Positions 1 through 64,000 of a stretch of 64,000 nucleotides of DNA are shown piece by piece. Below the pieces are notes generated by a model. It saw only the letters and a list, made by a program, of their open reading frames with translations. It ran no database searches and was not told where the DNA came from. Source of the stretch: Anaerobacillus sp. CMMVII. Its GTDB lineage: Bacteria; Bacillota; Bacilli; Bacillales; Anaerobacillaceae. Position 1 is the first letter of the stretch. Each line of letters opens with the position of its first letter. The position numbers and the translations under genes were made by a program. The DNA is taken from the NCBI RefSeq assembly GCF_025377685.1, contig NZ_JACEHK010000002.1, forward strand, positions 186,001-250,000, read 5' to 3'.

Positions 1-1007
1 GCAATGCTCTAAGTGCAGAGGTTGAAAAAATTCAGTATGACCTTCAAACGATGATCAATACAGGCTTTGATATCACCAAGCCACAGCCACAATTGTTTGT
101 TTGTGATAGTTTCGAGCAGTTAATCGAAGGAGTCAAAGAGTTCGCTATGGAAATGGCGTTTATGAAGGGCGGGACAGAGAGTCTCGAAAAAGCCAGACAA
201 TCAGCGAATGTAGCAACAGTGGAATATAGCTCTGGCCTACAAGTTACCGGGGTGATCAACGAGCTACTATACAATGACAACAATGAAGCTGTCTATATAA
301 AAATGAGCGGACCAACAGCGTTAGCTTATCAAAGTTGTGAACTTCCCGGCCATGGGACTGAAACTCACCAGGAAGGATTTGGCGCTCCCATTGGACGGTT
401 AAAGGATGTTGAAAGTCCATTAGAATGTCTAACCGAGGAAGAGTTAGCTAACTTAGGGATCGTAATTAATCGAGATTGCCTGCTCACATTTGAAAGTGGG
501 GTAGAAGTAAAAGGAACCGTCCAATCAATGGTTAAGCAGGATCAAAAAATCCAAATTATTAGCTTTACAGACTGTCTAGTTACGTACCAAGGACAAATTT
601 TGTTTGCACCAGATTGGGGAATTTATGATATGGCTGTAGGTGAGTGCATTCCTTCGGTATATGCAGGTGCAGCGGATGGTGAAGCCTATTATACGGTTGA
701 AGTCGGTTCACAGACAGCAACGGAACATTCAATCGTGTCATCACCATTAGAGGATCTCTACCAGCAAATTAGAGATGTTAGAGAAAAAAAGCCAGAGAAC
801 TCAGTATCTGTGATTGAAAGTGTCTGGCGAAAACTTGGAAGCGGTTACAAAAATGACTGGCTCTTAAGATTAGAAGTAGTAGAACTATTAAAAGAAAATA
901 ATTGGTTACCTTCTTTACAAGAGGAAGTACATCGTGACCTTAAAAGACTTCAAAAAGAAAGCGATGAGTTAGAGGTATTAATTTCTAGGGGGGTACAAAT
1001 TATTTAA
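1..1007 (+). CDS. Aromatic amino acid hydroxylase (phenylalanine 4-monooxygenase type), C-terminal part
   Basis: The reading frame is open from the first base of the window, so the gene begins upstream and only about 335 residues of the C-terminal part are visible; the ATG at 51 is internal. The segment KPQPQLFVC followed by a long linker with MSGPTALAYQSCELPGHG is typical of the long Bacillus-type pterin-dependent hydroxylases, in which an iron-binding catalytic domain (here outside the window) is followed by an extra C-terminal region of unknown role. Family knowledge: these enzymes hydroxylate Phe to Tyr with tetrahydropterin and O2. The catalytic His/His/Glu triad cannot be checked here. 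It ends at TAA followed by a strong terminator hairpin, so it is probably the last gene of its transcript. Confidence 0.75.
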   Translation, partial: NALSAEVEKIQYDLQTMINTGFDITKPQPQLFVCDSFEQLIEGVKEFAMEMAFMKGGTESLEKARQSANVATVEYSSGLQVTGVINELLYNDNNEAVYIKMSGPTALAYQSCELPGHGTETHQEGFGAPIGRLKDVESPLECLTEEELANLGIVINRDCLLTFESGVEVKGTVQSMVKQDQKIQIISFTDCLVTYQGQILFAPDWGIYDMAVGECIPSVYAGAADGEAYYTVEVGSQTATEHSIVSSPLEDLYQQIRDVREKKPENSVSVIESVWRKLGSGYKNDWLLRLEVVELLKENNWLPSLQEEVHRDLKRLQKESDELEVLISRGVQII

Positions 1008-1017
1008 GTTTTAGCTG

Positions 1018-1054
1018 AAAGGGGTGAGCGCACTTAGCGCCACCCCTTTGTTTT
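1018..1054 (+). terminator. Rho-independent terminator after the hydroxylase gene
   Basis: Arms AAAGGGGTGAGCGC and GCGCCACCCCTTT form a long GC-rich stem with a short loop and are followed by TTTT. It lies 10 bases after the stop codon. Confidence 0.8.
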
Positions 1055-1216
1055 ACTTTTGAACTGAAGTAAAACAAGGGGGGAAGATACTTGCAAGTTT
1101 TATAATAAAGTTTGTTTAACTAAAATAGAAATTATTTACCCTTCCTCAATTATTTGTTATATTTAGTAAGTAAATTTAGGTAGACGAAATACTTTGTAGG
1201 AAGTGGGGAATGTGTA

Positions 1217-2503
1217 ATGAAAAGAAATACGCACCTACCTATTAATCCGCCTTTCTATTATGGATGGATTATTGTTTTTATGTCAGCATTGGCAATTTTC
1301 TTTTCTGGACCTGGTCAAACCTTTTCCATTTCAATTTTTATTGATGCTTATTTGGAACATTTCGGTTGGAGTAGTACATTGGTATCGACGATGTATCTAT
1401 TTGCCACTTTACTTGCAGGATTTTTACTCTTTATTGTTGGTAGATTAGTTGATAAGTATGGACAGAGAAGAATGACAGTTCTTGTCGCGTCCTTATTAGG
1501 AGTGGCTTGTGTCTTTAATAGTTTTTTATTAGGACCAACTATGTTATTCATTGGCTTTTTCATGTTAAGGCTATTTGGCCAGGGATCGCTAACTCTTATC
1601 CCTGGGACGCTTATTCCACAGTGGTTTGTAGGAAAAAGAGGACGTGCGTTAAGTTTTATGGCTTTTGGTAGCTTTTTAAGTGCTGCTGCCTTACCACCTT
1701 TCAATGCTTGGTTAATTGGAAAAGTTGGTTGGCAAGCTTCTTGGCTTGTTTGGGCAGGTTTACTATTTTTAATTTTTGTGCCTCTTGCCTTTCTATTCAT
1801 ACGTAATAAACCTGAAGATGTCGGTTTACATCCAGATAATTTATCTGACGAGGAAGTGTCGGTAAGAGGCTCTGAGAAATCTGCCATTCATGAGGAAGCA
1901 TGGACACTCAAGGAAGCGATGAGAACCAAGGTGCTTTGGCTACTGTTGTTTTGTGTAGCTGTGCCATCGATGGTTAATACAGGCATTGTTTTTCATTTTG
2001 TACCGATCTTAGCGGAAAGTGAAATTGGCCGCACTCAAGCTGCATTTATTTTAAGTATTATGGCCATGGTATCATTTCCGATTACATTTTTAGCTGGATT
2101 TATTGTGGAGAGAGTAAAAGCAAATTATGTTCTTTCATTAGCGTTTCTTGGGCAAATTTGCATCATGGTTCTTTTAGTTCAGACAGATTCTTATACTACT
2201 GCGATTTTGTTTGGGGTTGCCCGTGGAATTGTCGGTGGTTTTGAAGCGATCAGTCTAGGAATTATTTTCCCGAATTATTTTGGGCGTGCCAATATTGGGA
2301 GTATTAAAGGTATATCCTCAACGATTATGGTGATTGGCTCGGCCTTTGGTCCTTTGCCTTTTGCATTAGCTTATGATCGTTTTGGAAGTTATCAGGAAAT
2401 CATTTATCTAATGATGGTGTTTCCACTCGCTGCTGCAATATTTGCTTTTGTGGCTAGAAAACCTGTTAAGAAAACTAACGAACTAAAGCAACAAGCGTCT
2501 TAA
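1217..2503 (+). CDS. Major facilitator superfamily transporter
   Basis: A 428-residue polytopic membrane protein with about 12 hydrophobic segments split into two halves by a charged central loop (residues about 195-230). The first half has the MFS signature GRLVDKYGQRR between helices 2 and 3. The overall pattern, beginning with FYYGWIIV, resembles the monocarboxylate/oxalate-formate-like MFS carriers that often have the YYGW-type N-terminus. The substrate cannot be told from sequence. The ATG start has GTGGGG about 10 bases upstream. It is a single-gene unit: a terminator hairpin precedes it and a convergent methyltransferase gene lies downstream. Confidence 0.85.
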   Translation: MKRNTHLPINPPFYYGWIIVFMSALAIFFSGPGQTFSISIFIDAYLEHFGWSSTLVSTMYLFATLLAGFLLFIVGRLVDKYGQRRMTVLVASLLGVACVFNSFLLGPTMLFIGFFMLRLFGQGSLTLIPGTLIPQWFVGKRGRALSFMAFGSFLSAAALPPFNAWLIGKVGWQASWLVWAGLLFLIFVPLAFLFIRNKPEDVGLHPDNLSDEEVSVRGSEKSAIHEEAWTLKEAMRTKVLWLLLFCVAVPSMVNTGIVFHFVPILAESEIGRTQAAFILSIMAMVSFPITFLAGFIVERVKANYVLSLAFLGQICIMVLLVQTDSYTTAILFGVARGIVGGFEAISLGIIFPNYFGRANIGSIKGISSTIMVIGSAFGPLPFALAYDRFGSYQEIIYLMMVFPLAAAIFAFVARKPVKKTNELKQQAS

Positions 2504-2555
2504 GTTGCACCCTATACTTACTGTTGTGTTGGAAAGATAGCTCTTTGGAAAAATC

Positions 2556-2590
2556 GAAAAACTCTCCACTTTTAAAGTAGAGAGTTTTTC
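2556..2590. terminator. Bidirectional terminator between convergent genes
   Basis: Perfect arms AAAAACTCTC and GAGAGTTTTT flank a short loop, with A and T tracts on both sides. It serves the MFS gene on the plus strand and the methyltransferase on the minus strand. Confidence 0.85.
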
Positions 2591-2602
2591 GGTATAAGTG
2601 GA

Positions 2603-3220
2603 CTATTTCACCGCAACAGCAACGCCTAAAGGGTAATAGACACCTTTTCGAGGTGGCTCGATGGTTACACCGCGTTGGTAAAATATTTCTACTTCAGAAA
2701 ATGGTTTAAATAGGTTAATAAATTCTTCATTTGTTAGCTGGTGAACATGAAAGGGTTGCCCAGAAGGTATGCCTCTACCTTTTCCGAAAGGAGTAGACAA
2801 AACTAACGTTCCACCTGGTTTTAATAGCTCGTACATATTTTTCATAAACAACTCGTCGTCCTCAATATGCTCGATCGTCTCAAAGCTTAAGATCGTATCA
2901 AATGTACCTAATTTTTCAGGGAGATGAGGATCAAGAGCGTTTTCTTTTTGGAAAGTTAATATAGGATGATAATAATGTTGCTTTGCGTATTTTAATGTTT
3001 CCTCATCTATGTCCACACCAATCATTTCGTCAATTTCTTGCTTATTTTTTTTTGCGACCATTTGACTTCCGTAACCTGTCCCACAAGCAATATCAAGGAC
3101 ACGTCCACGGACGTATGGCGTTGAAAAGTAGTACCTAGCTGTATGCTCTAATAACATACCATTGGTTGGTTTCATTTCTTTAGGGATAATTCTTTCCCCA
3201 GTATCTTTTAACAATTTCAT
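2603..3220 (-). CDS. Class I SAM-dependent methyltransferase
   Basis: A Rossmann-fold methyltransferase of about 205 residues. Motif I is VLDIACGTGYGS (residues about 42-53), followed by an acidic residue in IGVDID and the ILSFETIEHIED segment typical of the UbiE/methyltransf_11 and _25 groups. It should bind S-adenosylmethionine; the acceptor is unknown. The N-terminal residues ERIIPKEMKPTNGMLLEHTARYYF place it with small stand-alone methyltransferases sometimes found near glycan genes, but no such neighbours are present. The ATG at 3220 was chosen over an adjacent GTG; the ribosome site is weak. Confidence 0.8.
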   Translation of the reverse strand: MKLLKDTGERIIPKEMKPTNGMLLEHTARYYFSTPYVRGRVLDIACGTGYGSQMVAKKNKQEIDEMIGVDIDEETLKYAKQHYYHPILTFQKENALDPHLPEKLGTFDTILSFETIEHIEDDELFMKNMYELLKPGGTLVLSTPFGKGRGIPSGQPFHVHQLTNEEFINLFKPFSEVEIFYQRGVTIEPPRKGVYYPLGVAVAVK

Positions 3221-3465
3221 CACCGCTTGATTAAATTTTTACTAATTATACTCAATTCTAACACATTATAATCTATTTCCAAGAATGATCCTCCGGTTTT
3301 ATTTTCTGATTTATTAGACTTAAGGAATTGTGACTGTTTTGTGAAAAAAATAGTATGGTAGCGTAATAGAGAGTAACTAGGAGAAAAATAGTATTGACGT
3401 ACGCTTACATTGAGATTTTGTTTATTGCTTATCCGTGGTAAAATTCACTTTGTTAACAACGGACT

Positions 3466-3488
3466 GACTTTCGTGAGAGTCGAAAGTC
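3466..3488 (+). promoter_or_regulatory. Hairpin in the 5' leader of the SulP gene
   Basis: GACTTTCG and CGAAAGTC form a perfect 8-bp stem with a 7-base loop, ending 22 bases before the AAGAGGTG ribosome site. There is no T-tract, so it is not a terminator. A role in mRNA stability or translation control is possible but only inferred. Confidence 0.4.
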
Positions 3489-3523
3489 GAAAGAATAAAA
3501 CGAACAATGAAAGAGGTGTTAGC

Positions 3524-4984
3524 TTGAACTTACAAGCAATTAAACAAGAATGGTTTAGCAATATTAAAGGAGATACCCTAGCAGGAATGGTTGTTGCGTT
3601 AGCCTTAATTCCTGAAGCTATCGCCTTTTCGATTATTGCAGGAGTCGACCCGATGGTGGGGTTATATGCTTCATTTTGTATTGCAGTTGTTATTGCCTTT
3701 ATTGGCGGACGTCCAGGAATGATCTCTGCAGCCACTGGGGCTATGGCATTATTGATGATTACCCTAGTTGCTGATCATGGGCTTCAATACTTATTAGCAG
3801 CGACTGTCTTGACTGGTATTATACAAATTTTCTTTGGTGTTTTCAAATTAGCAAAATACATGAAATTTATCCCAAGATCTGTGATGGTCGGATTTGTTAA
3901 CGCGTTAGCGATCTTAATTTTTATGGCGCAATTACAGCATTTTGTTAATGTAACTTGGGTAATGTATGCATTAGTTGCCTTAACATTAGCGATCATTTAT
4001 ATCTTACCTAGATTTACGACGGCTATCCCTTCAACGTTAGTAGCCATTGTTGCTGTTACAGCGTTAGCAATTTTTGGTGGTTTAGGTGTAAGTACAGTTG
4101 GTGACATGGGCGCCCTTCAAAGTACACTACCTATTTTTCTCATTCCATCTATCCCATTAACTTTTGAAACATTAATGATCATTTTACCTTATTCACTGGC
4201 ATTAGCCGTTGTTGGTATCCTTGAATCACTTTTAACAGCGCAAATTGTTGATGACATGACTGACACGGAAAGTGATAAGAACAAGGAAAGCCGTGGTCAA
4301 GGTATTGCCAATGTTATTACAGGGTTTTTTGGTGGTATGGCAGGATGTGCGATGATTGGTCAATCAGTTATTAATGTTAAATCAGGTGGTCGTGGTCGCT
4401 TATCATCTTTAGTAGCAGGGGTTTTCTTGATGTTCTTAATCATTGTTCTTGGCTCTGTCGTAGTCCAAATTCCAATGGCAGCACTAGCAGGTGTCATGTT
4501 CATGGTAGCAATTGGAACGTTTGATTGGAATTCATTAAAAACTTTGCATAAAATCCCTAGAACAGATGCAACAGTAATGGTTGTAACGGTATTGACGGTT
4601 GTATTAACCCACAACTTAGCAATTGGTGTTTTAACTGGTGTTGTTTTAAGTGCCATTTTCTTTGGAGCAAAGATTTCAAAGGTTCATGTAACATCTAAGC
4701 TATCACTTTCTGGTGAAAAGAAGACGTATTTTGTTGAAGGTCAATTATTCTTTGTATCGGTTACAGACTTTATAAATTCATTCGATTTCAAAGATGTTGT
4801 CAAGGAAATTGAGATTGACTTTAGTCGTGCTCACCTTTGGGACGACTCAGCGATTGGTGCCATAGATAAGGTTGAAATGAAATATGAACAAAATGGAATA
4901 TCAGTAAACTTAACAGGTTTGAATAAAGAAAGTTCATTATTAATGAAACAAATTGGTGGTTTATCAAAGAACTCTGGCCACTAG
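3524..4984 (+). CDS. SulP family anion permease (sulfate/bicarbonate type) with STAS domain
   Basis: A 486-residue SulP/SLC26 transporter. The N-terminus has [24 protein letters not shown], the hallmark start of the SulP transmembrane core, with about 11-12 hydrophobic helices up to residue about 400. The C-terminal 80 residues form a short STAS domain containing the [13 protein letters not shown] segment. The family moves sulfate, bicarbonate or other anions, commonly with Na+ or H+; the particular substrate is not visible. The TTG at 3524 was chosen because AAGAGGTG lies 6-7 bases upstream and the family alignment begins there; an open frame extends upstream to 3410 but lacks a ribosome site. 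The UspA gene follows, an arrangement often seen with SulP genes. Confidence 0.85.
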
Positions 4985-5007
4985 ACAACGAAATCTTCTT
5001 CATAAGT

Positions 5008-5061
5008 GTCAGCTCACCTCAAAAAGTTATTTTGGAGTTTAGGTGGCTGACATTTTTTTTA
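5008..5061 (+). terminator. Terminator between SulP and UspA genes
   Basis: Arms TGTCAGCTCACCT and AGGTGGCTGACA with a T8 tract directly after. It lies 24 bases past the sulP stop and about 60 bases before the uspA start, so uspA is probably transcribed partly from its own promoter. Confidence 0.75.
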
Positions 5062-5121
5062 TTAATTGAGGTTAATTATAATTATGATTTTACAAGTACC
5101 ATAAAAATAGGGGGTTACATA

Positions 5122-5541
5122 ATGTTTCAGAAAATACTTTTAGCAGCTGATGGTTCGGCGCATTCGCTTAGAGCAACAGAAAATACAATTCACCTAGTTA
5201 CAAAGAAGGAAACCGGGTTTGTCACGGTAGTTTATGTAGTTGATGGTTCAACATCAAAGGCTGATGTACTGCACAATAAAGATAGTCACGACATTGCTGA
5301 AAAGCGAAAAGAAAAGCTTAAGGATATTCTATCATTACTGGATAATGCTAATATCCCGCATGAATTGAAAATTCTTCACGGTGAACCTGGCGAAACGATT
5401 GTTGAATTTGCAAATGAGAGTGAATTTGATTGTTTGGTAATCGGAAGTAGAGGACTTAATCGATTGCAAAGCATGGTTTTAGGTGGCGTGAGTCATAAAG
5501 TTGCAAAAGGTGCAAAATGCCCAGTAATGATTGTTAAATAG
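5122..5541 (+). CDS. Universal stress protein UspA family
   Basis: A 139-residue single USP domain. It begins MFQKILLAADGSAHS, with the first beta strand and the Asp of the nucleotide site, and ends with IGSRGLNRLQSMVLGGVSHKVAKGAKCPVMIV, the G-2x-G-9x-G(S/T) ATP-binding pattern. It is therefore an ATP-binding type USP. The ATG at 5122 is preceded by AGGGGG; an open frame to 5032 upstream is not supported because it runs through the preceding terminator. USPs next to SulP transporters are thought to modulate them or respond to energy state; this is inference. Confidence 0.9.
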   Translation: MFQKILLAADGSAHSLRATENTIHLVTKKETGFVTVVYVVDGSTSKADVLHNKDSHDIAEKRKEKLKDILSLLDNANIPHELKILHGEPGETIVEFANESEFDCLVIGSRGLNRLQSMVLGGVSHKVAKGAKCPVMIVK

Positions 5542-5550
5542 ATTTCATAT

Positions 5551-5600
5551 AAAAGGACATAAGTTTAGGAGGAAACTCACTAAACTTATGTCCTTTTTTT
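5551..5600 (+). terminator. Terminator after uspA
   Basis: Arms AAAAGGACATAAGTTTA and TAAACTTATGTCCTTTT form a 16-17-bp stem with a short loop and a T7 tract. Confidence 0.9.
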
Positions 5601-5777
5601 ATTTCCCTCTTCTAAGTAATTGAATTAGCTATTCTGTGAGTAAAAAAGTATGGCACACTATCTCACCAACTTATGGTGAGGAAAGAACAAAGCGAATAAG
5701 ATAAAAGTACGAAAAATTATCGCCTCGAAGTATGAGAGTGATAGGTTATGAGAATATTAATATGAGGGAGGTATGAT

Positions 5778-5951
5778 ATGAAACAGTATATCTTTTTCTA
5801 TAGATCGAGCAGACTAAACGGACATTACGAAGAATTTAAAATTGAGGCTACAGGAATGATGGATGCTTTAGTAAAGGCGAATCGATTTAAACGTCATATA
5901 GAAACAGAAATATTTGATATCAATTTGCAATTTAAAGGTGTAGTTTATTAA
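5778..5951 (+). CDS. Small conserved-looking protein, unknown function
   Basis: A 57-residue coding region starting at an ATG with GGGAGG 7 bases upstream, ending TAA. The predicted peptide begins MKQYIFFYRSSRLNGHYEEF, has a central amphipathic stretch (GMMDALVKANRFKRHIE) and ends in a hydrophobic strand. It has no signal peptide or membrane helix. The well-placed ribosome site and biased codon use support a real gene, but the family is not recognised. It stands alone between the uspA terminator and a structured repeat. Confidence 0.55.
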   Translation: MKQYIFFYRSSRLNGHYEEFKIEATGMMDALVKANRFKRHIETEIFDINLQFKGVVY

Positions 5952-6004
5952 TTAGTTTTTTTGAGAGAATGTTGTTATTAAAATATGGATCTTTTCGTAA
6001 ACTT

Positions 6005-6169
6005 TGTGGCTTTTAGATCGTCTTTTGAGAATAAATAAGCTTTTTGGGACAAATTTATTTGTCCTAATGGCTTATTTATTCTCAAAAGCTTCACGCAAAG
6101 CGTGAAGAACCAAGCATTCGCTTGGTTACGACCTAAAAGCTAATAGCAACAATCTTTTAGAAAAGAGCC
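6005..6169 (+). repeat. Structured dispersed repeat R1, copy 1 (cloverleaf-like)
   Basis: About 160 bp that recurs at 24627-24789 with over 90% identity. It folds on paper into a closing stem (GCTTTTAG near 6010 with CTAAAAGC near 6133-6140) enclosing three hairpins. The first is a long arm TTTTGAGAATAAATAAGC pairing with GCTTATTTATTCTCAAAA, with an inner GGGACAAAT/ATTTGTCC stem. The second is CTTCACGC/GCGTGAAG and the third ACCAAGC/GCTTGGT. It has no coding potential. Confidence 0.75.
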
Positions 6170-6300
6170 TAAAATATTGATCGTATCTAAGCAAAACGAC
6201 TCTTTTTTTATCATTTAGTAAAGAAATGGTCAAAAAGCAAAAAGTTACGAAACAGCTAGCAATAAAGAGAAGTTCCCCAAGGACCTTGTAAATAGTAACA

Positions 6301-6338
6301 AAAAACTTTCTCAGATTAAATGAGAAAGTTTTTTTATT
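6301..6338. terminator. Terminator for the CdaR-type gene (minus strand), bidirectional form
   Basis: AAAAACTTTCTCA and TGAGAAAGTTTTTTT form a stem with a 6-base loop, with A and T tracts on either side. It lies between repeat R1 and the 3' end of the minus-strand regulator. Confidence 0.75.
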
Positions 6339-6385
6339 AAAAGCACTCCTCTATTATTCTATCTACCAATGTCTTCGCTAGCCTA

Positions 6386-7432
6386 CTATTCTTTCTGGAT
6401 ATTATAGATTAAATAGCTAATATAAAGTTGAATAAGGTCTTTATAGTTTTTTGGATTTTTCCCAGTAATAGCTTCTATTTTTTGCAAGCGATAGGTCAAA
6501 CTATTACGGTGAATATGTAATTCTTTCGAAACAGAATTTATATCTCCATTGTTATCATAGTAAGATTTGAAGGTTTCTATTAATTCAATTCCCTTTGGAT
6601 GTTTTTCAAGCATTTTGAAAATACTGCAAATGTTAGCGTTTTCAAGATATGCATGGGATAAAATATCTATGAACTTTAATTCATCGTAGTAGCATAGCCT
6701 CTCAGAAAGCTGAAGTTTCTCTGATAATTCAATTGCTTTTTGTGCTTCTTGGACAGATTTTCCGATAATGGTATGGGTGTTACCAATACCAATTTTTATT
6801 GAACTGCTTTTTTTTATATTGGCCTCAATTCGCTTTAGAAATGCTTTGTCGTCTTTTACGATAAATAAAATGGTATCAGGGCTAAAACGAATGTAATATT
6901 CATCGTCTAACATATAAGGAATTTCTTTCGTTTTTTTTCCTTTAAGAATAATAGCTTTGCTTGGAATTTTAAGATTAACTCCAATTGTTTCCGCATTCGT
7001 TTGAAAAGCATTATCATATTCCTGAATTCTAAATGCCCATTGATACAAAAATTCTTCCTTTAATTGTTCCCTTACTCTTCGTTCGGTAAATAGAAATTCC
7101 TGAGTTATTAATAGCTCAGCAGTGACTTGTACTAAAGAAGCGAAGGGACTTACGATGTCTGGTTTTCCACTTACTCCAATTACCCCGATTATCCTATTTC
7201 TAAAGTTTATTGGAATATTGACACCAGGTTTTGCTCCTCCCTCAGTATCATAAATCGTAACCATCTTTCCTTGGTTTATAGCCTCAATGGCACCTTGATG
7301 ATAGGTGTTAATCCTTTCTAAATCACCACTTCCGATAATCAATCCCGTTTCATCCATAATATTCACATTATATGGTATTACTTTCATAACTTTATGAGTT
7401 ATTTCTTCAGCAAGTACACGATTTATTATCAT
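6386..7432 (-). CDS. cdaR: CdaR family sugar-diacid transcriptional regulator
   Basis: A 348-residue protein with three parts. Residues 1-130 are a putative sugar-diacid recognition domain (MIINRVLAEEITHKVMKVIPYNVNIMD, then GSGDLERINTYHQGA). The middle is a GGDEF-like degenerate domain typical of CdaR/PucR. The C-terminal helix-turn-helix has INSVSKELHIHRNSLTYRLQKIE followed by TGKNP (PucR-type HTH_30). CdaR proteins activate glucarate/galactarate/glycerate genes in response to these diacids. The gene is divergent from the glucarate/galactarate operon, which fits this role. The start is the ATG at 7432 with GGTGAGGAG upstream. The symbol is by family, not proven orthology. Confidence 0.88.
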   Translation of the reverse strand: MIINRVLAEEITHKVMKVIPYNVNIMDETGLIIGSGDLERINTYHQGAIEAINQGKMVTIYDTEGGAKPGVNIPINFRNRIIGVIGVSGKPDIVSPFASLVQVTAELLITQEFLFTERRVREQLKEEFLYQWAFRIQEYDNAFQTNAETIGVNLKIPSKAIILKGKKTKEIPYMLDDEYYIRFSPDTILFIVKDDKAFLKRIEANIKKSSSIKIGIGNTHTIIGKSVQEAQKAIELSEKLQLSERLCYYDELKFIDILSHAYLENANICSIFKMLEKHPKGIELIETFKSYYDNNGDINSVSKELHIHRNSLTYRLQKIEAITGKNPKNYKDLIQLYISYLIYNIQKE

Positions 7433-7682
7433 AATTTCTACTCCTCACCTTTAGGAATGAACGACAACACGTTGACTACATTTTGGGAAAATAACTAAAA
7501 AGCGTTGTGACTGCTAATTATTAGGGTGTTTTTTACCAAATTGGAATTTTGTGCAAGTAGATAAAGTTACAATAATTATAACTACAATAAATATGAATTT
7601 GCACAGTTTTATTTCTTTTTTGTGAAAATTTTGTGATTTTGACAAATTTTTTAAAAGATTTAACTAAGTTTACTATTTGTGG

Positions 7683-7722
7683 TTTTTGTTCATTTGACCA
7701 AAAAAAAGATATTAAATTTAGT
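7683..7722 (+). promoter_or_regulatory. Palindromic operator overlapping the promoter of the diacid operon (site 1)
   Basis: TTTTTGTTCA and TGACCAAAAA form a 10-bp inverted repeat with a 2-base spacer (9 of 10 positions symmetric). It overlaps a -35 box TTGACC (7694-7699), spaced 17 bases from a -10 like TTTAGT (7717-7722). A near-identical arrangement recurs at 12672-12710 in front of the transporter genes, with the same spacing and the same GAACGATGA after the -10. It is a likely binding site for the divergently encoded CdaR-type regulator (inference). Confidence 0.65.
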
Positions 7723-7744
7723 AGCATGAACGATGATTTAAGAA

Positions 7745-7759
7745 ATGGTATCGTTTACA
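7745..7759 (+). promoter_or_regulatory. Candidate CcpA cre site in the leader of the diacid operon
   Basis: ATGGTATCGTTTACA matches the Bacillus cre consensus WTGNAANCGNWNNCW at all but one fixed position. It lies about 23 bases after the proposed -10 box, a typical roadblock position for carbon catabolite repression. Confidence 0.5.
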
Positions 7760-7817
7760 ATTTTAAATAATAAGAGATTGAGTAACATTTTACTGTATAG
7801 AAGCGGAGGAATTATGA

Positions 7818-8713
7818 GTGTTTAAGCCAAAGGGAATTATTCCAGCACTAGTTACACCTCTTGATAAAGATGGAAACATTCTAGAGGATGCTTTAAGAAA
7901 AGTAATTGATTATACAATCGAGGGTGGCGTACATGGTGTATTCATCTTAGGTAGTACGGGGGAAATATATGGATTAAGTGAGGAACAAAAAAAACGTGCT
8001 CTTGAAATTACTGTTGACCAAACGGCAGGAAGAGTTCCGATCTATGCGGGGGCAAGTGAAGTTACAACCCGTGATTGTATTAAAACAGCTCAACTAGCTG
8101 AGAGTATAGGTGGTATATCGGCGGTTTCAGTTTTAACTCCATACTTTATAACACCAAATCAAACGAACTAAAGGAACATTATAAGTCAATTGCCCAATCT
8201 ACAAAATTACCAATTATTTTATACGGAAATGATGAGAAGACAAATGTGAGTATCAACCCAGATACATGTGAAGAACTTTCTCAGGTCGAAAATATTATCG
8301 GTATTAAGGATTCGAGTGGCGATATGACCAAAATGGCTGAATATATCAGAAGAACTCAAGGAAGAGAGTTTTCAGTATTATCTGGACGCGACACATTAAT
8401 TTTTGCAAACCTTTGCTATGGTGGTGTTGGAGCTATTGCAGGGACCGCTAACGTTGTACCGGCGCTAGTTTCTGGAATATACAATTCCTATATCGCAGGA
8501 GAGTTCGAAAAAGCAAGAGAGCTACAATTCAAATTAGCACCTTTGAGAATTGCATTTGGTTTAGGTAGCTTCCCGGTAGTAATGAAAGAGGCGTTAAATT
8601 TAATTGGTATTGATGTAGGCTCAACGTTAGCACCTATTGGCAAAATGTCAAAAGAAAATAGAGAAAAGCTTATCCAAGTACTTAAAGATTTAGAAGTTTA
8701 CCAGATTAAATAA
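7818..8713 (+). CDS. DHDPS/N-acetylneuraminate lyase family enzyme, probable keto-deoxy-glucarate aldolase or dehydratase (frameshifted here)
   Basis: After correction of one frameshift this is a TIM-barrel class I aldolase of about 298 residues. It starts MFKPKGIIPALVTPLDKDGN and carries the GSTGE loop (residues 43-47), a Schiff-base Lys in GIKDSSGDM, and the usual C-terminal helices. The first frame stops at 8171; the next frame continues at once with NELKEHYKSIAQS, so one base is missing from an A-run near 8160. It is the first gene of the glucarate/galactarate operon. With GarR and glycerate kinase following, and no ketoglutarate-semialdehyde dehydrogenase in sight, an aldolase step giving pyruvate and tartronate semialdehyde is more likely than the Bacillus KdgD dehydratase. 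That choice is inference. The GTG at 7818 follows GGAGG by 11 bases. Confidence 0.75.
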
Positions 8714-8837
8714 AGTTTCCTTTTATAACTAAGAAAAGACGCCGTGAGACCTAAAGTGTTACTTTTTATAACGTTCTAACTGAAACGAAATCTATACGAA
8801 AGCAGCTAAAAAAATAAATGAGTGGAGTGAAGGATAA

Positions 8838-9722
8838 ATGAAAATTGGATTTATTGGACTAGGTATAATGGGGAAACCAATGAGCAAAAATCTCATCAAA
8901 GCCGGGTATGAACTCGTGGTTCTTGATCGAAATCCTAGCGTAATTGATGAGTTAGTAGGCTTAGGTGCTACAGTAGCAAATAGCCCCAAAGAAGTAGCTG
9001 AGTTAACAGATGTTATGATCACGATGTTACCAAATTCACCACAAGTAAAAGAAGTAGCATTAGGCGAAGGTGGTCTAATTGAAGGAGCTCAGCCTGGTAA
9101 GGTTCTTATTGATATGAGTTCAATCGCTCCACTTGTTTCTAGAGAGGTTTGTCATGCATTAGCAGAAAGAGGATTTGAAATGCTAGATGCTCCAGTAAGT
9201 GGTGGAGAGCCAAAGGCTATTGACGGAACTTTATCTGTAATGGTAGGGGGAAATAAAGAAGTCTTTGAAAAGTATTATGCCGTGATGAAGGCAATGGCTG
9301 GTTCTGTCGTTCATGTAGGTGAAATTGGTGCTGGGAATATTGCTAAATTAGCAAATCAAACGATAGTAGCAGTTAATATTGCGGCTATGTCTGAAGCGTT
9401 AGTCTTAGCGCAAAAAGCTGGTGTTGAACCAGAATTAGTTTTTCAGGCAATTCGAGGTGGGTTAGCTGGAAGTACGGTTTTAGAAGCGAAGGCACCTTTG
9501 GTCCTAGACCGGAAGTTTGATCCTGGTTTCCGAATTAGCCTTCATATCAAGGATTTAAAAAATGTAATTGAAACAAGTCATGAAGTTGGAGCACCAACTC
9601 CTCTTACTTCCTCAGTATTGGAAATGATGCAAGCGTTAAAAGTAGATGGATTGGATATTGAAGACCATTCTAGTTTAGTAAAGTATTATGAAAAACTAGC
9701 TAACACAGAAGTGAGAAGATAA
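8838..9722 (+). CDS. garR: Tartronate semialdehyde reductase (2-hydroxy-3-oxopropionate reductase)
   Basis: A 294-residue beta-hydroxyacid dehydrogenase. The N-terminal NAD(P)-binding motif is GFIGLGIMGKPMSKNL (residues 4-19). The substrate-binding segment is DAPVSGGEPKAIDGTLSVMVGG (about 118-139), and the catalytic Lys is in GNIAKLANQ (about 170). This subgroup reduces tartronate semialdehyde to D-glycerate. Its position between the aldolase-like gene and glucarate dehydratase/glycerate kinase supports GarR rather than 3-hydroxyisobutyrate dehydrogenase. A ribosome site AAGGA precedes the ATG. Confidence 0.88.
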   Translation: MKIGFIGLGIMGKPMSKNLIKAGYELVVLDRNPSVIDELVGLGATVANSPKEVAELTDVMITMLPNSPQVKEVALGEGGLIEGAQPGKVLIDMSSIAPLVSREVCHALAERGFEMLDAPVSGGEPKAIDGTLSVMVGGNKEVFEKYYAVMKAMAGSVVHVGEIGAGNIAKLANQTIVAVNIAAMSEALVLAQKAGVEPELVFQAIRGGLAGSTVLEAKAPLVLDRKFDPGFRISLHIKDLKNVIETSHEVGAPTPLTSSVLEMMQALKVDGLDIEDHSSLVKYYEKLANTEVRR

Positions 9723-9726
9723 TAAT

Positions 9727-9816
9727 CTCTTGTTCCTTAAAAACAAGAGTAATGTTGAAAGGGGCATGGGAGTACACGAGTGACCATACCATAGTAGCTC
9801 TATCATGCCCCTTTTA
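9727..9816 (+). terminator. Two consecutive hairpins between garR and gudD
   Basis: CTCTTGTT/AACAAGAG (9727-9749) is followed by a larger stem AAAGGGGCATG/CATGCCCCTTTT (9758-9816) ending in T4 and A5. The second has terminator form. It may attenuate transcription inside the operon or stabilise the upstream message. Confidence 0.6.
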
Positions 9817-9980
9817 AAAAGTGAGAAGTCTTTTGCTACTTTAAACTTTTGTGAGTATAAGCAAAACTAAGGCTTTCACTTTAAGACAATTCGTATGCAA
9901 TATAAAGGTGGAAGATTTAGTTTTACTTATAATTACCTTAGATGTACATAAAAGAACTTAGAGAAGAGGGGATTTAGTTA

Positions 9981-11333
9981 ATGGAAACTCTACAAAAATT
10001 AGTTAACGTAACACCTATTATTACTGAAATGATGATTTATCCAGTGGCAGGAAGAGATAGTATGTTGCTTAATCTTAGTGGCGCACATGGTCCATATTTT
10101 ACTCGTAATATCGTTATCTTAAAAGATAGTACTGGAAATGTAGGTGTGGGTGAAGTTCCTGGTGGAGAAGGAATTTTAAAAACGCTAGAAGATGCAAAGT
10201 CTATAGTTATTGGTGCATCAATTGGAAATTATAATAACGTTTTAAATAAGGTAAGAAATAAATTTGCCGATAGAGATTCAGGTGGCAGAGGTCTTCAAAC
10301 ATTCGATTTACGGATAACAATTCATGCAGTGACAGCCATCGAAGCTGCATTATTAGACTTATTGGGAAAATACTTAAACGTCCCTGTTGCTGCATTACTA
10401 GGTGAAGGGCAACAGCGTGATAAAGTAAAAACTCTAGGATATTTATTCTATATTGGAGATCGAAATAAAACGGATCTACCGTATTATAGCAACCTTGATG
10501 CTGACGGTGAATGGCTTAGACTTCGTCACGAAGAAGCATTAACTCCAAAAGCAGTTGTTAGACTAGCAGAAGCAGCAGAAAAACGCTATGGGTTTAAAGA
10601 CTTTAAGTTAAAGGGTGGCGTATTAGAAGGAAGTGAAGAAATAAAAGCAATTAAAGCTTTAAAGGAACGTTTTCCAGATGCAAGAATTACACTTGATCCG
10701 AATGGTGGCTGGTCATTGGAGGAGGCAGTTCGATTATGTAAAGACATGCATGGAATCCTTGCTTATGCAGAAGATCCTTGCGGAGCTGAAAATGGCTATT
10801 CTGGTCGAGAAATTATGGCTGAATTTAGAAGGCAAACAGGGTTACCAACAGCCACAAATATGATTGCTACTGACTGGCGTCAAATGGGCCATACAATTTC
10901 ATTACAATCGGTAGATATTCCATTGGCTGATCCACACTTCTGGACAATGCAAGGATCTGTAAGGGTAGCTCAAATGTGTAACGAATGGGGCCTTACGTGG
11001 GGATCTCATTCAAATAACCACTTTGATATTTCGCTGGCGATGTTTACCCATGTAGCAGCAGCCGCCCCGGGAGAGATTACGGCGATCGACACACATTGGA
11101 TTTGGCAAGAAGGAACTGAACACCTAACAAAAGAACCATTAAAAATTGTAGATGGACATATCAGAGTCCCAGATAAGCCAGGTTTAGGAATTGAAATTGA
11201 TATGGATGAAGTTCATAAAGCACATGAAATGTATAACAATATGGGACTAGGTTCTCGCGATGATTCAGTCGCTATGCAATACCTAATCCCAAATTGGAAA
11301 TTTAATAATAAGCGTCCTTGCCTTGTTCGGTAA
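9981..11333 (+). CDS. gudD: Glucarate dehydratase
   Basis: A 450-residue enolase-superfamily enzyme that dehydrates D-glucarate (and L-idarate) to 5-keto-4-deoxyglucarate. It has the catalytic Lys motif FKLKGG (residues about 208-213), metal ligands in DPNGGWS and EDPCG, and the catalytic His in [14 protein letters not shown]. The length equals that of characterised GudD proteins (about 446-455). The ATG has GAGGGG upstream. It is the core enzyme that identifies the operon substrate. Confidence 0.95.
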
Positions 11334-11471
11334 ACAATAACCAATTAGAAAGATTAAGAGAGATAAATTTAGATAGTGTGTTAGGGGGTTACAATTAAGT
11401 TCTTAATGCCCTATCTAACTCTTTAATACGTGGAGATGAGAATGTCACTTATTAGAAAAGGGTCGATGTAG

Positions 11472-12653
11472 ATGAAAATAGTATTAGCGCCAGATTCCTT
11501 TAAAGAAAGTATGACGGCTAAAAATGCAGCATTAGCGATGGAAAGGGGAATTCATAAGGTTTTTCCTGATGCGAAATGTGTCATTGTACCGATGGCTGAT
11601 GGTGGAGAAGGCACAGTGGAATCGTTAGTAGATTTAACAGATGGAGAAATCATGGAAACTCAAGTTGTAGGCCCATTAGGAGAAACTATATTTGCACAAT
11701 ATGGATTAAGTGGTGATGGAAAACTAGCCATTATCGAAATGGCTAGTGCTAGTGGAATTCATTTATTAAAAAAAGAAGAGCGTAATCCCTTGAAAACAAC
11801 CTCTTTTGGTACTGGTCAATTAATAAAAGCCGCAGTTGATAAAGGGGTTACTAGAATCATTATGGGAATTGGTGGCAGTGTGACGAATGATGCTGGAGTT
11901 GGAATGCTCCAGGCACTCGGTTGTTCATTTAAAGACCGAAATGGAAACGAACTTCCTTATGGTGGTGGAAACCTAGGGTTGTTACATGAAATTGATGTTA
12001 GTCAGCTTGATCCACGCTTAGCAAGTGTAAGTTTTGAAGTTGCCTGTGATGTTACGAACCCATTAATAGGAAAAAATGGAGCTTCATATATCTTCGGTCC
12101 GCAAAAAGGAGCAACCCCTGAGATGGTGGAGCAGCTCGATCAAAACCTAACCCACTTTTCAGAGCTAGTAAAAGTACAATTAGGCAAGGACATTGCCGAG
12201 ATTGAAGGTGGCGGAGCAGCCGGTGGGCTTGGAGCTAGTTTACTTGCATTCTTAGATGCCTTTCTTAAAAAAGGGATCGACCTTGTCATCGATTATACAA
12301 ACCTAGAAGAAAAAATAATTGGTGCTGATTATGTTTTCACCGGTGAAGGTAGTATAGATCATCAAACGATCTACGGAAAAACCCCCTTCGGAGTAGCGAC
12401 AATTTCAGAAAAACATGGAGTACCAGTTATTGCATTCGCTGGTCGTGTAGGTGACGGTGTTCAAGAACTTTATAGTCACGGATTTACAGCTATTATTGGA
12501 ATCCTAAATGAACTAACTTCTTTAGATGATGCACTTAAAGCTGGCGAAATCAATTTAGAGCTTGCGGTAGAAAATATATGTAGAATTATTGAGCAAGAGC
12601 GAATGATAGAATGCAAGGCTAACCTATCAATCCAAGAAAACTTAACTAACTAA
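11472..12653 (+). CDS. garK: Glycerate 2-kinase (GarK/GlxK family)
   Basis: A 393-residue type I glycerate kinase. The N-terminus MKIVLAPDSFKESMTAKNAALAM is diagnostic, followed by PMADGGEGTV, GIGGSVTNDAGVGM (phosphate-binding Gly-rich loop) and the C-terminal FTGEGSIDHQT. It phosphorylates D-glycerate from GarR to 2-phosphoglycerate, feeding glycolysis and completing the glucarate/galactarate route. The C-terminus is about 15 residues longer than usual and ends in a polar tail. Spacing to gudD is about 140 bases. Confidence 0.93.
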   Translation: MKIVLAPDSFKESMTAKNAALAMERGIHKVFPDAKCVIVPMADGGEGTVESLVDLTDGEIMETQVVGPLGETIFAQYGLSGDGKLAIIEMASASGIHLLKKEERNPLKTTSFGTGQLIKAAVDKGVTRIIMGIGGSVTNDAGVGMLQALGCSFKDRNGNELPYGGGNLGLLHEIDVSQLDPRLASVSFEVACDVTNPLIGKNGASYIFGPQKGATPEMVEQLDQNLTHFSELVKVQLGKDIAEIEGGGAAGGLGASLLAFLDAFLKKGIDLVIDYTNLEEKIIGADYVFTGEGSIDHQTIYGKTPFGVATISEKHGVPVIAFAGRVGDGVQELYSHGFTAIIGILNELTSLDDALKAGEINLELAVENICRIIEQERMIECKANLSIQENLTN

Positions 12654-12671
12654 AGTTTAGTAGCCAAAAAC

Positions 12672-12710
12672 TTTTGGTCATTTGAACAAAAAATAGTTAG
12701 AAAGTTTAGC
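12672..12710 (+). promoter_or_regulatory. Palindromic operator overlapping an internal promoter of the diacid locus (site 2)
   Basis: TTTTGGTCA and TGAACAAAA flank a TT spacer (8 of 9 symmetric). The -35 is TTGAAC (12682-12687), the spacer 17 bases, and the -10-like box TTTAGC (12705-12710), followed by GTGAACGATGA. It is the same design as site 1 at 7683-7722, so the tct transporter and garD are probably under the same regulator as the first half of the locus. Confidence 0.65.
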
Positions 12711-12795
12711 TTCGTGAACGATGAATATCCCTCTTGTTTTAATAAAATTTATTTATATTGTGATAGAAATTCCGATAAATTATTTCAGCTTGAAA

Positions 12796-12810
12796 ATGTA
12801 AGCGGTTTAA
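12796..12810 (+). promoter_or_regulatory. Candidate CcpA cre site ahead of tctB
   Basis: ATGTAAGCGGTTTAA matches the cre consensus except for A in place of the conserved C near the 3' end. It lies downstream of promoter site 2, as the other candidate does for site 1. Confidence 0.4.
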
Positions 12811-12879
12811 TAGAAAGGTGACTAGCTACATCCTAATCAAATTTGTTATGCAATCTAGCATGAGTTAATGGAGGTCATT

Positions 12880-13434
12880 ATGCTAAAAAAATATGGAGAT
12901 GTTTATGCTGGAATATTCTTGCTAGCATTCGCAGTTGTTTATTATCTTTCTTCCTTAAGTATCAAGCAGTTAACAGTTTCAAAAGTTGGTTCACAATTTT
13001 TACCTCAAATCGTAGCAGGGGGGATCTTCTTCTTTAGCTTAATCTTACTAATTCAAGGAATTAATAAAGTGAGAGTTCAGAAAAAGCTAGATGAAGTAAT
13101 GGAGCAGAGTGAGCGGGAATTGGCAGCGGAAGCAAGCAGCGATGTTGAAACTGGTTCTGAGGAAATTCGTAGCGATGATCAAGATAGTCCAAAAAAGTTC
13201 TTGTCCGTTCTTATTACCCTAAGTTTAATTATTGTTTATGTAGCTCTAATGCCATTTTTAGGATTTATTATCTCTACGGTTCTTTATCTTTTTATTCAAA
13301 TGTGTTTATTGGCACATGAAACTCAACGAAGATATGTATTATTCCTAATTATTTCCGTATTCGTTTCGGTTTCCGTGTACTACGTTTTTAAGCATTTACT
13401 GTATTTAATGCTACCAGCTGGTTTATTGGGATAA
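12880..13434 (+). CDS. tctB: Tripartite tricarboxylate transporter small membrane subunit TctB
   Basis: A 184-residue protein with four predicted transmembrane helices (near residues 8-25, 38-57, 112-135 and 150-180) and a charged central loop rich in Glu, as in TctB/DUF1468 proteins. It is followed 12 bases later by TctA and then by TctC, so the three parts of a TTT-type secondary carrier are all present. The ATG at 12880 was chosen because the in-frame ATGGAGG just upstream is its ribosome site. TTT systems import tri- and dicarboxylates with a periplasmic-type binding protein; here the likely cargo is glucarate/galactarate. Confidence 0.88.
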   Translation: MLKKYGDVYAGIFLLAFAVVYYLSSLSIKQLTVSKVGSQFLPQIVAGGIFFFSLILLIQGINKVRVQKKLDEVMEQSERELAAEASSDVETGSEEIRSDDQDSPKKFLSVLITLSLIIVYVALMPFLGFIISTVLYLFIQMCLLAHETQRRYVLFLIISVFVSVSVYYVFKHLLYLMLPAGLLG

Positions 13435-13446
13435 GGAGGCTTCCCC

Positions 13447-14918
13447 ATGTTTGACTTAATATTAGCAGGTTCGCTGAAATATTTACACTCAATACGATGG
13501 TATTAATCTTTTTGGGTACAGCACTTGGATTGATTTTCGGATCAATTCCAGGTTTAACAGCAACGATGGCAGTGGCGATATGTTTGCCTATTACGTATGC
13601 GATGGGTCCTAGCCAAGGGATGTCATTACTTATGGGACTTTATATAGGGGGAGTATCTGGAGGGCTAATTCCAGCAATTCTGTTAAAGCTACCAGGAACC
13701 CCGTCATCAATAGCAACAACATTCGATGGCTTCCCAATGGCACAAAAAGGAGAGGCTGGAAAAGCGTTTGGCTTAGCGATAGTCTTTTCATTTTTAGGTG
13801 GATTGTTAAGTATTATTGCCTTAACACTAATCTCACCTCCATTAGCAGGAGTTGCTTTAAAATTTGGCCCATTTGAGTATTTTGCAATTACTGTCTTTGC
13901 ATTAACACTTATATCGAGTCTTTCAGACGGATCAATTGTAAAAGGTGTTTTAAGTGGATTAATAGGAATTTCTTTGGCAATGGTAGGTTCAGCACCTATT
14001 GATGCCTTCTCAAGGTTTACCTTTGGTTTTAAGCAATTAGATGCAGGCTTTAATCTTTTACCGGTATTAATTGGCTTATTTGCAGTATCTGAGATTTTAA
14101 GGATAGCAGAAACAAAAATAGATCCGACAACGATTAAGAAGATTGAATACAAAATAAAAGGTTTGGGTTTTCTATTGCTGAGTTCTTCAAGCAAGGCTGG
14201 AACTTTTTAAGATCATCATTAATCGGGATAGCCATTGGAATTCTTCCGGGTATTGGTGGGGGTACAGCAAATATTATTGCTTATGTTGCAGCAAAAAATC
14301 AGTCAAAAACACCTGAGAAATTCGGGAAAGGAACTCCAGATGGTGTTGTTGCTTCAGAATCGGCAAATAATGCTGCTGTTGGAGGCGCACTAGTTCCTTT
14401 AATTGCTCTAGGTATCCCAGGGGATACCGTTACAGCAATGTTATTGGGTGGGTTAATCATTCACGGAATACAGCCAGGTCCATTATTTTTACACAATTTC
14501 CAACAGTCGTTTATGGAATTTTCGCTGCATTAATTATCGCGAATATAGCAATGATTATTCTAATGCTAAGTGGGATGCGCTTCTTTGTAAGATTACTAAA
14601 TATTCCACAACACATTTTACTACCAATTATCATTACTTTATGTGTAGTAGGGGCTTTCGGAGCAAATAACCGTTGTTTGATGCAGGTGCGTTAGTATTTT
14701 TTGGAGTATTAGGTTATTTACTTATCAAATTTAAATTCCCATTAACACCAATAATTTTAGGATTTATATTAGGGCCTTTACTAGAAACGAACTTACGTCG
14801 AGGTTTAATGCTAACTGACGGTGATTTTCTTCCGTTTTTAACAAAACCAATTGCAGTATTTTTCTTATCAATTGCAGTTTTTTCTGTAGTTTTCAAACTA
14901 TGGAAAAAATTACAATAA
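13447..14918 (+). CDS. tctA: Tripartite tricarboxylate transporter large subunit TctA (four frameshifts in this sequence)
   Basis: The combined frames give about 491 residues, the normal TctA size. They include GLIFGSIPGLTATMAVAICLP, IPAILLKLPGTPSSIATTFDG and GIPGDTVTAMLLGG, which are TctA signatures. The reading frame is broken four times, near 13470 (AGGTTCGC), 14170 (GGTTTTCT), 14486 (CCATTATTTTTACAC) and 14670 (CCGTTGTTTG). In each case adding one T restores a perfect TctA match. The start ATG at 13447 follows AAGGAGG. Four lesions with no amino-acid decay suggest base-calling errors in T-runs rather than a pseudogene. Confidence 0.85.
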
Positions 14919-14952
14919 CCAAAAAAAAATGAAAGTATCAGGAGGGGTCTAA

Positions 14953-15990
14953 ATGAAAAAGAATTTTAAGTCAATTTTACTTTTGCTAGTAGCGATGTTT
15001 TTTATGGCAATGGCCATAGGTTGTAGCAGTTCAGAAACTCAAAATGATCCAAAGCCTAGTGAAGAGCCAAAAACCGAAGCACCAAACGAAGAGAAGCCAG
15101 CAGAAGAAATTGACTATCCTACCAAACCAATTCAAGTAATTGCCCCAGTAGGTGCTGGCGGAGACACAGATCGAAATACTAGAAACTTAGCTAGATTTTT
15201 AGAAGATGAATTAGGGAAGCCAGTTGTCGTTCTAACGTAGGTGGAGCTGGTGGTACTGTAGGTTCACAACAAGTTCTCGACTCTCCAGCAGATGGGTACA
15301 CTGTACTTTGCTTATCATGATGCAACTATTTTGAATAATATTTTCGGATTAGCTGAATTCTCGTTTGATGAGTTTGAGATTGCAGGGATTAGTGTTTTAG
15401 ATGAAGGAAATGCGTTCCTAGTTAAAGGAGATTCACCTTTTAACTCATTAGAGGATCTTATTTCACATGCGAAGGCGAACCCAAACCAAGTAACAGTTGC
15501 CACTGAAATCGGTGCACATACTTACATGCAATTACTCGCTTTCCAAAACACAACTGATACTGAATTAAGATTGGTAGACGCAGGTGGGGCAGCAGATAAA
15601 ATTGCCGCTTTACTAGGTGGGCATGTTGATATCCTTCCAACTCAACTTGGATTAGTGCAAGCCTATATCGAATCAGGGGATATGAAAGCTTTAGGAGTTA
15701 TCTCTGAGGAAAGATTACCTGAAATGCCAGAAGTACCAACATTTAAAGAACAAGGTGTAGATGCAGTAGTTAATAAATTATTTTACTGGGGGTTCCCAAA
15801 AGGAACACCTGAAGAGATTGTAAACAAGTTCTCAGCTGCAATGGAGAAGGTAATTACGACAAACGAAGAATTTAAAACTTCTTCTGAGTCACATATTGTT
15901 ACCCCTACTTTTATGGGTCCCGCTGAAGCAGTTGAGTATATGACAAAAGTCCGCGAACAATATCAAGAATTATATAATAGTATGCAATAA
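14953..15990 (+). CDS. tctC: Tripartite tricarboxylate transporter substrate-binding lipoprotein TctC (frameshifted here)
   Basis: An extracytoplasmic binding protein with a lipoprotein signal peptide (hydrophobic to residue 22, lipobox AIGC with Cys24), an acidic/proline linker and then the Bug/TctC domain from YPTKPIQVIAPVGAGGDTDRNTRN. Two breaks occur: one base missing near 15228 and apparently two T near 15311. The stretch between them in the middle frame reads NVGGAGGTVGSQQVLDSPADGYT, the expected TctC loop. The C-terminal part has GFPKGTPEEIVNKFSAAM, typical of the family. AGGAGGGG precedes the ATG. It is the last gene of the transporter set and probably binds an aldarate. Confidence 0.87.
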
Positions 15991-16048
15991 GAGTCAGTAT
16001 GAATAATTGAGGGTACTTAAAACTATGTTTCTAACGGATTGGAGGATA

Positions 16049-16076
16049 CTAGCAAAGGGTTTGTTGGACTTGCTAG
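16049..16076 (+). other. Stem-loop between tctC and garD
   Basis: CTAGCAA and TTGCTAG form a 7-bp stem with a 14-base loop. There is no good T-tract after it, so processing or partial termination is possible but unproven. Confidence 0.35.
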
Positions 16077-16160
16077 CATTCTCTCATACGATAAGACCGT
16101 GGTTTCAAGTCCCTTTTTCTATATAAACTATAACTTTCGGTGACTTGAGGAGAGATAAGA

Positions 16161-17696
16161 ATGAACATGAATGAAAAGCTTTTAGAAGCTCCCCTATATA
16201 TAAAAGTGCATTCTGAAGATAATGTAGCGATTATTGTTAACACAGGAGGTTTAGAGATTGGAACAGAATTTTCTTGTGGTTTGAAATTAAGAGAACGCGT
16301 TCCACAAGGTCATAAAGTGAATTTACAAGATTTAGAAGAAGGTCAAGCGATTGTTCGATATGGTGAAGTGATAGGCTATGCTAATCAATTTATAAAAAAG
16401 GGTAGTTGGGTCGAGGAGTCATTGATAGAAATGCCAATCCCGCCTAAACTAGATGAACTTTCTGTAGCAAATAAAATTCCTAAGTTGTTACCTCCCTTGG
16501 AAGGATATACATTTGAGGGTTACCGAAACGAAAATGGAACTGCAGGTATAAAGAATATCCTTGGTATTACGACGAGTGTTCAATGTGTCGCAGGTGTATT
16601 AAATCATGTAGTTTCGAAAATAAAAGAGGAATTGTTACCTAAGCATCCAAATGTTGATGATGTTGTTGCGCTAAATCACACATACGGTTGTGGTGTAGCG
16701 ATTAATGCACCTGAGGCAAAAGTTCCAATCCGAACTCTCCAAAATATTGCATTACACCCTAACTTTGGTGGTGAGGTTATGGTCGTTAGTCTTGGATGCG
16801 AGAAATTGGTTCCTGAAAGACTTACCCCTGATGGAAGTAGTTCAAATATTGTATTTTTGCAAGAGCAACAAGGCTTTATGAAGATGGTAGAAACTATCAT
16901 GGAAATGGCAGAGCAAAAATTAAATAAATTAAATGGTCGCCAAAGAGAGACCTGTTCAGTGTCAGATTTAGTAGTGGGGCTTCAATGTGGTGGTAGCGAT
17001 GCTTTTTCTGGAGTAACTGCTAATCCTGCTGTAGGCTTTACAGCCGATTTATTGGTTCGTGCTGGCGCAACTGTCTTATTTTCCGAAGTTACTGAGGTGA
17101 GGGATGCAGTTCATCTTCTAACTCCCAGAGCTGTAAGTAACGAAGTTGGTCAGGCACTTATTCGTGAGATGAAATGGTACGATGATTATTTACAAAAAGG
17201 AGAGGCAGATCGCAGTGCTAATCCTTCCCCTGGAAATAAGAAGGGCGGTTTGGCCAATGTAGTTGAGAAATCCTTAGGATCTATTGCTAAGTCCGGAACA
17301 AGTCCTATTGTCGCTGTTTTGTCTCCAGGTGAAAAAGCAAATGAAAAGGGGTTAATCTTTGCTGCAACTCCGGCGAGTGATTTTGTTTGTGGTACTTTGC
17401 AATTAGCGTCTGGAATGCATTTACAGGTTTTTACTACCGGGAGAGGAACGCCTTATGGATTGTCTATGGCACCGGTAATCAAGGTTTCAACCCGAAATGC
17501 ACTTTTAGAACAATGGGGAGATTTAATTGATATTAATGCAGGTACAATTGCGACTGGTGAAGCAACAATTGAAGATGTAGGATGGGAGTTGTTTCATTTT
17601 ATCCTAGATGTTGCTAGTGGTAAGAAGAAAACTTGGGCAGATCAATGGGGATTACATAACGATTTGACGTTGTTTAATCCTGCACCAATTACGTAA
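16161..17696 (+). CDS. garD: Galactarate dehydratase
   Basis: A 511-residue UxaA/GarD family protein. It has an N-terminal SAF-like domain ([21 protein letters not shown]), the linker [22 protein letters not shown], and a long C-terminal catalytic region with [27 protein letters not shown] and [15 protein letters not shown]. The length and spacing of motifs are those of Bacillus GarD (YcbH). It dehydrates galactarate (mucate) to 5-keto-4-deoxyglucarate, so the two dehydratases GudD and GarD converge on one intermediate. GAGGAGAG precedes the ATG. Confidence 0.94.
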
Positions 17697-17699
17697 ACT

Positions 17700-17742
17700 T
17701 TCTTCACTTATTTAATTTAAGTAGAAAGAAGTGTTTCGTTTT
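17700..17742 (+). terminator. Imperfect terminator-like hairpin after garD
   Basis: ACTTTCTTCACTTA and TAAGTAGAAAGAAGT pair imperfectly and are followed by GTTTCGTTTT. The right arm also contains the purine-rich segment that would serve as ribosome site for the next gene, so the fold could also limit its translation. Confidence 0.5.
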
Positions 17743-19073
17743 ATGAGAAGTTATGTCATTTTACTAATGTGTATGTTATTTTTGCTTCAATATTTTCTAA
17801 ATCTTAATTGGTTGGAGATACTTGTTGTCATTATGGTACTATTAGCTTTTCTAGTGAGTGCGATCAAGTCATCCGGCTTTCCAAGAACTATTGGGATTTT
17901 ATGATGGTTCTTGGAATTTTTTTAGAATATCAAAAAGGTACTGGGATAGCGGGAGTTAGTCAAGGGGTTTTGGTAATCTTACCTTTACTATGTCTAGTTA
18001 TACTCACACCACTTCTTTCAGTTCCGATAAAACTAGATGGGTATTTTGAAGCAGTAAACGTTTTATTAAGGAAACTAATCTATCAGCCAAGGAAATTGTT
18101 TGCTGGAATTACGTCTTCATTATTTATTTTAAGTCCGATACTTAGCTTAGGCTCAGTCCGAATTATACACGAATTCTTAACAGAATTGAAACTACCACCG
18201 GCCGTGTATGCCAAGAGTTACTTAGTCGGATTTTCAACAGCTATTATGTGGTCTCCATATTTTGGGTCTGTATCTTTAGTCCTCTATTATTTGGAAATGC
18301 CAGTTGGCCAATATATTCTATATGGGATCGGCTTGGCGTTTGTTTCATTAATAGTAGGGAATATAATGTTTGCTCTCTGGACAAAGAAAAATCAGCTTGT
18401 GCAGGAAGAACATTTAAAAGTTCCGATAGGAAGTAATCACCAAAAGCAGCTAATAAAGTTGGCTTTGTTTGTGGCGGGTCTAATAATTATTTCATTAGTC
18501 ATTGAGTTTGTAACAAAATGGTCGATGCTCGTCATTGTTAGTTTAATATCAATTGCTTTTCCGATAGTTTGGGGAATCACGACGAATGGTTGGAAGAGGC
18601 TTTATCCTCAATGGAAGGCGTTTAAAGATATATCGGTTCCCGCGCTTAACAATGAAATTATGTTATTTACCAGTGCAGGGTTGCTAGGACATGCCATTCA
18701 AGGAACAAATTTTGCAATTAAATTAAGTGGTTACTTAACAATGGTTGCAAATAAGTCTGTTTTGCTGTTTATCCTCTTTGTCATGGGTATAGTATTAATT
18801 TTTACGTATATAGGAATTCATCAGATCGCTGTAATAGCTGCGTTAGCAATGCAGTTAGATCCACATCAATTAGGGATAAGTACCTTGAGTTTAGCTATTT
18901 TACTCTTGCTTTCCTGGTCAATATCTACGGTCTTGAGTCCATTTTCTGGATTGAATTTAATGGTAAGTCGCTTTTTAGGGTGGTCAGGTGTTCAAGTTGG
19001 TCTAAGAGCAAATGGAGCACATCTAACTATCTTATCGGTTATTGGAATTTTTATTATTTTAGTAACACTATAG
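17743..19073 (+). CDS. Polytopic membrane protein, putative organic-acid permease (frameshifted here)
   Basis: About 443 residues with 10-12 hydrophobic segments. The N-terminal frame runs MRSYVILLMCMLFLLQYFL from the ATG at 17743 to a stop near 17902. The downstream frame continues without a gap as MMVLGIFLEYQKGTG, so one T is missing from the run near 17897-17900. An alternative TTG at 17808 would give an unnatural polar N-terminus. The helical repeats, with LSPILSLGSVR in the middle and SWSISTVLSPFSGLNLMVSR near the end, resemble carriers of the ion-transporter type that repeat two re-entrant halves, but no family can be named with confidence. Its place at the end of the diacid locus suggests transport of a related acid. 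Confidence 0.6.
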
Positions 19074-19105
19074 CTAGTAAATAGATAAATAGATTATAAA
19101 AGTAG

Positions 19106-19150
19106 AGCTCTTAGATAAGGTCCTTGTCTTAAGGGCTATTTTGTTGTTTT
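19106..19150 (+). terminator. Terminator after the putative permease
   Basis: AGCTCTTAGATAAGG pairs with TTGTCTTAAGGGCT, with wobbles, and is followed by ATTTTGTTGTTTT. Confidence 0.6.
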
Positions 19151-19354
19151 AAAAAGCTGTTTTCTCAAAGATATTTGCTTTTTAAAATAGCTAGTAACGA
19201 CATGATATATTAAGGTCTCGTCTGACAGAGAAGAAAATGTTTGTGTCGAAGTTCAAATTCATACGTTCGCCAAGGACTTTAGGGCAAGTCTAGAGCACAA
19301 AATTTACTATAACTGAAGGATGCAGCACTTTCAGCTACTAAACTAGATAAAAAA

Positions 19355-19477
19355 ATGGAAGGCATTCATAAAGAAATGAATTTACTTAAAGGGGCTGACG
19401 AAGGGGATTTGCCAAAACTTATTATTAATAATGAAAAGTTTGATCTCCCTTATGATATATTGAAACTATTAAAATAA
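19355..19477 (+). pseudogene. Short coding remnant, unknown
   Basis: An open frame of 40 codons (MEGIHKEMNLLKGADEGDLP and on to KLLK, then TAA) with coding-like composition that also extends upstream in frame to about 19313 without a start codon or ribosome site. It looks like the C-terminal end of a lost gene. No family is recognised, and it may be chance. The rest of 19151-19551 shows nothing else except a purine-rich ribosome site for the next gene. Confidence 0.25.
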
Positions 19478-19551
19478 TCTAACATCAGAAGATCGCTTTG
19501 CTCAGTTTTTGGTAAACCTTAAAATAATCCAGGAATATTGGAGGACGAATA

Positions 19552-20901
19552 ATGGCAATTGTTAAATTTTCGAATGAAATGAAATGGGGAGCTGCTACAG
19601 CTTCATATCAAATTGAAGGTGCAGTAAAGGAAGGGGGCAGAGGTCTATCAATTTGGGACACGTTTTCAAAGACCCCTGGTAAGGTGAAAAATGGAGATAA
19701 TGGTGATATTGCATGTGATAGCTATCATCGATTTGAAGAAGATATTGAAATTATGAAAGATTTAGGGATTAACTCTTACCGTTTTTCAGTAGCTTGGTCA
19801 AGAATTTTTCCTGAAGGAACAGGAAAGGTAAATAAGGAAGGGTTAGATTTTTATCATAAATTTGTTGATAAGCTACTAGAAAACGGGATAGAGCCGATGT
19901 GTACACTGTACCACTGGGACCTCCCGCAAAGTCTCCAGGATAAAGGCGGATGGGATAATCGGGAAACCATCGAGGCTTTTGTTAATTATGCAGAAACTAT
20001 GTTTAAAGAATTCACCGGGAAAATTAAATTTTGGATCACATTAAATGAGCCATGGTGTGTTTCTTATTTATCAAATTATCTCGGTTTGCACGCTCCAGGC
20101 TATACAGACTTGCAATTAGCAACCAGCATCGCTCACAACCTCTTAGTCGCCCATGGAAAAGCAGTCATTAAATTTAGAGAGTTAAAAATTGATGGACAAA
20201 TTGGTTATGCACCTAACGTTGAATGGAATGAACCGTACAGTAATAAGCAAGAGGATATTGATGCATGTACTAGAGCCGGTGCATGGTTTATTGAATGGTT
20301 TTTTGATCCGGTATTTAAGGGTTCTTATCCACAGTTCATGGTTGAGTGGTTTGGGAAAAAAGGAGTTCAATTAAGGATAGAAGACGGTGATATGGAGATC
20401 ATCCATCAGCCTATTGATTTCTTAGGTATTAATTATTATACAGGAAGTGTAGGGCGTTTTAAGGAAAATGCTGGTCTTTTTGATCATGAGCGTGTAGATG
20501 CAGGATATAAAAAAACAGACATTGGATGGAACGTCTATCCGGAAGGTTTTTATAAGGTACTATGTTATATACATGAAACGTATGGTCAAACCCCAATTTA
20601 TATTACGGAAAATGGCGCTTGCTACAACGACGAACCAATTGATCGCCGTGTAAAGGACGAAGGACGGATTGAGTATCTACAGCAGCATCTAGTTTCCTTA
20701 AACAGGGCCATCGAAAGTGGAGTTAACATTAAGGGATATTTAACATGGTCATTACTAGATAACTTTGAATGGGCAGAAGGTTATAGTAAACGTTTCGGTA
20801 TTGTTCATGTTAATTACCGCACACTCGAGAGAACAAAAAAGGATAGCTTTTACTGGTATAAGCAAACAATCAGTAATGGCTGGTTTCAAGTAAATGAGTA
20901 A
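19552..20901 (+). CDS. bglA: GH1 beta-glucosidase
   Basis: A 449-residue glycoside hydrolase family 1 enzyme, the normal length for BglA proteins. It has the N-terminal signature FSNEMKWGAATASYQIEGA, the acid/base Glu166 in TLNEPW and the nucleophile Glu353 in ITENG, with the sugar-binding WSLLDNFEWAEGY near the C-terminus. GH1 members cleave beta-glucosides or 6-phospho-beta-glucosides. Trp-Ala-Glu (EWAEGY) at the +8 subsite favours an unphosphorylated substrate, because phospho-enzymes usually carry Ser and Lys there. There is no signal peptide, so it is cytoplasmic. GGAGG precedes the ATG. Confidence 0.93.
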   Translation: MAIVKFSNEMKWGAATASYQIEGAVKEGGRGLSIWDTFSKTPGKVKNGDNGDIACDSYHRFEEDIEIMKDLGINSYRFSVAWSRIFPEGTGKVNKEGLDFYHKFVDKLLENGIEPMCTLYHWDLPQSLQDKGGWDNRETIEAFVNYAETMFKEFTGKIKFWITLNEPWCVSYLSNYLGLHAPGYTDLQLATSIAHNLLVAHGKAVIKFRELKIDGQIGYAPNVEWNEPYSNKQEDIDACTRAGAWFIEWFFDPVFKGSYPQFMVEWFGKKGVQLRIEDGDMEIIHQPIDFLGINYYTGSVGRFKENAGLFDHERVDAGYKKTDIGWNVYPEGFYKVLCYIHETYGQTPIYITENGACYNDEPIDRRVKDEGRIEYLQQHLVSLNRAIESGVNIKGYLTWSLLDNFEWAEGYSKRFGIVHVNYRTLERTKKDSFYWYKQTISNGWFQVNE

Positions 20902-20910
20902 AAGAGGTAT

Positions 20911-20940
20911 GGGGGTCCAAATCTGGACTCCTATTTTTTA
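20911..20940 (+). terminator. Terminator after the beta-glucosidase
   Basis: GGGGTCCA and TGGACTCC with a 4-base loop, followed by TATTTTTT. Confidence 0.75.
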
Positions 20941-20979
20941 TGGAAAGATAAGAAAGCATATGCGTTTTTAGTACTTGGT

Positions 20980-21149
20980 GTCTAGCTACAGGCGCCATCC
21001 GTTACTCGTCGCAAAGGTACGATGGAGTTGATTCGAGGATGTTCTTGGCTCGAGGTCAAATAACCTGCCAGATATAAAAGTGAAAAGAGCACTTTTAATC
21101 TGACTGAACATTTGCTTGTGCCCGATAGGCGGGCGCCTTGCGCTTTTCT
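20980..21149 (+). repeat. Dispersed palindromic repeat R2, copy A
   Basis: It begins GTCTAGCTACAGGCGCC and ends GGCGCCTTGCGCTTTTC, with the core GGCTCGAGGTCAAATAACC and AACATTTGC. The outer GGCGCC arms and the AAAAGTG/CACTTTT inner arms are self-complementary. The same layout recurs at 21186-21309, 28881-28923, 55353-55473 and 55474-55597. It has no coding potential. Confidence 0.7.
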
Positions 21150-21185
21150 AAAAAGATAAGAATGTATAAAATTTCAACGTAATAA

Positions 21186-21309
21186 CTGTCTAGCTCCACC
21201 GCCCAGCCCCTCGAGGTCAAATAACCTTCGAGAATAAAAGTGAAAGAGCACACTTTTTTCTCGAAGAACATTTGCTAGTCGGGGCTTAACAGGGTGCTTG
21301 CGCTTTTCT
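21186..21309 (+). repeat. Dispersed palindromic repeat R2, copy B
   Basis: CTGTCTAGCTCCACCGCC opens the copy and GCTTGCGCTTTTC closes it. The arms AGCCCCTCGAGG/AGTCGGGGCT and TTCGAGAATAAAAGTG/CACTTTTTTCTCGAA fold into a hairpin. It forms a tandem pair with copy A. Confidence 0.7.
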
Positions 21310-21435
21310 TGTTATAACTTCACGCTGCGTTAAAACGCTAATAGTATTAACGAGATGACTTTGTTTGATGAATAGATTTCCTTTATTAGAAAAAAATATT
21401 TAGGTAGTAAAAGAAAAATAGTAGGAGCTGAAAAA

Positions 21436-22302
21436 ATGTATGTAAGATGTCTAAAGTTTATATTAATCATGTTATTTGTAGTGTTTACTGTTGTTTCAGG
21501 AGAATTGACTATCTATGCAAATGATAGTAATTCAGGGGAAGTAGAACAACATTTTTGGTGGAAAAAAGATACGAAGAAAGATGAAGAATTTCCCCGTTTA
21601 GGTGGTGGGTCAGAAAACTCTGAACGTAATCGACAACAACCGATTTCGAACATTGTCTTGCAACAAAGGTATCCTGAGACAGTCGTGTTACAAGGTCCGG
21701 CAACCCAAAACAGAATCGCTATAACGTTTGATGATGGTCCAGATCCACGGTTTTCTGAGCAAGTCTTAGATGTTTTAAGGGAGTATAATGTACCTGCCAC
21801 GTTTTTCTTGATGGGTTCAAGAGCCATAGCCTACCCAGAAATTGTCCAGCGGATGATTAATGAAGGGCATATTATCGGAAATCATACCTATTTTCACCCA
21901 AACCTTGTCAAAGAAGGAGATATCGCAACCTTAGAGCGCGAGGTCACTAGAACTGAAGATACCCTTAATGATCTGATAGGCTATCGAACAAAACTATTTC
22001 GTGCTCCATATGGATTTTTGTATAATGAACTGGTTGAAAAGTTAGCAGAACTAAATTATTACATCATCGTTTGGTCGGTAGATTCCCTAGATTGGGAAGA
22101 GGAACCACCGGCTGTAATTGCCGCTAATGTATTGGACAACGTTCAGCCAGGGGCAATTATATTAATGCATGATGGTGGTGATTGGGATGCTGATCGTACG
22201 AATACAATCGATTCACTAAGACAAATCATTCCAACACTAAAAGAGCAAGGATATGAGTTTGTCACTGTGCCTGAATTACTCAACATCCCATACCAAAAAT
22301 AA
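21436..22302 (+). CDS. Secreted polysaccharide deacetylase (NodB domain)
   Basis: A 288-residue exported protein. The N-terminal hydrophobic segment (residues 7-27, ending near AND) is a signal peptide or anchor, followed by a polar linker and a NodB domain from residue about 92. Catalytic motifs are TFDDGPD (Asp-Asp metal/base), HTYFHP (metal His pair), FRAPYG and the final ILMHDGG. Family members remove N-acetyl groups from peptidoglycan or related glycans; PdaA-, PdaB- and PgdA-type roles cannot be separated here. It has its own ribosome site (TAGGAG) and is a single gene between repeats and the PTS leader. Confidence 0.88.
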   Translation: MYVRCLKFILIMLFVVFTVVSGELTIYANDSNSGEVEQHFWWKKDTKKDEEFPRLGGGSENSERNRQQPISNIVLQQRYPETVVLQGPATQNRIAITFDDGPDPRFSEQVLDVLREYNVPATFFLMGSRAIAYPEIVQRMINEGHIIGNHTYFHPNLVKEGDIATLEREVTRTEDTLNDLIGYRTKLFRAPYGFLYNELVEKLAELNYYIIVWSVDSLDWEEEPPAVIAANVLDNVQPGAIILMHDGGDWDADRTNTIDSLRQIIPTLKEQGYEFVTVPELLNIPYQK

Positions 22303-22393
22303 GATGTGACTATCTGTTGAAAAGATTGTATAACTGTTGCATTTTTTTAAAAGTATTGATATCCTTAATTCGATAAAAAATTAAATATAACTT

Positions 22394-22424
22394 CACGTGT
22401 TACTGATTAGATCAGGCATGAGTG
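22394..22424 (+). promoter_or_regulatory. Ribonucleic antiterminator (RAT) for a BglG/LicT-type regulator
   Basis: GTGTTACTGATTAGATCAGG carries the conserved RAT halves GTTACTG and CAGGCA around a CTGAT/ATCAG stem. Its 3' half (AGGCATGAG) is also the left arm of the terminator at 22414-22491, so the two folds exclude each other, the classic PTS antitermination switch. The cognate regulator is encoded at 23482-24308. Confidence 0.7.
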
Positions 22425-22491
22425 AAAATGGTGTTGATAGACAGGACGTTTCTGTCTATATTTGGAACACCTTTTCCCTCATGCCTTTTTT
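22414..22491 (+). terminator. Regulated leader terminator ahead of the PTS cassette
   Basis: AGGCATGAG pairs with CTCATGCCT, extended by GGTGTT/AACACC and an inner ATAGACAG/CTGTCTAT hairpin, then T6. It overlaps the RAT and precedes the HPr-paralogue gene by about 60 bases. Confidence 0.8.
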
Positions 22492-22553
22492 ATGTTTATG
22501 GAACATTAGACAAATACTAAAACTATTCATCGAACAAAAGGAGAATGTTGAAA

Positions 22554-22817
22554 ATGGAAAAGCAGTTTATAGTAATCAGCAAATCAGGTTTACATGCACG
22601 TCCAGCTACATTACTTGTCCAAGCGGCAAGTGGTTTCGAGGCTGACATCCACTTAGAATACAAAGAAAAATCGGTAAATTTAAAATCGATTATGGGAGTA
22701 ATGTCTTTAGGAATTCCTGAAAATGCACAAATTAAAATTACTGCAGATGGAACAGACGCAAAGCAAGCATTAGAAAAAATTGAAGAAGTATTGAAAACAG
22801 AGGGTTTGGCGAATTAG
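22554..22817 (+). CDS. HPr family phosphocarrier protein (paralogue 1)
   Basis: An 87-residue HPr fold. It retains the phosphorylatable His14 in SGLHARPAT and the regulatory Ser45 in [12 protein letters not shown], which correspond to His15 and Ser46 of classical HPr, so it is not a Crh. It differs clearly from the second HPr at 24824. The ATG at 22554 is 9 bases after AAAGGAG; the ATG at 22545 overlaps the ribosome site too closely. It is the first gene of a RAT-controlled cassette with EIIA, antiterminator and EIIB, and may be a dedicated phosphocarrier for it. Confidence 0.85.
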
Positions 22818-22835
22818 TAAAGGAGGTTATAAGTT

Positions 22836-23336
22836 ATGTTGAAAAAATTATTTGGATTAACTCCTAAAAAGACGGAAGAAACAATCTTGGCACCACTAAC
22901 AGGTAAGGTGAAAAATCTTGAAGATGTTCCAGATCCGGTTTTTTCTCAAAAAATGATGGGAGATGGCATTGCTATTGAACCGATAGAAGGTACAGTTGTT
23001 TCACCAGTTGACGGTGAGATTATCCAGTTTTTTCATACAAAACACGCGATTGGAATTAAGTCAACCACTGGCTTAGAAATCCTTATTCATGTTGGGTTAG
23101 AAACAGTTACGATGAAGGGAGAAGGGTTTACCGGCCATGTGAATGAAGGAGATAAGGTAAAAGTTGGCGACAAACTTATTAGCTTTGATTTGGAACTCAT
23201 TAAAGAAAAAGCGGCTAGTACGATCACCCCAGTTGTCATTACAAATGGAGATATTTTGGAAATAATTGAAAAGCTTAATGAAACACAATGTGAGAAAGGG
23301 ATTACACCACTCATACAAACGAAGCTTAAATCATAA
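22836..23336 (+). CDS. PTS glucose-type EIIA protein (Crr-like)
   Basis: A 166-residue stand-alone EIIA-Glc domain. It has [17 protein letters not shown], the first active-site His in [11 protein letters not shown] (His70) and the phosphorylated His85 in LIHVGLETV. It accepts phosphate from HPr and hands it to an EIIB. The next-door EIIB and antiterminator lack a fused EIIC, so this EIIA may serve a remote permease or a regulatory relay. AAAGGAGG precedes the ATG. Confidence 0.92.
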
Positions 23337-23481
23337 TTAGATTTGCTATTTTTGCTTATTTCGTAAAATTATTGTTATTGTTACTATTAAAATAGAGTGG
23401 TTAAAAAGGTTTCAATCTCTGGCATATTAAGTAAGAATAATAATAAAAGGCGAAATTAAGGTTTGTTAAGGAGTGTACGGC

Positions 23482-24308
23482 ATGAAAATAAAAAAGTCTT
23501 GAACAATAATACAGTTGTAGTCAATGATGAGCATTACGAAAAAATCGTCATGGGATCTGGAATTGGCTTTAATAAACGAAAAGGTGATGAAATAGAGAAA
23601 GAAAAGATTGAGAAAATCTTTGTTATGGCTGAGGAAAATGAACGTTTTCAAGAATTATTAAGAACGTTACCTGTAAGTCATATAGAGATTGCAGAAGAAA
23701 TTATCAGTTATGCGGAAGCGACTCTTGGGGTCCCGCTTAATACTCATATTCATCTTGCTTTAACAGATCACCTTTCGTTTGCAATTGAAAGAATTGGGAA
23801 AGGCTTTTTAATTGAAAATAAATTACTTAATGAAATTAAAGCTCTTTATCAAAAGGAATATCAAGTTGGACAATGGGCGCAAAATCTTATAAAAGAGCGA
23901 TTAAATATTGCAATTCCTGATGATGAAGTTGGCCATATCGCACTCCATATTCATACAGCAAAAGAGCAGTCTAATTCGATGGAAAGTACAATTAAGCAAG
24001 CGGCTATTGTTAAAGAGATTATTGAAATTATTGAAGCGCATCTGAATGTAAAAGTTCAATATGAATCAATTTCATATCAAAGACTAATTGCCCATATCCG
24101 TTTTGCCCTACAAGCAATGGAAACTAATGATCCACTGCAACAAATGGATGAAGAAATGCTTGGCTTAATCAAAATGAAATATAAAGAATCCTATATCTGT
24201 GCTTCGAAAATAAAAGAACACCTAAAACGGGATTATGACTTAGAATTTCCGGAGTCAGAATTGGCCTATATCGCACTTCACATCCAAAATATTGCTAATG
24301 CTCTTTGA
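23482..24308 (+). CDS. BglG/LicT/GlcT family transcriptional antiterminator (frameshifted at N-terminus here)
   Basis: An RNA-binding CAT domain (residues 1-55: MKIKKVLNNNTVVVND) is followed by two PRD domains. PRD1 has NTHIHLALTDHL and GHIALHIHTA; PRD2 has YQRLIAHIRFAL and YIALHIQN. Conserved His residues in the PRDs are phosphorylated by HPr or EII proteins to control dimerisation. Only five A follow ATA in the fifth to seventh codons where six are needed, so the true ATG at 23482, with AAGGAG upstream, is out of frame by one missing base. It most likely binds the RAT at 22394 and controls its own cassette. Confidence 0.85.
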
Positions 24309-24322
24309 TTGAGCAATTTTCA

Positions 24323-24584
24323 ATGTTAAATGAGGAAATTGCAAAAAAAGCTACTTACGTTCGTAGGTGGGCGCCAAAATATCATTGCTACAATGCACTG
24401 TTCAACACGTTTAAGACTTGGCATTCTAGATGAAAATAGGATAAACAAAAATGAAATAGAACAGTTAGTTGGAGTACATGGTGTCTATTATATAGGTGGC
24501 CAGTTCCAAATTGTCTTTGGAACTGAAACTGTGAAAAAGTATATGCTGGCTTTTGCTAACGAATTAAGTTTTGGATCATATTAG
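24323..24584 (+). CDS. PTS glucose-type EIIB domain protein, stand-alone
   Basis: About 85-87 residues forming a complete EIIB-Glc domain: LLTFVGGRQNI, the phospho-Cys in MHCSTRLRL, then VHGVYYIGGQFQIVFG. No EIIC is attached. The start is unclear. The frame used by the domain has an ATG at 24330 without a ribosome site. The ATG at 24323 would give MLNEEIAKK, closer to the family, if two A are missing from the run at 24342-24348. It follows the antiterminator stop by 14 bases and is probably translationally coupled. Confidence 0.8.
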
Positions 24585-24626
24585 TAAAGCTAATATTTAT
24601 TGATAAAAGTTATGTTCTAAGCACAC

Positions 24627-24789
24627 TTGTTGCTTTTAGGTCCTTTTGAGAATAAATAAGCTTTTTGGGACAAATTTATTTGTCCCAATGGCTTATTTAT
24701 TCTCAAAAGCTTCACGCTAAGCGTGAAGAACCAAGCATTCGCTTGGTTACGACCTAAAAGCTAATAGCAACAATCTTTTAGAATAGAGC
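24627..24789 (+). repeat. Structured dispersed repeat R1, copy 2 (cloverleaf-like)
   Basis: A second copy of the 6005-6169 element, lying 34 bases upstream of the ptsH start. The outer stem here is longer (TTGTTGC with GCAACAA, then TTTTAGGTC with GACCTAAAA) and encloses the same three hairpins. Differences from copy 1 keep or improve pairing; for example an A-C mismatch in the outer stem becomes G-C. It could act as a leader RNA for ptsHI or be a mobile palindromic element. Confidence 0.75.
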
Positions 24790-24823
24790 GTTTTTAAAAC
24801 AAACATATATGGAGGAATTTAAA

Positions 24824-25087
24824 ATGACAACGAAAACTTACACAATTACAGATGAAACAGGTATCCATGCACGTCCAGCTACAACATTAGTTAATACTGC
24901 TAGTAAATTTGATGCCGAAATTTCTTTAGAACATAAAGGTAAGAGTGTGAACTTAAAATCAATTATGGGTGTCATGTCTTTAGGTATTGCTAAGGGTGCG
25001 CAAATTACGATTTCAGCAGAAGGTAATGATGCTGAAGCTGCAATCGCTGCACTTGATGAGGTTATTAAAGGTGGTTTAGGCGAATAA
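24824..25087 (+). CDS. ptsH: Phosphocarrier protein HPr
   Basis: An 87-residue classical HPr with His15 in TGIHARPAT and Ser46 in [12 protein letters not shown]. Enzyme I phosphorylates His15 with PEP, and HPr kinase phosphorylates Ser46 for CcpA-dependent catabolite repression. The ATG at 24824 has GGAGG 9 bases upstream; an upstream in-frame ATG at 24809 includes the ribosome site and is rejected. The stop overlaps the ptsI start by one base, the conserved ptsHI layout. Confidence 0.96.
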
Positions 25088-26808
25088 TGTCAGTTACAAT
25101 AAACGGAATTGCTGCTTCAAGTGGAATTGCTATAGCTAAAGCGTTTAAATTAGAAAATGCTCATTATAAAATTGAACAAAAGCAAGTAGACTCGATAGAA
25201 CATGAAATTCAAAAACTAGAAAAAGCATTAGAAAAAGCTCGTGAAGAAGTTAGTGCCATTAAAGATCATACTGAAAAAGAAATGGGCAAGGACAAGGCTG
25301 AAATTTTTGCAGCGCATCTTCTTGTTCTTTCAGACCCAGAACTTGTCAACAATGTAAAAGACAAAATTACTACTGAAAAAGTTAATGCAGAAAAGGCAAT
25401 GGACGATGTCTCGGGAATGTTTATCTCCATGTTTGAGAGCATGGATAATGAATATATGCGAGAACGTGCAGCAGATATTAGAGATGTATCAAAGCGAGTC
25501 ATTGGTCATTTATTAGGGGTGCAAACAACTTCACTTGCCTCAATTAACGAGGAAGTAATTATTATCGCGGAGGATTTAACACCCTCAGATACGGCACAAT
25601 TAAATCGCCAATTTGTAAGAGGGTTTGCCACTGATATTGGTGGTCGGACATCGCATTCAGCAATCATGTCACGTTCATTAGAATTACCAGCAGTCGTTGG
25701 AACAAAAACAGCAACAGACCAAATCGAAGCCGGAACAACAGTCATTGTCGATGGTATTGATGGCGTTGTTATTGTCAATCCAACAGCTCAAGAAGTGGCA
25801 GATTACCTGGCTAAAAAGACTGCTTATGAAGCACAAAAGTCAGAATGGGCGAAGCTTGTTAACGAACAAACGATTTCAAAAGACGGGCAACATGTAGAGC
25901 TTGCAGCAAACATTGGGACTCCTGCAGACTTAGAAGGCGTTATTAACAATGGAGCTGAAGGAATTGGTCTATACAGAACTGAGTTCTTATACATGGGCCG
26001 AGATAAGTTGCCAACGGAAGAAGAACAGTTTGAAGCTTATAAAACTGTTGTCGAAAAAATGGCAGGTAAGCCTGTTGTTATTAGAACATTAGATATTGGT
26101 GGCGATAAAGAGCTTCCTTATCTTGATTTACCAAAAGAAATGAATCCGTTTTTAGGTTACAGGGCAATTCGCTTATGCCTTGATGAAAAAGAGATCTTTC
26201 GAACACAGCTAAGAGCACTACTGCGTGCAAGTGCATTTGGTAATCTAAAAGTAATGTTCCCGATGATTGCTACTTTAGAGGAATTACGTCAGGCAAAGCA
26301 AATGTTAGCTGAAGAGAAAGAAAAGTTAAAGGAAGCTGGAGTGGCTGTATCTGAAGCGATGGAAGTTGGTATTATGGTTGAAATTCCATCAACCGCTGTT
26401 AATGCTGATCTTTTTGCAAAAGAAGTAGACTTCTTCAGTATTGGAACGAATGATTTAATCCAATACACAATGGCAGCAGATCGGATGAATGAGCAAGTTT
26501 CTTACTTGTACCAGCCTTATAATCCAGCCATTTTACGCCTAGTAAACATGGTTATTAAAGCAGCACACCAAGAAGGTAAATGGGCCGGAATGTGTGGAGA
26601 AATGGCCGGCGATGAAGTAGCGATTCCATTGTTACTTGGGTTAGGATTAGATGAGTTTAGTATGAGTGCAACTTCAATCCTTCCTGCACGAAGTCAAATC
26701 AAAAAATTATCAAAAGAAGAGCTAAGTTCACTTGTAGCAGAAGCTCTAAGTCTTGGTACTTCAGATGAAGTTGAAAACCTAGTTAGAGCAAAGGTACTAG
26801 AAAAGTAA
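25087..26808 (+). CDS. ptsI: PTS enzyme I (PEP-protein phosphotransferase)
   Basis: A 573-residue enzyme I of normal length. The active-site His is in [23 protein letters not shown] (residues about 183-205), the PEP-binding region has [15 protein letters not shown] and [11 protein letters not shown], and the C-terminal catalytic Cys is in GMCGEMAGD. It autophosphorylates with PEP and feeds HPr, and so all PTS components in this window. It overlaps ptsH and is closed by a terminator. Confidence 0.97.
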
Positions 26809-26816
26809 CAGATAAC

Positions 26817-26846
26817 AAACCTCACATTAATTGTGAGGTTTTGTTG
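26817..26846 (+). terminator. Terminator after ptsI
   Basis: CCTCACA and TGTGAGG with an ATTAAT-type loop, then TTTTGTT, 10 bases after the stop. Confidence 0.85.
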
Positions 26847-26867
26847 ATTAGGAAAAAGGCTTTCATC

Positions 26868-26983
26868 TGAATTTTATCATCCATTATTTTCGCTACTAAG
26901 TTCTAAATGTAGCTGCGTAGAAACCATTCGCAACTACATTTATTTAGATTGATATAGCTCGATTAGAGAAATTATGAAATTCA
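26868..26983 (+). repeat. Dispersed repeat R3 with inverted ends, copy a
   Basis: The left end TGAATTTTATCAT is roughly inverse to the right end AATTATGAAATTCA. Inside are CGCTACTAAGTTCTAAATG and an inverted pair AATGTAG/CTACATT around a GCTGCGTAGAAACCATTCGC centre. It is related to 61227-61338 (full copy) and 50115-50162 (partial copy). Confidence 0.55.
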
Positions 26984-27016
26984 CTCATATGGTAGAATAT
27001 TTGAGAGGTGAAATAC

Positions 27017-27798
27017 ATGAATCAGAAACAGCAAATCATTTTTTTGATCTAGATGGTACGCTACTTGATCATAACAAGCAGGTACCGAAATCTGCGAAAG
27101 AGGCTATTAAGGAATTGAAAATAAGAGGACACGAGGTAGCAATAGCAACTGGGCGTGCGCCATTCATGTTTAAAGAATTAAGAGAAGAACTTGAAATTCA
27201 TACATACGTGAGTTTTAACGGCCAATACGTTGTTGTAGATGGTCAAGAAGTATTTAAAAATCCCTTACAAAAAGATAAATTAAAGTCATTGTCAGAGTTT
27301 GCCTTAATAAACAAACACCCTATTGTTTATCAAGACCATTTAGGAATGAAATCAACGACAGAGCTAGACCATCGACTAAAACAATCTGTAAACTCTTTGA
27401 AAAGCTATTATCCAGAAACCGACCCGCTCTATTTTTCTGAACGGGAAATTTATCAATCATGGCTAGTATGCAAAGAAGCGGAGGAACACCCTTACATTAG
27501 CAGGTATGCAGATTTTACTTTTATTCGCTGGCATGAACAGGCGTTAGATGTAGTGCCCACAGGTGGCTCAAAAGCGAGAGGAATTGAAGCGGTCATAAAT
27601 CACCTAGGGGTTCATCCTGATCATGTGTATGCCTTTGGTGATGAGTTAAATGACATTGAAATGCTGACCTCCGTAAAAAATAGTGTGGCAATGGGAAATG
27701 CCTCTGCTTATGTAAAAAAAGCAGCAAAACACGTAACTAAGAATGTTGATGAAGATGGTATTCTTCATGGTCTTCAGTTAGTAGGATTATTAAAGTGA
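27017..27798 (+). CDS. Cof-type HAD family phosphatase (frameshifted at N-terminus here)
   Basis: A HAD-superfamily IIB hydrolase of about 260 residues. It has motif I FFDLDGTLLD, motif II IATGRAP, then GGSKARGIEAV and the final FGDELNDIEML. The ATG at 27017 (MNQKQQII) is preceded by GAGAGGTG but meets a stop. One T missing from the T7 run at 27039-27045 restores MNQKQQIIFFDLDGT. The family dephosphorylates sugar phosphates and similar compounds. It is clearly paralogous to the protein at 57247 and lies 13 bases before the next oxidoreductase gene. Confidence 0.88.
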
Positions 27799-27811
27799 TA
27801 GGGGGAGAACG

Positions 27812-28801
27812 ATGGTACGTTTCGGAGTAGTTGGAACAAATTGGATAACTGAAAGCTTTATTGAAGCGGCTAGCAAACATAAAGATTTTAAACTTACTGC
27901 CATATACTCAAGAACTGAAGAAAGAGCAAAGGAATTCTCCAGCAAATACCAGGTAGAAACAATTTTCACTTCACTTGAGGAAATGGCCAAAAGTAGTGAA
28001 ATTGATGCGGTTTATATTGCAAGTCCAAATTCTTTTCATGCCAATCAAGCTTGTTTGTTTATGAAACACCATAAACATGTCCTTTGTGAAAAACCAATGG
28101 CCTGTAATGTCAAAGAGCTTCAACTGATGATCGATACTGCAAAGGCAAACAATGTTTTGCTCATGGAAGCATTGAAAACGACTTTCGTTCCAGCCTTTTC
28201 TGTTATTAAAAATCATTTAGCGAAAATCGGACCTGTGAGACGTTACGTTGCATCATATTGTCAATATTCCTCTCGCTATGATCGCTATAAAGAGGGGATT
28301 ATTCTTAATGCATTTGACCCGAAATTTTCAAATGGCTCATTAATGGATATTGGAATTTACTGTATTTTTCCATTAGTCTCTTTGTTCGGCGAGCCTAAGA
28401 ATGTTAAGGCTATTGGACATAAGTTAGATACTGGAGTTGACGGTGAAGGAAGCTTGATTCTTGAATATGATCAAATGGATGCGGTAATTATGCATTCGAA
28501 AATATCAAATTCATATCTTCCAACAGAGATACAGGGAGAATTGGGGACTATTATAATCGACAAACTAAATCCTCCTGAAAAAGTCGAGATTAAGTACCGG
28601 GATGGATCGACAGAAGTATTAATTGAAGTTCAAGAAAGCAATCCAATGTATTATGAAGTTGAGGAGTTTATTAGGTTAATTATAGAGAAACAGTTGGAAT
28701 CATCAGTAAATACACATCAAAATTCTCTGCTAACATTGAAAATTATTGATGAAGCAAGAAAACAAATCGGCATCATTTATCCAGCTGATTCCGAGCTTTA
28801 G
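27812..28801 (+). CDS. Gfo/Idh/MocA family oxidoreductase
   Basis: A 329-residue NAD(P)-dependent dehydrogenase. The Rossmann motif is FGVVGTNWITESFIEAA, followed by the strictly conserved CEKPMACN (EKP) and a C-terminal substrate domain with NGSLMDIGIYCIFPLVSLFG. Members oxidise or reduce sugars, inositols and their derivatives; the substrate here is unknown. It is probably co-transcribed with the Cof phosphatase (13-base gap, GGGGGAG ribosome site), suggesting removal or recycling of a sugar phosphate. Confidence 0.9.
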   Translation: MVRFGVVGTNWITESFIEAASKHKDFKLTAIYSRTEERAKEFSSKYQVETIFTSLEEMAKSSEIDAVYIASPNSFHANQACLFMKHHKHVLCEKPMACNVKELQLMIDTAKANNVLLMEALKTTFVPAFSVIKNHLAKIGPVRRYVASYCQYSSRYDRYKEGIILNAFDPKFSNGSLMDIGIYCIFPLVSLFGEPKNVKAIGHKLDTGVDGEGSLILEYDQMDAVIMHSKISNSYLPTEIQGELGTIIIDKLNPPEKVEIKYRDGSTEVLIEVQESNPMYYEVEEFIRLIIEKQLESSVNTHQNSLLTLKIIDEARKQIGIIYPADSEL

Positions 28802-28824
28802 TAATGTTTTTTAATAACTACTGT

Positions 28825-28862
28825 AAAAAGGATGCGGATGAGTTTTCTCCGTGTCTTTTTTG
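28825..28862 (+). terminator. Terminator-like hairpin after the oxidoreductase gene
   Basis: AAAAAGGATGCGGA pairs imperfectly with TCCGTGTCTTTTTT around a TGAGTTTTC loop. Confidence 0.6.
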
Positions 28863-28880
28863 TAGTTTAAGACATAATAA

Positions 28881-28923
28881 CTGTCTAGCTCTAGCCAGAT
28901 AGGCGGGCGCATTGCGCTTTTCT
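28881..28923 (+). repeat. Dispersed palindromic repeat R2, copy C (shortened)
   Basis: CTGTCTAGCTCTAGCC is joined directly to GATAGGCGGGCGCATTGCG and CTTTTC, so it has both ends of the R2 family without the central hairpin. It looks like an internal deletion product. Confidence 0.65.
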
Positions 28924-29047
28924 AAATGTCAACTTAGTTACCTTGTATTTCCTTAATTAGACGATAGGAGTCAAATTTTTGAGTTAGGGTATCCTACTTG
29001 TTAAAAGAATCAGTTTTTTTCTGATATGAATTTAAGGAGGATATAAC

Positions 29048-31125
29048 TTGAAGAATGCATTCGGAACGTTACAAAAAGTCGGTAAAGCATTAATGACACC
29101 AGTAGCGATTTTACCTGCTGCAGGTATCTTGCTAGCTATCGGAAATGCATTGCAAAATCCAGATTTAGTTAGACGTTTGCCTGTTCTTGAAACAGGTTGG
29201 TTCCCAATGATATCGAATGTCATGGAGCAATCCGGGGGAATTGTTTTTGCAAATTTAGCACTACTATTTGCAGTTGGTGTAGCGATTGGGTTAGCTAAAG
29301 GGGATGGGGTAGCAGCCCTAGCCGCAATTATTGGTTACCTAGTCATGAATGTGACAATGGGAGTGCTCTTAGGGGTAACTCCAGAAATGGTGGCAACTGA
29401 TCCAGGTTATGCAAATGTACTTGGAATAAATACCCTTCAAACAGGTGTCTTTGGCGGGATTATCATAGGTGTTTTAGCAGCTTATCTCTTTAATCGTTAT
29501 TTTGAAATTGAATTACCGTCATACTTAGGCTTTTTTGCAGGTAAACGATTTGTACCGATTATTACTGCAGTATCAGCCTTAATTGTTGGGATCGCGATGA
29601 TATATATTTGGCCAATCGCCCAACAAGGCTTAAACGTACTTTCACATAATATGGTTGATACGAATCGAACTCTTTCCGCCTTCATCTTTGGTGTCATTGA
29701 GCGGGCGTTAATTCCGTTTGGTTTACACCATATTTTCTATGCACCATTTTGGTTTGAGTTTGGTTCTTACACGAATATAGCCGGTGAAATTGTTCGTGGG
29801 GACCAACGCATCTTCTTTGAACAAATCAAGGATGGAGTCGAGCTTACAGCTGGAACATTCATGACTGGTAAGTTTCCGTTTATGATGTTTGGTCTACCTG
29901 CAGCAGCCCTAGCGATCTACCATTGTGCGAGACCTGATCAAAAGAAGATCGTTGCTGGGATTATGGCGTCAGCGGCACTCACATCATTTTTAACGGGGAT
30001 CACAGAACCAATTGAATTTTCATTTCTGTTTGTTGCACCAGTTCTGTTTGGAATCCACACGGTTTTTGCTGGTCTATCATTTATGATCATGCACATTCTC
30101 AATGTAAAAATCGGGATGACGTTCTCAGGAGGAATTATTGACTATTTCCTTTTTGGAATACTTCCAAATCGAACAGCCTGGTGGCTTGTCATACCAGTTG
30201 GCTTAGTGTTTGCAGTTATTTACTATTTTGGTTTCCGTTTTGCGATTACAAAGTGGAATTTAATGACGCCAGGGCGTGAGGCAGTATCTGCTGACGAGGG
30301 AACTGCGCCTAATAGCCCACAGAGTGATTTACCATTCGAAGTATTAGAGGCTATGGGTGGAAAAGAGAATATTTCGCACTTAGACGCTTGTATAACTAGA
30401 CTTCGTGTTTCAGTTAAAGATATACAGAATGTTGATAAAAATCGTCTTAAGCAATTAGGGGCAGCAGGGGTTATGGAAGTAGGAAACAATATTCAAGCGA
30501 TCTTTGGGCCAAAATCAGACACGATTAAAGGTCAAATGCAAGATATTATTAACGGTAAAAGACCAATTCCAAAACCTGTTTCTCCAGAAATTGAAAATCA
30601 GGAGCAAATTGAAGATGTATTCCCAGATGTGCTGGAAAACGAAGATGTGGCAAAGAGACATAGCGGTTTTTCAAACGAAATCTCATCACTATTAAATCCA
30701 ATCAATGGGGAGATAATATCTATTACCGAAGTTCCTGATCAGGTGTTTTCTCAAAAATGATGGGAGACGGTTTTGCAATCGTTCCTTCGGATGGAAAGGT
30801 TTTTGCACCCGTTGCAGGGGAAATTGTTAATCTATTCCCAACAAAACATGCAATTGGCATTAAATCAACAGGTGGTCTCGAAGTATTAATTCACTTCGGA
30901 ATAGACACAGTTAATCTAAAAGGTGAGGGGTTTAAAACTCACGTACAACAAGGAGACCGTATAACACAAGGACAGTTGCTTTTAGAAGTAGATCTTAGCT
31001 TTGTCAAAGAACGTGTTCCTTCACTTGTTACTCCAGTTATCTTTACAAATTTAGAAGCTAAAGACAGCATTGTCATTAATCAAAAGGAAAAACCCCAGCA
31101 AAAAAAGAGGGAATTCTCACGTTGA
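29048..31125 (+). CDS. ptsG: PTS glucose-type permease EIICBA (one frameshift in this sequence)
   Basis: A multidomain permease of about 692 residues. EIIC (residues 1-400: [21 protein letters not shown], then FGLPAAALA and GITEPIEF) is followed by EIIB with the phospho-Cys in [15 protein letters not shown] has [22 protein letters not shown] and the active His in VLIHFGID. The frame breaks near 30757: five A instead of six in TCTCAAAAATG; restoring one gives [10 protein letters not shown], identical to the motif in the separate EIIA at 22836. The start is TTG with AAGGAGG 8 bases upstream. It imports glucose (or a close relative such as N-acetylglucosamine) while phosphorylating it; glucose type is favoured by the CBA order. 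No RAT was seen in its leader. Confidence 0.9.
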
Positions 31126-31145
31126 AAAAAGAATAATAAATTCCT

Positions 31146-31184
31146 AGAAGAGGCTGAACGTTTACGGGACAGCCTCTTTGTTTC
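31146..31184 (+). terminator. Terminator after ptsG
   Basis: AGAGGCTG and CAGCCTCT with a 13-base loop, then TTGTTTCG. Confidence 0.8.
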
Positions 31185-31323
31185 GTTTGAGGCCTATACC
31201 AATATTTACTCCGATTAGGTTACTACGTAAAAGCAAATAGTTATTATATTAGGCTGTTTTTCGTAAAGTTTATTTCTTATTTAGTAAAGTAGGCTCTTTA
31301 TTTTGACATGGGGTGAGATAAGC

Positions 31324-32415
31324 GTGAGAAAAATAATTATTTTGTTATGTTTGCTTTTGTGGGTCCAACCATTTACTTCAGGTACATATGCTAACGAGTC
31401 AGAAGCGAAGCTTACGTTTCTAGTCAAAGCATCTAGTCATTCATTATTCCAGTCTGTACTATCTGTTAATTCGGGATCATTATATCAGTCCTTGATTACC
31501 TCCAAACCACTTCAAAAAGTATCTGAATTACCACATACCAATAATTATCTATTAATTGAAGATATGGATGAAATAAGGATTTTCCTAATGGATGAACATG
31601 GGGATGTTTTTGATATGCTACGTAAAGAGAAGGTAGCGGTGCCAGTAACTACTGCCAAAAAATTATATGTATATTTTAAGGTGTTAGAGGGAAAACATTT
31701 CGGCAAGCTCCTTGATTGGACTGAAGTTGATGAACGCTTACCGAAATATTCAACATATAGAATTACTGATTTAGAGACAGGATTAAGCTTTCAGGCACAA
31801 AGAAGAGCCGGAAGAAATCATGCGGATGTTCAACCGTTAACAAGAAAAGACACAAAAATAATGAAAGAGATTTATGATGGAGAATGGAGCTGGAAAAGAC
31901 GAGCGATTGTTGTTCATGTTGATGATCAGAAAATAGCAGCATCAATGCACGGGATGCCACATGGAGCAGGGGCATTGGCAAATGGATTTCCTGGCCATTT
32001 TTGTATACATTTCAAAGACAGTGTTACCCATAAAACGAGAAAAAAGGATCTGTCTCACCAGGTTATGGTCTATAAGGCAGCCGGACTTCTTCCCGAATTT
32101 GTAAATCAGCTTAGCGCTCAGGAAGTCATTGAGTTATTTTTCATCAGCTTAAATCAGCAGGATCTTGATCTGCTAAAACTGATCTATCATGGTTATGACA
32201 AAAACTATTCAATTCTTCTTGAAGACATTGAATTGGTTAGGATTATGGATAAGAAATTGGTCCCTTCCTTAGAAACCGATCTTGTCCTTGAAATGCCTGT
32301 GACTTATAAAATTAAGGAAAAAGACAAAGCGGAAGTCGAGAAAACATATGTATTTAAAGCTCAAAGAGAATCCCCGACTGGTCGTTGGGTTCTTGTGGAT
32401 GTACCCGGTCAGTAA
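31324..32415 (+). CDS. Secreted protein of unknown function with HGMPHG...GHFCIHF motif
   Basis: A 363-residue protein with a signal peptide (VRKIIILLCLLLWVQPFTSG, cleaved near TYANE). The conserved-looking core, residues about 160-250, contains DLETGLSFQAQRRAGRNHADV, a metal- or catalysis-like MHGMPHGAGALANGFPGHFC, then IHFKDSVTH. Similar His/Cys arrangements occur in exported Firmicute proteins without assigned activity. A hydrolase or transpeptidase role is only a guess. The C-terminal 100 residues look like a small NTF2-like alpha+beta domain (ELFFISLNQQDLDLLKLIYH). The GTG at 31324 follows GGGGTGAG. Confidence 0.65.
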   Translation: MRKIIILLCLLLWVQPFTSGTYANESEAKLTFLVKASSHSLFQSVLSVNSGSLYQSLITSKPLQKVSELPHTNNYLLIEDMDEIRIFLMDEHGDVFDMLRKEKVAVPVTTAKKLYVYFKVLEGKHFGKLLDWTEVDERLPKYSTYRITDLETGLSFQAQRRAGRNHADVQPLTRKDTKIMKEIYDGEWSWKRRAIVVHVDDQKIAASMHGMPHGAGALANGFPGHFCIHFKDSVTHKTRKKDLSHQVMVYKAAGLLPEFVNQLSAQEVIELFFISLNQQDLDLLKLIYHGYDKNYSILLEDIELVRIMDKKLVPSLETDLVLEMPVTYKIKEKDKAEVEKTYVFKAQRESPTGRWVLVDVPGQ

Positions 32416-32420
32416 ATGAA

Positions 32421-32543
32421 AAGAGGCTGGGACAAAAGTGTCTGACACCACGCGGATCCTACTAAGTATAGACAATCAGATTAATAATATGTCTACATGC
32501 GGTGCCTAGCGGTGTCTGACACTTTGTTTTGTCCCAGCCTCTT
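32421..32543. terminator. Very long bidirectional hairpin with GTGTCTGACAC motifs
   Basis: AAGAGGCTGGGACAAAA on the left pairs with TTTTGTCCCAGCCTCTT on the right. Inside are two copies of GTGTCTGACACC facing each other as part of the stem. It separates the convergent secreted-protein and MATE genes, and both sides carry the poly-T context of a terminator. Confidence 0.75.
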
Positions 32544-32548
32544 CTAAC

Positions 32549-33949
32549 TTATTGTGCAGGAGAACTAATTTTTTGTTCATATACAGCAGGATCGATAACT
32601 TCGTCTTCCCTGAGTATGGTTTTGCGGTTTCGGTATAATAGAACTGCTGCTAACCCAAATGACAAGAGATCAGCGACTGGAAAAGCGATCCAAACACCAT
32701 TTACTCCGAAGAAGTGTGGCAGTATCAGTACTAATGGAATTAAGAATAAAATTTGGCGTGACATTGATAAAATAAGTGACTCTTTCACTTTTCCTAAGGC
32801 TTGAAAGATCCCGCCACAAATGACTGGAACACCTATTAAGAAGGCGGTCGCAAACAAAATTCTAATAGCTTCAGAACCGGCTTTGATTACCTCCGGGTCT
32901 GCAGAGAACATCATCAAGAAATACTTAGGAAAAATCATCATAATCACAAAGATAGCAGTAGATAAAATTGTTGAGACTTTTAAACCAATCCAAATCGTTT
33001 CCTTCATCCGAGAGAAGTTATTGGCACCAAAATTATAGCCGACAATTGGTTGCATTCCTTGCATAATTCCGACGAGTGGCATGAGCATAAACATTGAAAT
33101 TCTCTGGACAATGCCAAACAAACCTACATGGAACTCACTTCCAAAGCGAATGAGCATAGCATTAATTGCAATAAACATTATTCCGCCTGCCGCCTGCTGC
33201 ATAAAGCCTGGTAAACCTACTGAAAATACTTCTTTAATAATCGCAAAATTTGGTTTTAGGTCTACTAATCTCAGTGAAAGTGAGCTTTTACCTGTAAGGA
33301 AATATTGTAGATAAAGGACCGTAATGACTCCTTGGGATAGTACCGACGCATAGGCCGCCCCTTTAACGCCCATATCAAAACCAAAAATAAAGATAGCATC
33401 TAAAATAATATTAAGAACCGAAGAAATAATCATGATATTCATCGAAAAGCGGGCATTTCCCTCAGAACGAACAATGCTATTTGTTGCAAAACCAAAAGAA
33501 AAAAGAAATGTTCCAATTAAGATTGGAAACATGTAATCATAAGAATATCCAAGGATATCAGGTGTTGCCCCAAACAAAACGAGCATCGGCTCTAAAATTG
33601 TAAAGGCTCCGATTATCCCAATAATACTTACCAAAATAATCATGGTGATAATATTCCCAAAAACTTGGTTAGCTTCATTTTCTCGCTTGGCTCCAAGCCT
33701 TCTCGAGATAACTGAAGCACCACCGATACCCATGGCGACGGAAATGGCCATAATAATCATAATGACTGGAAATGAAATTGTTAAGCCAGCAACAGCAGAA
33801 ATTCCAACAGCATATGAGATGAAAATCGTATCAACAATATTGTATAAGGCCATTACGAACATTCCAACCATGGCTGGAATAGAAAGGTTTCTTAATAATT
33901 TAGGAATTGGTTCACTTCCTAAGCGTTCACTTTGAATTTTTTGTTGCAT
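32549..33949 (-). CDS. MATE family multidrug/Na+ antiporter
   Basis: A 466-residue integral membrane protein with 12 hydrophobic helices in two homologous halves. It starts MQQKIQSERLGSEPIPKLLRNLSIPAMVGMF, the NorM/DinF-type opening in which the Pro of helix 1 is conserved. The second half has VGLPGFMQQAAGGIM and GIMQGMQPIVGYNFGA, the MATE signature. It exports cationic drugs with Na+ or H+. The ATG at 33949 was preferred over 33964 because GAGGAG lies 8 bases before it. It overlaps the upstream marR gene by 23 bases, so the pair is one operon. Confidence 0.9.
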   Translation of the reverse strand: MQQKIQSERLGSEPIPKLLRNLSIPAMVGMFVMALYNIVDTIFISYAVGISAVAGLTISFPVIMIIMAISVAMGIGGASVISRRLGAKRENEANQVFGNIITMIILVSIIGIIGAFTILEPMLVLFGATPDILGYSYDYMFPILIGTFLFSFGFATNSIVRSEGNARFSMNIMIISSVLNIILDAIFIFGFDMGVKGAAYASVLSQGVITVLYLQYFLTGKSSLSLRLVDLKPNFAIIKEVFSVGLPGFMQQAAGGIMFIAINAMLIRFGSEFHVGLFGIVQRISMFMLMPLVGIMQGMQPIVGYNFGANNFSRMKETIWIGLKVSTILSTAIFVIMMIFPKYFLMMFSADPEVIKAGSEAIRILFATAFLIGVPVICGGIFQALGKVKESLILSMSRQILFLIPLVLILPHFFGVNGVWIAFPVADLLSFGLAAVLLYRNRKTILREDEVIDPAVYEQKISSPAQ

Positions 33950-34394
33950 CTCTATTCTCCTCATTATCTACAAGTAGATTTTTCTTCATTCGTTGTAAGG
34001 CGGAAAGGAATAATTGTTTTTCAGAATTAGAGAAGCCCCTCAATAATTCTGCATCCATATCTTGGCTTCCTAACCAGAGCTTTTCTTCAAGTTCTCTTCC
34101 CTTTTTAGTTAAGGTAATCACTTTGGAACGGCGATCGTTGTCACTATCTTGTTTGTCAATCAGTTGTTTCTTTAGCATCGATTCAATAATTCCATTCATT
34201 GTGGAACCCTTGATATATAAGCGATTTTGTAATTCTGTTTGCAATTGTTCACCATGATTGACAAGCATGTACAAAACTTTTGCTTGTGAAACGGTTAGAT
34301 CATAGTCTGATAGCTTATCATTATAATTATTTTGAATAAAATGGGCTACAACACCTATATGATAGCCAATATTCTCCTCTATATTTCGAATCAT
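33927..34394 (-). CDS. MarR family transcriptional regulator
   Basis: A 155-residue winged-helix protein. It has LTVSQAKVLYMLVNHGEQLQTELQNRLYIKGSTMNGIIESMLKKQLI, the MarR DNA-binding region, followed by the wing D..DRRSKVITLTKKGRELEEKL. It likely represses the MATE exporter gene with which it overlaps and responds to its substrates. AGGAGGC precedes the ATG. Confidence 0.9.
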   Translation of the reverse strand: MIRNIEENIGYHIGVVAHFIQNNYNDKLSDYDLTVSQAKVLYMLVNHGEQLQTELQNRLYIKGSTMNGIIESMLKKQLIDKQDSDNDRRSKVITLTKKGRELEEKLWLGSQDMDAELLRGFSNSEKQLFLSALQRMKKNLLVDNEENRDATKNSK

Positions 34395-34879
34395 GAAATG
34401 TTAGCCTCCTAAGTAAATCTGTTTTCAATTGTAACAAACTTACAAGCTAGAAATCAAACATTATTATTTTTATAACTCCCCAGTAATTAGTCGCTTTTTT
34501 TAGCAAAAGGTTGCACTGACAATATGTTTTATAAATGGATTGAAGGTATGCTTCAATGAGTTGATTTGATCGTGCTGATTAAGACAAGAGACAGAGTCAT
34601 CTTATTAATATTCTTTGTGTGTTTTTGCAGATTTGCACAAAAATTAGTTGTTAAATTTAAGAAAAAACAAATTAAGCTTTTTCGTAATAACAATATGCTT
34701 TTAGACCTAGCCAAGCATTAAGCTGTTTAGGTAAACTTAACATCACTAATAGGCAACTAACATGTTTGTAATAAATTTGAAATGTTCTTGTAACCTTTAC
34801 TTTTTACTGTCGACTAAGAATATGAAAGCAAAAATAAATCATAAAAAATATATTATTAAAAATTTTGGAGGAATGAAAG
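34395..34879. other. 485-base intergenic region without a recognised gene
   Basis: Divergent region between marR and the BsuPI lipoprotein gene. It is AT-rich with no open frame of note. The sequence near 34700-34740 has an imperfect inverted pair GCATTAAGCTGTTTAGG around TTAGACCTAGCC, but no clear operator. The GGAGG ribosome site for the lipoprotein is at 34867-34871. Confidence 0.5.
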
Positions 34880-35610
34880 ATGAAAAAGTATTCAAAAGTA
34901 ATATCTAGTATTGCATTAGCAGCATTACTTATGGCCGCATGTGGCACAGGAGATACAAACAATAAAGAAGTAGTAGGTGGTAGCACTGGTACTGGGTACG
35001 AAAAGCCAGCTGAAAATCCCGATGGTACAATTATTAAAGAAGATGCCATTGCCGTAGAAATGGTAGCAAAAGAAAATGCAGATATGAAGTACCTATTTAA
35101 GCTAGTAAATACAACTGATAAGGAGATCGAGTTAAGTTTTGCAAGCTTACAAGAGTTTGATTTCATTATTAAAGGACTGGATGGGAAAAAACTTCATCAA
35201 TATTCAGATGAAATGATGTTTGGAGAAGCCTTTGTAGAGAAAACACTTCCAGCTAATGGTGAGCTTGTTTTGAAATCGACTTAACAGAGGTGCTTTCTAC
35301 TTTAGAAAGTGGTGTTTATTCACTAGAAATCTGGTCATCTGCTAGAGAAAGTGATGGTCTTCGAACAGAGATTGAACTAGCATTAAGCACAGATACTATA
35401 GCTAATATTACAACTGCAACTGCTTTATTAAATGGGATCATTGATAATAATTCGATTGAAATGCAAGATGCGGCAGGAAATATAACGGTATATCGGCTTT
35501 CAGAAGATGTAAAGACGTATATAGAAAGCATTCCAGAAAACGAAAAAGTAACAATTAAGTATTATGAAGAAAATGGTCAGTTAATCATCACAAGTATTAT
35601 CGTAGATTAA
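34880..35610 (+). CDS. Lipoprotein with BsuPI-type proteinase-inhibitor domain (frameshifted here)
   Basis: About 243 residues after correction. The signal peptide ends with the lipobox MAAC (Cys21), followed by a Gly/Thr-rich linker. The BsuPI domain contains YLFKLVNTTDKEIELSFASLQEFDFIIKG and the SDEMMFGEAFVEKTLPANGE segment. A C-terminal beta-rich domain follows (MQDAAGNITVYRLSEDVKTY). The frame changes near 35275, where AAATCGAC should read AAATTCGAC; the next frame continues DLTEVLSTLESGVYSLEIW, the end of the BsuPI fold. Family members inhibit an intracellular serine protease in B. subtilis, but most lipoprotein versions are uncharacterised. Confidence 0.75.
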
Positions 35611-35652
35611 TTTATGGCAGAGCAAAATCGCATCTCTTCCATTTAAGATTAT

Positions 35653-35689
35653 AAAAAAGCGGATCGTCCTTAAGGATGATCCGCTTTTA
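35653..35689. terminator. Bidirectional terminator between convergent genes
   Basis: AAAAGCGGATCGTCC and GGATGATCCGCTTTT with a TTAA loop. Confidence 0.9.
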
Positions 35690-36170
35690 CATAGTAGTAA
35701 AACCATCTTGTGACTGGAATAGCTACGATGTAAAACAAAAAAGAATACCATAGTTTCCACTCTGAATATGTCAAGTATCCTGATAGAACTGTAGTCCACT
35801 CGAATACTGTAGAAATGATGACCCAAACGAGCCAATACGGGATAAAGTGTAGGAATTTTTTTGGCATGAAATTAATGAAAATGATCCCAAACAATGGTGA
35901 CATGATCAGCTTCAGGCCTAATGCTTCTGGGCTAATTTGGGTTTCTCCAACGAAATAATATAATCCAACTAGATGTCCAAGAAATAAGTCTACTACTATT
36001 TCTATATAGGATACAAAGATCCAAATGACTAGCATATCACTTCTTTTCATACGCTTAGGCATAAACCAAACAAGGATAGCAAGAATGGCGGTAACAATGT
36101 AGGTATACTCCAAGAAAATTTGCCCCTTTGGTAAAATTAATTGTAATTTAATGAGTTTCATCATTCCCAC
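35670..36170 (-). CDS. Small polytopic membrane protein, unknown function
   Basis: A 166-residue protein with five predicted transmembrane segments, a short cytoplasmic KRMKRSD loop and a conserved-looking VVDLFLGHLVGLYYF. It resembles the CBO0543-type small membrane proteins common in spore-forming Bacillaceae. The function is unknown. Its 3' end overlaps the terminator stem at 35653-35689. The best ribosome site on the minus strand is weak (AGTGGGA). Confidence 0.6.
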   Translation of the reverse strand: MGMMKLIKLQLILPKGQIFLEYTYIVTAILAILVWFMPKRMKRSDMLVIWIFVSYIEIVVDLFLGHLVGLYYFVGETQISPEALGLKLIMSPLFGIIFINFMPKKFLHFIPYWLVWVIISTVFEWTTVLSGYLTYSEWKLWYSFLFYIVAIPVTRWFYYYVKADHP

Positions 36171-36344
36171 TAAGTCAAGCTAATGTAGTTGAGTGTAAAC
36201 CAATCGAACTACAAAGGGTAATATAGTTTGAATAAGAAATTCACTCAGTTACAAGACCATTATTTTCAGTAAAGGGCATTTGTATACCTCTATTAAACAT
36301 AGGAAGAAACTATAGTTCCTTAGAAGTATTGTCTTTAAATGAGA

Positions 36345-36824
36345 TTACCAGGTAGGAATTGTATTCGTCTTAACTGTTTTAATATTCTTTAACAACCAGC
36401 TCTGATTTTCTATTTCCGTCATTTTTGAAGCGACTTCCTCTGCTAGTTCGAGGTATTTTTCTTGTGCCCTCTGGTCGCCTTGCACGGTAGCAGCCCGAGC
36501 CATTGCCTCATAGGCAAACCCCAAATCTAATTCACCAAGTTCATTAATTAAACACAGTTCTAATGACTTCTTTGCATGATAGAGGGCAGGTTCGCTTCTC
36601 TTTAAAAGAGCATACACTCTAGAGATTTGCCATTCGCCTCTTGCAAAATTCAACGATGTTCCTACATACCCCCAATGAAAACGTGAGGCATTTGCTGCAT
36701 AAATCATTTTTTCGTCATCTTCTGCTGTTCTCTCGCTTTTCTCGATTAAATCCCATGTTAGATTAAATAAATCTTTAGCTAGCTTTAGATGAATGTCATT
36801 AGTAACTTCTTTAATTTCCATCAT
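36345..36824 (-). CDS. Conserved helical protein (TPR-like), unknown function
   Basis: About 159 residues, all predicted helical. It has AANASRFHWGYVGTSLNFARGEWQISRVYALL and LGFAYEAMARAATVQGDQRAQEKYLELAEEVA, which look like tetratricopeptide-like repeats. It has no signal peptide. The ATG pair at 36824/36821 is preceded by GGAGG, so the open frame farther upstream is not part of it. It lies just after the bpsAB pair on the same strand (about 67-base gap) and may belong to its transcript. Confidence 0.65.
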   Translation of the reverse strand: MMEIKEVTNDIHLKLAKDLFNLTWDLIEKSERTAEDDEKMIYAANASRFHWGYVGTSLNFARGEWQISRVYALLKRSEPALYHAKKSLELCLINELGELDLGFAYEAMARAATVQGDQRAQEKYLELAEEVASKMTEIENQSWLLKNIKTVKTNTIPTW

Positions 36825-36890
36825 GTACCTCCAATAATAGTGATATCTATAGCATAATAGAAAACTAAAGAAAGACAAGGCTGTAGGGAA

Positions 36891-37451
36891 TTACTTTTCA
36901 TAACTAGGAACAAAACGTCCTCGCTTTTTAAAGACATCCTGATAATCTGTCGCCTCTTGAAGTGCCTGTTCCTCTGCCTTAATTCTTACAGAAAGAATTA
37001 AGGCATTGCACAACGTAAAAATAAGAGCTGTCCAATATGCTTGGAAAATCAGGGGAAGCAAGGCTATTTCCGTAATTACGATAAAATAATTGGGGTGGCG
37101 CATAAACCGATAAGGGCCTTTAGCAATGACTTTTGCCCCAGGAAGTACCATTATTCTTGTATTCCAAAACGGTCCTAAAGAAGTCAGAGCCCATACTCTT
37201 CCAAATTGTGCAAACAGAAAAATGATGAAAGGTATGATCACCCAGTTAGCGAAAGAAGGTTTGTTAAGTGTTACCTCTGTAAGTAACGAAATGAAGAAAA
37301 GGGCATGTAAAATAACAATAAATTTATAGTGTTCACGTCCTACTTCATATCCCCCTTTTTTAATGATCCAAATTGCATTCCGCTTGGCAATGAAAAGCTC
37401 AATGATCCGCTGTGAAATTACAAAGAATATAAAAATATAAAACCCAATCAT
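36891..37451 (-). CDS. bpsB: Isoprenylcysteine carboxyl methyltransferase family protein, BpsB-type alkylpyrone methyltransferase
   Basis: A 186-residue membrane methyltransferase with five hydrophobic segments and the ICMT/PEMT signature GPYRFMRHPNYF followed by EEQAL. In B. subtilis the homologue BpsB (YpbQ) O-methylates alkylpyrones made by BpsA. The start ATG at 37451 overlaps the bpsA stop as ATGA, tight coupling that supports the same role here. GAAGGGG, within the end of bpsA, is the ribosome site. Confidence 0.85.
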   Translation of the reverse strand: MIGFYIFIFFVISQRIIELFIAKRNAIWIIKKGGYEVGREHYKFIVILHALFFISLLTEVTLNKPSFANWVIIPFIIFLFAQFGRVWALTSLGPFWNTRIMVLPGAKVIAKGPYRFMRHPNYFIVITEIALLPLIFQAYWTALIFTLCNALILSVRIKAEEQALQEATDYQDVFKKRGRFVPSYEK

Positions 37452-38551
37452 GAATAAAACCCCTTCCATTCAAGTAGTACAAGTTCAGAGGAAAAGCCCG
37501 GGCCAAGAGCGGCCATTAAACCTAAATCGCCATTTCCGTGTTCTTTTTTCATAATTTCTTCAAGGACATAAAGAACTGTTGGCGAGGACATATTACCGTG
37601 CTGCTTTAATATTTGTTGGCTAACTTGAGTCATTTTAGGATCGAGTTGAAGTGCCTCAATGTAAGCATCAATCACCTTTTTTCCACCAGGGTGTGCAATA
37701 AACTCTGTAAGATCTTGAAATGTAATGTTTTGTGCTTGCAAAAATCTCTCAACATTTGGTTTTAACCATTTTTTTATAATATTAGGAATATCTCTTGAAA
37801 AAACGACATGTAAACCATTGTCCTTTACTTCCCAGCCCATGACATCTTCAGAATTTGGCATCAATGTTGCTTGTGTTCCTAAAATTCTTGGCTGAAGTGT
37901 CTGTTTTAGCAGGCTGAGAGAACTGGAGTTTTTACCCATAATTAAGCAGCATGCCACCCCGTCAGCAAAAAGCGATGTCCCAATAAGATTACTTTTCGAA
38001 CGATCATTCCGTTGGAAGGTGAGGCTACAAAGTTCAACACAAACAACTAGTACATTTGCCTCAGGATATGCCTGACAATAGTCAAACGCTCTAGAAACAC
38101 CAGAAGCTCCACCAGCACAACCGAGGCCCCAAAGTGGAATTCGCTTTGTATAAGGAGAAAAAGGTAGGGCATTCATAATACGAGCGTCTAAGCTAGGGGT
38201 TGATAACCCAGAACTAGAAACAACTATTAGCGCATCAATTGCATTTTCAGCTATTTTGTCTTTAAGAAACACATTGTTATCTAAACAATGTTTAATTGCT
38301 TCAACACTAAAGGATGTCGCTAATTCGATGTACAAATCATTACGTTCTTGAAAAGAATGCTCTTGCCGAAACCACTTTAAAGGAACGGCAAATTGTCTTT
38401 CTTCTATTTGACCATTTGAAAAAACAGTTAATAAGCGCTCAAGATCATGAAAGTTATCACCAAACAATTCTCTAGCAAACTCTGTTGTCACCTCTTGCTT
38501 TAGGGTATGAGGTGGTTTAAAAGTACTAACTGAAGCAATAATAGACATACT
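37448..38551 (-). CDS. bpsA: Type III polyketide synthase (BpsA-type alkylpyrone synthase)
   Basis: A 367-residue chalcone-synthase-fold enzyme. The catalytic Cys144 lies in GLGCAGGASGVSRAF, the His in FIAHPGGKKVI and the Asn in QHGNMSSPTVLYVLEE, so the Cys-His-Asn triad is complete. Bacillus BpsA condenses long-chain acyl-CoA with malonyl-CoA to triketide pyrones, which BpsB methylates; these lipids are membrane-associated. The ATG at 38551 was chosen, with the GTG at 38560 as alternative; the ribosome site GTGGTG is weak. Confidence 0.88.
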   Translation of the reverse strand, partial: SMSIIASVSTFKPPHTLKQEVTTEFARELFGDNFHDLERLLTVFSNGQIEERQFAVPLKWFRQEHSFQERNDLYIELATSFSVEAIKHCLDNNVFLKDKIAENAIDALIVVSSSGLSTPSLDARIMNALPFSPYTKRIPLWGLGCAGGASGVSRAFDYCQAYPEANVLVVCVELCSLTFQRNDRSKSNLIGTSLFADGVACCLIMGKNSSSLSLLKQTLQPRILGTQATLMPNSEDVMGWEVKDNGLHVVFSRDIPNIIKKWLKPNVERFLQAQNITFQDLTEFIAHPGGKKVIDAYIEALQLDPKMTQVSQQILKQHGNMSSPTVLYVLEEIMKKEHGNGDLGLMAALGPGFSSELVLLEWKGFYS

Positions 38552-38636
38552 ATTCACCACTTTTTTTCAGGATAATGCAATTAGCATTACCAAAAAGTGG
38601 TTATTCATTCATAACCATTTTTTAAGAACAATTTGT

Positions 38637-38717
38637 GAAATTTTATTTCTTAAAACTAAATATTTAAGAAATAAAATTTTATTTTCTGTAGTAAAAAGAA
38701 ATTTTATTTCGTATAAT
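38637..38717 (+). promoter_or_regulatory. Triple operator-like palindromes with promoter ahead of the KDG aldolase gene
   Basis: The 13-mer GAAATTTTATTTC (palindrome GAAAT-N3-ATTTC) occurs exactly at 38637-38649 and 38698-38710. A near-inverse copy GAAATAAAATTTT lies at 38668-38680. The third copy sits directly against a -10 box TATAAT (38712-38717). The first two also form a 17-bp perfect inverted repeat. The spacing suits a repressor such as the RpiR-family protein at 44619-45467 (inference). Confidence 0.55.
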
Positions 38718-38759
38718 CATAATAAATATAAAATAATTTTCATTTAGGAGGTCATTTTT

Positions 38760-39641
38760 GTGATCCACGGTGTTATTCCTGCAGTACTTACTCCATTTAC
38801 AACGAACGGAGATGTGAATGAAAAGGCGTTACGTAACTATGTTAATTTCTTGATAGAAAAAGGCGTACATGGACTATTCCCATTAGGAACAAATGGATCT
38901 GGTCCACTAATGTCTGTGGCAGACCGTAAGAAAGTAATCACGATTGTTGTGGAAGAAACAAACAATCGAATTCCCGTTATTGTGCATACTGGAGCAATCT
39001 CGACAGATGAAACAATCGAAATGACAAAACATGCTGCAGAAGCTGGAGCAGATGCAGCAGCAATCGTTACACCTTGGTATTTTCCGCATGACGATATTTC
39101 CTTGGAACTGCATTTTTCAGCAGTAGCAGAAGCAATCCCGAATTTACCATTGTACTTATATAACATCCCTGGCAATGCTAAAAACGAGCTGAAGCCAAAG
39201 CTTGTCCAGAAATTAGCAGCAAAACATCAGAATATAAGAGGTATCAAAGACAGTTCTAAGGATTTATCTCGTTTGCAAGATTATATATTTTCACTTGGTG
39301 ATGGGTATGAGATTGTTGTTGGAACAGATGCCTTAGTGTATCCAGCTTTAGCAATGGGTGCAACTGGGGTGGTTTCTGCTGTAGGTAATTGTTTTCCAGA
39401 AGTGATGGTAGAGCTTTACGAGGCTTATCAAGCAGGCGATATGAAAAAAGCAAAAGAACTTCAATACCGTGCGAACCAAGTTCGTGATGTTTTGAAATTA
39501 GGTTCATACATTACACCATATTACGAAGCGTTAAGACTACGTGGGCTTGATATCGGAGAAGTGAAATTGCCACTACGATCATTAACTGAAACGGAAAAAG
39601 ATGCATTAAAAACAGGTTTACAAGCGCTTAACTTACTTTAA
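38760..39641 (+). CDS. DHDPS family aldolase, probable 2-keto-3-deoxy-aldonate aldolase (YagE-like)
   Basis: A 293-residue class I aldolase barrel. It has IPAVLTPFTTNGDVN, the GTNGSGPL loop (in place of the GTTGE of true DapA), Tyr in LYLYNIPG and the Schiff-base Lys in GIKDSSKD. The altered loop and the next gene, an IlvD/Edd dehydratase, match the YagE/YagF type pairing that breaks down aldonic acids such as gluconate or xylonate. The GTG start at 38760 follows AGGAGG. It is the first gene of the operon. Confidence 0.82.
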   Translation: MIHGVIPAVLTPFTTNGDVNEKALRNYVNFLIEKGVHGLFPLGTNGSGPLMSVADRKKVITIVVEETNNRIPVIVHTGAISTDETIEMTKHAAEAGADAAAIVTPWYFPHDDISLELHFSAVAEAIPNLPLYLYNIPGNAKNELKPKLVQKLAAKHQNIRGIKDSSKDLSRLQDYIFSLGDGYEIVVGTDALVYPALAMGATGVVSAVGNCFPEVMVELYEAYQAGDMKKAKELQYRANQVRDVLKLGSYITPYYEALRLRGLDIGEVKLPLRSLTETEKDALKTGLQALNLL

Positions 39642-39727
39642 GTATATGCGTACTTTTGCTATAACAAATCAAATTCAAAAGTTAAACTCTCGGTTCATAT
39701 AAAACTATTTTTGAGGAGATGTAGAAA

Positions 39728-41362
39728 ATGGAAAACAAATTATCACAAATTGCCCCATTTACGAGAGCGATTTTAAAAGCTCATTTATGTTCATGTGGCG
39801 TTGATTATAAAAATATGGACAAACCAGTAATAGCAATAGCGAATTCGTGGAATGAGATCGTTCCTGGTCATGTTCATTTGCGCGAGCTAGCAGAACGTGT
39901 AAAAAAAGGTGTTCGTGAAGCTGGCGGACTTCCACTAGAGTTCAATACGATAGCTGTTTGTGACGGAATTGCCCAAGGACATGATGGAATGAAGTATTCA
40001 TTACCTAGTCGCGAGACAATTGCTGACAGTGTGGAAATCATGGTGAAAGGCCATGGCATGTTTGATGGAATGGTTGTTTTAAGTTCTTGTGATAAAATTG
40101 TTCCTGGAATGATGATGGCAGCAGCACGTTTAAATTTACCTAGTTTAGTAGTTTTAGGCGGTGTCATGCCTAACCATATTAAACCTTATGAATCAAAAGC
40201 AGCTAGAAAGGATTTCTTAGCAGGCAAACTTGATGAGGAAGGTTTAGTGAAGATTACAAACCAATACTATCCGAGTGCTGGAGCTTGTCCATTTTTAGGA
40301 ACTGCTAATACAATGCAAGGACTTTCAGAAGCGTTAGGTATGGCTTTGCCAAAGACTTCTTGGATGCAAGCACTTTCTGATGAGCAATTAGACGCAGCCG
40401 AGGAAGCGGGTCGTCAAGCAGTTGCTCTTGTACAAAAAGGAATTACACCAAAAGATATCATGACAAAAGAGGCATTTGAAAATGCAATTTCAGTACTACT
40501 GGCAATGGGTGGATCTTTAAACGCTTGCCTACACTTACCTGCGATCGCCCATGAATTAGGATTAGAACTACCATTTAGCTTATTTGATGAGATTAGCCGC
40601 AAAGTACCATTCTTAGCTGGAGTAACCCCAAATAATAACGAATATACAACAAATGATTTACAAAGAGCAGGAGGAATGCCAGCTTTAATGCAAGAGTTGC
40701 GTTCATTGTTACACCTTGAGGCTCTAACAGTCAATGGAAAGTCGGTTGGAGAAAATATTGAAGGGCATGATGTATTAGACCGTGAGATTATTTATGCTCT
40801 GGAAACGCCAATCAATAAAGAAGGTGGCATTGCAGTTCTAAAAGGTAATTTAGTAGAAGACGGTGCGTTAATAAAGCAATCAGCTGTTTCTAAAGACTTG
40901 TTGACCTTCTCAGGACCAGCGAAAGTATTTAATTCTGAAGAAGATTTTGTTGCTGCATATGAAGCTGACAAAATATTTGAAGGCGATGCCGTTGTTATTC
41001 GTTATGAAGGACCAAAAGGTGGGCCAGGAATGCGTGAGCTACACCGCTGTACAGAAGTATTAGGTAAGTTTGATCGTGTCGCTCTAATTACTGATGGACG
41101 ATTTTCAGGAGCAAGTGCCGGACTCTCAATTGGTTATGCAAGTCCAGAAGCAGCAGAAGGAGGCACTTTAGCACTGGTCGAGGATGGAGATATCATAAAG
41201 ATTGATATTCCAAATCGTTCTATCCAACTAGAAGTAACGGAGGTAGAGTTAGCTAAGCGTGCAGAAAGCCTAGAGGTTTTAAAGCGAGAAGCAAGTAAAT
41301 ACCTACGGATGTATGCCAACACTGCTTCATCAGCAGCTACTGGTGGGATAAGAAAACTTTAG
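39728..41362 (+). CDS. IlvD/Edd family dehydratase, probable aldonate dehydratase
   Basis: A 544-residue Fe-S dehydratase. Cluster Cys residues are in AVCDGIAQGHDGM, SSCDKIVPGMMMAA and GACPFLGTANTMQ, and the C-terminal domain has KGGPGMRELHRCTE and DGRFSGASAGLSIGYASPEAAEGG. These are shared by dihydroxy-acid dehydratase (IlvD), 6-phosphogluconate dehydratase and sugar-acid dehydratases. Pairing with the DHDPS-like aldolase and nearby gluconate genes favours a gluconate/xylonate-type substrate. AAGGAG-type ribosome site (GAGGAG) precedes the ATG. Confidence 0.85.
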   Translation: MENKLSQIAPFTRAILKAHLCSCGVDYKNMDKPVIAIANSWNEIVPGHVHLRELAERVKKGVREAGGLPLEFNTIAVCDGIAQGHDGMKYSLPSRETIADSVEIMVKGHGMFDGMVVLSSCDKIVPGMMMAAARLNLPSLVVLGGVMPNHIKPYESKAARKDFLAGKLDEEGLVKITNQYYPSAGACPFLGTANTMQGLSEALGMALPKTSWMQALSDEQLDAAEEAGRQAVALVQKGITPKDIMTKEAFENAISVLLAMGGSLNACLHLPAIAHELGLELPFSLFDEISRKVPFLAGVTPNNNEYTTNDLQRAGGMPALMQELRSLLHLEALTVNGKSVGENIEGHDVLDREIIYALETPINKEGGIAVLKGNLVEDGALIKQSAVSKDLLTFSGPAKVFNSEEDFVAAYEADKIFEGDAVVIRYEGPKGGPGMRELHRCTEVLGKFDRVALITDGRFSGASAGLSIGYASPEAAEGGTLALVEDGDIIKIDIPNRSIQLEVTEVELAKRAESLEVLKREASKYLRMYANTASSAATGGIRKL

Positions 41363-41386
41363 AAGTAATGAAACTCCCTTTTGCCA

Positions 41387-42004
41387 TAACGGGTTCAGTT
41401 TCCTGTCGCAAAACCCGAAAATGCAAACGAAAATGTAGCACAATTTGTAGGGTGTTTTGTATCTGTTTTTGCAACCAAAAAAGAGGCTCAGTTCACTATT
41501 CTGAGCCTTTTTGGTTGCCTGTTGAATGCCCCCGAAATCTTTTGCTCCTTCCCCAATCATAAAAGAACGGAACCAGATGAGGGAATCAGCAGGGGTTCAT
41601 AAATAAGCGGTGAAATTTCCCTTATTTAAAAAATAGCACTAAAAATAGCTTAAATAGACGGAATAATTCCGACTATTTACTCAAAAAACGTGAAAATGGT
41701 TGATTTTGCTTTGCTTAACCGGAAAATCTCCGCTTATTTCCCCTGTACCGAACTCTATCTGCAATTTAACCGGAAAATCTACGGTTATTTTAAATTTTTC
41801 GTAAGATAAATTGTATATCAACTTGAGGCTAAAATTGTGGGGGTACAACAGCTATTGTACCCCTACATTCTGGAGTGCATTTCACTATACAAATTTTTAT
41901 GTTATCCCTACCCAAATGGCTTTACACCAATAAAAATTGAGTGTAAATTTGCACTCATTTTGACTTGCATTTTTAATGTTTGTGATAGGAAACGGAACCC
42001 ATTA
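41387..42004 (+). mobile_element. MITE-like element, copy 1 (618 bp, non-coding)
   Basis: It is over 90% identical and equal in length to 58049-58666. The ends are imperfect inverted repeats: left TAACGGGTTCAGTTTCCTGT, right (inverse) TAATGGGTTCCGTTTCCTAT, about 20 of 24 positions matching. It is flanked by the 9-bp direct repeat CTTTTGCCA (41378-41386 and 42005-42013). Inside are several hairpins and no transposase. An open frame at 41837-42172 spans its right end and the flank but has no ribosome site and is not considered real. Confidence 0.85.
41471..41518. terminator. Bidirectional terminator inside MITE copy 1
   Basis: GCAACCAAAAA/TTTTTGGTTGC surround GGCTCAG/CTGAGCC with a 9-base loop. 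A and T tracts on both sides allow function in either direction. Confidence 0.85.
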
Positions 42005-42013
42005 CTTTTGCCA

Positions 42014-42221
42014 AGGGAGTTTTTTTACAAAAGTAAATATCATTCTATTGACGAAGAACTAGAGGACGGATTTAATATGCAAGAAAAGTCAAGAAGAAAC
42101 AAGCAAAATTGTAGCAGAAATCCCTCCAAACCAATTTGTAAAGCGCATTCCCATAAAAAGCTATCAAAGTAGGAAGATCCCAATTATACTACTAGTAATA
42201 CTAATTAAAGGGGATCTCTAC
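42014..42221 (+). pseudogene. Possible degraded coding remnant between MITE copy 1 and the acetyltransferase gene
   Basis: Translation in one frame (YKSKYHSIDEELEDGFNMQE) followed after a frame change by QEETSKIVAEIPPNQFVKRI and PIKSYQS gives protein-like sequence, but it has no start with a ribosome site, contains a frame break near 42085 and runs without a stop into the next gene's ATG. Unrecognised; it may be a lost small gene. Confidence 0.3.
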
Positions 42222-42698
42222 ATGAATGTGAAAATAAAAAAAGCTGCTCTACATGATAAAGAACTCATCAAAAATTTAATGCAATTTTACTTTTACGATT
42301 TTTCGGAATTCGTGGAGGCACATGTGGAGGAGGATGGTCGCTTTGGTGATTATCCCTATTTGGATAGCTATTGGGAGGAGAAGACGAGATTTCCTTATCT
42401 AGTAGAAGTGGATGGAAAGTATGCTGGCTTTGTGTTGGTGAGACAAATTGAGGAAAATGAAAGAACATATTTTTCAATTGCTGAGTTTTTCATTATGAAA
42501 AAGTCTCGCCGTACAGGGGTAGGAAGAGTTGTAGCGACTGAAATGTTCAGCTTACACCCAGGGAATTGGGAAGTGTTTCAAATTGAAAAAAACGTGCCAG
42601 CCCAGTATTTTTGGCGTAAGGTTATATCTGAATACACAAATGGTAATTTTACAGAGAGAACAGTCGATAAAAAAGTCATTCAAGAGTTTAAAAGTTAG
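42222..42698 (+). CDS. GNAT family N-acetyltransferase
   Basis: A 158-residue acetyltransferase-like protein. It has the N-terminal IKKAALHDKELIKNLMQFYFYDFSEF, the beta-4 strand SIAEFFIMKKSRRTGVGRVVA (acetyl-CoA loop R-x-x-G-x-G) and the C-terminal NVPAQYFWRKVI. The acceptor is unknown. AAAGGGG lies 9 bases upstream of the ATG. Confidence 0.85.
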   Translation: MNVKIKKAALHDKELIKNLMQFYFYDFSEFVEAHVEEDGRFGDYPYLDSYWEEKTRFPYLVEVDGKYAGFVLVRQIEENERTYFSIAEFFIMKKSRRTGVGRVVATEMFSLHPGNWEVFQIEKNVPAQYFWRKVISEYTNGNFTERTVDKKVIQEFKS

Positions 42699-42803
42699 TA
42701 ACTTTAAATTGGAATTAGCGTCTAAATAATAAAGCTAATTGCCTGAAACGAAAGATAAGCATTAGCATGTTTACGAAAAATTAAGCAGAACTGAGGGATA
42801 TTG

Positions 42804-43004
42804 ATGGGGAAGTACAAAATATCTGTGTACGGAGTGGTCATTGGACTAGTAATCTCGCTACTCTATTCTAGTTATGTCTATTTTACAACGCCAGACTGGG
42901 GGGATTTAGCCTCAATAGCCTCTTTTATCGTTGTTTTTCCTTCTACGCTTCTTATAACAATTACTATTCAGATTATTTTTCTCATAAGAAATAGAAAACG
43001 CTAG
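42804..43004 (+). CDS. Small two-helix membrane protein, unknown function
   Basis: A 66-residue protein with two transmembrane helices (residues about 6-28 and 40-61) separated by YFTTPDWGDLASIA, and a basic C-terminus RNRKR. TGAGGG lies 8 bases before the ATG at 42804. No family is recognised. Confidence 0.55.
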   Translation: MGKYKISVYGVVIGLVISLLYSSYVYFTTPDWGDLASIASFIVVFPSTLLITITIQIIFLIRNRKR

Positions 43005-43031
43005 ACTTATTTAGATAACCGATCAATAAAC

Positions 43032-43074
43032 AAAGCAAACGCATGAGATTTTCCAAATCCATGCGTTTTGCTTA
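43032..43074. terminator. Bidirectional terminator between the small membrane protein and gntK
   Basis: AAGCAAACGCATG pairs with CATGCGTTTTGCTT around GAGATTTTCCAAATC. Confidence 0.85.
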
Positions 43075-43076
43075 TA

Positions 43077-44600
43077 CTAATGGTTGCGTTGAAAATTCGC
43101 TAAGGTGGTAAAATGAGGTTTCAACGCCATGTACAATTGACGATAGGTTTCATAAAGTTCTCTATATACTTTATGTGATTCACCGTTTGGTTCAATCGTT
43201 TGCTTCATTGGAATTGATTGCTTAATTTCTTCTAAAGAAGATGCTTCACCGACGGCAAGAAGGGCAAACCAAGCAGCTCCCCAAGCTGAGCTTTGATGAC
43301 TTTCAGGTACTTGGACCGGGTGACCAAAGATATCGGCTACAATTTGTAACCACAATGGCGAGCGAGCAAACCCTCCACTTGCAAATAAATGAATAGGTTG
43401 TCCAGCAAGGCGCTCTAATGCTTCGCCTACACTATACAGGCTATAAACAACGCCTTCTAGTCCAGCTCGAACTATGTGTTCCTTTTTGTGTGACAACGTT
43501 AATCCGATTAAGCTACCACGGGCATTAGCGTCCCAGTATGGTGCCCGTTCTCCGTTTAAAAAAGGCAAGAATAATAAACCGTTAGAACCTGGAGCAACTG
43601 AAGAGGCTGATTTTGTTAATAAATCGTAAGCGCTCCCGCCGCGTTGTATCGCTAGTTCTACCTCTTTTTCACCTAACACATCACGAAGCCATTGGAAAAC
43701 GATGCCACCATTATTTGTAGGTCCACCCATAATCCAACGTTCATCAGTTACCGCGTAACAAAATATCTCTTGTAATTCATCAGTTTTTGGTTTTGATGCC
43801 ATTTGTCGTATCGCGCCACTTGTTCCAACGGTTATCGCAACATCTCCAGGAGCAATAGCACCAATCCCTAAATTAGCTAATGGTCCATCACTTCCACCAA
43901 GGACAAATGGAGTATTCGTATCAAGTCCCATTTCAGAAGCTAACTCATGGCTTAGTCCCTGGCAAATCGTTGTAGGTGCTACTGGTTTGGATAATTGCTC
44001 GCGACGGATCCCAGCAACCTTTAGAACTTCCTCGTCCCATTCAAATGAGTGGATATTAAATAATCCTGTGGCAGAGGCGACTGAATAATCGACAACAGCT
44101 TCACCGAACCACCTTAATAGTAAAAATTCTTTAATAGAAACAAATTTGTCTGCTTTTTTGTATGGTTCATAGTCCGTTTCTTTCATCCAGACTAATTTAC
44201 ATAAAGGAGACATCGGATGAATAGGGGTGCCTGTCTTTAAATAAATGTCGGTTTGTAAACGGAGCCGTGTTGCCTGCTCGACACTTCTACCATCCGCCCA
44301 AATAATCGATGGAGAAAGTGGCATATGTTTTTCATCTATACAAATAAGCGAGTGCATTGCTGTGGATAAACCAACTGCTACCACTTGTTTCTTCTCAGCA
44401 TTTGCTTTTCTAATAACAGTACCAATAGCCTCAATGGCCGCTTTTTCGATAACAAGTGGATCTTGCTCCGCCCAGGATGGTTGAGGATGATGAACAGGGT
44501 AAAGGCTTTCGCTTTCCTCAATGACAAGCCCGTTTTTTTGAAATAAGACTGCTTTGGCACTGGTGGTGCCAATATCTAGACCAATAACTAAATTTTCCAT
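43077..44600 (-). CDS. gntK: Gluconokinase (FGGY family)
   Basis: A 507-residue FGGY kinase. The N-terminal ATP/phosphate loop is VIGLDIGTTSAKAVLF. The substrate region has VGLSTAMHSLICID, the catalytic Asp is in LGGSDGPLANLG, and the C-terminal FGGY-type GLEGVVYSLYSVGEAL and FASGGFARSPLWLQIVADI follow. The length and AMHS segment match GntK rather than xylulo- or glycerol kinase. It phosphorylates gluconate to 6-phosphogluconate, the substrate of the divergent gnd product. The ATG at 44600 follows AAGGAAGTG. It lies just downstream of the RpiR gene (about 20 bases). Confidence 0.9.
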   Translation of the reverse strand: MENLVIGLDIGTTSAKAVLFQKNGLVIEESESLYPVHHPQPSWAEQDPLVIEKAAIEAIGTVIRKANAEKKQVVAVGLSTAMHSLICIDEKHMPLSPSIIWADGRSVEQATRLRLQTDIYLKTGTPIHPMSPLCKLVWMKETDYEPYKKADKFVSIKEFLLLRWFGEAVVDYSVASATGLFNIHSFEWDEEVLKVAGIRREQLSKPVAPTTICQGLSHELASEMGLDTNTPFVLGGSDGPLANLGIGAIAPGDVAITVGTSGAIRQMASKPKTDELQEIFCYAVTDERWIMGGPTNNGGIVFQWLRDVLGEKEVELAIQRGGSAYDLLTKSASSVAPGSNGLLFLPFLNGERAPYWDANARGSLIGLTLSHKKEHIVRAGLEGVVYSLYSVGEALERLAGQPIHLFASGGFARSPLWLQIVADIFGHPVQVPESHQSSAWGAAWFALLAVGEASSLEEIKQSIPMKQTIEPNGESHKVYRELYETYRQLYMALKPHFTTLANFQRNH

Positions 44601-44618
44601 AAGAGACACTTCCTTAAA

Positions 44619-45467
44619 CTATAGACGTTTTAATGATATCGCTGAACGAATTTTTGTTAATGTATGTTTCATTAAGTCTTTTCTTGCAATACTAATGTTT
44701 ACATACAATGCATCAATAATACTTAATTGGGCAAGTCTTGAGGAAAGCGCTTCTGACCGATATTCTGTCTCATCGCTAACAGTATAAAGTGTAATATCAG
44801 CGCCTTGGCTCAGAGGTGACTTAGCTAAAGTAGTAATAGCAATGGTAGTTGCACCTGCATTTTTGGCTACCTCTAAGACTTCAAGCATATCCTTGTTTGA
44901 TCCAGAGTGGGAAATTAATACTGCAACATCATTCTTTCCTAGTAACGATGCCGACATGATTTGTAAATGAGAATCAGTGTAGGCAACAGAATGAAAACCT
45001 GTTCTGAGGAATTTATGGTGAGCATCTTCAGCAACAGATCCTGAGCCCCCATTACCGTAGAACTCAATTTTTGTTGCGTTAAGAATTGCTTGAACAGCCG
45101 CTTTAAAATGGTCTTGTTCAATAATTCGTAACGTTTCCTCTAATGTTCGAATGTTTGCTTTAAAAACCTTTTCTGCTACCTCTTTTTCATTGTCACCGAC
45201 TAAAATCTTCTCATGGATATCATCCATTGAATTAACAATCTCAGAGGCTAATGCGATTTTCATTGCTTGATACCCTTTAAATCCAATTCTTTTGCAAAAA
45301 CGGAAAACTGTCGCCTCAGCTACTCCTAAATCATCGGCTACCTGGCTGATAGTGGAATGGATAATGTTCTGAGGATTACTAATTACATAATCTGCTATTA
45401 ACTTCTCTTTATCACTGAAATCCTCATATGAAGACTTTATTCTCGCTATACAATGCGTTTGGATCAT
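44619..45467 (-). CDS. RpiR/MurR family transcriptional regulator
   Basis: A 282-residue protein. The N-terminal HTH_6 domain has FSDKEKLIADYVISNPQNIIHSTISQVADDLGVAEATVFRFCKRIG, and the C-terminal SIS sugar-isomerase domain (residues 110-260) has EFYGNGGSGSVAEDAHHKFLR and VLISHSGSNKDMLEV. SIS domains bind phosphosugars, here plausibly 6-phosphogluconate. Its neighbours gntK (same strand) and gnd (divergent) suggest it controls gluconate catabolism. The start ATG at 45467 has GGGAGTG upstream. Confidence 0.92.
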   Translation of the reverse strand: MIQTHCIARIKSSYEDFSDKEKLIADYVISNPQNIIHSTISQVADDLGVAEATVFRFCKRIGFKGYQAMKIALASEIVNSMDDIHEKILVGDNEKEVAEKVFKANIRTLEETLRIIEQDHFKAAVQAILNATKIEFYGNGGSGSVAEDAHHKFLRTGFHSVAYTDSHLQIMSASLLGKNDVAVLISHSGSNKDMLEVLEVAKNAGATTIAITTLAKSPLSQGADITLYTVSDETEYRSEALSSRLAQLSIIDALYVNISIARKDLMKHTLTKIRSAISLKRL

Positions 45468-45508
45468 ATTTCTTTCACTCCCTAAAGTGTTCTTTATATC
45501 TATAGTAT

Positions 45509-45523
45509 ATGAAAACGGTTAAT
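45509..45523. promoter_or_regulatory. Candidate cre site in the rpiR-gnd intergenic region
   Basis: ATGAAAACGGTTAAT fits the CcpA consensus except the conserved C near the end. It lies between the divergent rpiR/gntK and gnd/TRAP transcripts. Confidence 0.4.
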
Positions 45524-45549
45524 AAAAAAATATTTTTTCATAAAAACTC

Positions 45550-45578
45550 TTGAAAAAGAAATAATTTATCATATAATA
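45550..45578 (+). promoter_or_regulatory. Probable promoter of gnd
   Basis: CTTGAA (or TTGAAA one base later) is separated by 16-17 bases from TATAAT in CATATAATAG. The spacer contains GAAATAATTTATC, loosely similar to the GAAAT-N3-ATTTC sites before the KDG aldolase gene, and GGAAATTTC follows the -10. Confidence 0.5.
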
Positions 45579-45716
45579 GTTTTTGTAAGGAAATTTCTTT
45601 CATGCACCTGAAAATGAAAAAAACTTTCATCTTTGGTTGTAATAAAAAACGATACTTTGGCAGAAAATACTGCCGAGCAAAGTTTCTAAAAATGGAAGAA
45701 ATTGAAGGAGGTAATA

Positions 45717-46613
45717 ATGAAACTTGGAATGATCGGCCTAGGAAAAATGGGTTACAACTTAGTATTAAACATAATCGACAATGGTCATTCAGTTGTGGGC
45801 ACGGATGTAAATGCTGAACAAGTGAAGAACATTGTCCAAGATGGAGCAGAAGGTGCCTTCTCAATTGAAGAGTTAGTAGAGAAACTGGAGTCTCCAAAAA
45901 TAGTCTGGGTCATGGTCCCACCAGGCGAGATCACGGAAAATGTCATTGGGAAATTATCAGTGCTTTTATCCGCTGGGGACATCGTTATTGATGGGGGAAA
46001 TTCCCATTATAAAACGTCGATTGAACGAGGAAAATTATTAGCTGAAAAGGGAATTTATTTCTTTGACGTTGGCACTAGTGGTGGTACATCAGGGGCTAGA
46101 AAAGACGCATGTACAATGATTGGTGGCGACCCGACTGTATTCAAAACGATTGAACCGTTATTTAAGCAAATATCAATTGAAAATGGCTATTTATATGCTG
46201 GACCAATCGGCAGTGGTCATTACCTAAAAATGATACATAACGGGATCGAGTATGGAATGATGCAAGCAATCGCTGAAGGCTTTGACATTCTCCACAAAAG
46301 TGAATTTGATTACGACTTTGAAGCAGTTGCGAAGATGTGGAACCATGGATCTGTTGTTAGGTCATGGTTAATGGAACTAACTCAAAATGCATTTTCGAAA
46401 GATCCGAAGCTAGAAGGGATTCGCGGAATCATGAATTCCTCAGGAGAAGGTAAGTGGACAGTTGAAGAAGCTCTGGATTTACAAGTTGCAGCACCAGTCA
46501 TTACTTTATCTTTATTAATGCGCTATCGTTCTTTAGAGGATGACACTTTTACTGGTAAAGTTGTAGCTGCATTAAGAAATGAATTCGGTGGACATGAAGT
46601 AGTCAAGAAGTAA
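45717..46613 (+). CDS. gnd: 6-phosphogluconate dehydrogenase, decarboxylating (short NAD type)
   Basis: A 298-residue enzyme of the short Gnd group (YqeC-like, about 300 residues against 470 in the classical form). It has the Rossmann motif LGMIGLGKMGYNL, the signature DGGNSHYKTSIERG, the SGGTSGARKDACTMIGG substrate loop and the catalytic Lys in GHYLKMIHNGIEYGM. It converts 6-phosphogluconate to ribulose 5-phosphate and CO2. The ATG at 45717 follows GGAGG by 7 bases. Together with GntK it gives a complete gluconate shunt into the pentose phosphate pathway. Confidence 0.93.
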   Translation: MKLGMIGLGKMGYNLVLNIIDNGHSVVGTDVNAEQVKNIVQDGAEGAFSIEELVEKLESPKIVWVMVPPGEITENVIGKLSVLLSAGDIVIDGGNSHYKTSIERGKLLAEKGIYFFDVGTSGGTSGARKDACTMIGGDPTVFKTIEPLFKQISIENGYLYAGPIGSGHYLKMIHNGIEYGMMQAIAEGFDILHKSEFDYDFEAVAKMWNHGSVVRSWLMELTQNAFSKDPKLEGIRGIMNSSGEGKWTVEEALDLQVAAPVITLSLLMRYRSLEDDTFTGKVVAALRNEFGGHEVVKK

Positions 46614-46632
46614 AACTACTTCTTGGTAGTAA

Positions 46633-46647
46633 ATGTAAACGTTAACA
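46633..46647 (+). promoter_or_regulatory. Strong CcpA cre site upstream of the TRAP genes
   Basis: ATGTAAACGTTAACA matches the cre consensus WTGNAANCGNWNNCW at every fixed position and is nearly palindromic. It lies 20 bases after the gnd stop and 66 bases before dctP, consistent with catabolite repression of the transporter. Confidence 0.75.
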
Positions 46648-46712
46648 TGGTTATGACTGAATTTAATTATTTCAGTTTAATAAATAACAACATTCAAGGG
46701 GGCAATTTTAAG

Positions 46713-47768
46713 ATGAAAAAGAAACTAGGTTTACTTTTTAGTACAGCTATTTTAGCACTAGGAATCGTAGGCTGTGGTGGTGGTACTACTACCCCAGAAA
46801 CACCTCAAACTGGTGGAGATACAGCAGAAGCACCAACTGAAGTAAAAACAATGCGTGCGGGGATTGGTCTTAATGATCAACATCCACAGTACAAAGGACT
46901 TCTTAAGTTTAAAGAACTAGTAGAAGAGCAAACAAATGGGTCAATCATTGTTGAAACATACCATAGTGGTCAGCTTGGTGATGACCGTACAATGACTGAA
47001 GCATTACAATTAGGTTCTCAAGAAATTACAATCCCTTCTACTGCAGTAATTGCAAACTTTTTACCGGAATTTAGCGTGTTCGATATTCCTTTCTTATTCC
47101 CTAATGAAGAAGTAGCAGACGCAGTATTAGGTGGCGAAGTTGGAGAAGAACTATTAACAAGATTAGCTGATCAAAGATTAGTTGGTTTAGGATATTGGGA
47201 AAATGGTTTCCGTGACTTAACTAACAGTAAACGAGCAGTAGCAACAATTGATGATTTCAAAGGTTTAAAGATCCGTACTATGGAAAACCAATTACACTTA
47301 GAAGCATTCCGTGCATTAGGGGCAAACCCAACTCCAATGGCATTTACTGAGTTATTCGCAGCCATGCAACAAGGTACAGTTGATGGACAAGAAAACCCAT
47401 ACGCAACAATTTACTTACAAAAGTTCTTTGAAGTTCAAGACCATGTATCAGATACTCATCATATTTACAGTCCTTGGGTATTCTTAGTAAGTAAAGCATT
47501 TTTCGATGGATTAACTCCAGAGCAACAAGAAATCGTAAGAGACGCAGCTTATGAGGCAGGAGCATACCAACGTAATATGAACCGTGAAACTGCAGCTGAA
47601 TATTTAGCAAACTTACAAGCTGAAGGTATGACTTTTACTGAAATTACACCAGAAGCTCGTCAAGAAATGGTTGACGCAGTGAAACCAGTTATTGACAGAT
47701 TTGCTGATGAAATCGGTAGAGAAGTTGTAGACGCAGTATTCCAAGCTGTTGCTGAAGCTCAACAATAA
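46713..47768 (+). CDS. dctP: TRAP transporter solute-binding lipoprotein (DctP family)
   Basis: A 351-residue binding protein. The lipobox is IVGC (Cys21), followed by a Gly/Thr/Pro linker and the DctP domain with VKTMRAGIGLNDQHPQYKGL, FKGLKIRTMENQLHLEAF (the conserved Arg that clamps a carboxylate) and the TVDGQENPYATIYLQKFFEVQ signature. It captures an organic acid for the QM permease. The gluconate gene context suggests an aldonate, which is inference. The ATG at 46713 follows AAGGGGG. Confidence 0.93.
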   Translation: MKKKLGLLFSTAILALGIVGCGGGTTTPETPQTGGDTAEAPTEVKTMRAGIGLNDQHPQYKGLLKFKELVEEQTNGSIIVETYHSGQLGDDRTMTEALQLGSQEITIPSTAVIANFLPEFSVFDIPFLFPNEEVADAVLGGEVGEELLTRLADQRLVGLGYWENGFRDLTNSKRAVATIDDFKGLKIRTMENQLHLEAFRALGANPTPMAFTELFAAMQQGTVDGQENPYATIYLQKFFEVQDHVSDTHHIYSPWVFLVSKAFFDGLTPEQQEIVRDAAYEAGAYQRNMNRETAAEYLANLQAEGMTFTEITPEARQEMVDAVKPVIDRFADEIGREVVDAVFQAVAEAQQ

Positions 47769-47783
47769 TTAACAGAAACAAAA

Positions 47784-47812
47784 AGAGAGGGTGCATGCAC
47801 CTTCTCTTCCTT
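47784..47812 (+). other. Intercistronic stem-loop after dctP
   Basis: The palindrome GGTGCATGCACC is flanked by AGAGAG/CTTCTCT arms. There is only a weak T content after it. Such hairpins between a binding-protein gene and its permease genes commonly stabilise the upstream message so that the binding protein is made in excess. Confidence 0.5.
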
Positions 47813-47963
47813 CTAAAAAAGGAAAGCACAAGTGTTTATCTATAAAGGTATTTAAATGTGTACACAGCTAGTAATGATTTGCGAAATAAACCTAGGTAAA
47901 CAGTTTTGCTTTCCTTATGACAAATAGGGGATCTGAAATTTTTCTAAAAAGGAGAGGGAATAG

Positions 47964-48488
47964 TTGAAAGTACTAAAGTGGTTTGATGATCATACTGAAG
48001 AAGTAATTCTCGTTGTTTTTTCAGCAATCATGGTTTCAGTTATCTTTTTACAAGTAATTATGCGATATGTGTTTGATGCTTCCTTATCATGGTCTGAAGA
48101 ATTAGCACGTTATTGCTTCATTTGGCTCGTTTATATCGGGATTAGTTATGGTGTGAAAAAACAGCGCCATATTAAAGTAGATGTGTTGTTATTGTTATTT
48201 AAAGAAAGAGGAAGATTAATCCTTACGATCATTTCAAATATCCTGTTTTTATTCTTCTGCCTATTTGTTATTCGTTATGGAACAGGAATAGCAACAACAA
48301 TTTTAGAGTTAGGTCAAAAATCTCCAGCGAACCAAATTCCAATGGGCTTTGTCTATCTTGCAGGACCGATTGGTATGGGACTTGCTGCAATTCGCTTAAT
48401 TCAAAACTTAATCAAGCAATTTAAAGCTTTATTTGGTTTTAGTGAATTGGAAATAAAAACAACACAAGAAAAACTTCAGGAAGAGTAG
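47964..48488 (+). CDS. dctQ: TRAP transporter small permease subunit (DctQ family)
   Basis: A 174-residue protein with four transmembrane helices and the DctQ pattern LSWSEELARYCFIWLVYIGISYGVKKQRHIKVD. The start is TTG at 47964 preceded by GGAGAGGG. It partners with DctM and is followed 11 bases later by it. Confidence 0.92.
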   Translation: MKVLKWFDDHTEEVILVVFSAIMVSVIFLQVIMRYVFDASLSWSEELARYCFIWLVYIGISYGVKKQRHIKVDVLLLLFKERGRLILTIISNILFLFFCLFVIRYGTGIATTILELGQKSPANQIPMGFVYLAGPIGMGLAAIRLIQNLIKQFKALFGFSELEIKTTQEKLQEE

Positions 48489-48499
48489 GGGGCGAGAAT

Positions 48500-49767
48500 A
48501 TGGTTGCTGCAGTATTATTTATTTCATTTGCATTATTTCTACTACTAAGTGTACCTATCGGGATAGCTCTCGGGCTATCTACACTTGTGACAATTGTTTA
48601 TTCAGGTTCACTACCTTTGGAATTCTTAGCAAAAGAATTAATTACGTCAGTAGATTCATTTCCGTTAATGGCCGTCCCTTTCTTTATCTTAGCGGGTGAA
48701 ATTATGGGAAAAGGTGGTATCTCTGAACGCCTCTTCCGTGTTGCAAACTCAATGGTAGGTAATAAAACTGGTGGATTTGCGATTGCTACCATTATTACAT
48801 GTATGTTTTTCGCTGCAATCTCGGGTTCAGGTCCTGCTACAGTAGCTGCGATTGGGGGAATTATGATCCCAGCGATGGTTCGTCAAGGGTATGACAAGCG
48901 ATTTGCTACTGCAGTTGTTTGTGCGGCAGGTTCTTTAGGTGTTATTATACCGCCAAGTATTCCAATGGTTATCTACGGAGTAGTTGGAAATGTTTCAATT
49001 GCGAATATGTTTATTGCTGGTATTTTACCAGGGTTATTAGTTGGTCTTGCGTTAATTGTTTATGCATACCTACATTCAAAAAGATGGGTTATACAGGATT
49101 AGATGAAAAAACTTCATTTAGTAATATCGCTAAGTCTGTGTGGGATGCGAAATGGGCCTTATTAATTCCAGTTATTATTTTAGGTGGAATTTATGGTGGG
49201 GTTTTTACACCAACAGAAGCTGCAGTTATTGCAGTTGTTTATGGTTTAGTTGCCGGTTTACTTTTATACCGTGAGTTGAAAATTAAAGACTTACCTAATG
49301 TGTTAGCTAGTTCAGCTCTTACTACTGCAACAATTCTTATTATTGTTGGAACAGCGACAGCGTTTGGCAGATTGTTAACGATACAGCAAATTCCAAACCA
49401 AGTAGCTCAAGCGATGCTGTCAGTATCAGATAGTCCAATTGTAATTATCTTATTAATTACATTGTTATTACTAATCGTTGGATGCTTCATGGATACATTA
49501 GCAGCGATAATAATCTTAACACCAATTTTATTACCAATAGCGATTAACATTGGCTATGATCCAGTTCACTTTGGTATTATTATGGTTTTAAACTTAGCGA
49601 TTGGTTTTATTACACCACCACTAGGAGTAAACTTATTTGTAGGATCAGGTATTTCAGGCTTATCAATAGAAGCCTTGTCAAAAGCGATTGTACCGTTCTT
49701 CTTTGTTATGTTATTTACATTATTTATTGTGATCTTCTTGCCTCAAATTTCGTTGTTCTTCTTGTAG
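48500..49767 (+). CDS. dctM: TRAP transporter large permease subunit (DctM family; one frameshift here)
   Basis: About 422 residues after correction, with some 12 transmembrane segments. It has PLMAVPFFILAGEIMGKGGISERL, AISGSGPATVAAIGGIMIPAM and GVIIPPSIPMVIYG in the first half. The second half has GGVFTPTEAAVIAVVYGL, CFMDTLAAIIILTPILLPIA and GFITPPLGVNLFVG, all DctM hallmarks. The frame breaks at 49083, where TCAAAAAGATGG lacks one A; with it the sequence reads HSKKMGYTGLDEKTSF. It is the ion-coupled translocation subunit for the DctP cargo. Confidence 0.9.
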
Positions 49768-49797
49768 AAAAAATATAAATTGAAGGATTGAGCAGAG

Positions 49798-50058
49798 ATG
49801 GAAAAGGAATGTATCAAAGAAATTACCGTGAATATTTCCGAGGATCAAACAATTACTGACTTAAGTAAATCAATTCAACCTCTTGAGTCAGAAATATATT
49901 TGAAAAAAATGGTGCGTGGAATGATTGTGGAGGTTAACTTAAAAAGTTTTCTTGGACTAATTACTCTGCAATTGAAAAACGATGATAAGCTTATTATTCG
50001 AGCAGTTGGTGAAGATTGTGACCAAGCGGTAGCAGAAATTGAAAAATACTTAACGTAA
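49798..50058 (+). CDS. HPr-fold protein lacking the phosphorylatable histidine
   Basis: An 86-residue protein whose second half aligns with HPr: EVNLKSFLGLITLQLKNDDKLIIRAVGEDCDQAVAEIEKYL against [20 protein letters not shown] of the window's HPr. Ser50 corresponds to regulatory Ser46. The first half has no HARPA motif; the region reads SEDQTITDLSKSIQPL, so PEP-dependent phosphotransfer via His15 is impossible. It is unlike Crh, which has Gln in a conserved loop. It sits 30 bases after dctM in the TRAP operon, suggesting a regulatory partner for that system or for CcpA. This role is inference. Confidence 0.75.
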   Translation: MEKECIKEITVNISEDQTITDLSKSIQPLESEIYLKKMVRGMIVEVNLKSFLGLITLQLKNDDKLIIRAVGEDCDQAVAEIEKYLT

Positions 50059-50114
50059 GCACGAAAAGCGGTGGGGGGTGAAATTCCAACCGCTTTTCTT
50101 TTACATTTTAATAA

Positions 50115-50162
50115 ATTCGCTACTAAAATTCACATAGCCCATTAAGGTAATTATGAAATTCA
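50115..50162 (+). repeat. Dispersed repeat R3, partial copy b
   Basis: TTCGCTACTAA on the left and AAGGTAATTATGAAATTCA on the right match the ends of copies at 26868 and 61227, but the central hairpin is missing. CTCATATG follows as in copy a. Confidence 0.5.
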
Positions 50163-50216
50163 CTCATATGAAAAACTATGAAGCAACAAAGGTTGCAAAA
50201 GAAAGGAAGGGGCACG

Positions 50217-51113
50217 TTGCAAATATTTCTACAGGTAGTATTGCCTGTTATTCTAGTGTTTTTAATCGGCTATCTTGTTCAAATTTGGAAACGTCTAGAT
50301 ATTAAGGCAATTTCAACAGTTGCTATTTATGTCATGACACCTTGTTTAGTGTTTAGGGTTTTTTACACGGCAGAGTTAGACATGCAATACTTTTATATGG
50401 TCATTTTTTCAATTATTTTGTTAGTAGCTATTATTGTAATAAATGTGGTTTATGCAAAATTAAGAGGCTATTCTCAATCACTTGAGAGTGGATTAATTCT
50501 TTCGACTGCCTTTATGAATTCTGGAAATTATGGAGCACCGATCATTTTATTTGCTTACGGAGAAATAGGGTTTGCTTATTCCGTTTCATTCCTTGTCTTA
50601 CAAGCAATTATCATGAATTTTTTTGGAGTGTATTACGCCGCTCGTGGTAAAGCTACCATTAAGGTTGCCCTTAAATCAGTGTTTGAAATGCCAGCTACTT
50701 ATGCAGTAATTATTGCTCTTGTGCTCAAAGGGCTCCAGGTAGAGGTGCCAGGGAATTTATTTCAGACCATTGATATTATTGCAGATGCGACAATTCCAAC
50801 TGTCATGATTATTTTAGGAATGCAACTTGCCAATATTAAGTGGACAAAATTTGAATGGGGCCATATTTCGTTTGGAATTATTGTGAGATTAATTATTTCT
50901 CCAATTATTGCCTATTTCATTATTCTTTTATTCCCTTTTGATCCATTGTTAGCAAAGGTGTTGATTGTCTCAGCAGCAATGCCATCTGCTGCAACGATCG
51001 TTATGTATGCAGTTCAATTTGATGCAAAACCTAAACTAGTCTCAGCTATTACCTTGATGACGACCATCGTAAGTATTTTTACCATTACCATATTACTGGC
51101 TATATTAGGATAG
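50217..51113 (+). CDS. AEC (auxin efflux carrier) family permease
   Basis: A 298-residue membrane protein with about 10 helices. It begins MQIFLQVVLPVILVFLIGYLVQIWKRLDI and has the AEC features TPCLVFRVFY, the AFMNSGNYGAPIILFAYGE segment and AAMPSAATIVMYAVQFDAKP near the end. AEC carriers move organic acids such as malate or lactate. The TTG at 50217 was chosen because GGAAGGGG lies 7 bases upstream; an in-frame ATG at 50178 runs across that site. It is paired with the D-hydroxyacid dehydrogenase gene 11 bases downstream. Confidence 0.85.
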   Translation: MQIFLQVVLPVILVFLIGYLVQIWKRLDIKAISTVAIYVMTPCLVFRVFYTAELDMQYFYMVIFSIILLVAIIVINVVYAKLRGYSQSLESGLILSTAFMNSGNYGAPIILFAYGEIGFAYSVSFLVLQAIIMNFFGVYYAARGKATIKVALKSVFEMPATYAVIIALVLKGLQVEVPGNLFQTIDIIADATIPTVMIILGMQLANIKWTKFEWGHISFGIIVRLIISPIIAYFIILLFPFDPLLAKVLIVSAAMPSAATIVMYAVQFDAKPKLVSAITLMTTIVSIFTITILLAILG

Positions 51114-51124
51114 GAGTGAAAAGA

Positions 51125-52120
51125 ATGTTTAAAGTTGTTGTTACTGATTATGAATATAAAAGCCTAGCTCCCGAACAAGAAGTGCTGAATAGAAATGGAT
51201 TAGAATTAACTATGGCTCAATGTCGAACAGAAGAAGAGGTAATTGAAGCTTGTAAAGACGCCCACGGATTGTTAAACCAATATGCTCCGATTACAAGGAA
51301 GGTGATCGAAAACCTTGAGCACTGTAAAGTGATTGCTCGCTATGGGGTAGGTGTCAACACGATTGACATTGATGCAGCAACCGAAAAGGGGATCGTTGTT
51401 TGTAACGTTACAGACTATTGTATTGATGAGGTTTCTGATCATGCCTTTGCACTGTTAATGAGTGCAGCTCGTAAAGTCGTAACGTTAAACAGCGCTGTAA
51501 AAAAAGGAATATGGGATTTTAACGTCGGAGTCCCTATCTTTCGTTTACGGGGAAGAGTATTAGGTTTAATTGGTTTTGGGCAAATCCCACAATCATTGGC
51601 TAAAAAAGCACAAAGCTTTGGCATAAAAGTAATAGCATTTGATCCATTTGTTTCTGAACAAGTAGCTAAACAAGCAAATGTAGAGTTAGTTACTTTAAAT
51701 GAGCTTTGTAAAGAGGCTGATTTCATTTCTGTTCATGCTCCACTTAATGAACATACTAAGGCGATGATTAGTGATGAACAATTTTCAGTAATGAAAAGGG
51801 AAACATTTATTATCAATACAGCAAGAGGTCCTGTCATTGACGAAAAAGCGTTAATTAAGGCGTTACAAGAAGGCACGATTGCTGGGGCGGCCCTAGATGT
51901 TGTAGAAGAAGAACCTATAAAACCTGATAATCCGCTTCTGAAGATGGAAAATGTGATTTTGAATCCACATATTGCATGGTACTCAGAAGAGGCTCAAGAC
52001 GAGTTAAAACGTAAGACAGCACAAAATGTGGCTGATGTATTAAGTGGTTACTTTCCAAAATATATCGTAAACCAATCATTAAAAGAACAGCTAGACCTCA
52101 AAGAACAAGCGAATAATTAA
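51125..52120 (+). CDS. D-isomer specific 2-hydroxyacid dehydrogenase (CtBP-like)
   Basis: A 331-residue NAD-dependent dehydrogenase. The dinucleotide motif is GLIGFGQIPQSLAKKA, with Arg in INTARGPVIDEKAL, Glu in EEEPI and the catalytic His in NPHIAWYSEEA. The sequence VARYGVGVNTIDIDAATEKGI-like segment (residues about 72-90) and the IAWYSEEA ending place it with the C-terminal-binding-protein-like group. It probably reduces or oxidises 2-keto/2-hydroxy acids derived from sugar acids. The ATG at 51125 follows TAGGAG by 8 bases. Confidence 0.88.
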   Translation: MFKVVVTDYEYKSLAPEQEVLNRNGLELTMAQCRTEEEVIEACKDAHGLLNQYAPITRKVIENLEHCKVIARYGVGVNTIDIDAATEKGIVVCNVTDYCIDEVSDHAFALLMSAARKVVTLNSAVKKGIWDFNVGVPIFRLRGRVLGLIGFGQIPQSLAKKAQSFGIKVIAFDPFVSEQVAKQANVELVTLNELCKEADFISVHAPLNEHTKAMISDEQFSVMKRETFIINTARGPVIDEKALIKALQEGTIAGAALDVVEEEPIKPDNPLLKMENVILNPHIAWYSEEAQDELKRKTAQNVADVLSGYFPKYIVNQSLKEQLDLKEQANN

Positions 52121-52193
52121 GCAATCTAGCCTTAGAAAAGATACCACTAGTACTTTGATACATCTAGGTATTTGAGAAAACAGCCTAATTAAA

Positions 52194-52240
52194 AAAAACG
52201 CCTAAAATTTATGGAAATCATAAGCTTTAGGCGTTTTTAT
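52194..52240. terminator. Bidirectional terminator between convergent genes
   Basis: AAAAACGCCTAAA and TTTAGGCGTTTTT flank an ATTTATGGAAATCATAAGC loop with its own short stem. Confidence 0.88.
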
Positions 52241-52241
52241 T

Positions 52242-53600
52242 CTATTCAAATTTAATAATGCCTGTTGAAGCTAAGAAGATAATGAAAATCGCAATCGGAG
52301 CGATAAATCGTAATGTAAAGATCCAAGCATGGCCTAATGCAGAGTCTCCAAAGTCTGAAGCTTCCAAGGCATCGGATTTTTTCCAACCCCATCCCATAAA
52401 TAAGGCGATGATTAAACCTCCAAGTGGTAATAGAATGTTTGATGCGATAAAGTCCATGCTGTCGAGAATATCATTATCGAAAAATCTGATATTCGACCAA
52501 ATCCCTTGCCCTAAAGACGAGGGAACTCCCATCAGGAAGATGATTGATCCAACAATAATTGAAGCTTTCTTTCTTGACCAGGTAAACTTACGAATAAAAT
52601 AAGCTACTGCTACTTCTAGTAATGAAACTGCTGATGAAAGAGCAGCTGCAGCTAATAATAAGAAAAATAATAATCCAAATAAAGTACCGAAAGCCATTTG
52701 TTCAAAAATGCTAGGCAACGTAATAAATGCAAGTCCTGCTCCTTCATCGGGGCTAATACCGAACGCGAATACTGCAGGGAAAATCATTAATCCAGCTACT
52801 AAAGCAAAGAGGGTGTCTAACCCTGCGACACTAACCGCAGCCCCTGGTAACTTTTCTTTTTTTGAAAGGTAACCACCGTACGTGATTAATGCCCCCATCC
52901 CAAGACTAAGTGAGAAGAAAGCTTGCCCAAGTGCCGCTAAATAAACCTTAGGTTCTTTTAGCGCACTCCAGTCTGGTGTAAATAAAAACGAAAATGCTTC
53001 GCTAGCTCCGCCTAATGATAAACTATATCCAGCAAGAATAATAACTAAAATTGCTAATGATGGCATTAAAATTTTGTTTGAAGCTTCGATACCCTTTTTT
53101 ACACCTAGGTAAACAATCCCTATCGTCATCGACATAAAAATAAATTGCCATAATAGTGGTTGAAAAGGACTTGAAATAAATCCAACAAAGATACCTACAT
53201 ATTCACTGCTATCTTGAACGGTGAATCCACCTGTTAGGTAACTAAAGAAGTATTTTACTGTCCAACCTGCTACGACACCATAAAAAGATAAAATGATAAA
53301 TGCTGAGGCTACTCCCATAATACCGGCCACAATCCATGGCTTCCCAGGAGCTAGTTTCTCAAAAGACCCGACAACATCACTTTGTGCTTTCTTTCCAATT
53401 GTAAATTCGGCTAAGACTACAGGAATTCCAATGGCTAAAATACAAAGTAGATAAATAACTAAAAACGCTGCGCCACCATTTTCTCCAGTAACATATGAGA
53501 AACGCCATATGTTTCCTAAACCTACTGCTGAGCCCATGGCTGCTAAAATAAATCCGATCCGTGAATTCCATTGTTCGCGATTAGAATCTAATTGATTCAT
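52242..53600 (-). CDS. Sodium:neurotransmitter symporter (NSS/SNF) family amino acid transporter
   Basis: A 452-residue LeuT-fold carrier with 11-12 helices. It begins REQWNSRIGFILAAMGSAVGLGNIWRFSYVTGENGGAAFL, where the unwound helix 1 and Na+ site motif AVGLGNIWRFPY appears with Ser for Pro. It also has LGQAFFSLSLGMGALITYGGYL (helix 6 region) and SFYGVVAGW (helix 3 Tyr). It should import an amino acid or related compound with Na+. It is a single gene with AGGAGGAAAC upstream of the ATG. Confidence 0.93.
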   Translation of the reverse strand: MNQLDSNREQWNSRIGFILAAMGSAVGLGNIWRFSYVTGENGGAAFLVIYLLCILAIGIPVVLAEFTIGKKAQSDVVGSFEKLAPGKPWIVAGIMGVASAFIILSFYGVVAGWTVKYFFSYLTGGFTVQDSSEYVGIFVGFISSPFQPLLWQFIFMSMTIGIVYLGVKKGIEASNKILMPSLAILVIILAGYSLSLGGASEAFSFLFTPDWSALKEPKVYLAALGQAFFSLSLGMGALITYGGYLSKKEKLPGAAVSVAGLDTLFALVAGLMIFPAVFAFGISPDEGAGLAFITLPSIFEQMAFGTLFGLLFFLLLAAAALSSAVSLLEVAVAYFIRKFTWSRKKASIIVGSIIFLMGVPSSLGQGIWSNIRFFDNDILDSMDFIASNILLPLGGLIIALFMGWGWKKSDALEASDFGDSALGHAWIFTLRFIAPIAIFIIFLASTGIIKFE

Positions 53601-53860
53601 GCTTGTTTCCTCCTTTAAAACGTTAAATCGTGTTAGTGATTAGTAATACTATATCATAATTTTCTGATATTTCTATCTTTTTTTTAGTTTCATAATAAAA
53701 ATTTTTGTTAGGTAGACTTAAATTCAATCATGTATATGGAAGTTAAGTCTTAAGGTATAACTTTCTAATTGACCAATAAAAACTTATGAGAAAACAGCCG
53801 TATATAAAGTATTTTTGGAAATAATAAATTAGGTAACGGAAAAACAAAATTTCTCCACAG

Positions 53861-53903
53861 TTTCTTCAAACTTTCTTCATAAATTGACACTATAGTTATA
53901 GTG
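53861..53903 (+). promoter_or_regulatory. Direct repeats and palindrome upstream of the His-rich lipoprotein gene
   Basis: TTTCTTCA occurs at 53861-53868 and 53872-53879, an 11-base period typical of OmpR-type response-regulator sites. The perfect palindrome CACTATA-GT-TATAGTG (53888-53903) follows and contains a -10-like TATAGT. The rest of 53601-53860 is AT-rich without other features. Confidence 0.45.
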
Positions 53904-53920
53904 GTAAAGGGGGAATTGAA

Positions 53921-55149
53921 ATGAAAAAAATACTATTTTAATGATTACCATATTTTCAATTGGAGTTATTGTTGGTTGTTCTGACCATGGAGCAGGTCAT
54001 GATGAAACCGACTCGAGTAAAGAAGACACGTCTAAACATGAAGTACATAATGGTACTGAGGTAGAGACTGGAAGTTTATTACATCTTAATACCAAAAATG
54101 TCACAAGATTGAATAGTAATGATGCATTTGAAGTTTCTGTCATGACTTCACAAATGATTTGGCCAGCTACACACAGTGCTAATCAACCGGGAACAATCAT
54201 TCTTGCTCCTTTTGAAAATTGGCAACTTGCATTAGCAAGCTTGAATTTGGTTCATCATCCAAATGATGGTCCAGTATTATTTACCGATAATGGCGAAATT
54301 CCAGCTCAGGTTATGGCCGAAATCCAAAGACTGCAACCAAAAGGAAATGTCGATGGTACACAAATTATGGTGATGGGTGAATTAAGCGATGGTGAGCTTG
54401 ATAAGTTGAATGGGTATCAAATTGAATCCATTACAGAAGTAGAGCCAGCGGCTTTTGCTGCTGAAATAGATCATCTATATGGAGAGCTTACGAACAATAT
54501 TCCAAGTAGTGTGATTATCGGTTCAATGGAGGAGAAAGGGAAGCTTTTTTCAATTCCTGCAGGAAGCTGGATTACTCATATGGATGAGCCAATCCTTTAT
54601 GTAACTGAAGATGAAATTCCGGAAGCGACAAGTATGGCTTTACAAAAAAGAAATGGGAAAGCTGCTATTTATGTAGTTGGCCCAGAGAGTGTTATCTCAA
54701 ATACGGTAGTTGAACAACTAGGGGCGTACGGCAAAGTTATCCGAATTGCTGGTGAAACCCCGGAGCAAGTTTCAATTGAATTTGCAAAATATCGAGATCA
54801 TGAAACAAATTTTGGGTGGAATGTGGTTAGTCCAGGTCACGGTTTAGTCATGTTATCAACAGAATTTCCAGAGTTAGCGATTACTGCGGCACCTTTTGCA
54901 CACCTAGGAAAACATGCACCAATGGTTTGGTTACCTGATGGGGAATTCTCTGAAGAAATGCATAATTATTTAGCTGACTTAAAACCAACGTTTGTAAATG
55001 AACCAACGGAAGGTCCATATAACCACGCCTATTTAATAGGTGGAGAAAACCTAGTTCCGTTTAAAGTTCAAGGATTTATCGATGAAATGCTAGAAATTGT
55101 ACCTGCTGATGGTGAAGGCCATGGTGGACATGGTAGTCATGGTCATTAA
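53921..55149 (+). CDS. Lipoprotein with cell-wall-binding-repeat-2-like domains and His-rich ends (frameshifted at N-terminus here)
   Basis: About 409 residues. The ATG at 53921 (MKKILF) needs one extra T near 53936 to join LMITIFSIGVIVGCSDHG, giving a lipobox with Cys20. The mature protein starts with a His/Asp/Glu-rich stretch and ends GEGHGGHGSHGH, so both termini could bind metal. The body has repeated strand patterns (TIILAPFENWQLALASLNLVHHPNDGPVLFTD, PAQVMAEIQRLQP, KAAIYVVGPESVISNTVVEQL) resembling CWB2 repeats. It is probably attached to the membrane and close to the wall; a role in copper or other metal stress is inference. Confidence 0.7.
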
Positions 55150-55153
55150 TTAG

Positions 55154-55192
55154 AAAAACGGCTGTTGAGGAAGTCTCAACAGACGTTTTTCT
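55154..55192 (+). terminator. Terminator after the His-rich lipoprotein gene
   Basis: AAAAACGGCTGTTGAG and CTCAACAGACGTTTTT around GAAGT, then CTATACT. Confidence 0.85.
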
Positions 55193-55352
55193 ATACTGTG
55201 TTTGCATTATGACATAGCCAAGCTTGCTTGGCTTTTCACGAGTAGTGTGTGCGCAATGACAAATTCATTTGCCCTCGTCATCATCTTCTACAGGACCTAA
55301 TTTTACATTTTTCAGGTAATTTAGGGTAACGCCCGGCGCCTTCCGCCTTCCG

Positions 55353-55473
55353 CTGTCTAGCTCCACCACCCAGCCCCTCGAGGTCAATAACCTTAAAGGA
55401 AAAAAGTGAAAGAGCGCACTTTTTCCTTTAAGGTTATTTGCTAGTCGGGGCTAACCGGGTGGTTCCGCTTTTC
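55353..55473 (+). repeat. Dispersed palindromic repeat R2, copy D
   Basis: CTGTCTAGCTCCACCACCC opens and GGGTGGTTCCGCTTTTC closes. The inner arms AGCCCCTCGAGG/AGTCGGGGCT and AACCTTAAAGGAAAAAAGTG/CACTTTTTCCTTTAAGGTT make an extended hairpin. It is preceded by a fragment of another copy (GGCGCCTTCCG, 55335-55352). Confidence 0.7.
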
Positions 55474-55597
55474 ATGTCTAGCTCCAGGCGCCATCGGCTC
55501 GAGGTCAAATAACCTGCCAGATATAAAAGTGAAGAGCGCACTTTTAATCTGACAGAACATTTGCCTATCGCCGATAAGCAGGCGCCTTCCGCTTTTC
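55474..55597 (+). repeat. Dispersed palindromic repeat R2, copy E
   Basis: TGTCTAGCTCCAGGCGCC opens and AGGCGCCTTCCGCTTTTC closes. The core GGTCAAATAACCTGCCAGAT is shared with copy A. It forms a tandem pair with copy D and abuts the 3' end of the FAD/Rieske gene. Confidence 0.7.
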
Positions 55598-55599
55598 GA

Positions 55600-57122
55600 T
55601 TAATAATCGACTTTTTTTAGTGCTAACTCTGTAGGTCCTTCAATGATATCACCGTCGATTGAGTAGCGTGAACCGTGACATGGACAATCCCAAGATTTTT
55701 CTCCATCATTCCATTCAACTTCACAGCCTAAGTGTTTGCAGGTCGCATCAACCACGTGAAGTTGGCCGTCTTCATCTCGGTAAGCACCACATTTTTGACC
55801 GTTAACTTGACGTGAGCACCTTCTCCTACAGCAATTTCTTCAAGTTGTTTAAAGTTCATGCCAATTTTGCCTTTAATAAGCTGATACGCTACATCTGCAT
55901 TATGCTCAATGAACCTTTTAATGTCAGGGTCGGCATGGAAACGAGAAGGAGAGTAAAGCTCCGCATAAGGATTTGTCCCTCGGGTAATTAGATCAGAAAG
56001 GATCATTCCAGCTGCAGTACCATTAGTCATTCCCCACTTGCGATATCCTGTTGCTATATAAATATTTTCGGAACTAGATGTAAAATGTCCGATATAAGGC
56101 AGTTTATCGAGTGTATAGATATCTTGAGCTGACCAACGGGAATGGATATCGGTTAGACCTAAGACTTCCCTTCCGAAATTGGCAAGGGCTTCATAATGTT
56201 TCATTGTATTAATTCCATGTCCTGTTTTATGACCTTCTCCTCCTAGAAGTAGTAAAGTCTCATTTCCACTAGGCGTGGAACGAACAGACCGTGTTGGTGT
56301 TTCAGCGCTAAGATACATTCCACCAGGGTATGGTTCATGACTCTTCACGGCAACAACATAAGATCTTTCTTGATACATTTTTGAAAAATAAAATCCTGCT
56401 GCATCGTAAAAAGGATAGTGTGAGCAACAGATTACTTGTTTACTTGTTAACTTTTTCCCGTCTCGAGTAGTTACTAGAGGGTTAGCGCCTTCCTCGATAT
56501 TCACAGCGGTAGTATTCTCAAAAATTTGTCCACCATTGTTAATAATAGACTCTACGAGAGGTACTAGATATTTAGTGGGTGAAACTGTGCTTGCGCTTCC
56601 ATAACAAGTGCTTTCTTCATTGGTAATGATGTAAGTGGCATTTTTTCGACTAGTTTCCCCGGATTTGGAGTTTTTCATATGCCTTAGCTTCTTTTTCAAG
56701 CTTACTAAATTCCTTTTCAGAATTTGTATAGATATAAGCATCGTGTTCTTCAAAATCACATTGAATATTCAGTTGTTCGATTGTGTTTTTAATGAAGGCA
56801 CGGGCGCTGTCAGAAGCGCTATAGTACATCTTTGCCTTTTCTTCTCCGAAATGGTTGATAAATTCATCATAAATAATTCCGTGTTGAGCGGTAACTTTGC
56901 AGTTGTATGCCCTGTCGTTCCATTTAGAATTGAACCTGCTTCAATAAGAGTGACTTTTACGCCTTGTGAAGATAGTAAATAACCTGCTGTAATCCCTGTA
57001 ATTCCTCCACCGATAATTGTGACATCAGTCATGATATCTTCAGCTAAGCTTTTAAAACTCGGTAATTTTAAATCCTTGCGCCAATATGGTTCTGGAAATT
57101 GAGGCCATTTTATAGTTGTCAT
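55600..57122 (-). CDS. FAD-dependent oxidoreductase with C-terminal Rieske [2Fe-2S] domain (YhfW-like; four frameshifts here)
   Basis: With four restored bases the frame gives 508 residues, the size of Bacillus YhfW. The N-terminal DAO domain has DVTIIGGGITGITAGYLLSSQG and NGTTGHTTAK, the middle has QVICCSHYPFYDA and the FAD-binding YRKWGMTNGTAAGMILSDLI. The last 60 residues are a Rieske domain with CKHLGC and CPCHGS, then EGPTELALKKVDY and the stop at 55602-55600. Breaks are near 56899, 56655, 56575 and 55812; each lacks one base, and the skipped frames read expected family sequence. The substrate is unknown; electron transfer from an amine or thiol donor is possible. Confidence 0.8.
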
Positions 57123-57246
57123 TTGTTTTCCTCCAATACATATGATACAAACCTATTTTTTCCAAAAAGGAAAATAATTATGATTGGAATTATGAAGAGC
57201 TAACCTTTACAATAGAAGAATACTTTAAAAAGTGAGGTAATTAATA

Positions 57247-58011
57247 ATGATTTTCTTTGATATAGATGGAACTTTATTGAATGAAGACAAGGAGATACCT
57301 AGTTCAACGAAAGAGGCAATTGTAGAGTTAAAGAAAGCTGGCCATCAAATTGCCATTGCAACCGGAAGAGCTCCTTTTATGTTTGAAGACTTGCGGGAGG
57401 AGTTAGGGATTGATACGTATGTGTCGTTTAATGGACAGTATGTTGTAGTTGGTGGGGAAGTAATTTATAAAAATCCGTTACACAGAGAAACGTTAAAATC
57501 GCTCCTTGAATTTGCAGGGGAAAATGAGCATAGTCTAGTGTTTATGGATCATGAAAATATGCGAGCAAGTACTGAGTATGATCCGTTTATTGAAGAAAGC
57601 TTTGGGACCTTAAAATTTATACATCCTGAACATGACCAAACCTACATGGAGAACCGAGAAATCTATCAGACACTGTTATTTTGTAGGGATGATATGGAAA
57701 AAACATATATTGATAATTTTAATAAATTTCAATTTGTACGCTGGCATCCAGTTTCAACAGATATTCTACCGGCCGGAGGGTCTAAAGCAAATGGAATTGA
57801 AAAGATAATAACTCATCTAGGCATTGATAAAAGTCTTGTTTACGCATTTGGTGATGGCCTAAATGATATTGAGATGCTAACCTTTGTTGAGAATAGTGTT
57901 GCAATGGGTAATGCTCATGATGAAGTGAAGAAAGTTGCCAAGCATGTGACAAAACATGTAAATGAGGATGGAATTTTACATGGACTCCAGTTAGTTGGGT
58001 TATTGAAGTAG
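57247..58011 (+). CDS. Cof-type HAD family phosphatase
   Basis: A 254-residue HAD-IIB hydrolase beginning MIFFDIDGTLLNEDKEIPSS, with IATGRAPFMFEDLREELGID, GGSKANGIEKI and FGDGLNDIEML carrying the four HAD motifs. It is about 60% identical by eye to the product of 27017-27798, including the same C-terminal NEDGILHGLQLVGLLK, so the two are recent paralogues. Each was likely a single-gene or short unit. AGTGAGG lies about 10 bases before the ATG. MITE copy 2 sits 37 bases after its stop. Confidence 0.92.
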   Translation: MIFFDIDGTLLNEDKEIPSSTKEAIVELKKAGHQIAIATGRAPFMFEDLREELGIDTYVSFNGQYVVVGGEVIYKNPLHRETLKSLLEFAGENEHSLVFMDHENMRASTEYDPFIEESFGTLKFIHPEHDQTYMENREIYQTLLFCRDDMEKTYIDNFNKFQFVRWHPVSTDILPAGGSKANGIEKIITHLGIDKSLVYAFGDGLNDIEMLTFVENSVAMGNAHDEVKKVAKHVTKHVNEDGILHGLQLVGLLK

Positions 58012-58048
58012 TAGAGTTCATTAACTGTAAAAAAAGCTTGGTTATATA

Positions 58049-58666
58049 TAACGGGATCAGTTTCCTGTCGCAAAACCCGAAAATGCAATCGAAAATGTAG
58101 CCCAATTTGTAGGGTCTTTTGTATCTGTTTTTGCAACCAAAAAAGAGGCTCAGTTCACTATTCTGAGCCTTTTTGGTTGCCTGTTGAATCCCCAAAAAAT
58201 CTTTTGCTCCTTCCCCAACCATAAAAGAACGGAACCAGATGAGGGAATCAGCAGGGGTTCATAAATAAGCGGAGAAATTTCCCATATTTAAAAAATAGCA
58301 CTAAAAATAGCTTAAATAGACGGAATAATTCCGACTATTTACTCAAAAAACGCGAAAATGGTTGATTTTGCTTCGCTTAACCGGAAAATCTCCGCTTATT
58401 TCACCTGAACCAAACTCTATCTGCAACTTAACCGGAAAATCTACGGTTATTTTAAATTTTTTGTAAGGTAAATTGTATATCAACTTGAGGCTAAAATTGT
58501 GGGGGTACAACAGCCATTGTACCCCTACATTCTAGAATGCATTTCACTATACAAATTTTTATGTTATCCCTACCCAAATGGCTTTACACCAATAAAAATT
58601 GAGTGTAAATTTGCACTCATTTTGACTTGCATTTTTAATGTTTGTGATAGGATACGGAACCCATTA
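58049..58666 (+). mobile_element. MITE-like element, copy 2 (618 bp, non-coding)
   Basis: It has the same length and sequence as 41387-42004 apart from scattered substitutions. The left end is TAACGGGATCAGTTTCCTGT; the right end inverse is TAATGGGTTCCGTATCCTAT. Flanking direct repeats are GGTTATATA (58040-58048) and GGTTATTTA (58667-58675), 8 of 9 identical. It encodes no protein with a ribosome site. Confidence 0.85.
58134..58180. terminator. Bidirectional terminator inside MITE copy 2
   Basis: The same hairpin as in copy 1: GGCTCAG/CTGAGCC inside GCAACCAAAAA/TTTTTGGTTGC, one A shorter. Confidence 0.85.
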
Positions 58667-58699
58667 GGTTATTTACCAAGCTTTTCGTACGGTTGCTAT

Positions 58700-59680
58700 C
58701 TAAAGTTTTTGCCAATCATTGTGCTGAGGATGGCGTAATGCTTCTAATACTAACTGAGCGCTATAACCGCTAGTAAAGTTATAAACTTCGGCTTCTTCAC
58801 CGCGAATTGCTTTTACAAATTCATTCATTAAATTTTTGCCATTTCCAGAATGAATAGGAAGCTCAGCTAAATCATTTCCGCTTTTTGCGCCTAATAATTG
58901 TCGCCAATTTCGGAGCATGACGGTCCCGTCTGTCCCGTAAGCGGCAAATTCTAGATGTTCTTCACCACCTATATTGCTTAAACCATCAATGAGAATGGAA
59001 ATTCCACTTTCTAATTTCATTTCAGCAATAATCCCATTTTCGCAAAGTGTTGGATCATCAGGGAACTGTAACTGAGAGCGTACCTCTTTAATAGACCCAA
59101 AAATTCGCTGTATTGCTTGGATCCAGTGAACGCCAACCTCTAAAACATAGCCACCCTGTTCACGGCTAGCAACCCAGTCGCTTTGTTGCCAAAGTCTTGG
59201 CCAATGAGGAAAGTGCATCTTTAAATTAATGCGACGGAGTTCTCCGATGTACCCTTCGTTAATTAATGCTTCAAATTGTTGCAAACTTGCTTGATAGTTT
59301 AACGGGAAATGCATGGCGTGTACAAGATCTGTTTGCTCAACAGCAGCTAGCATATGTGCAGCTTCCTCCACAGAGTTAGCTAAAGGTTTCTCGCATAAAA
59401 TATGTTTCCCTGCTTTTGCAGCAGCTAGGACGATTTCCTCGTGGTATTTTGGTGGTACCGCAACATAAACTGCATCAATTTCTTTTACAGCGATGAGTTC
59501 TTGATAGTTTGTAAAAATCTTATTGACTGAATAGGTTTCAGCCATCTCCTTTAAGCGAGTCTCATTTGTATCACAAAACCCAGCAACAACGATTTCGTCC
59601 TGACCGTTAAATTGCTGCATCAATCGTTCTCCAATCGCTCCTAAACCAATAATGCCAATTTGTATAACGTTGTTTGACAT
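58700..59680 (-). CDS. Gfo/Idh/MocA family oxidoreductase
   Basis: A 326-residue NAD(P)-dependent oxidoreductase. It has IQIGIIGLGAIGERLMQQF, CEKPLANSVEEA (the EKP motif), and VLEVGVHWIQAIQRIFG, in which His is the likely catalytic base. The C-terminal half is the usual alpha/beta dimerisation domain. The substrate is unknown. The ATG at 59680 follows AAAGGGGTG; the GTG at 59689 overlaps that ribosome site. Confidence 0.9.
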   Translation of the reverse strand: MSNNVIQIGIIGLGAIGERLMQQFNGQDEIVVAGFCDTNETRLKEMAETYSVNKIFTNYQELIAVKEIDAVYVAVPPKYHEEIVLAAAKAGKHILCEKPLANSVEEAAHMLAAVEQTDLVHAMHFPLNYQASLQQFEALINEGYIGELRRINLKMHFPHWPRLWQQSDWVASREQGGYVLEVGVHWIQAIQRIFGSIKEVRSQLQFPDDPTLCENGIIAEMKLESGISILIDGLSNIGGEEHLEFAAYGTDGTVMLRNWRQLLGAKSGNDLAELPIHSGNGKNLMNEFVKAIRGEEAEVYNFTSGYSAQLVLEALRHPQHNDWQKL

Positions 59681-59932
59681 ATATTTCACCCCTTTTTAAA
59701 GCTTATTTTATCTTTTTACGATTTGTTTTACTAGTAAAGTACTTTTTTTCGAGTCGTCGCGCAAATAAAAAATAAGGCAACCTAGAATTGGACAATTATA
59801 AGAAAATTCAACTGTTGAGATCAATAAGACTAACTGTTTTGAAATAAATGATAAAATTCTAAAAAAAGTTGGAGACTTTTTCCATTTAACAAGGTAAACT
59901 AGTTATCTGAAAAGCTTGTAGGAGGTCTAGAT

Positions 59933-60502
59933 ATGAAGCGAATAATGGTCATTGGTGTTTCAGCTGGTGCTGGAAAGTCAACATTAGCAAGAGAGATTAG
60001 TTCAACTTTGGGCATTGATGTTTATCACTTAGATTGTCTCTATTGGCGCCCCGGTTGGGTTGAAAGTCCAATAGAGGAATTTAGATCAGCGCAACAAGAA
60101 ATTATTGCAAAGGATAAGTGGATTATCGAAGGGAATTATGGGAGTACCTTTATGGTCCGATCAGAGCGTGCAGATACGATGGTCTACATCGAATTCCCTC
60201 TGTATGTATGTTTTTATCGAGTCGTGAAACGCTGGCTGACAAACTTAGGTAAAAATAGACCTGACATGGCTGATGGATGTCCAGAAAAATTAGATTGGAA
60301 GTTTATTAAATTTATTGCGACCACTTATCATGAAAGAAAGAAAACGATGGAAGATAGGCTTAAGACTTTTCAGGCTTTAGACAGTGGGAAACAGGTTTTC
60401 ATTTTAAGAAATAATAAGCAAATAAGAGCTTTTTTAAAGGCAATTAAAGAAAAATATGAACATACAAATTTTAGCGAGGAAAATGTAAATAAGAATTCTT
60501 AA
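59933..60502 (+). CDS. P-loop NTPase, topology-modulation/FlaR-like, adenylate-kinase-related
   Basis: A 189-residue small kinase-like protein. Walker A is GVSAGAGKST (residues 8-17), followed by DVYHLDCLYWRPGWVE, WIIEGNYGSTFMVRSERADTMVYIEFP and RVVKRWLTNLGKNRPDMADGCPEKLDW, the conserved block of the FlaR/topology-modulation proteins. Family members resemble adenylate and shikimate kinases but have no settled substrate. AGGAGG precedes the ATG. Confidence 0.85.
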   Translation: MKRIMVIGVSAGAGKSTLAREISSTLGIDVYHLDCLYWRPGWVESPIEEFRSAQQEIIAKDKWIIEGNYGSTFMVRSERADTMVYIEFPLYVCFYRVVKRWLTNLGKNRPDMADGCPEKLDWKFIKFIATTYHERKKTMEDRLKTFQALDSGKQVFILRNNKQIRAFLKAIKEKYEHTNFSEENVNKNS

Positions 60503-60624
60503 TGACAAAATAAGTAACATTGTTGTTAAAGAAAGCAAAAAGCGATATAGTGCTTATAGGGGTATTTTCAAGGGATTGAGAACTACATATACCATTACTA
60601 ACTACTTAATAAGGAGACAGTGAA

Positions 60625-61155
60625 ATGCGAAAAACTTTAGCAATGGCTTTTCTTGTTTTAGTAATTGCCTTAGTAGGCTGTGGAACAGAAGAAGAGAACA
60701 AAGAAAATGGTAGTAACGAAGAGTTACAATTTGTTCAAGCACAGTTTGATCTGGCCCTTCCAGATACAAACGGTAACATGGTAACAGTCATGCCAAATGA
60801 AAAAACAATCTATGCTTATTTCACAGGAGTTGGCTGACAAGTTTGTATTAATCAGCTAGTTGAGCTGAATAATAATATTGATAAGTTACCTGGAGTTAAA
60901 TTATATGCAATCAGCCTTTCTACACCGGAAGAGCACAAACTTATGAAGGATACATTTAAGCTTGATCATTTTGAGGTCCTAACAGATTATCAAGGTGAAT
61001 TTGGTGAAACGTTTGGGTTTATTGATGTGACAGAAAGTAAGGTTTACCGTGGCTATCTAGGTGTAAATCCTGAAACGACAAATATCACTCGTGAAATTGA
61101 TTATTTAATCGGTGAAAACATCAAAACTGTCATTAAAGTTATGGAAGAACTATAA
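60625..61155 (+). CDS. Thioredoxin-fold lipoprotein, putative selenoprotein with UxxC motif (in-frame TGA at codon 71)
   Basis: A 176-residue exported lipoprotein if TGA at 60835-60837 is read through. The signal peptide has lipobox LVGC (Cys19), then an acidic linker. A redoxin domain contains YAYFTGVG-U-QVCINQL, so the TGA is at the first position of the CxxC redox motif of thioredoxin/peroxiredoxin-like proteins; the resolving Cys is residue 74. The frame downstream is the same frame, free of stops, and reads a normal redoxin C-terminal half (GVKLYAISLSTPEEHKLM, then VLTDYQGEFGETFGF). A SECIS-like hairpin follows. The alternative is a Cys-to-stop mutation. AAGGAGA precedes the ATG. Confidence 0.7.
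60846..60874 (+). promoter_or_regulatory. Candidate bacterial SECIS element
   Basis: TATTA and TAATA, then after an A-A mismatch TCAGCT and AGCTGA, form an 11-bp stem with a 5-base apical loop AGTTG. The loop begins 20 bases after the TGA and has G as its second base, both within the usual bounds for bacterial SECIS hairpins. Confidence 0.55.
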
Positions 61156-61161
61156 TAAAAT

Positions 61162-61204
61162 AAAAAAACTCATCAGACAATCATGTCTAGATGAGTTTTT
61201 TTTT
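61162..61204 (+). terminator. Terminator after the putative selenoprotein gene
   Basis: AAAAAACTCATC and GATGAGTTTTTT with an AGACAATCATGTCTA loop, T9 at the end. Confidence 0.88.
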
Positions 61205-61226
61205 ATATTCAATGTTGCTATTTTAA

Positions 61227-61338
61227 TGAATTTCATAATTCGCAATTGTCGCTACTAAGTTCTAAATGTAGTTGCGGAAAACCCATTCGTAACTACATTT
61301 AGATTGGTATAGCTTGGTTAAGGTAATTATGATATTCA
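61227..61338 (+). repeat. Dispersed repeat R3 with inverted ends, copy c (complete)
   Basis: The left end TGAATTTCATAATT is the inverse of the right end AATTATGATATTCA at 13 of 14 positions. The inner hairpin AAATGTAGTTGCG/CGTAACTACATTT lies in the middle. It is 112 bp, non-coding, and similar to 26868-26983. Confidence 0.65.
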
Positions 61339-61464
61339 CACAGTTAGAAGAAATACTAAAACTTTTTAGAAAATGAATAAAACGTCTAAGCACATTTATT
61401 TAGCTGTGAATATAGTAATCTAAGTGGTGCAAACCACAATAATGACAAAGGAGTGTATGTGAAC

Positions 61465-61566
61465 ATGTCTCATGCTCATGGATTCGGCTCAGGATTTGCG
61501 TTAATCGTTGTGTTGTTTATCCTTTTAGTAATTATCGGGGCTTCTTATGTAGGCTACGGTTACTAA
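61465..61566 (+). CDS. YjcZ family sporulation protein
   Basis: A 33-residue peptide: MSHAHGFGSGFALIVVLFIL continuing LVIIGASYVGYGY. The Gly/Phe-rich head, single hydrophobic helix and terminal YVGYGY are the TIGR01732/YjcZ signature of tiny proteins abundant in Bacillus spores. AAAGGAG lies 11 bases before the ATG; a GTG six bases upstream is also possible. Confidence 0.85.
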   Translation: MSHAHGFGSGFALIVVLFILLVIIGASYVGYGY

Positions 61567-61574
61567 AAGACCTT

Positions 61575-61612
61575 AAAAGGGTGTCCGCTTAGGGCATCCT
61601 TTTGTTTTTTTT
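61575..61612 (+). terminator. Terminator after the YjcZ gene
   Basis: AAAAGGGTGTCC and GGGCATCCTTTT pair with two wobbles around GCTTA, then GTTTTTTTT. Confidence 0.85.
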
Positions 61613-61708
61613 GATATGGTTGTTTTTCTTCACTTTGAAAAAGTAAAAAAAAAAAATGAAACCCAAAATATACTGAAGGACATAGGTAGCATGAAGGGTG
61701 GGAATTAG

Positions 61709-62418
61709 ATGAATCCAATAATGGCCCATCGGGGGTGGTCAAGTCGCGCACCCGAGAATACGTTAGCTGCAATTCAATTAGTTATTGACGAACCTTGGAT
61801 TGACTCAGTAGAGATTGATGTCCAACTTACGAAAGATCTGGTACCAGTCGTTATTCATGATTTTAGAGTAGACAGGACTACAAATGGATTGGGCTATGTG
61901 CGAGATTTTACTTTGAGTCAATTGCGAACTTTAGACGCAGGGTCATGGTTTGGCTCCCGATATTTAGGTCAGAAGATCCCTACTTTAGAAGAAGTACTCC
62001 AGCTTTGCAAAGGAAAAAAACAGTTGAACATAGAGTTAAAAACGAATGATGACATGTACAAGAACTTAGCGGCTATGGTTGTCCAACTTGTTGAAAAGAA
62101 CCAGATGGCAAGAGAAGTGATGATTACATCTTTTAATCTTGAAGGAATTAGAAAGATTAGTAAGGATAAGACTTCGATAGAAACAGGAATTATTATCAAA
62201 GGTGTCCCTTCTTCCCTAAGTCAAAAGCTAAAATATACAGGAGCTAATGTTATTTCTTTATCTTTTATTTTTTAACCAAAAGCCTTGTCGATCACCATCT
62301 AAGAGAAGGGAGGCAACTAGTTGCCTGGACTCCAAACACTAGAGAAGAAATTTCTTTTGTAAAACAAATGTCCGATAAAATTGCGATATGTACCAATTAT
62401 CCAGAACGGGTTTTATAG
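61709..62418 (+). CDS. Glycerophosphodiester phosphodiesterase (one frameshift here)
   Basis: About 236 residues after correction. A GDPD barrel starts MNPIMAHRGWSSRAPENTLAAI, with the catalytic His in AHRG and the metal Glu/Asp in VEIDVQLTKD and VIHD. It also has LNIELKTND. The first frame stops at 62275, but SFYFLTKSLVDHHLREGRQLVAWTPNT and ICTNYPERVL follow in the next frame once one T is added near 62264. It lacks a signal peptide, so it is the cytoplasmic type that hydrolyses glycerophosphodiesters to glycerol 3-phosphate. AAGGGTGGG precedes the ATG. Confidence 0.88.
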
Positions 62419-62458
62419 CATCCACAAATCAAACAAATTAGCTGACAATACTTTTTAG

Positions 62459-62495
62459 GGCTGTAGCCAAGAAGACGCTTGGCTACAGCCTTAAA
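62459..62495. terminator. Bidirectional terminator between convergent genes
   Basis: GGCTGTAGCCAAG and CTTGGCTACAGCC form a perfect 13-bp stem with loop AAGACG. Confidence 0.85.
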
Positions 62496-62508
62496 AATTA
62501 AAAAAACC

Positions 62509-63354
62509 TTAAAAAAAGAAAAACGAATTTCTCATGTTTGGCTGGCTGTTTGGTGGTGGATAGGGAATGGCTTGTTCCCAAGGAGGTGGTGGTAAAACTG
62601 CCTCTTTATTTTCTTTATATGGTGTATCAACAAGGGTTTCGGTTACATCTACGGCTTTTTTCAATTCCTTTACAATATAGTCCCCGATTTGGCGTCCAAG
62701 TCGTAAGCCCTCACTATTATCGATTGGAAAGTGAATACATCCATATAGACGGGACATCGCACCCTGCTCGGCAATTTCTCTTAATCTCACTCGTTCACCT
62801 GGGAAGAAATAGCTTAGTACAACTTCAGCGCATCCACTCATCGTCGCATGACCAGAAGGATAAGCAGGAAAGTTTGGTGTTGGTACTACAGTTTCAAGAG
62901 TAGGGTCTAATTGGTCAGGTCTAGCGATATCAAAAACATATTTTAATTGCCAAGTAATTAGTAAGGCATCGTTGATTGCCGCTTGTGTGGCAGCAAGAAT
63001 TCTTGCTGCTCTAACGGGACTTACATTATATGTGTCAATTAGACGATCAATTACTGGGGTCCATTGTTTAGTTGGTGGGCCAAAACCATAATATTTGGCA
63101 ATTTCTCTTTGTTCATCGGTTAAATTTTGCTGAGTGTTTTGTACGGCTATCAGTTCTTTCTCAAAATCAATCAGCTTTGGGTTGCGAATTTTAAAGGAAA
63201 CGAGCTCTCCATCTAAGTTAGTGAACTGATTAGACCAGTTGCGTTTAAAGAAATGTAGTGGCCAAGAGCCTGCTTGTGGTTCAATAGGTGGTGTTTTACC
63301 AGCATTATGTTTTGACCACTTCGGTGTTTTATAGTGTTTGTTAGACTTTTTCAT
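62509..63354 (-). CDS. PAP2/vanadium-haloperoxidase-like phosphatase family protein
   Basis: A 281-residue protein with the PAP2 superfamily triad: Lys and Arg in LKYVFDIARP (residues about 145), PSGHAT (Ser-Gly-His) and SRLYGCIHFPIDNSEG (Arg and His). The AIADALITCWDAK-like region here reads QAAINDALLITWQ, characteristic of the vanadium-dependent haloperoxidase branch rather than membrane phosphatases, and there are no transmembrane helices or signal peptide. The tail is Pro-rich. It could be a phosphatase or haloperoxidase. AGGAGAT precedes the ATG. Confidence 0.85.
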   Translation of the reverse strand: MKKSNKHYKTPKWSKHNAGKTPPIEPQAGSWPLHFFKRNWSNQFTNLDGELVSFKIRNPKLIDFEKELIAVQNTQQNLTDEQREIAKYYGFGPPTKQWTPVIDRLIDTYNVSPVRAARILAATQAAINDALLITWQLKYVFDIARPDQLDPTLETVVPTPNFPAYPSGHATMSGCAEVVLSYFFPGERVRLREIAEQGAMSRLYGCIHFPIDNSEGLRLGRQIGDYIVKELKKAVDVTETLVDTPYKENKEAVLPPPPWEQAIPYPPPNSQPNMRNSFFFF

Positions 63355-63492
63355 TTAAAGATCTCCTCTTGTTTTTTATATAATTTATGAAGGTTTATGC
63401 CTAGAGGTGATGAAACTTTTCATAGAAAGTAAAATGCTATCTATAATTAATCATAAGAGGTTGTTGAAACATTACTAAATAAGGAGGGGTTT

Positions 63493-64000
63493 ATGCTACA
63501 TTCAATTTCTTTTGAACCGATGTTTGAAAATAAAAAACACTATAAAAAAACGTTAAAAAGGAAACAACTTAGACTACTGGAATTACAAAGGATACTCCAT
63601 AAAAAAGGAGTATCAACCATCATTCTTTTTGAAGGTTGGGATGCTGCTGGAAAAGGTGGAGTCATTCGTAGATTAACAGAACAACTTGATCCACGGGGGT
63701 ATACAGTACATTCAATAGCAGCTCCTGATAGCCAGGAAATACAGTATCATTATTTCCATAGATTTTGGAAAGTACTTCCGAGGCGGGGGCAAATGTGTAT
63801 CTTCGATCGGTCTTGGTATGGGCGAGTCCTAGTCGAGAGGGTGGAAGGGTTTGCTAAAACAAATGAATGGCAGCGAGCGTTTGATGAGATAAATGCAATT
63901 GAAAAAATGTTAATCAATGATAGGCAACTTTTGTTAAAGTTTTGGATTCATATTACGAAAGAAGAGCAATTAAAACGTTTTGAAGAAAGGCAAAGAAATC
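63493..64000 (+). CDS. Polyphosphate kinase 2 family protein, truncated by the window end
   Basis: The first 169 residues are visible and the frame is still open at the edge. Walker A is FEGWDAAGKGG (residues about 47-57) and the catalytic/Walker B segment FDRSWYGRVLVERVEG (about 104-119), with the lid Arg region EEQLKRFEERQRN at the end. These match PPK2 enzymes, which make nucleoside di- or triphosphates from polyphosphate. The start ATG has AAGGAGGGG 8 bases upstream. Confidence 0.9.
   Translation, partial: MLHSISFEPMFENKKHYKKTLKRKQLRLLELQRILHKKGVSTIILFEGWDAAGKGGVIRRLTEQLDPRGYTVHSIAAPDSQEIQYHYFHRFWKVLPRRGQMCIFDRSWYGRVLVERVEGFAKTNEWQRAFDEINAIEKMLINDRQLLLKFWIHITKEEQLKRFEERQRN

Follow-up and report, generated by a model that had tools for sequence, protein, structure and literature searches.

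The window analysed here is a stretch of 64,000 nucleotides from Anaerobacillus sp. CMMVII. Nt 60625–61155 of the window form a single frame of 176 codons, made up of 70 codons, a TGA at nt 60835–60837, 105 further codons and a TAA. Translation agrees with the preliminary description, which had reported a frame split by a single in-frame TGA and continuing for 105 codons. As had also been proposed, the TGA stands in place of the first Cys of a CxxC motif (VGUQVC, with G-U-QVC as residues 70–74). The protein read through the TGA begins with a signal peptide containing the lipobox LVGC. An acidic linker comes next, and then an AhpC-TSA domain (PF00578, residues 42–150), which scores 30.4 bits against a gathering score of 26. 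Its prediction as a lipoprotein, likewise made earlier, is supported by the family described below: Cys19 is invariant in all 27 rows of the alignment, and a simple pattern finds a lipobox-like motif in 47 of 49 members, the remaining two having GTGC and GAGC. The features of the locus are collected in Table 1.

Table 1. Observed and predicted features of the gene and its flanks (window coordinates).
Feature	Position (nt)	Strand	Basis or remark
Putative ribosome-binding site AAGGAG, 8 nt upstream of the ATG	60611–60616	+	likely; read from the sequence
Selenoprotein CDS	60625–61155	+	predicted lipoprotein, 176 aa, Sec71, AhpC/TSA (Prx-like) fold
Lipobox LVGC, residues 16–19, predicted lipidation at Cys19	60670–60681	+	sequence; Cys19 invariant in alignment
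UGA codon, proposed Sec71	60835–60837	+	translation, conservation in orthologues
Cys74, second residue of UxxC, putatively resolving	60844–60846	+	translation, alignment
Whole predicted hairpin (5 bp and 6 bp around an A/A mismatch, AGUUG loop), unconserved in its lower 5 bp	60846–60874	+	RNAfold, alignment
Conserved bacterial SECIS core: 6-bp stem 60852–60857/60863–60868, loop 60858–60862, G at position 2	60852–60868	+	RNAalifold, covariation, codon shuffles
Arg142, invariant in the 27-row alignment, aligned to Arg116 of peroxiredoxin AhpE	61048–61050	+	alignment
Likely intrinsic terminator: long hairpin with T run right after the stop codon	61162–61202	+	folding, z −8.7

The hairpin after the stop codon contains a bulge and is strong by folding; a consensus terminator scan listed no site at this position. 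With a ribosome-binding site before the ATG and a terminator-like hairpin following the stop, the gene probably forms a transcription unit of its own. Congeners share parts of its neighbourhood in scattered subsets: an AAA-type kinase at L025, an oxidoreductase at L025 and L028, GDPD at L026 and L028, and a 33-aa ORF at L024. The recurrence of neighbours in differing subsets suggests an old chromosomal gene and not a member of an operon. A tblastn search of a plasmid collection gave no match. Two genes nearby in the window look damaged. A gene on the minus strand (nt 55728–57122), resembling an FAD-dependent oxidoreductase by eye, is apparently split into two frames at about nt 56765, and the GDPD gene (nt 61709–62275, plus strand) encodes 188 aa and looks cut short, the open stretch in a congener being 260 codons.

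The genome encodes a full set of selA, selB, selD and tRNA-Sec. An Rfam search finds tRNA-Sec with anticodon TCA at 58.6 bits against a cut-off of 47. The same search also gives weaker matches below the cut-off, and it finds matches in all 14 control genomes, above the cut-off in five; for this reason only the match above the cut-off is counted. SelB (349 bits), SelA (556 bits) and SelD (401 bits) each pass their cut-offs and are all encoded on one contig (C6), while among the 14 control genomes the cut-off is passed by SelB in two, SelA in one and SelD in two. The SelD gene itself has an in-frame TGA at the active site (GG-U-GCK). Three formate-dehydrogenase-family genes contain one in-frame TGA each; in two of them (L209 and L213, outside the window) the TGA directly precedes His (U-His), and the third is located at G000:C1:232984, also outside the window. 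The selenocysteine machinery is thus complete in this genome and serves other clients.

Orthologues were searched in 150 related genomes, the sample listing none from the same family but another genus. A search with the single protein gave matches in 45 genomes, from which 30 loci were fetched without requiring a TGA. In 27 of these loci the TGA coincides exactly with the U of UxxC. The other three (L046, L049 and L052) are AhpC/BCP-like paralogues lacking it, and were excluded from alignments A1 and A2. A profile was built from the 27, its Sec column being entered as Cys to avoid marking down Cys orthologues, and the same 150 genomes were searched, again without requiring a TGA. The profile search identified 35 orthologues at 157–218 bits in 33 of the 150 genomes. 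All 35 possess the TGA, read at the UxxC site in each; one lists a second TGA, located just before its start codon. The score then falls from at least 157 bits to 66 bits for the next match, which is the tail of a decayed copy in genome G144, and the matches listed below it have no TGA. An intact Cys orthologue was not seen in the 150 genomes by this profile search, which scored up to 24 candidates per genome; among the matches listed there are only TGA-less paralogous proteins resembling AhpC, BCP or ResA, and a very divergent Cys relative could be missed at this depth.

SelA is present in 33 of 33 carriers, compared with 76 of the 150 genomes overall (hypergeometric 2e-12 if the genomes are independent, uncorrected for kinship). 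Six of the seven genomes of the window's genus carry the gene. In a sample of the phylum, considering up to nine candidates per genome, 2 of 398 genomes gave a match at E ≤ 1e-17, one being the genome of the window and the other belonging to the same order. Together with 14 sequences found by a DNA pattern requiring the TGA and the stem, the 35 orthologues make 49 distinct members; UxxC and an Arg-Gly in the C-terminal part occur in all 49, though the members are related and such counts are not independent. Members are also found in records named Cytobacillus, Neobacillus, Mesobacillus, Fictibacillus, Halalkalibacter, Salibacterium, Aquibacillus and Planomicrobium. Fictibacillus, Planomicrobium and Cytobacillus are largely aerobic genera. 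In each of two genomes, G118 (L032/L068) and G001 (L025/L077), two TGA-bearing paralogues coexist that fall in different parts of the Bacillales tree. Across the orthologues, residue 71 is TGA and residue 74 is Cys, in agreement with the expectation of Cys or Sec at residue 71.

The preliminary description had pointed to an 11-bp hairpin, with a 5-base loop carrying G at position 2, that starts 8 bases after the TGA and has its loop 20 bases away. RNAfold of nt 60835–60880 yields this structure: 6 + 5 bp around an A/A mismatch, −10 kcal/mol, starting 8 nt after the TGA, with the 5-nt loop AGUUG beginning 20 nt after it. Conservation is confined to the apical 6-bp stem and the loop and does not extend to the lower 5 bp. 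The structure satisfies the bacterial SECIS constraints given in the legend of Figure 2 of PMC13188914 (loop 3–9 nt, stem 4–16 bp, G in the first two loop positions, UGA-to-loop distance 16–37 nt, MFE ≤ −7.5): the loop is 5 nt, the stem 6 (+5) bp, the G at position 2, the distance 20 nt and the energy −10 kcal/mol. An Rfam search of nt 60500–61300 found no SECIS family; it gave three matches far below gathering scores, the best being mir-7445 (E 0.004) on the terminator-like hairpin.

Taken alone, the hairpin of the window is only moderately unusual. Over 46 nt its z is −2.35, with 4 of 200 shuffles as stable, and over 66 nt the z is −1.11, with 31 of 200. Its significance comes from the conserved TGA and stem, not from stability in the window alone. 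The apical stem is the RNAalifold consensus of the 27 sequences, which were chosen independently of the stem. It is paired in 98.1% of cells, compared with 87.8% in shuffles and at most 39% in slid versions. The covariation score is 0.288 against 0.106 for shuffled alignments, none of 500 shuffles being as high; however, only two of the six stem pairs vary, and the number of varying pairs was reached by 476 of the 500 shuffles and the number of pair types by 307.

Codon choice is the best control for this stem, since it overlaps QLV(E/Q)L, a motif conserved in the protein. Each of the 27 sequences has a G-ending codon at residue 80, whereas in the rest of these genes Glu is encoded by GAG in 24% of cases and Gln by CAG in 45%. 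Residue 81 is encoded by CTG or TTG in every one of the 27; these two account for 26% of Leu codons elsewhere in the genes. The synonymous choice of CAG or CAA at residue 77 covaries with CTG or TTG at residue 81 (18/1/0/8, p 4e-6). Folding was also controlled with 300 protein-preserving codon shuffles for each of the 49 members, in 14 of which the search pattern itself had required the stem. The z averages −2.19 over the members, and the window sequence gives −2.99 (p 0.007). A p of 0.05 or below is reached by 34 of the 49 members and not by the other 15, L051 showing no effect (z 0.05). Of the 49 members, 46 form the stem in their MFE structure, a G is at loop position 2 in all 49, and the MFE is −7.5 or lower in 48, the exception being L024 at −7.4.

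The conserved TGA and hairpin, the complete machinery and the predicted fold lead to the reading, held at a probability of about 0.95, that the gene is intact and that its UGA would be decoded as selenocysteine to give a membrane-anchored UxxC Prx-like protein. SelB and tRNA-Sec would decode the UGA at nt 60835–60837, guided by the 6-bp SECIS hairpin at nt 60852–60868. The lipobox predicts that the product is exported, cut and anchored on the outer face of the membrane, where the Prx-like domain would act through its UxxC active site. Sec71 may attack a peroxide or a disulfide, Cys74 would then resolve the selenenylsulfide, and an extracytoplasmic thiol reductant would presumably reduce the resolved form.

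The predicted fold is of the peroxiredoxin/thioredoxin type. The AlphaFold model has a mean pLDDT of 87.5, about 96 over the domain, and places residue 71 after a strand, just before the first long helix. Foldseek ranks PrxQ/BCP and AhpC highest and lists AhpE from rank 17 onwards; the best sequence matches are likewise peroxiredoxins. PrxQ/BCP, AhpC and AhpE have the same fold and the same aligned Arg position as the window protein, but differ from it at the active site. When HMMER aligns the protein with peroxiredoxins of solved structure, Sec71 pairs with the Thr/Ser of TxxC, Cys74 with the peroxidatic Cys and Arg142 with Arg116 of AhpE. The Thr/Ser of the typical peroxiredoxin TxxC or TxxU is therefore absent, its place being taken in this register by Sec71. 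For these aligned Thr/Ser, peroxidatic Cys and Arg residues we assume the catalytic roles of peroxiredoxins.

The selenoprotein could instead be a thiol:disulfide reductase similar to ResA or TlpA, which we consider somewhat less probable than even. The placement of Sec71 on Thr/Ser and of Cys74 on the peroxidatic Cys makes the active site resemble a thioredoxin UxxC. DsbF (rank 11) and a secreted disulfide oxidoreductase of Mtb (rank 45) are within the top 50 structural matches, and a lipid anchor would suit such an enzyme. ResA, StoA and TlpA share a CxxC-type motif and the thioredoxin fold with the window protein, and they are extracytoplasmic, as proposed for it. Their sequence similarity to the family is weak, however, with the ResA model matching 7 of 27 members at E ≤ 0.001, and the family differs in having Sec and the Prx-type Arg. 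Against a reductase are the peroxiredoxins as best structural and sequence matches, and Arg142, at the peroxiredoxin Arg position and invariant in 27 of 27 rows. The genomic context also fails to favour it: scanning two neighbours gave matches to GDPD and, below its cut-off, to AAA_18, and no cytochrome c or cytochrome c maturation genes are among their matches. A peroxide as the substrate of the selenoprotein is given a chance of roughly one half. A more specific proposal, which we put forward tentatively and consider rather unlikely, is that Bacillales cells carry, anchored to the outer face of the membrane, an obligate-Sec peroxidase in which Sec replaces the Prx Thr and the old peroxidatic Cys becomes the resolving one.

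That the TGA is a true stop or a mistake, arising from nonsense mutation, pseudogene formation or sequencing error, is very improbable. The window does hold other genes that look frameshifted, such as GDPD at nt 61709–62275. Yet the same TGA is found in 35 of 35 profile orthologues from 33 genomes, and its presence in 32 genomes besides the window's makes a sequencing error very unlikely, as the preliminary description had argued on other grounds. The pN/pS after the TGA is 0.15/0.65 and 0.13/0.69 between the window gene and two congeners. All 8 pairs compared have a lower ratio downstream of the TGA than upstream, and pN alone is lower in 7 of 8, the exception being L031/L032. These ratios indicate that purifying selection is acting downstream of the TGA, and selA is found in all carriers. 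A truly decayed copy looks different: in L200 (G144:C37:366500–369000, about 1150–1640), frameshifts have accumulated and the UxxC stretch is lost, while selA is still in the genome. Judged from these comparisons, conservation refutes the pseudogene or error reading in practice.

Less probable still is that a suppressor or reassigned tRNA inserts Trp or Cys at the UGA. In favour of this, the site is Cys in distant relatives; against it, selA is present in all 33 carriers among the 150 genomes, and the hairpin is kept at synonymous sites, which a plain suppressor would not need. SelD and two formate-dehydrogenase-family genes likewise have TGA at their Sec sites. Equally improbable are two separate genes, a 70-aa lipoprotein and a downstream ORF from the ATG at nt 60943: each half is listed as an ORF of 70 aa, but the 35 codons between the TGA and this ATG contain UxxC and QLVEL, the family's densest run of invariant columns, and one Prx fold spans both halves.

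The predicted protein belongs to a kind that has been described. UxxC members of PF00578 were called 'Prx-like' in the Sargasso Sea survey, which reported bacterial SECIS elements for its families (PMC1088965), 'Prx-like 1' in GOS (PMC2398784), and 'Prx-like thiol:disulfide oxidoreductase' in two reviews (PMC9312934; PMC13188914, Table 1). As these proteins are characterised in the portions cited (PMC13188914, PMC1088965, PMC2398784), they combine PF00578 with UxxC in place of TxxU, as does the window protein; PF00578 matches 27 of 27 members at E ≤ 0.001. As for the claim of a new selenoprotein, the sel genes and the conserved TGA strongly support the selenoprotein part, and its newness needs to be limited, judging by those portions, to membership of a described kind. 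Compared by description with the published Prx-like proteins (reference protein WP_010940744.1), the window family is distinguished as a predicted lipoprotein, found in the sampled genomes in only one Bacillales-type order and with no intact Cys orthologue seen in the 150 genomes. By its sequence the gene belongs to a predicted lipoprotein branch of the known UxxC Prx-like kind, marked out by the lipid anchor, by the absence of an intact Cys orthologue from the genomes sampled and by its spread in Bacillales. Among open-licence PMC papers, no description of a Bacillales redoxin lipoprotein selenoprotein was found. A 2006 survey counted three Bacillales selenoproteins of three families, unnamed in the part cited (PMC1794560), and one of these may be the window family. 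No NCBIfam model scores above its cut-off for the window protein or for the six members examined in detail, and among the best E-values of the other members the lowest is 3e-10 (AhpC). A pipeline working without a model would presumably annotate a pseudogene here, or else a pair of short ORFs.

Selenoproteins are described as rarely retained by aerobic bacteria in the section of PMC13188914 cited here. The gene family offers a cultivable system for asking why cysteine does not replace selenocysteine. Should the obligate-Sec peroxidase prove true, it would, with SelD and formate dehydrogenase, partly explain why many Bacillales keep the Sec machinery, and why cysteine is insufficient.

Related UxxC redoxins occur in other phyla. 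The DNA pattern TGA-N6-TGY-N6-CARCTNGTNSAGYTG, which combines the motif and the stem, was run on one genome per species for 84,980 species. It gave at least 119 stretches (at least 120 matches), from Acidobacteria, Chloroflexi, Proteobacteria, Planctomycetes and others. Of the 120 matches listed, 15 are Bacillales lipoproteins, one being identical to a member from the profile search. The family profile fits 118 of the 120 at E ≤ 0.001, a partly circular test; with the motif masked, 97 of the 120 still fit at E ≤ 0.01, compared with none of 120 reversed controls. The redoxins of other phyla share UxxCxxQLV(E/Q)L and the apical SECIS stem, as imposed by the pattern. They differ in having N-termini of their own (such as FYRGxW and FRSADW), and among the matches listed they reach at most 76 bits on the Bacillales profile, where the Bacillales members score at least 157.

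In a quick tree of 92 rows, 49 are from Bacillales, and the 40 used of 80 rows from other phyla are the highest-scoring ones with at least 85 residues. A weakly supported branch (47) separates the 49 Bacillales rows from the rest, and one long-branched Armatimonadota row attaches near it. In the UxxC redoxins of many phyla (L081–L199), the apical SECIS stem overlaps the QLV(E/Q)L codons, and from this shared overlap the protein motif and the SECIS element may have been kept together.
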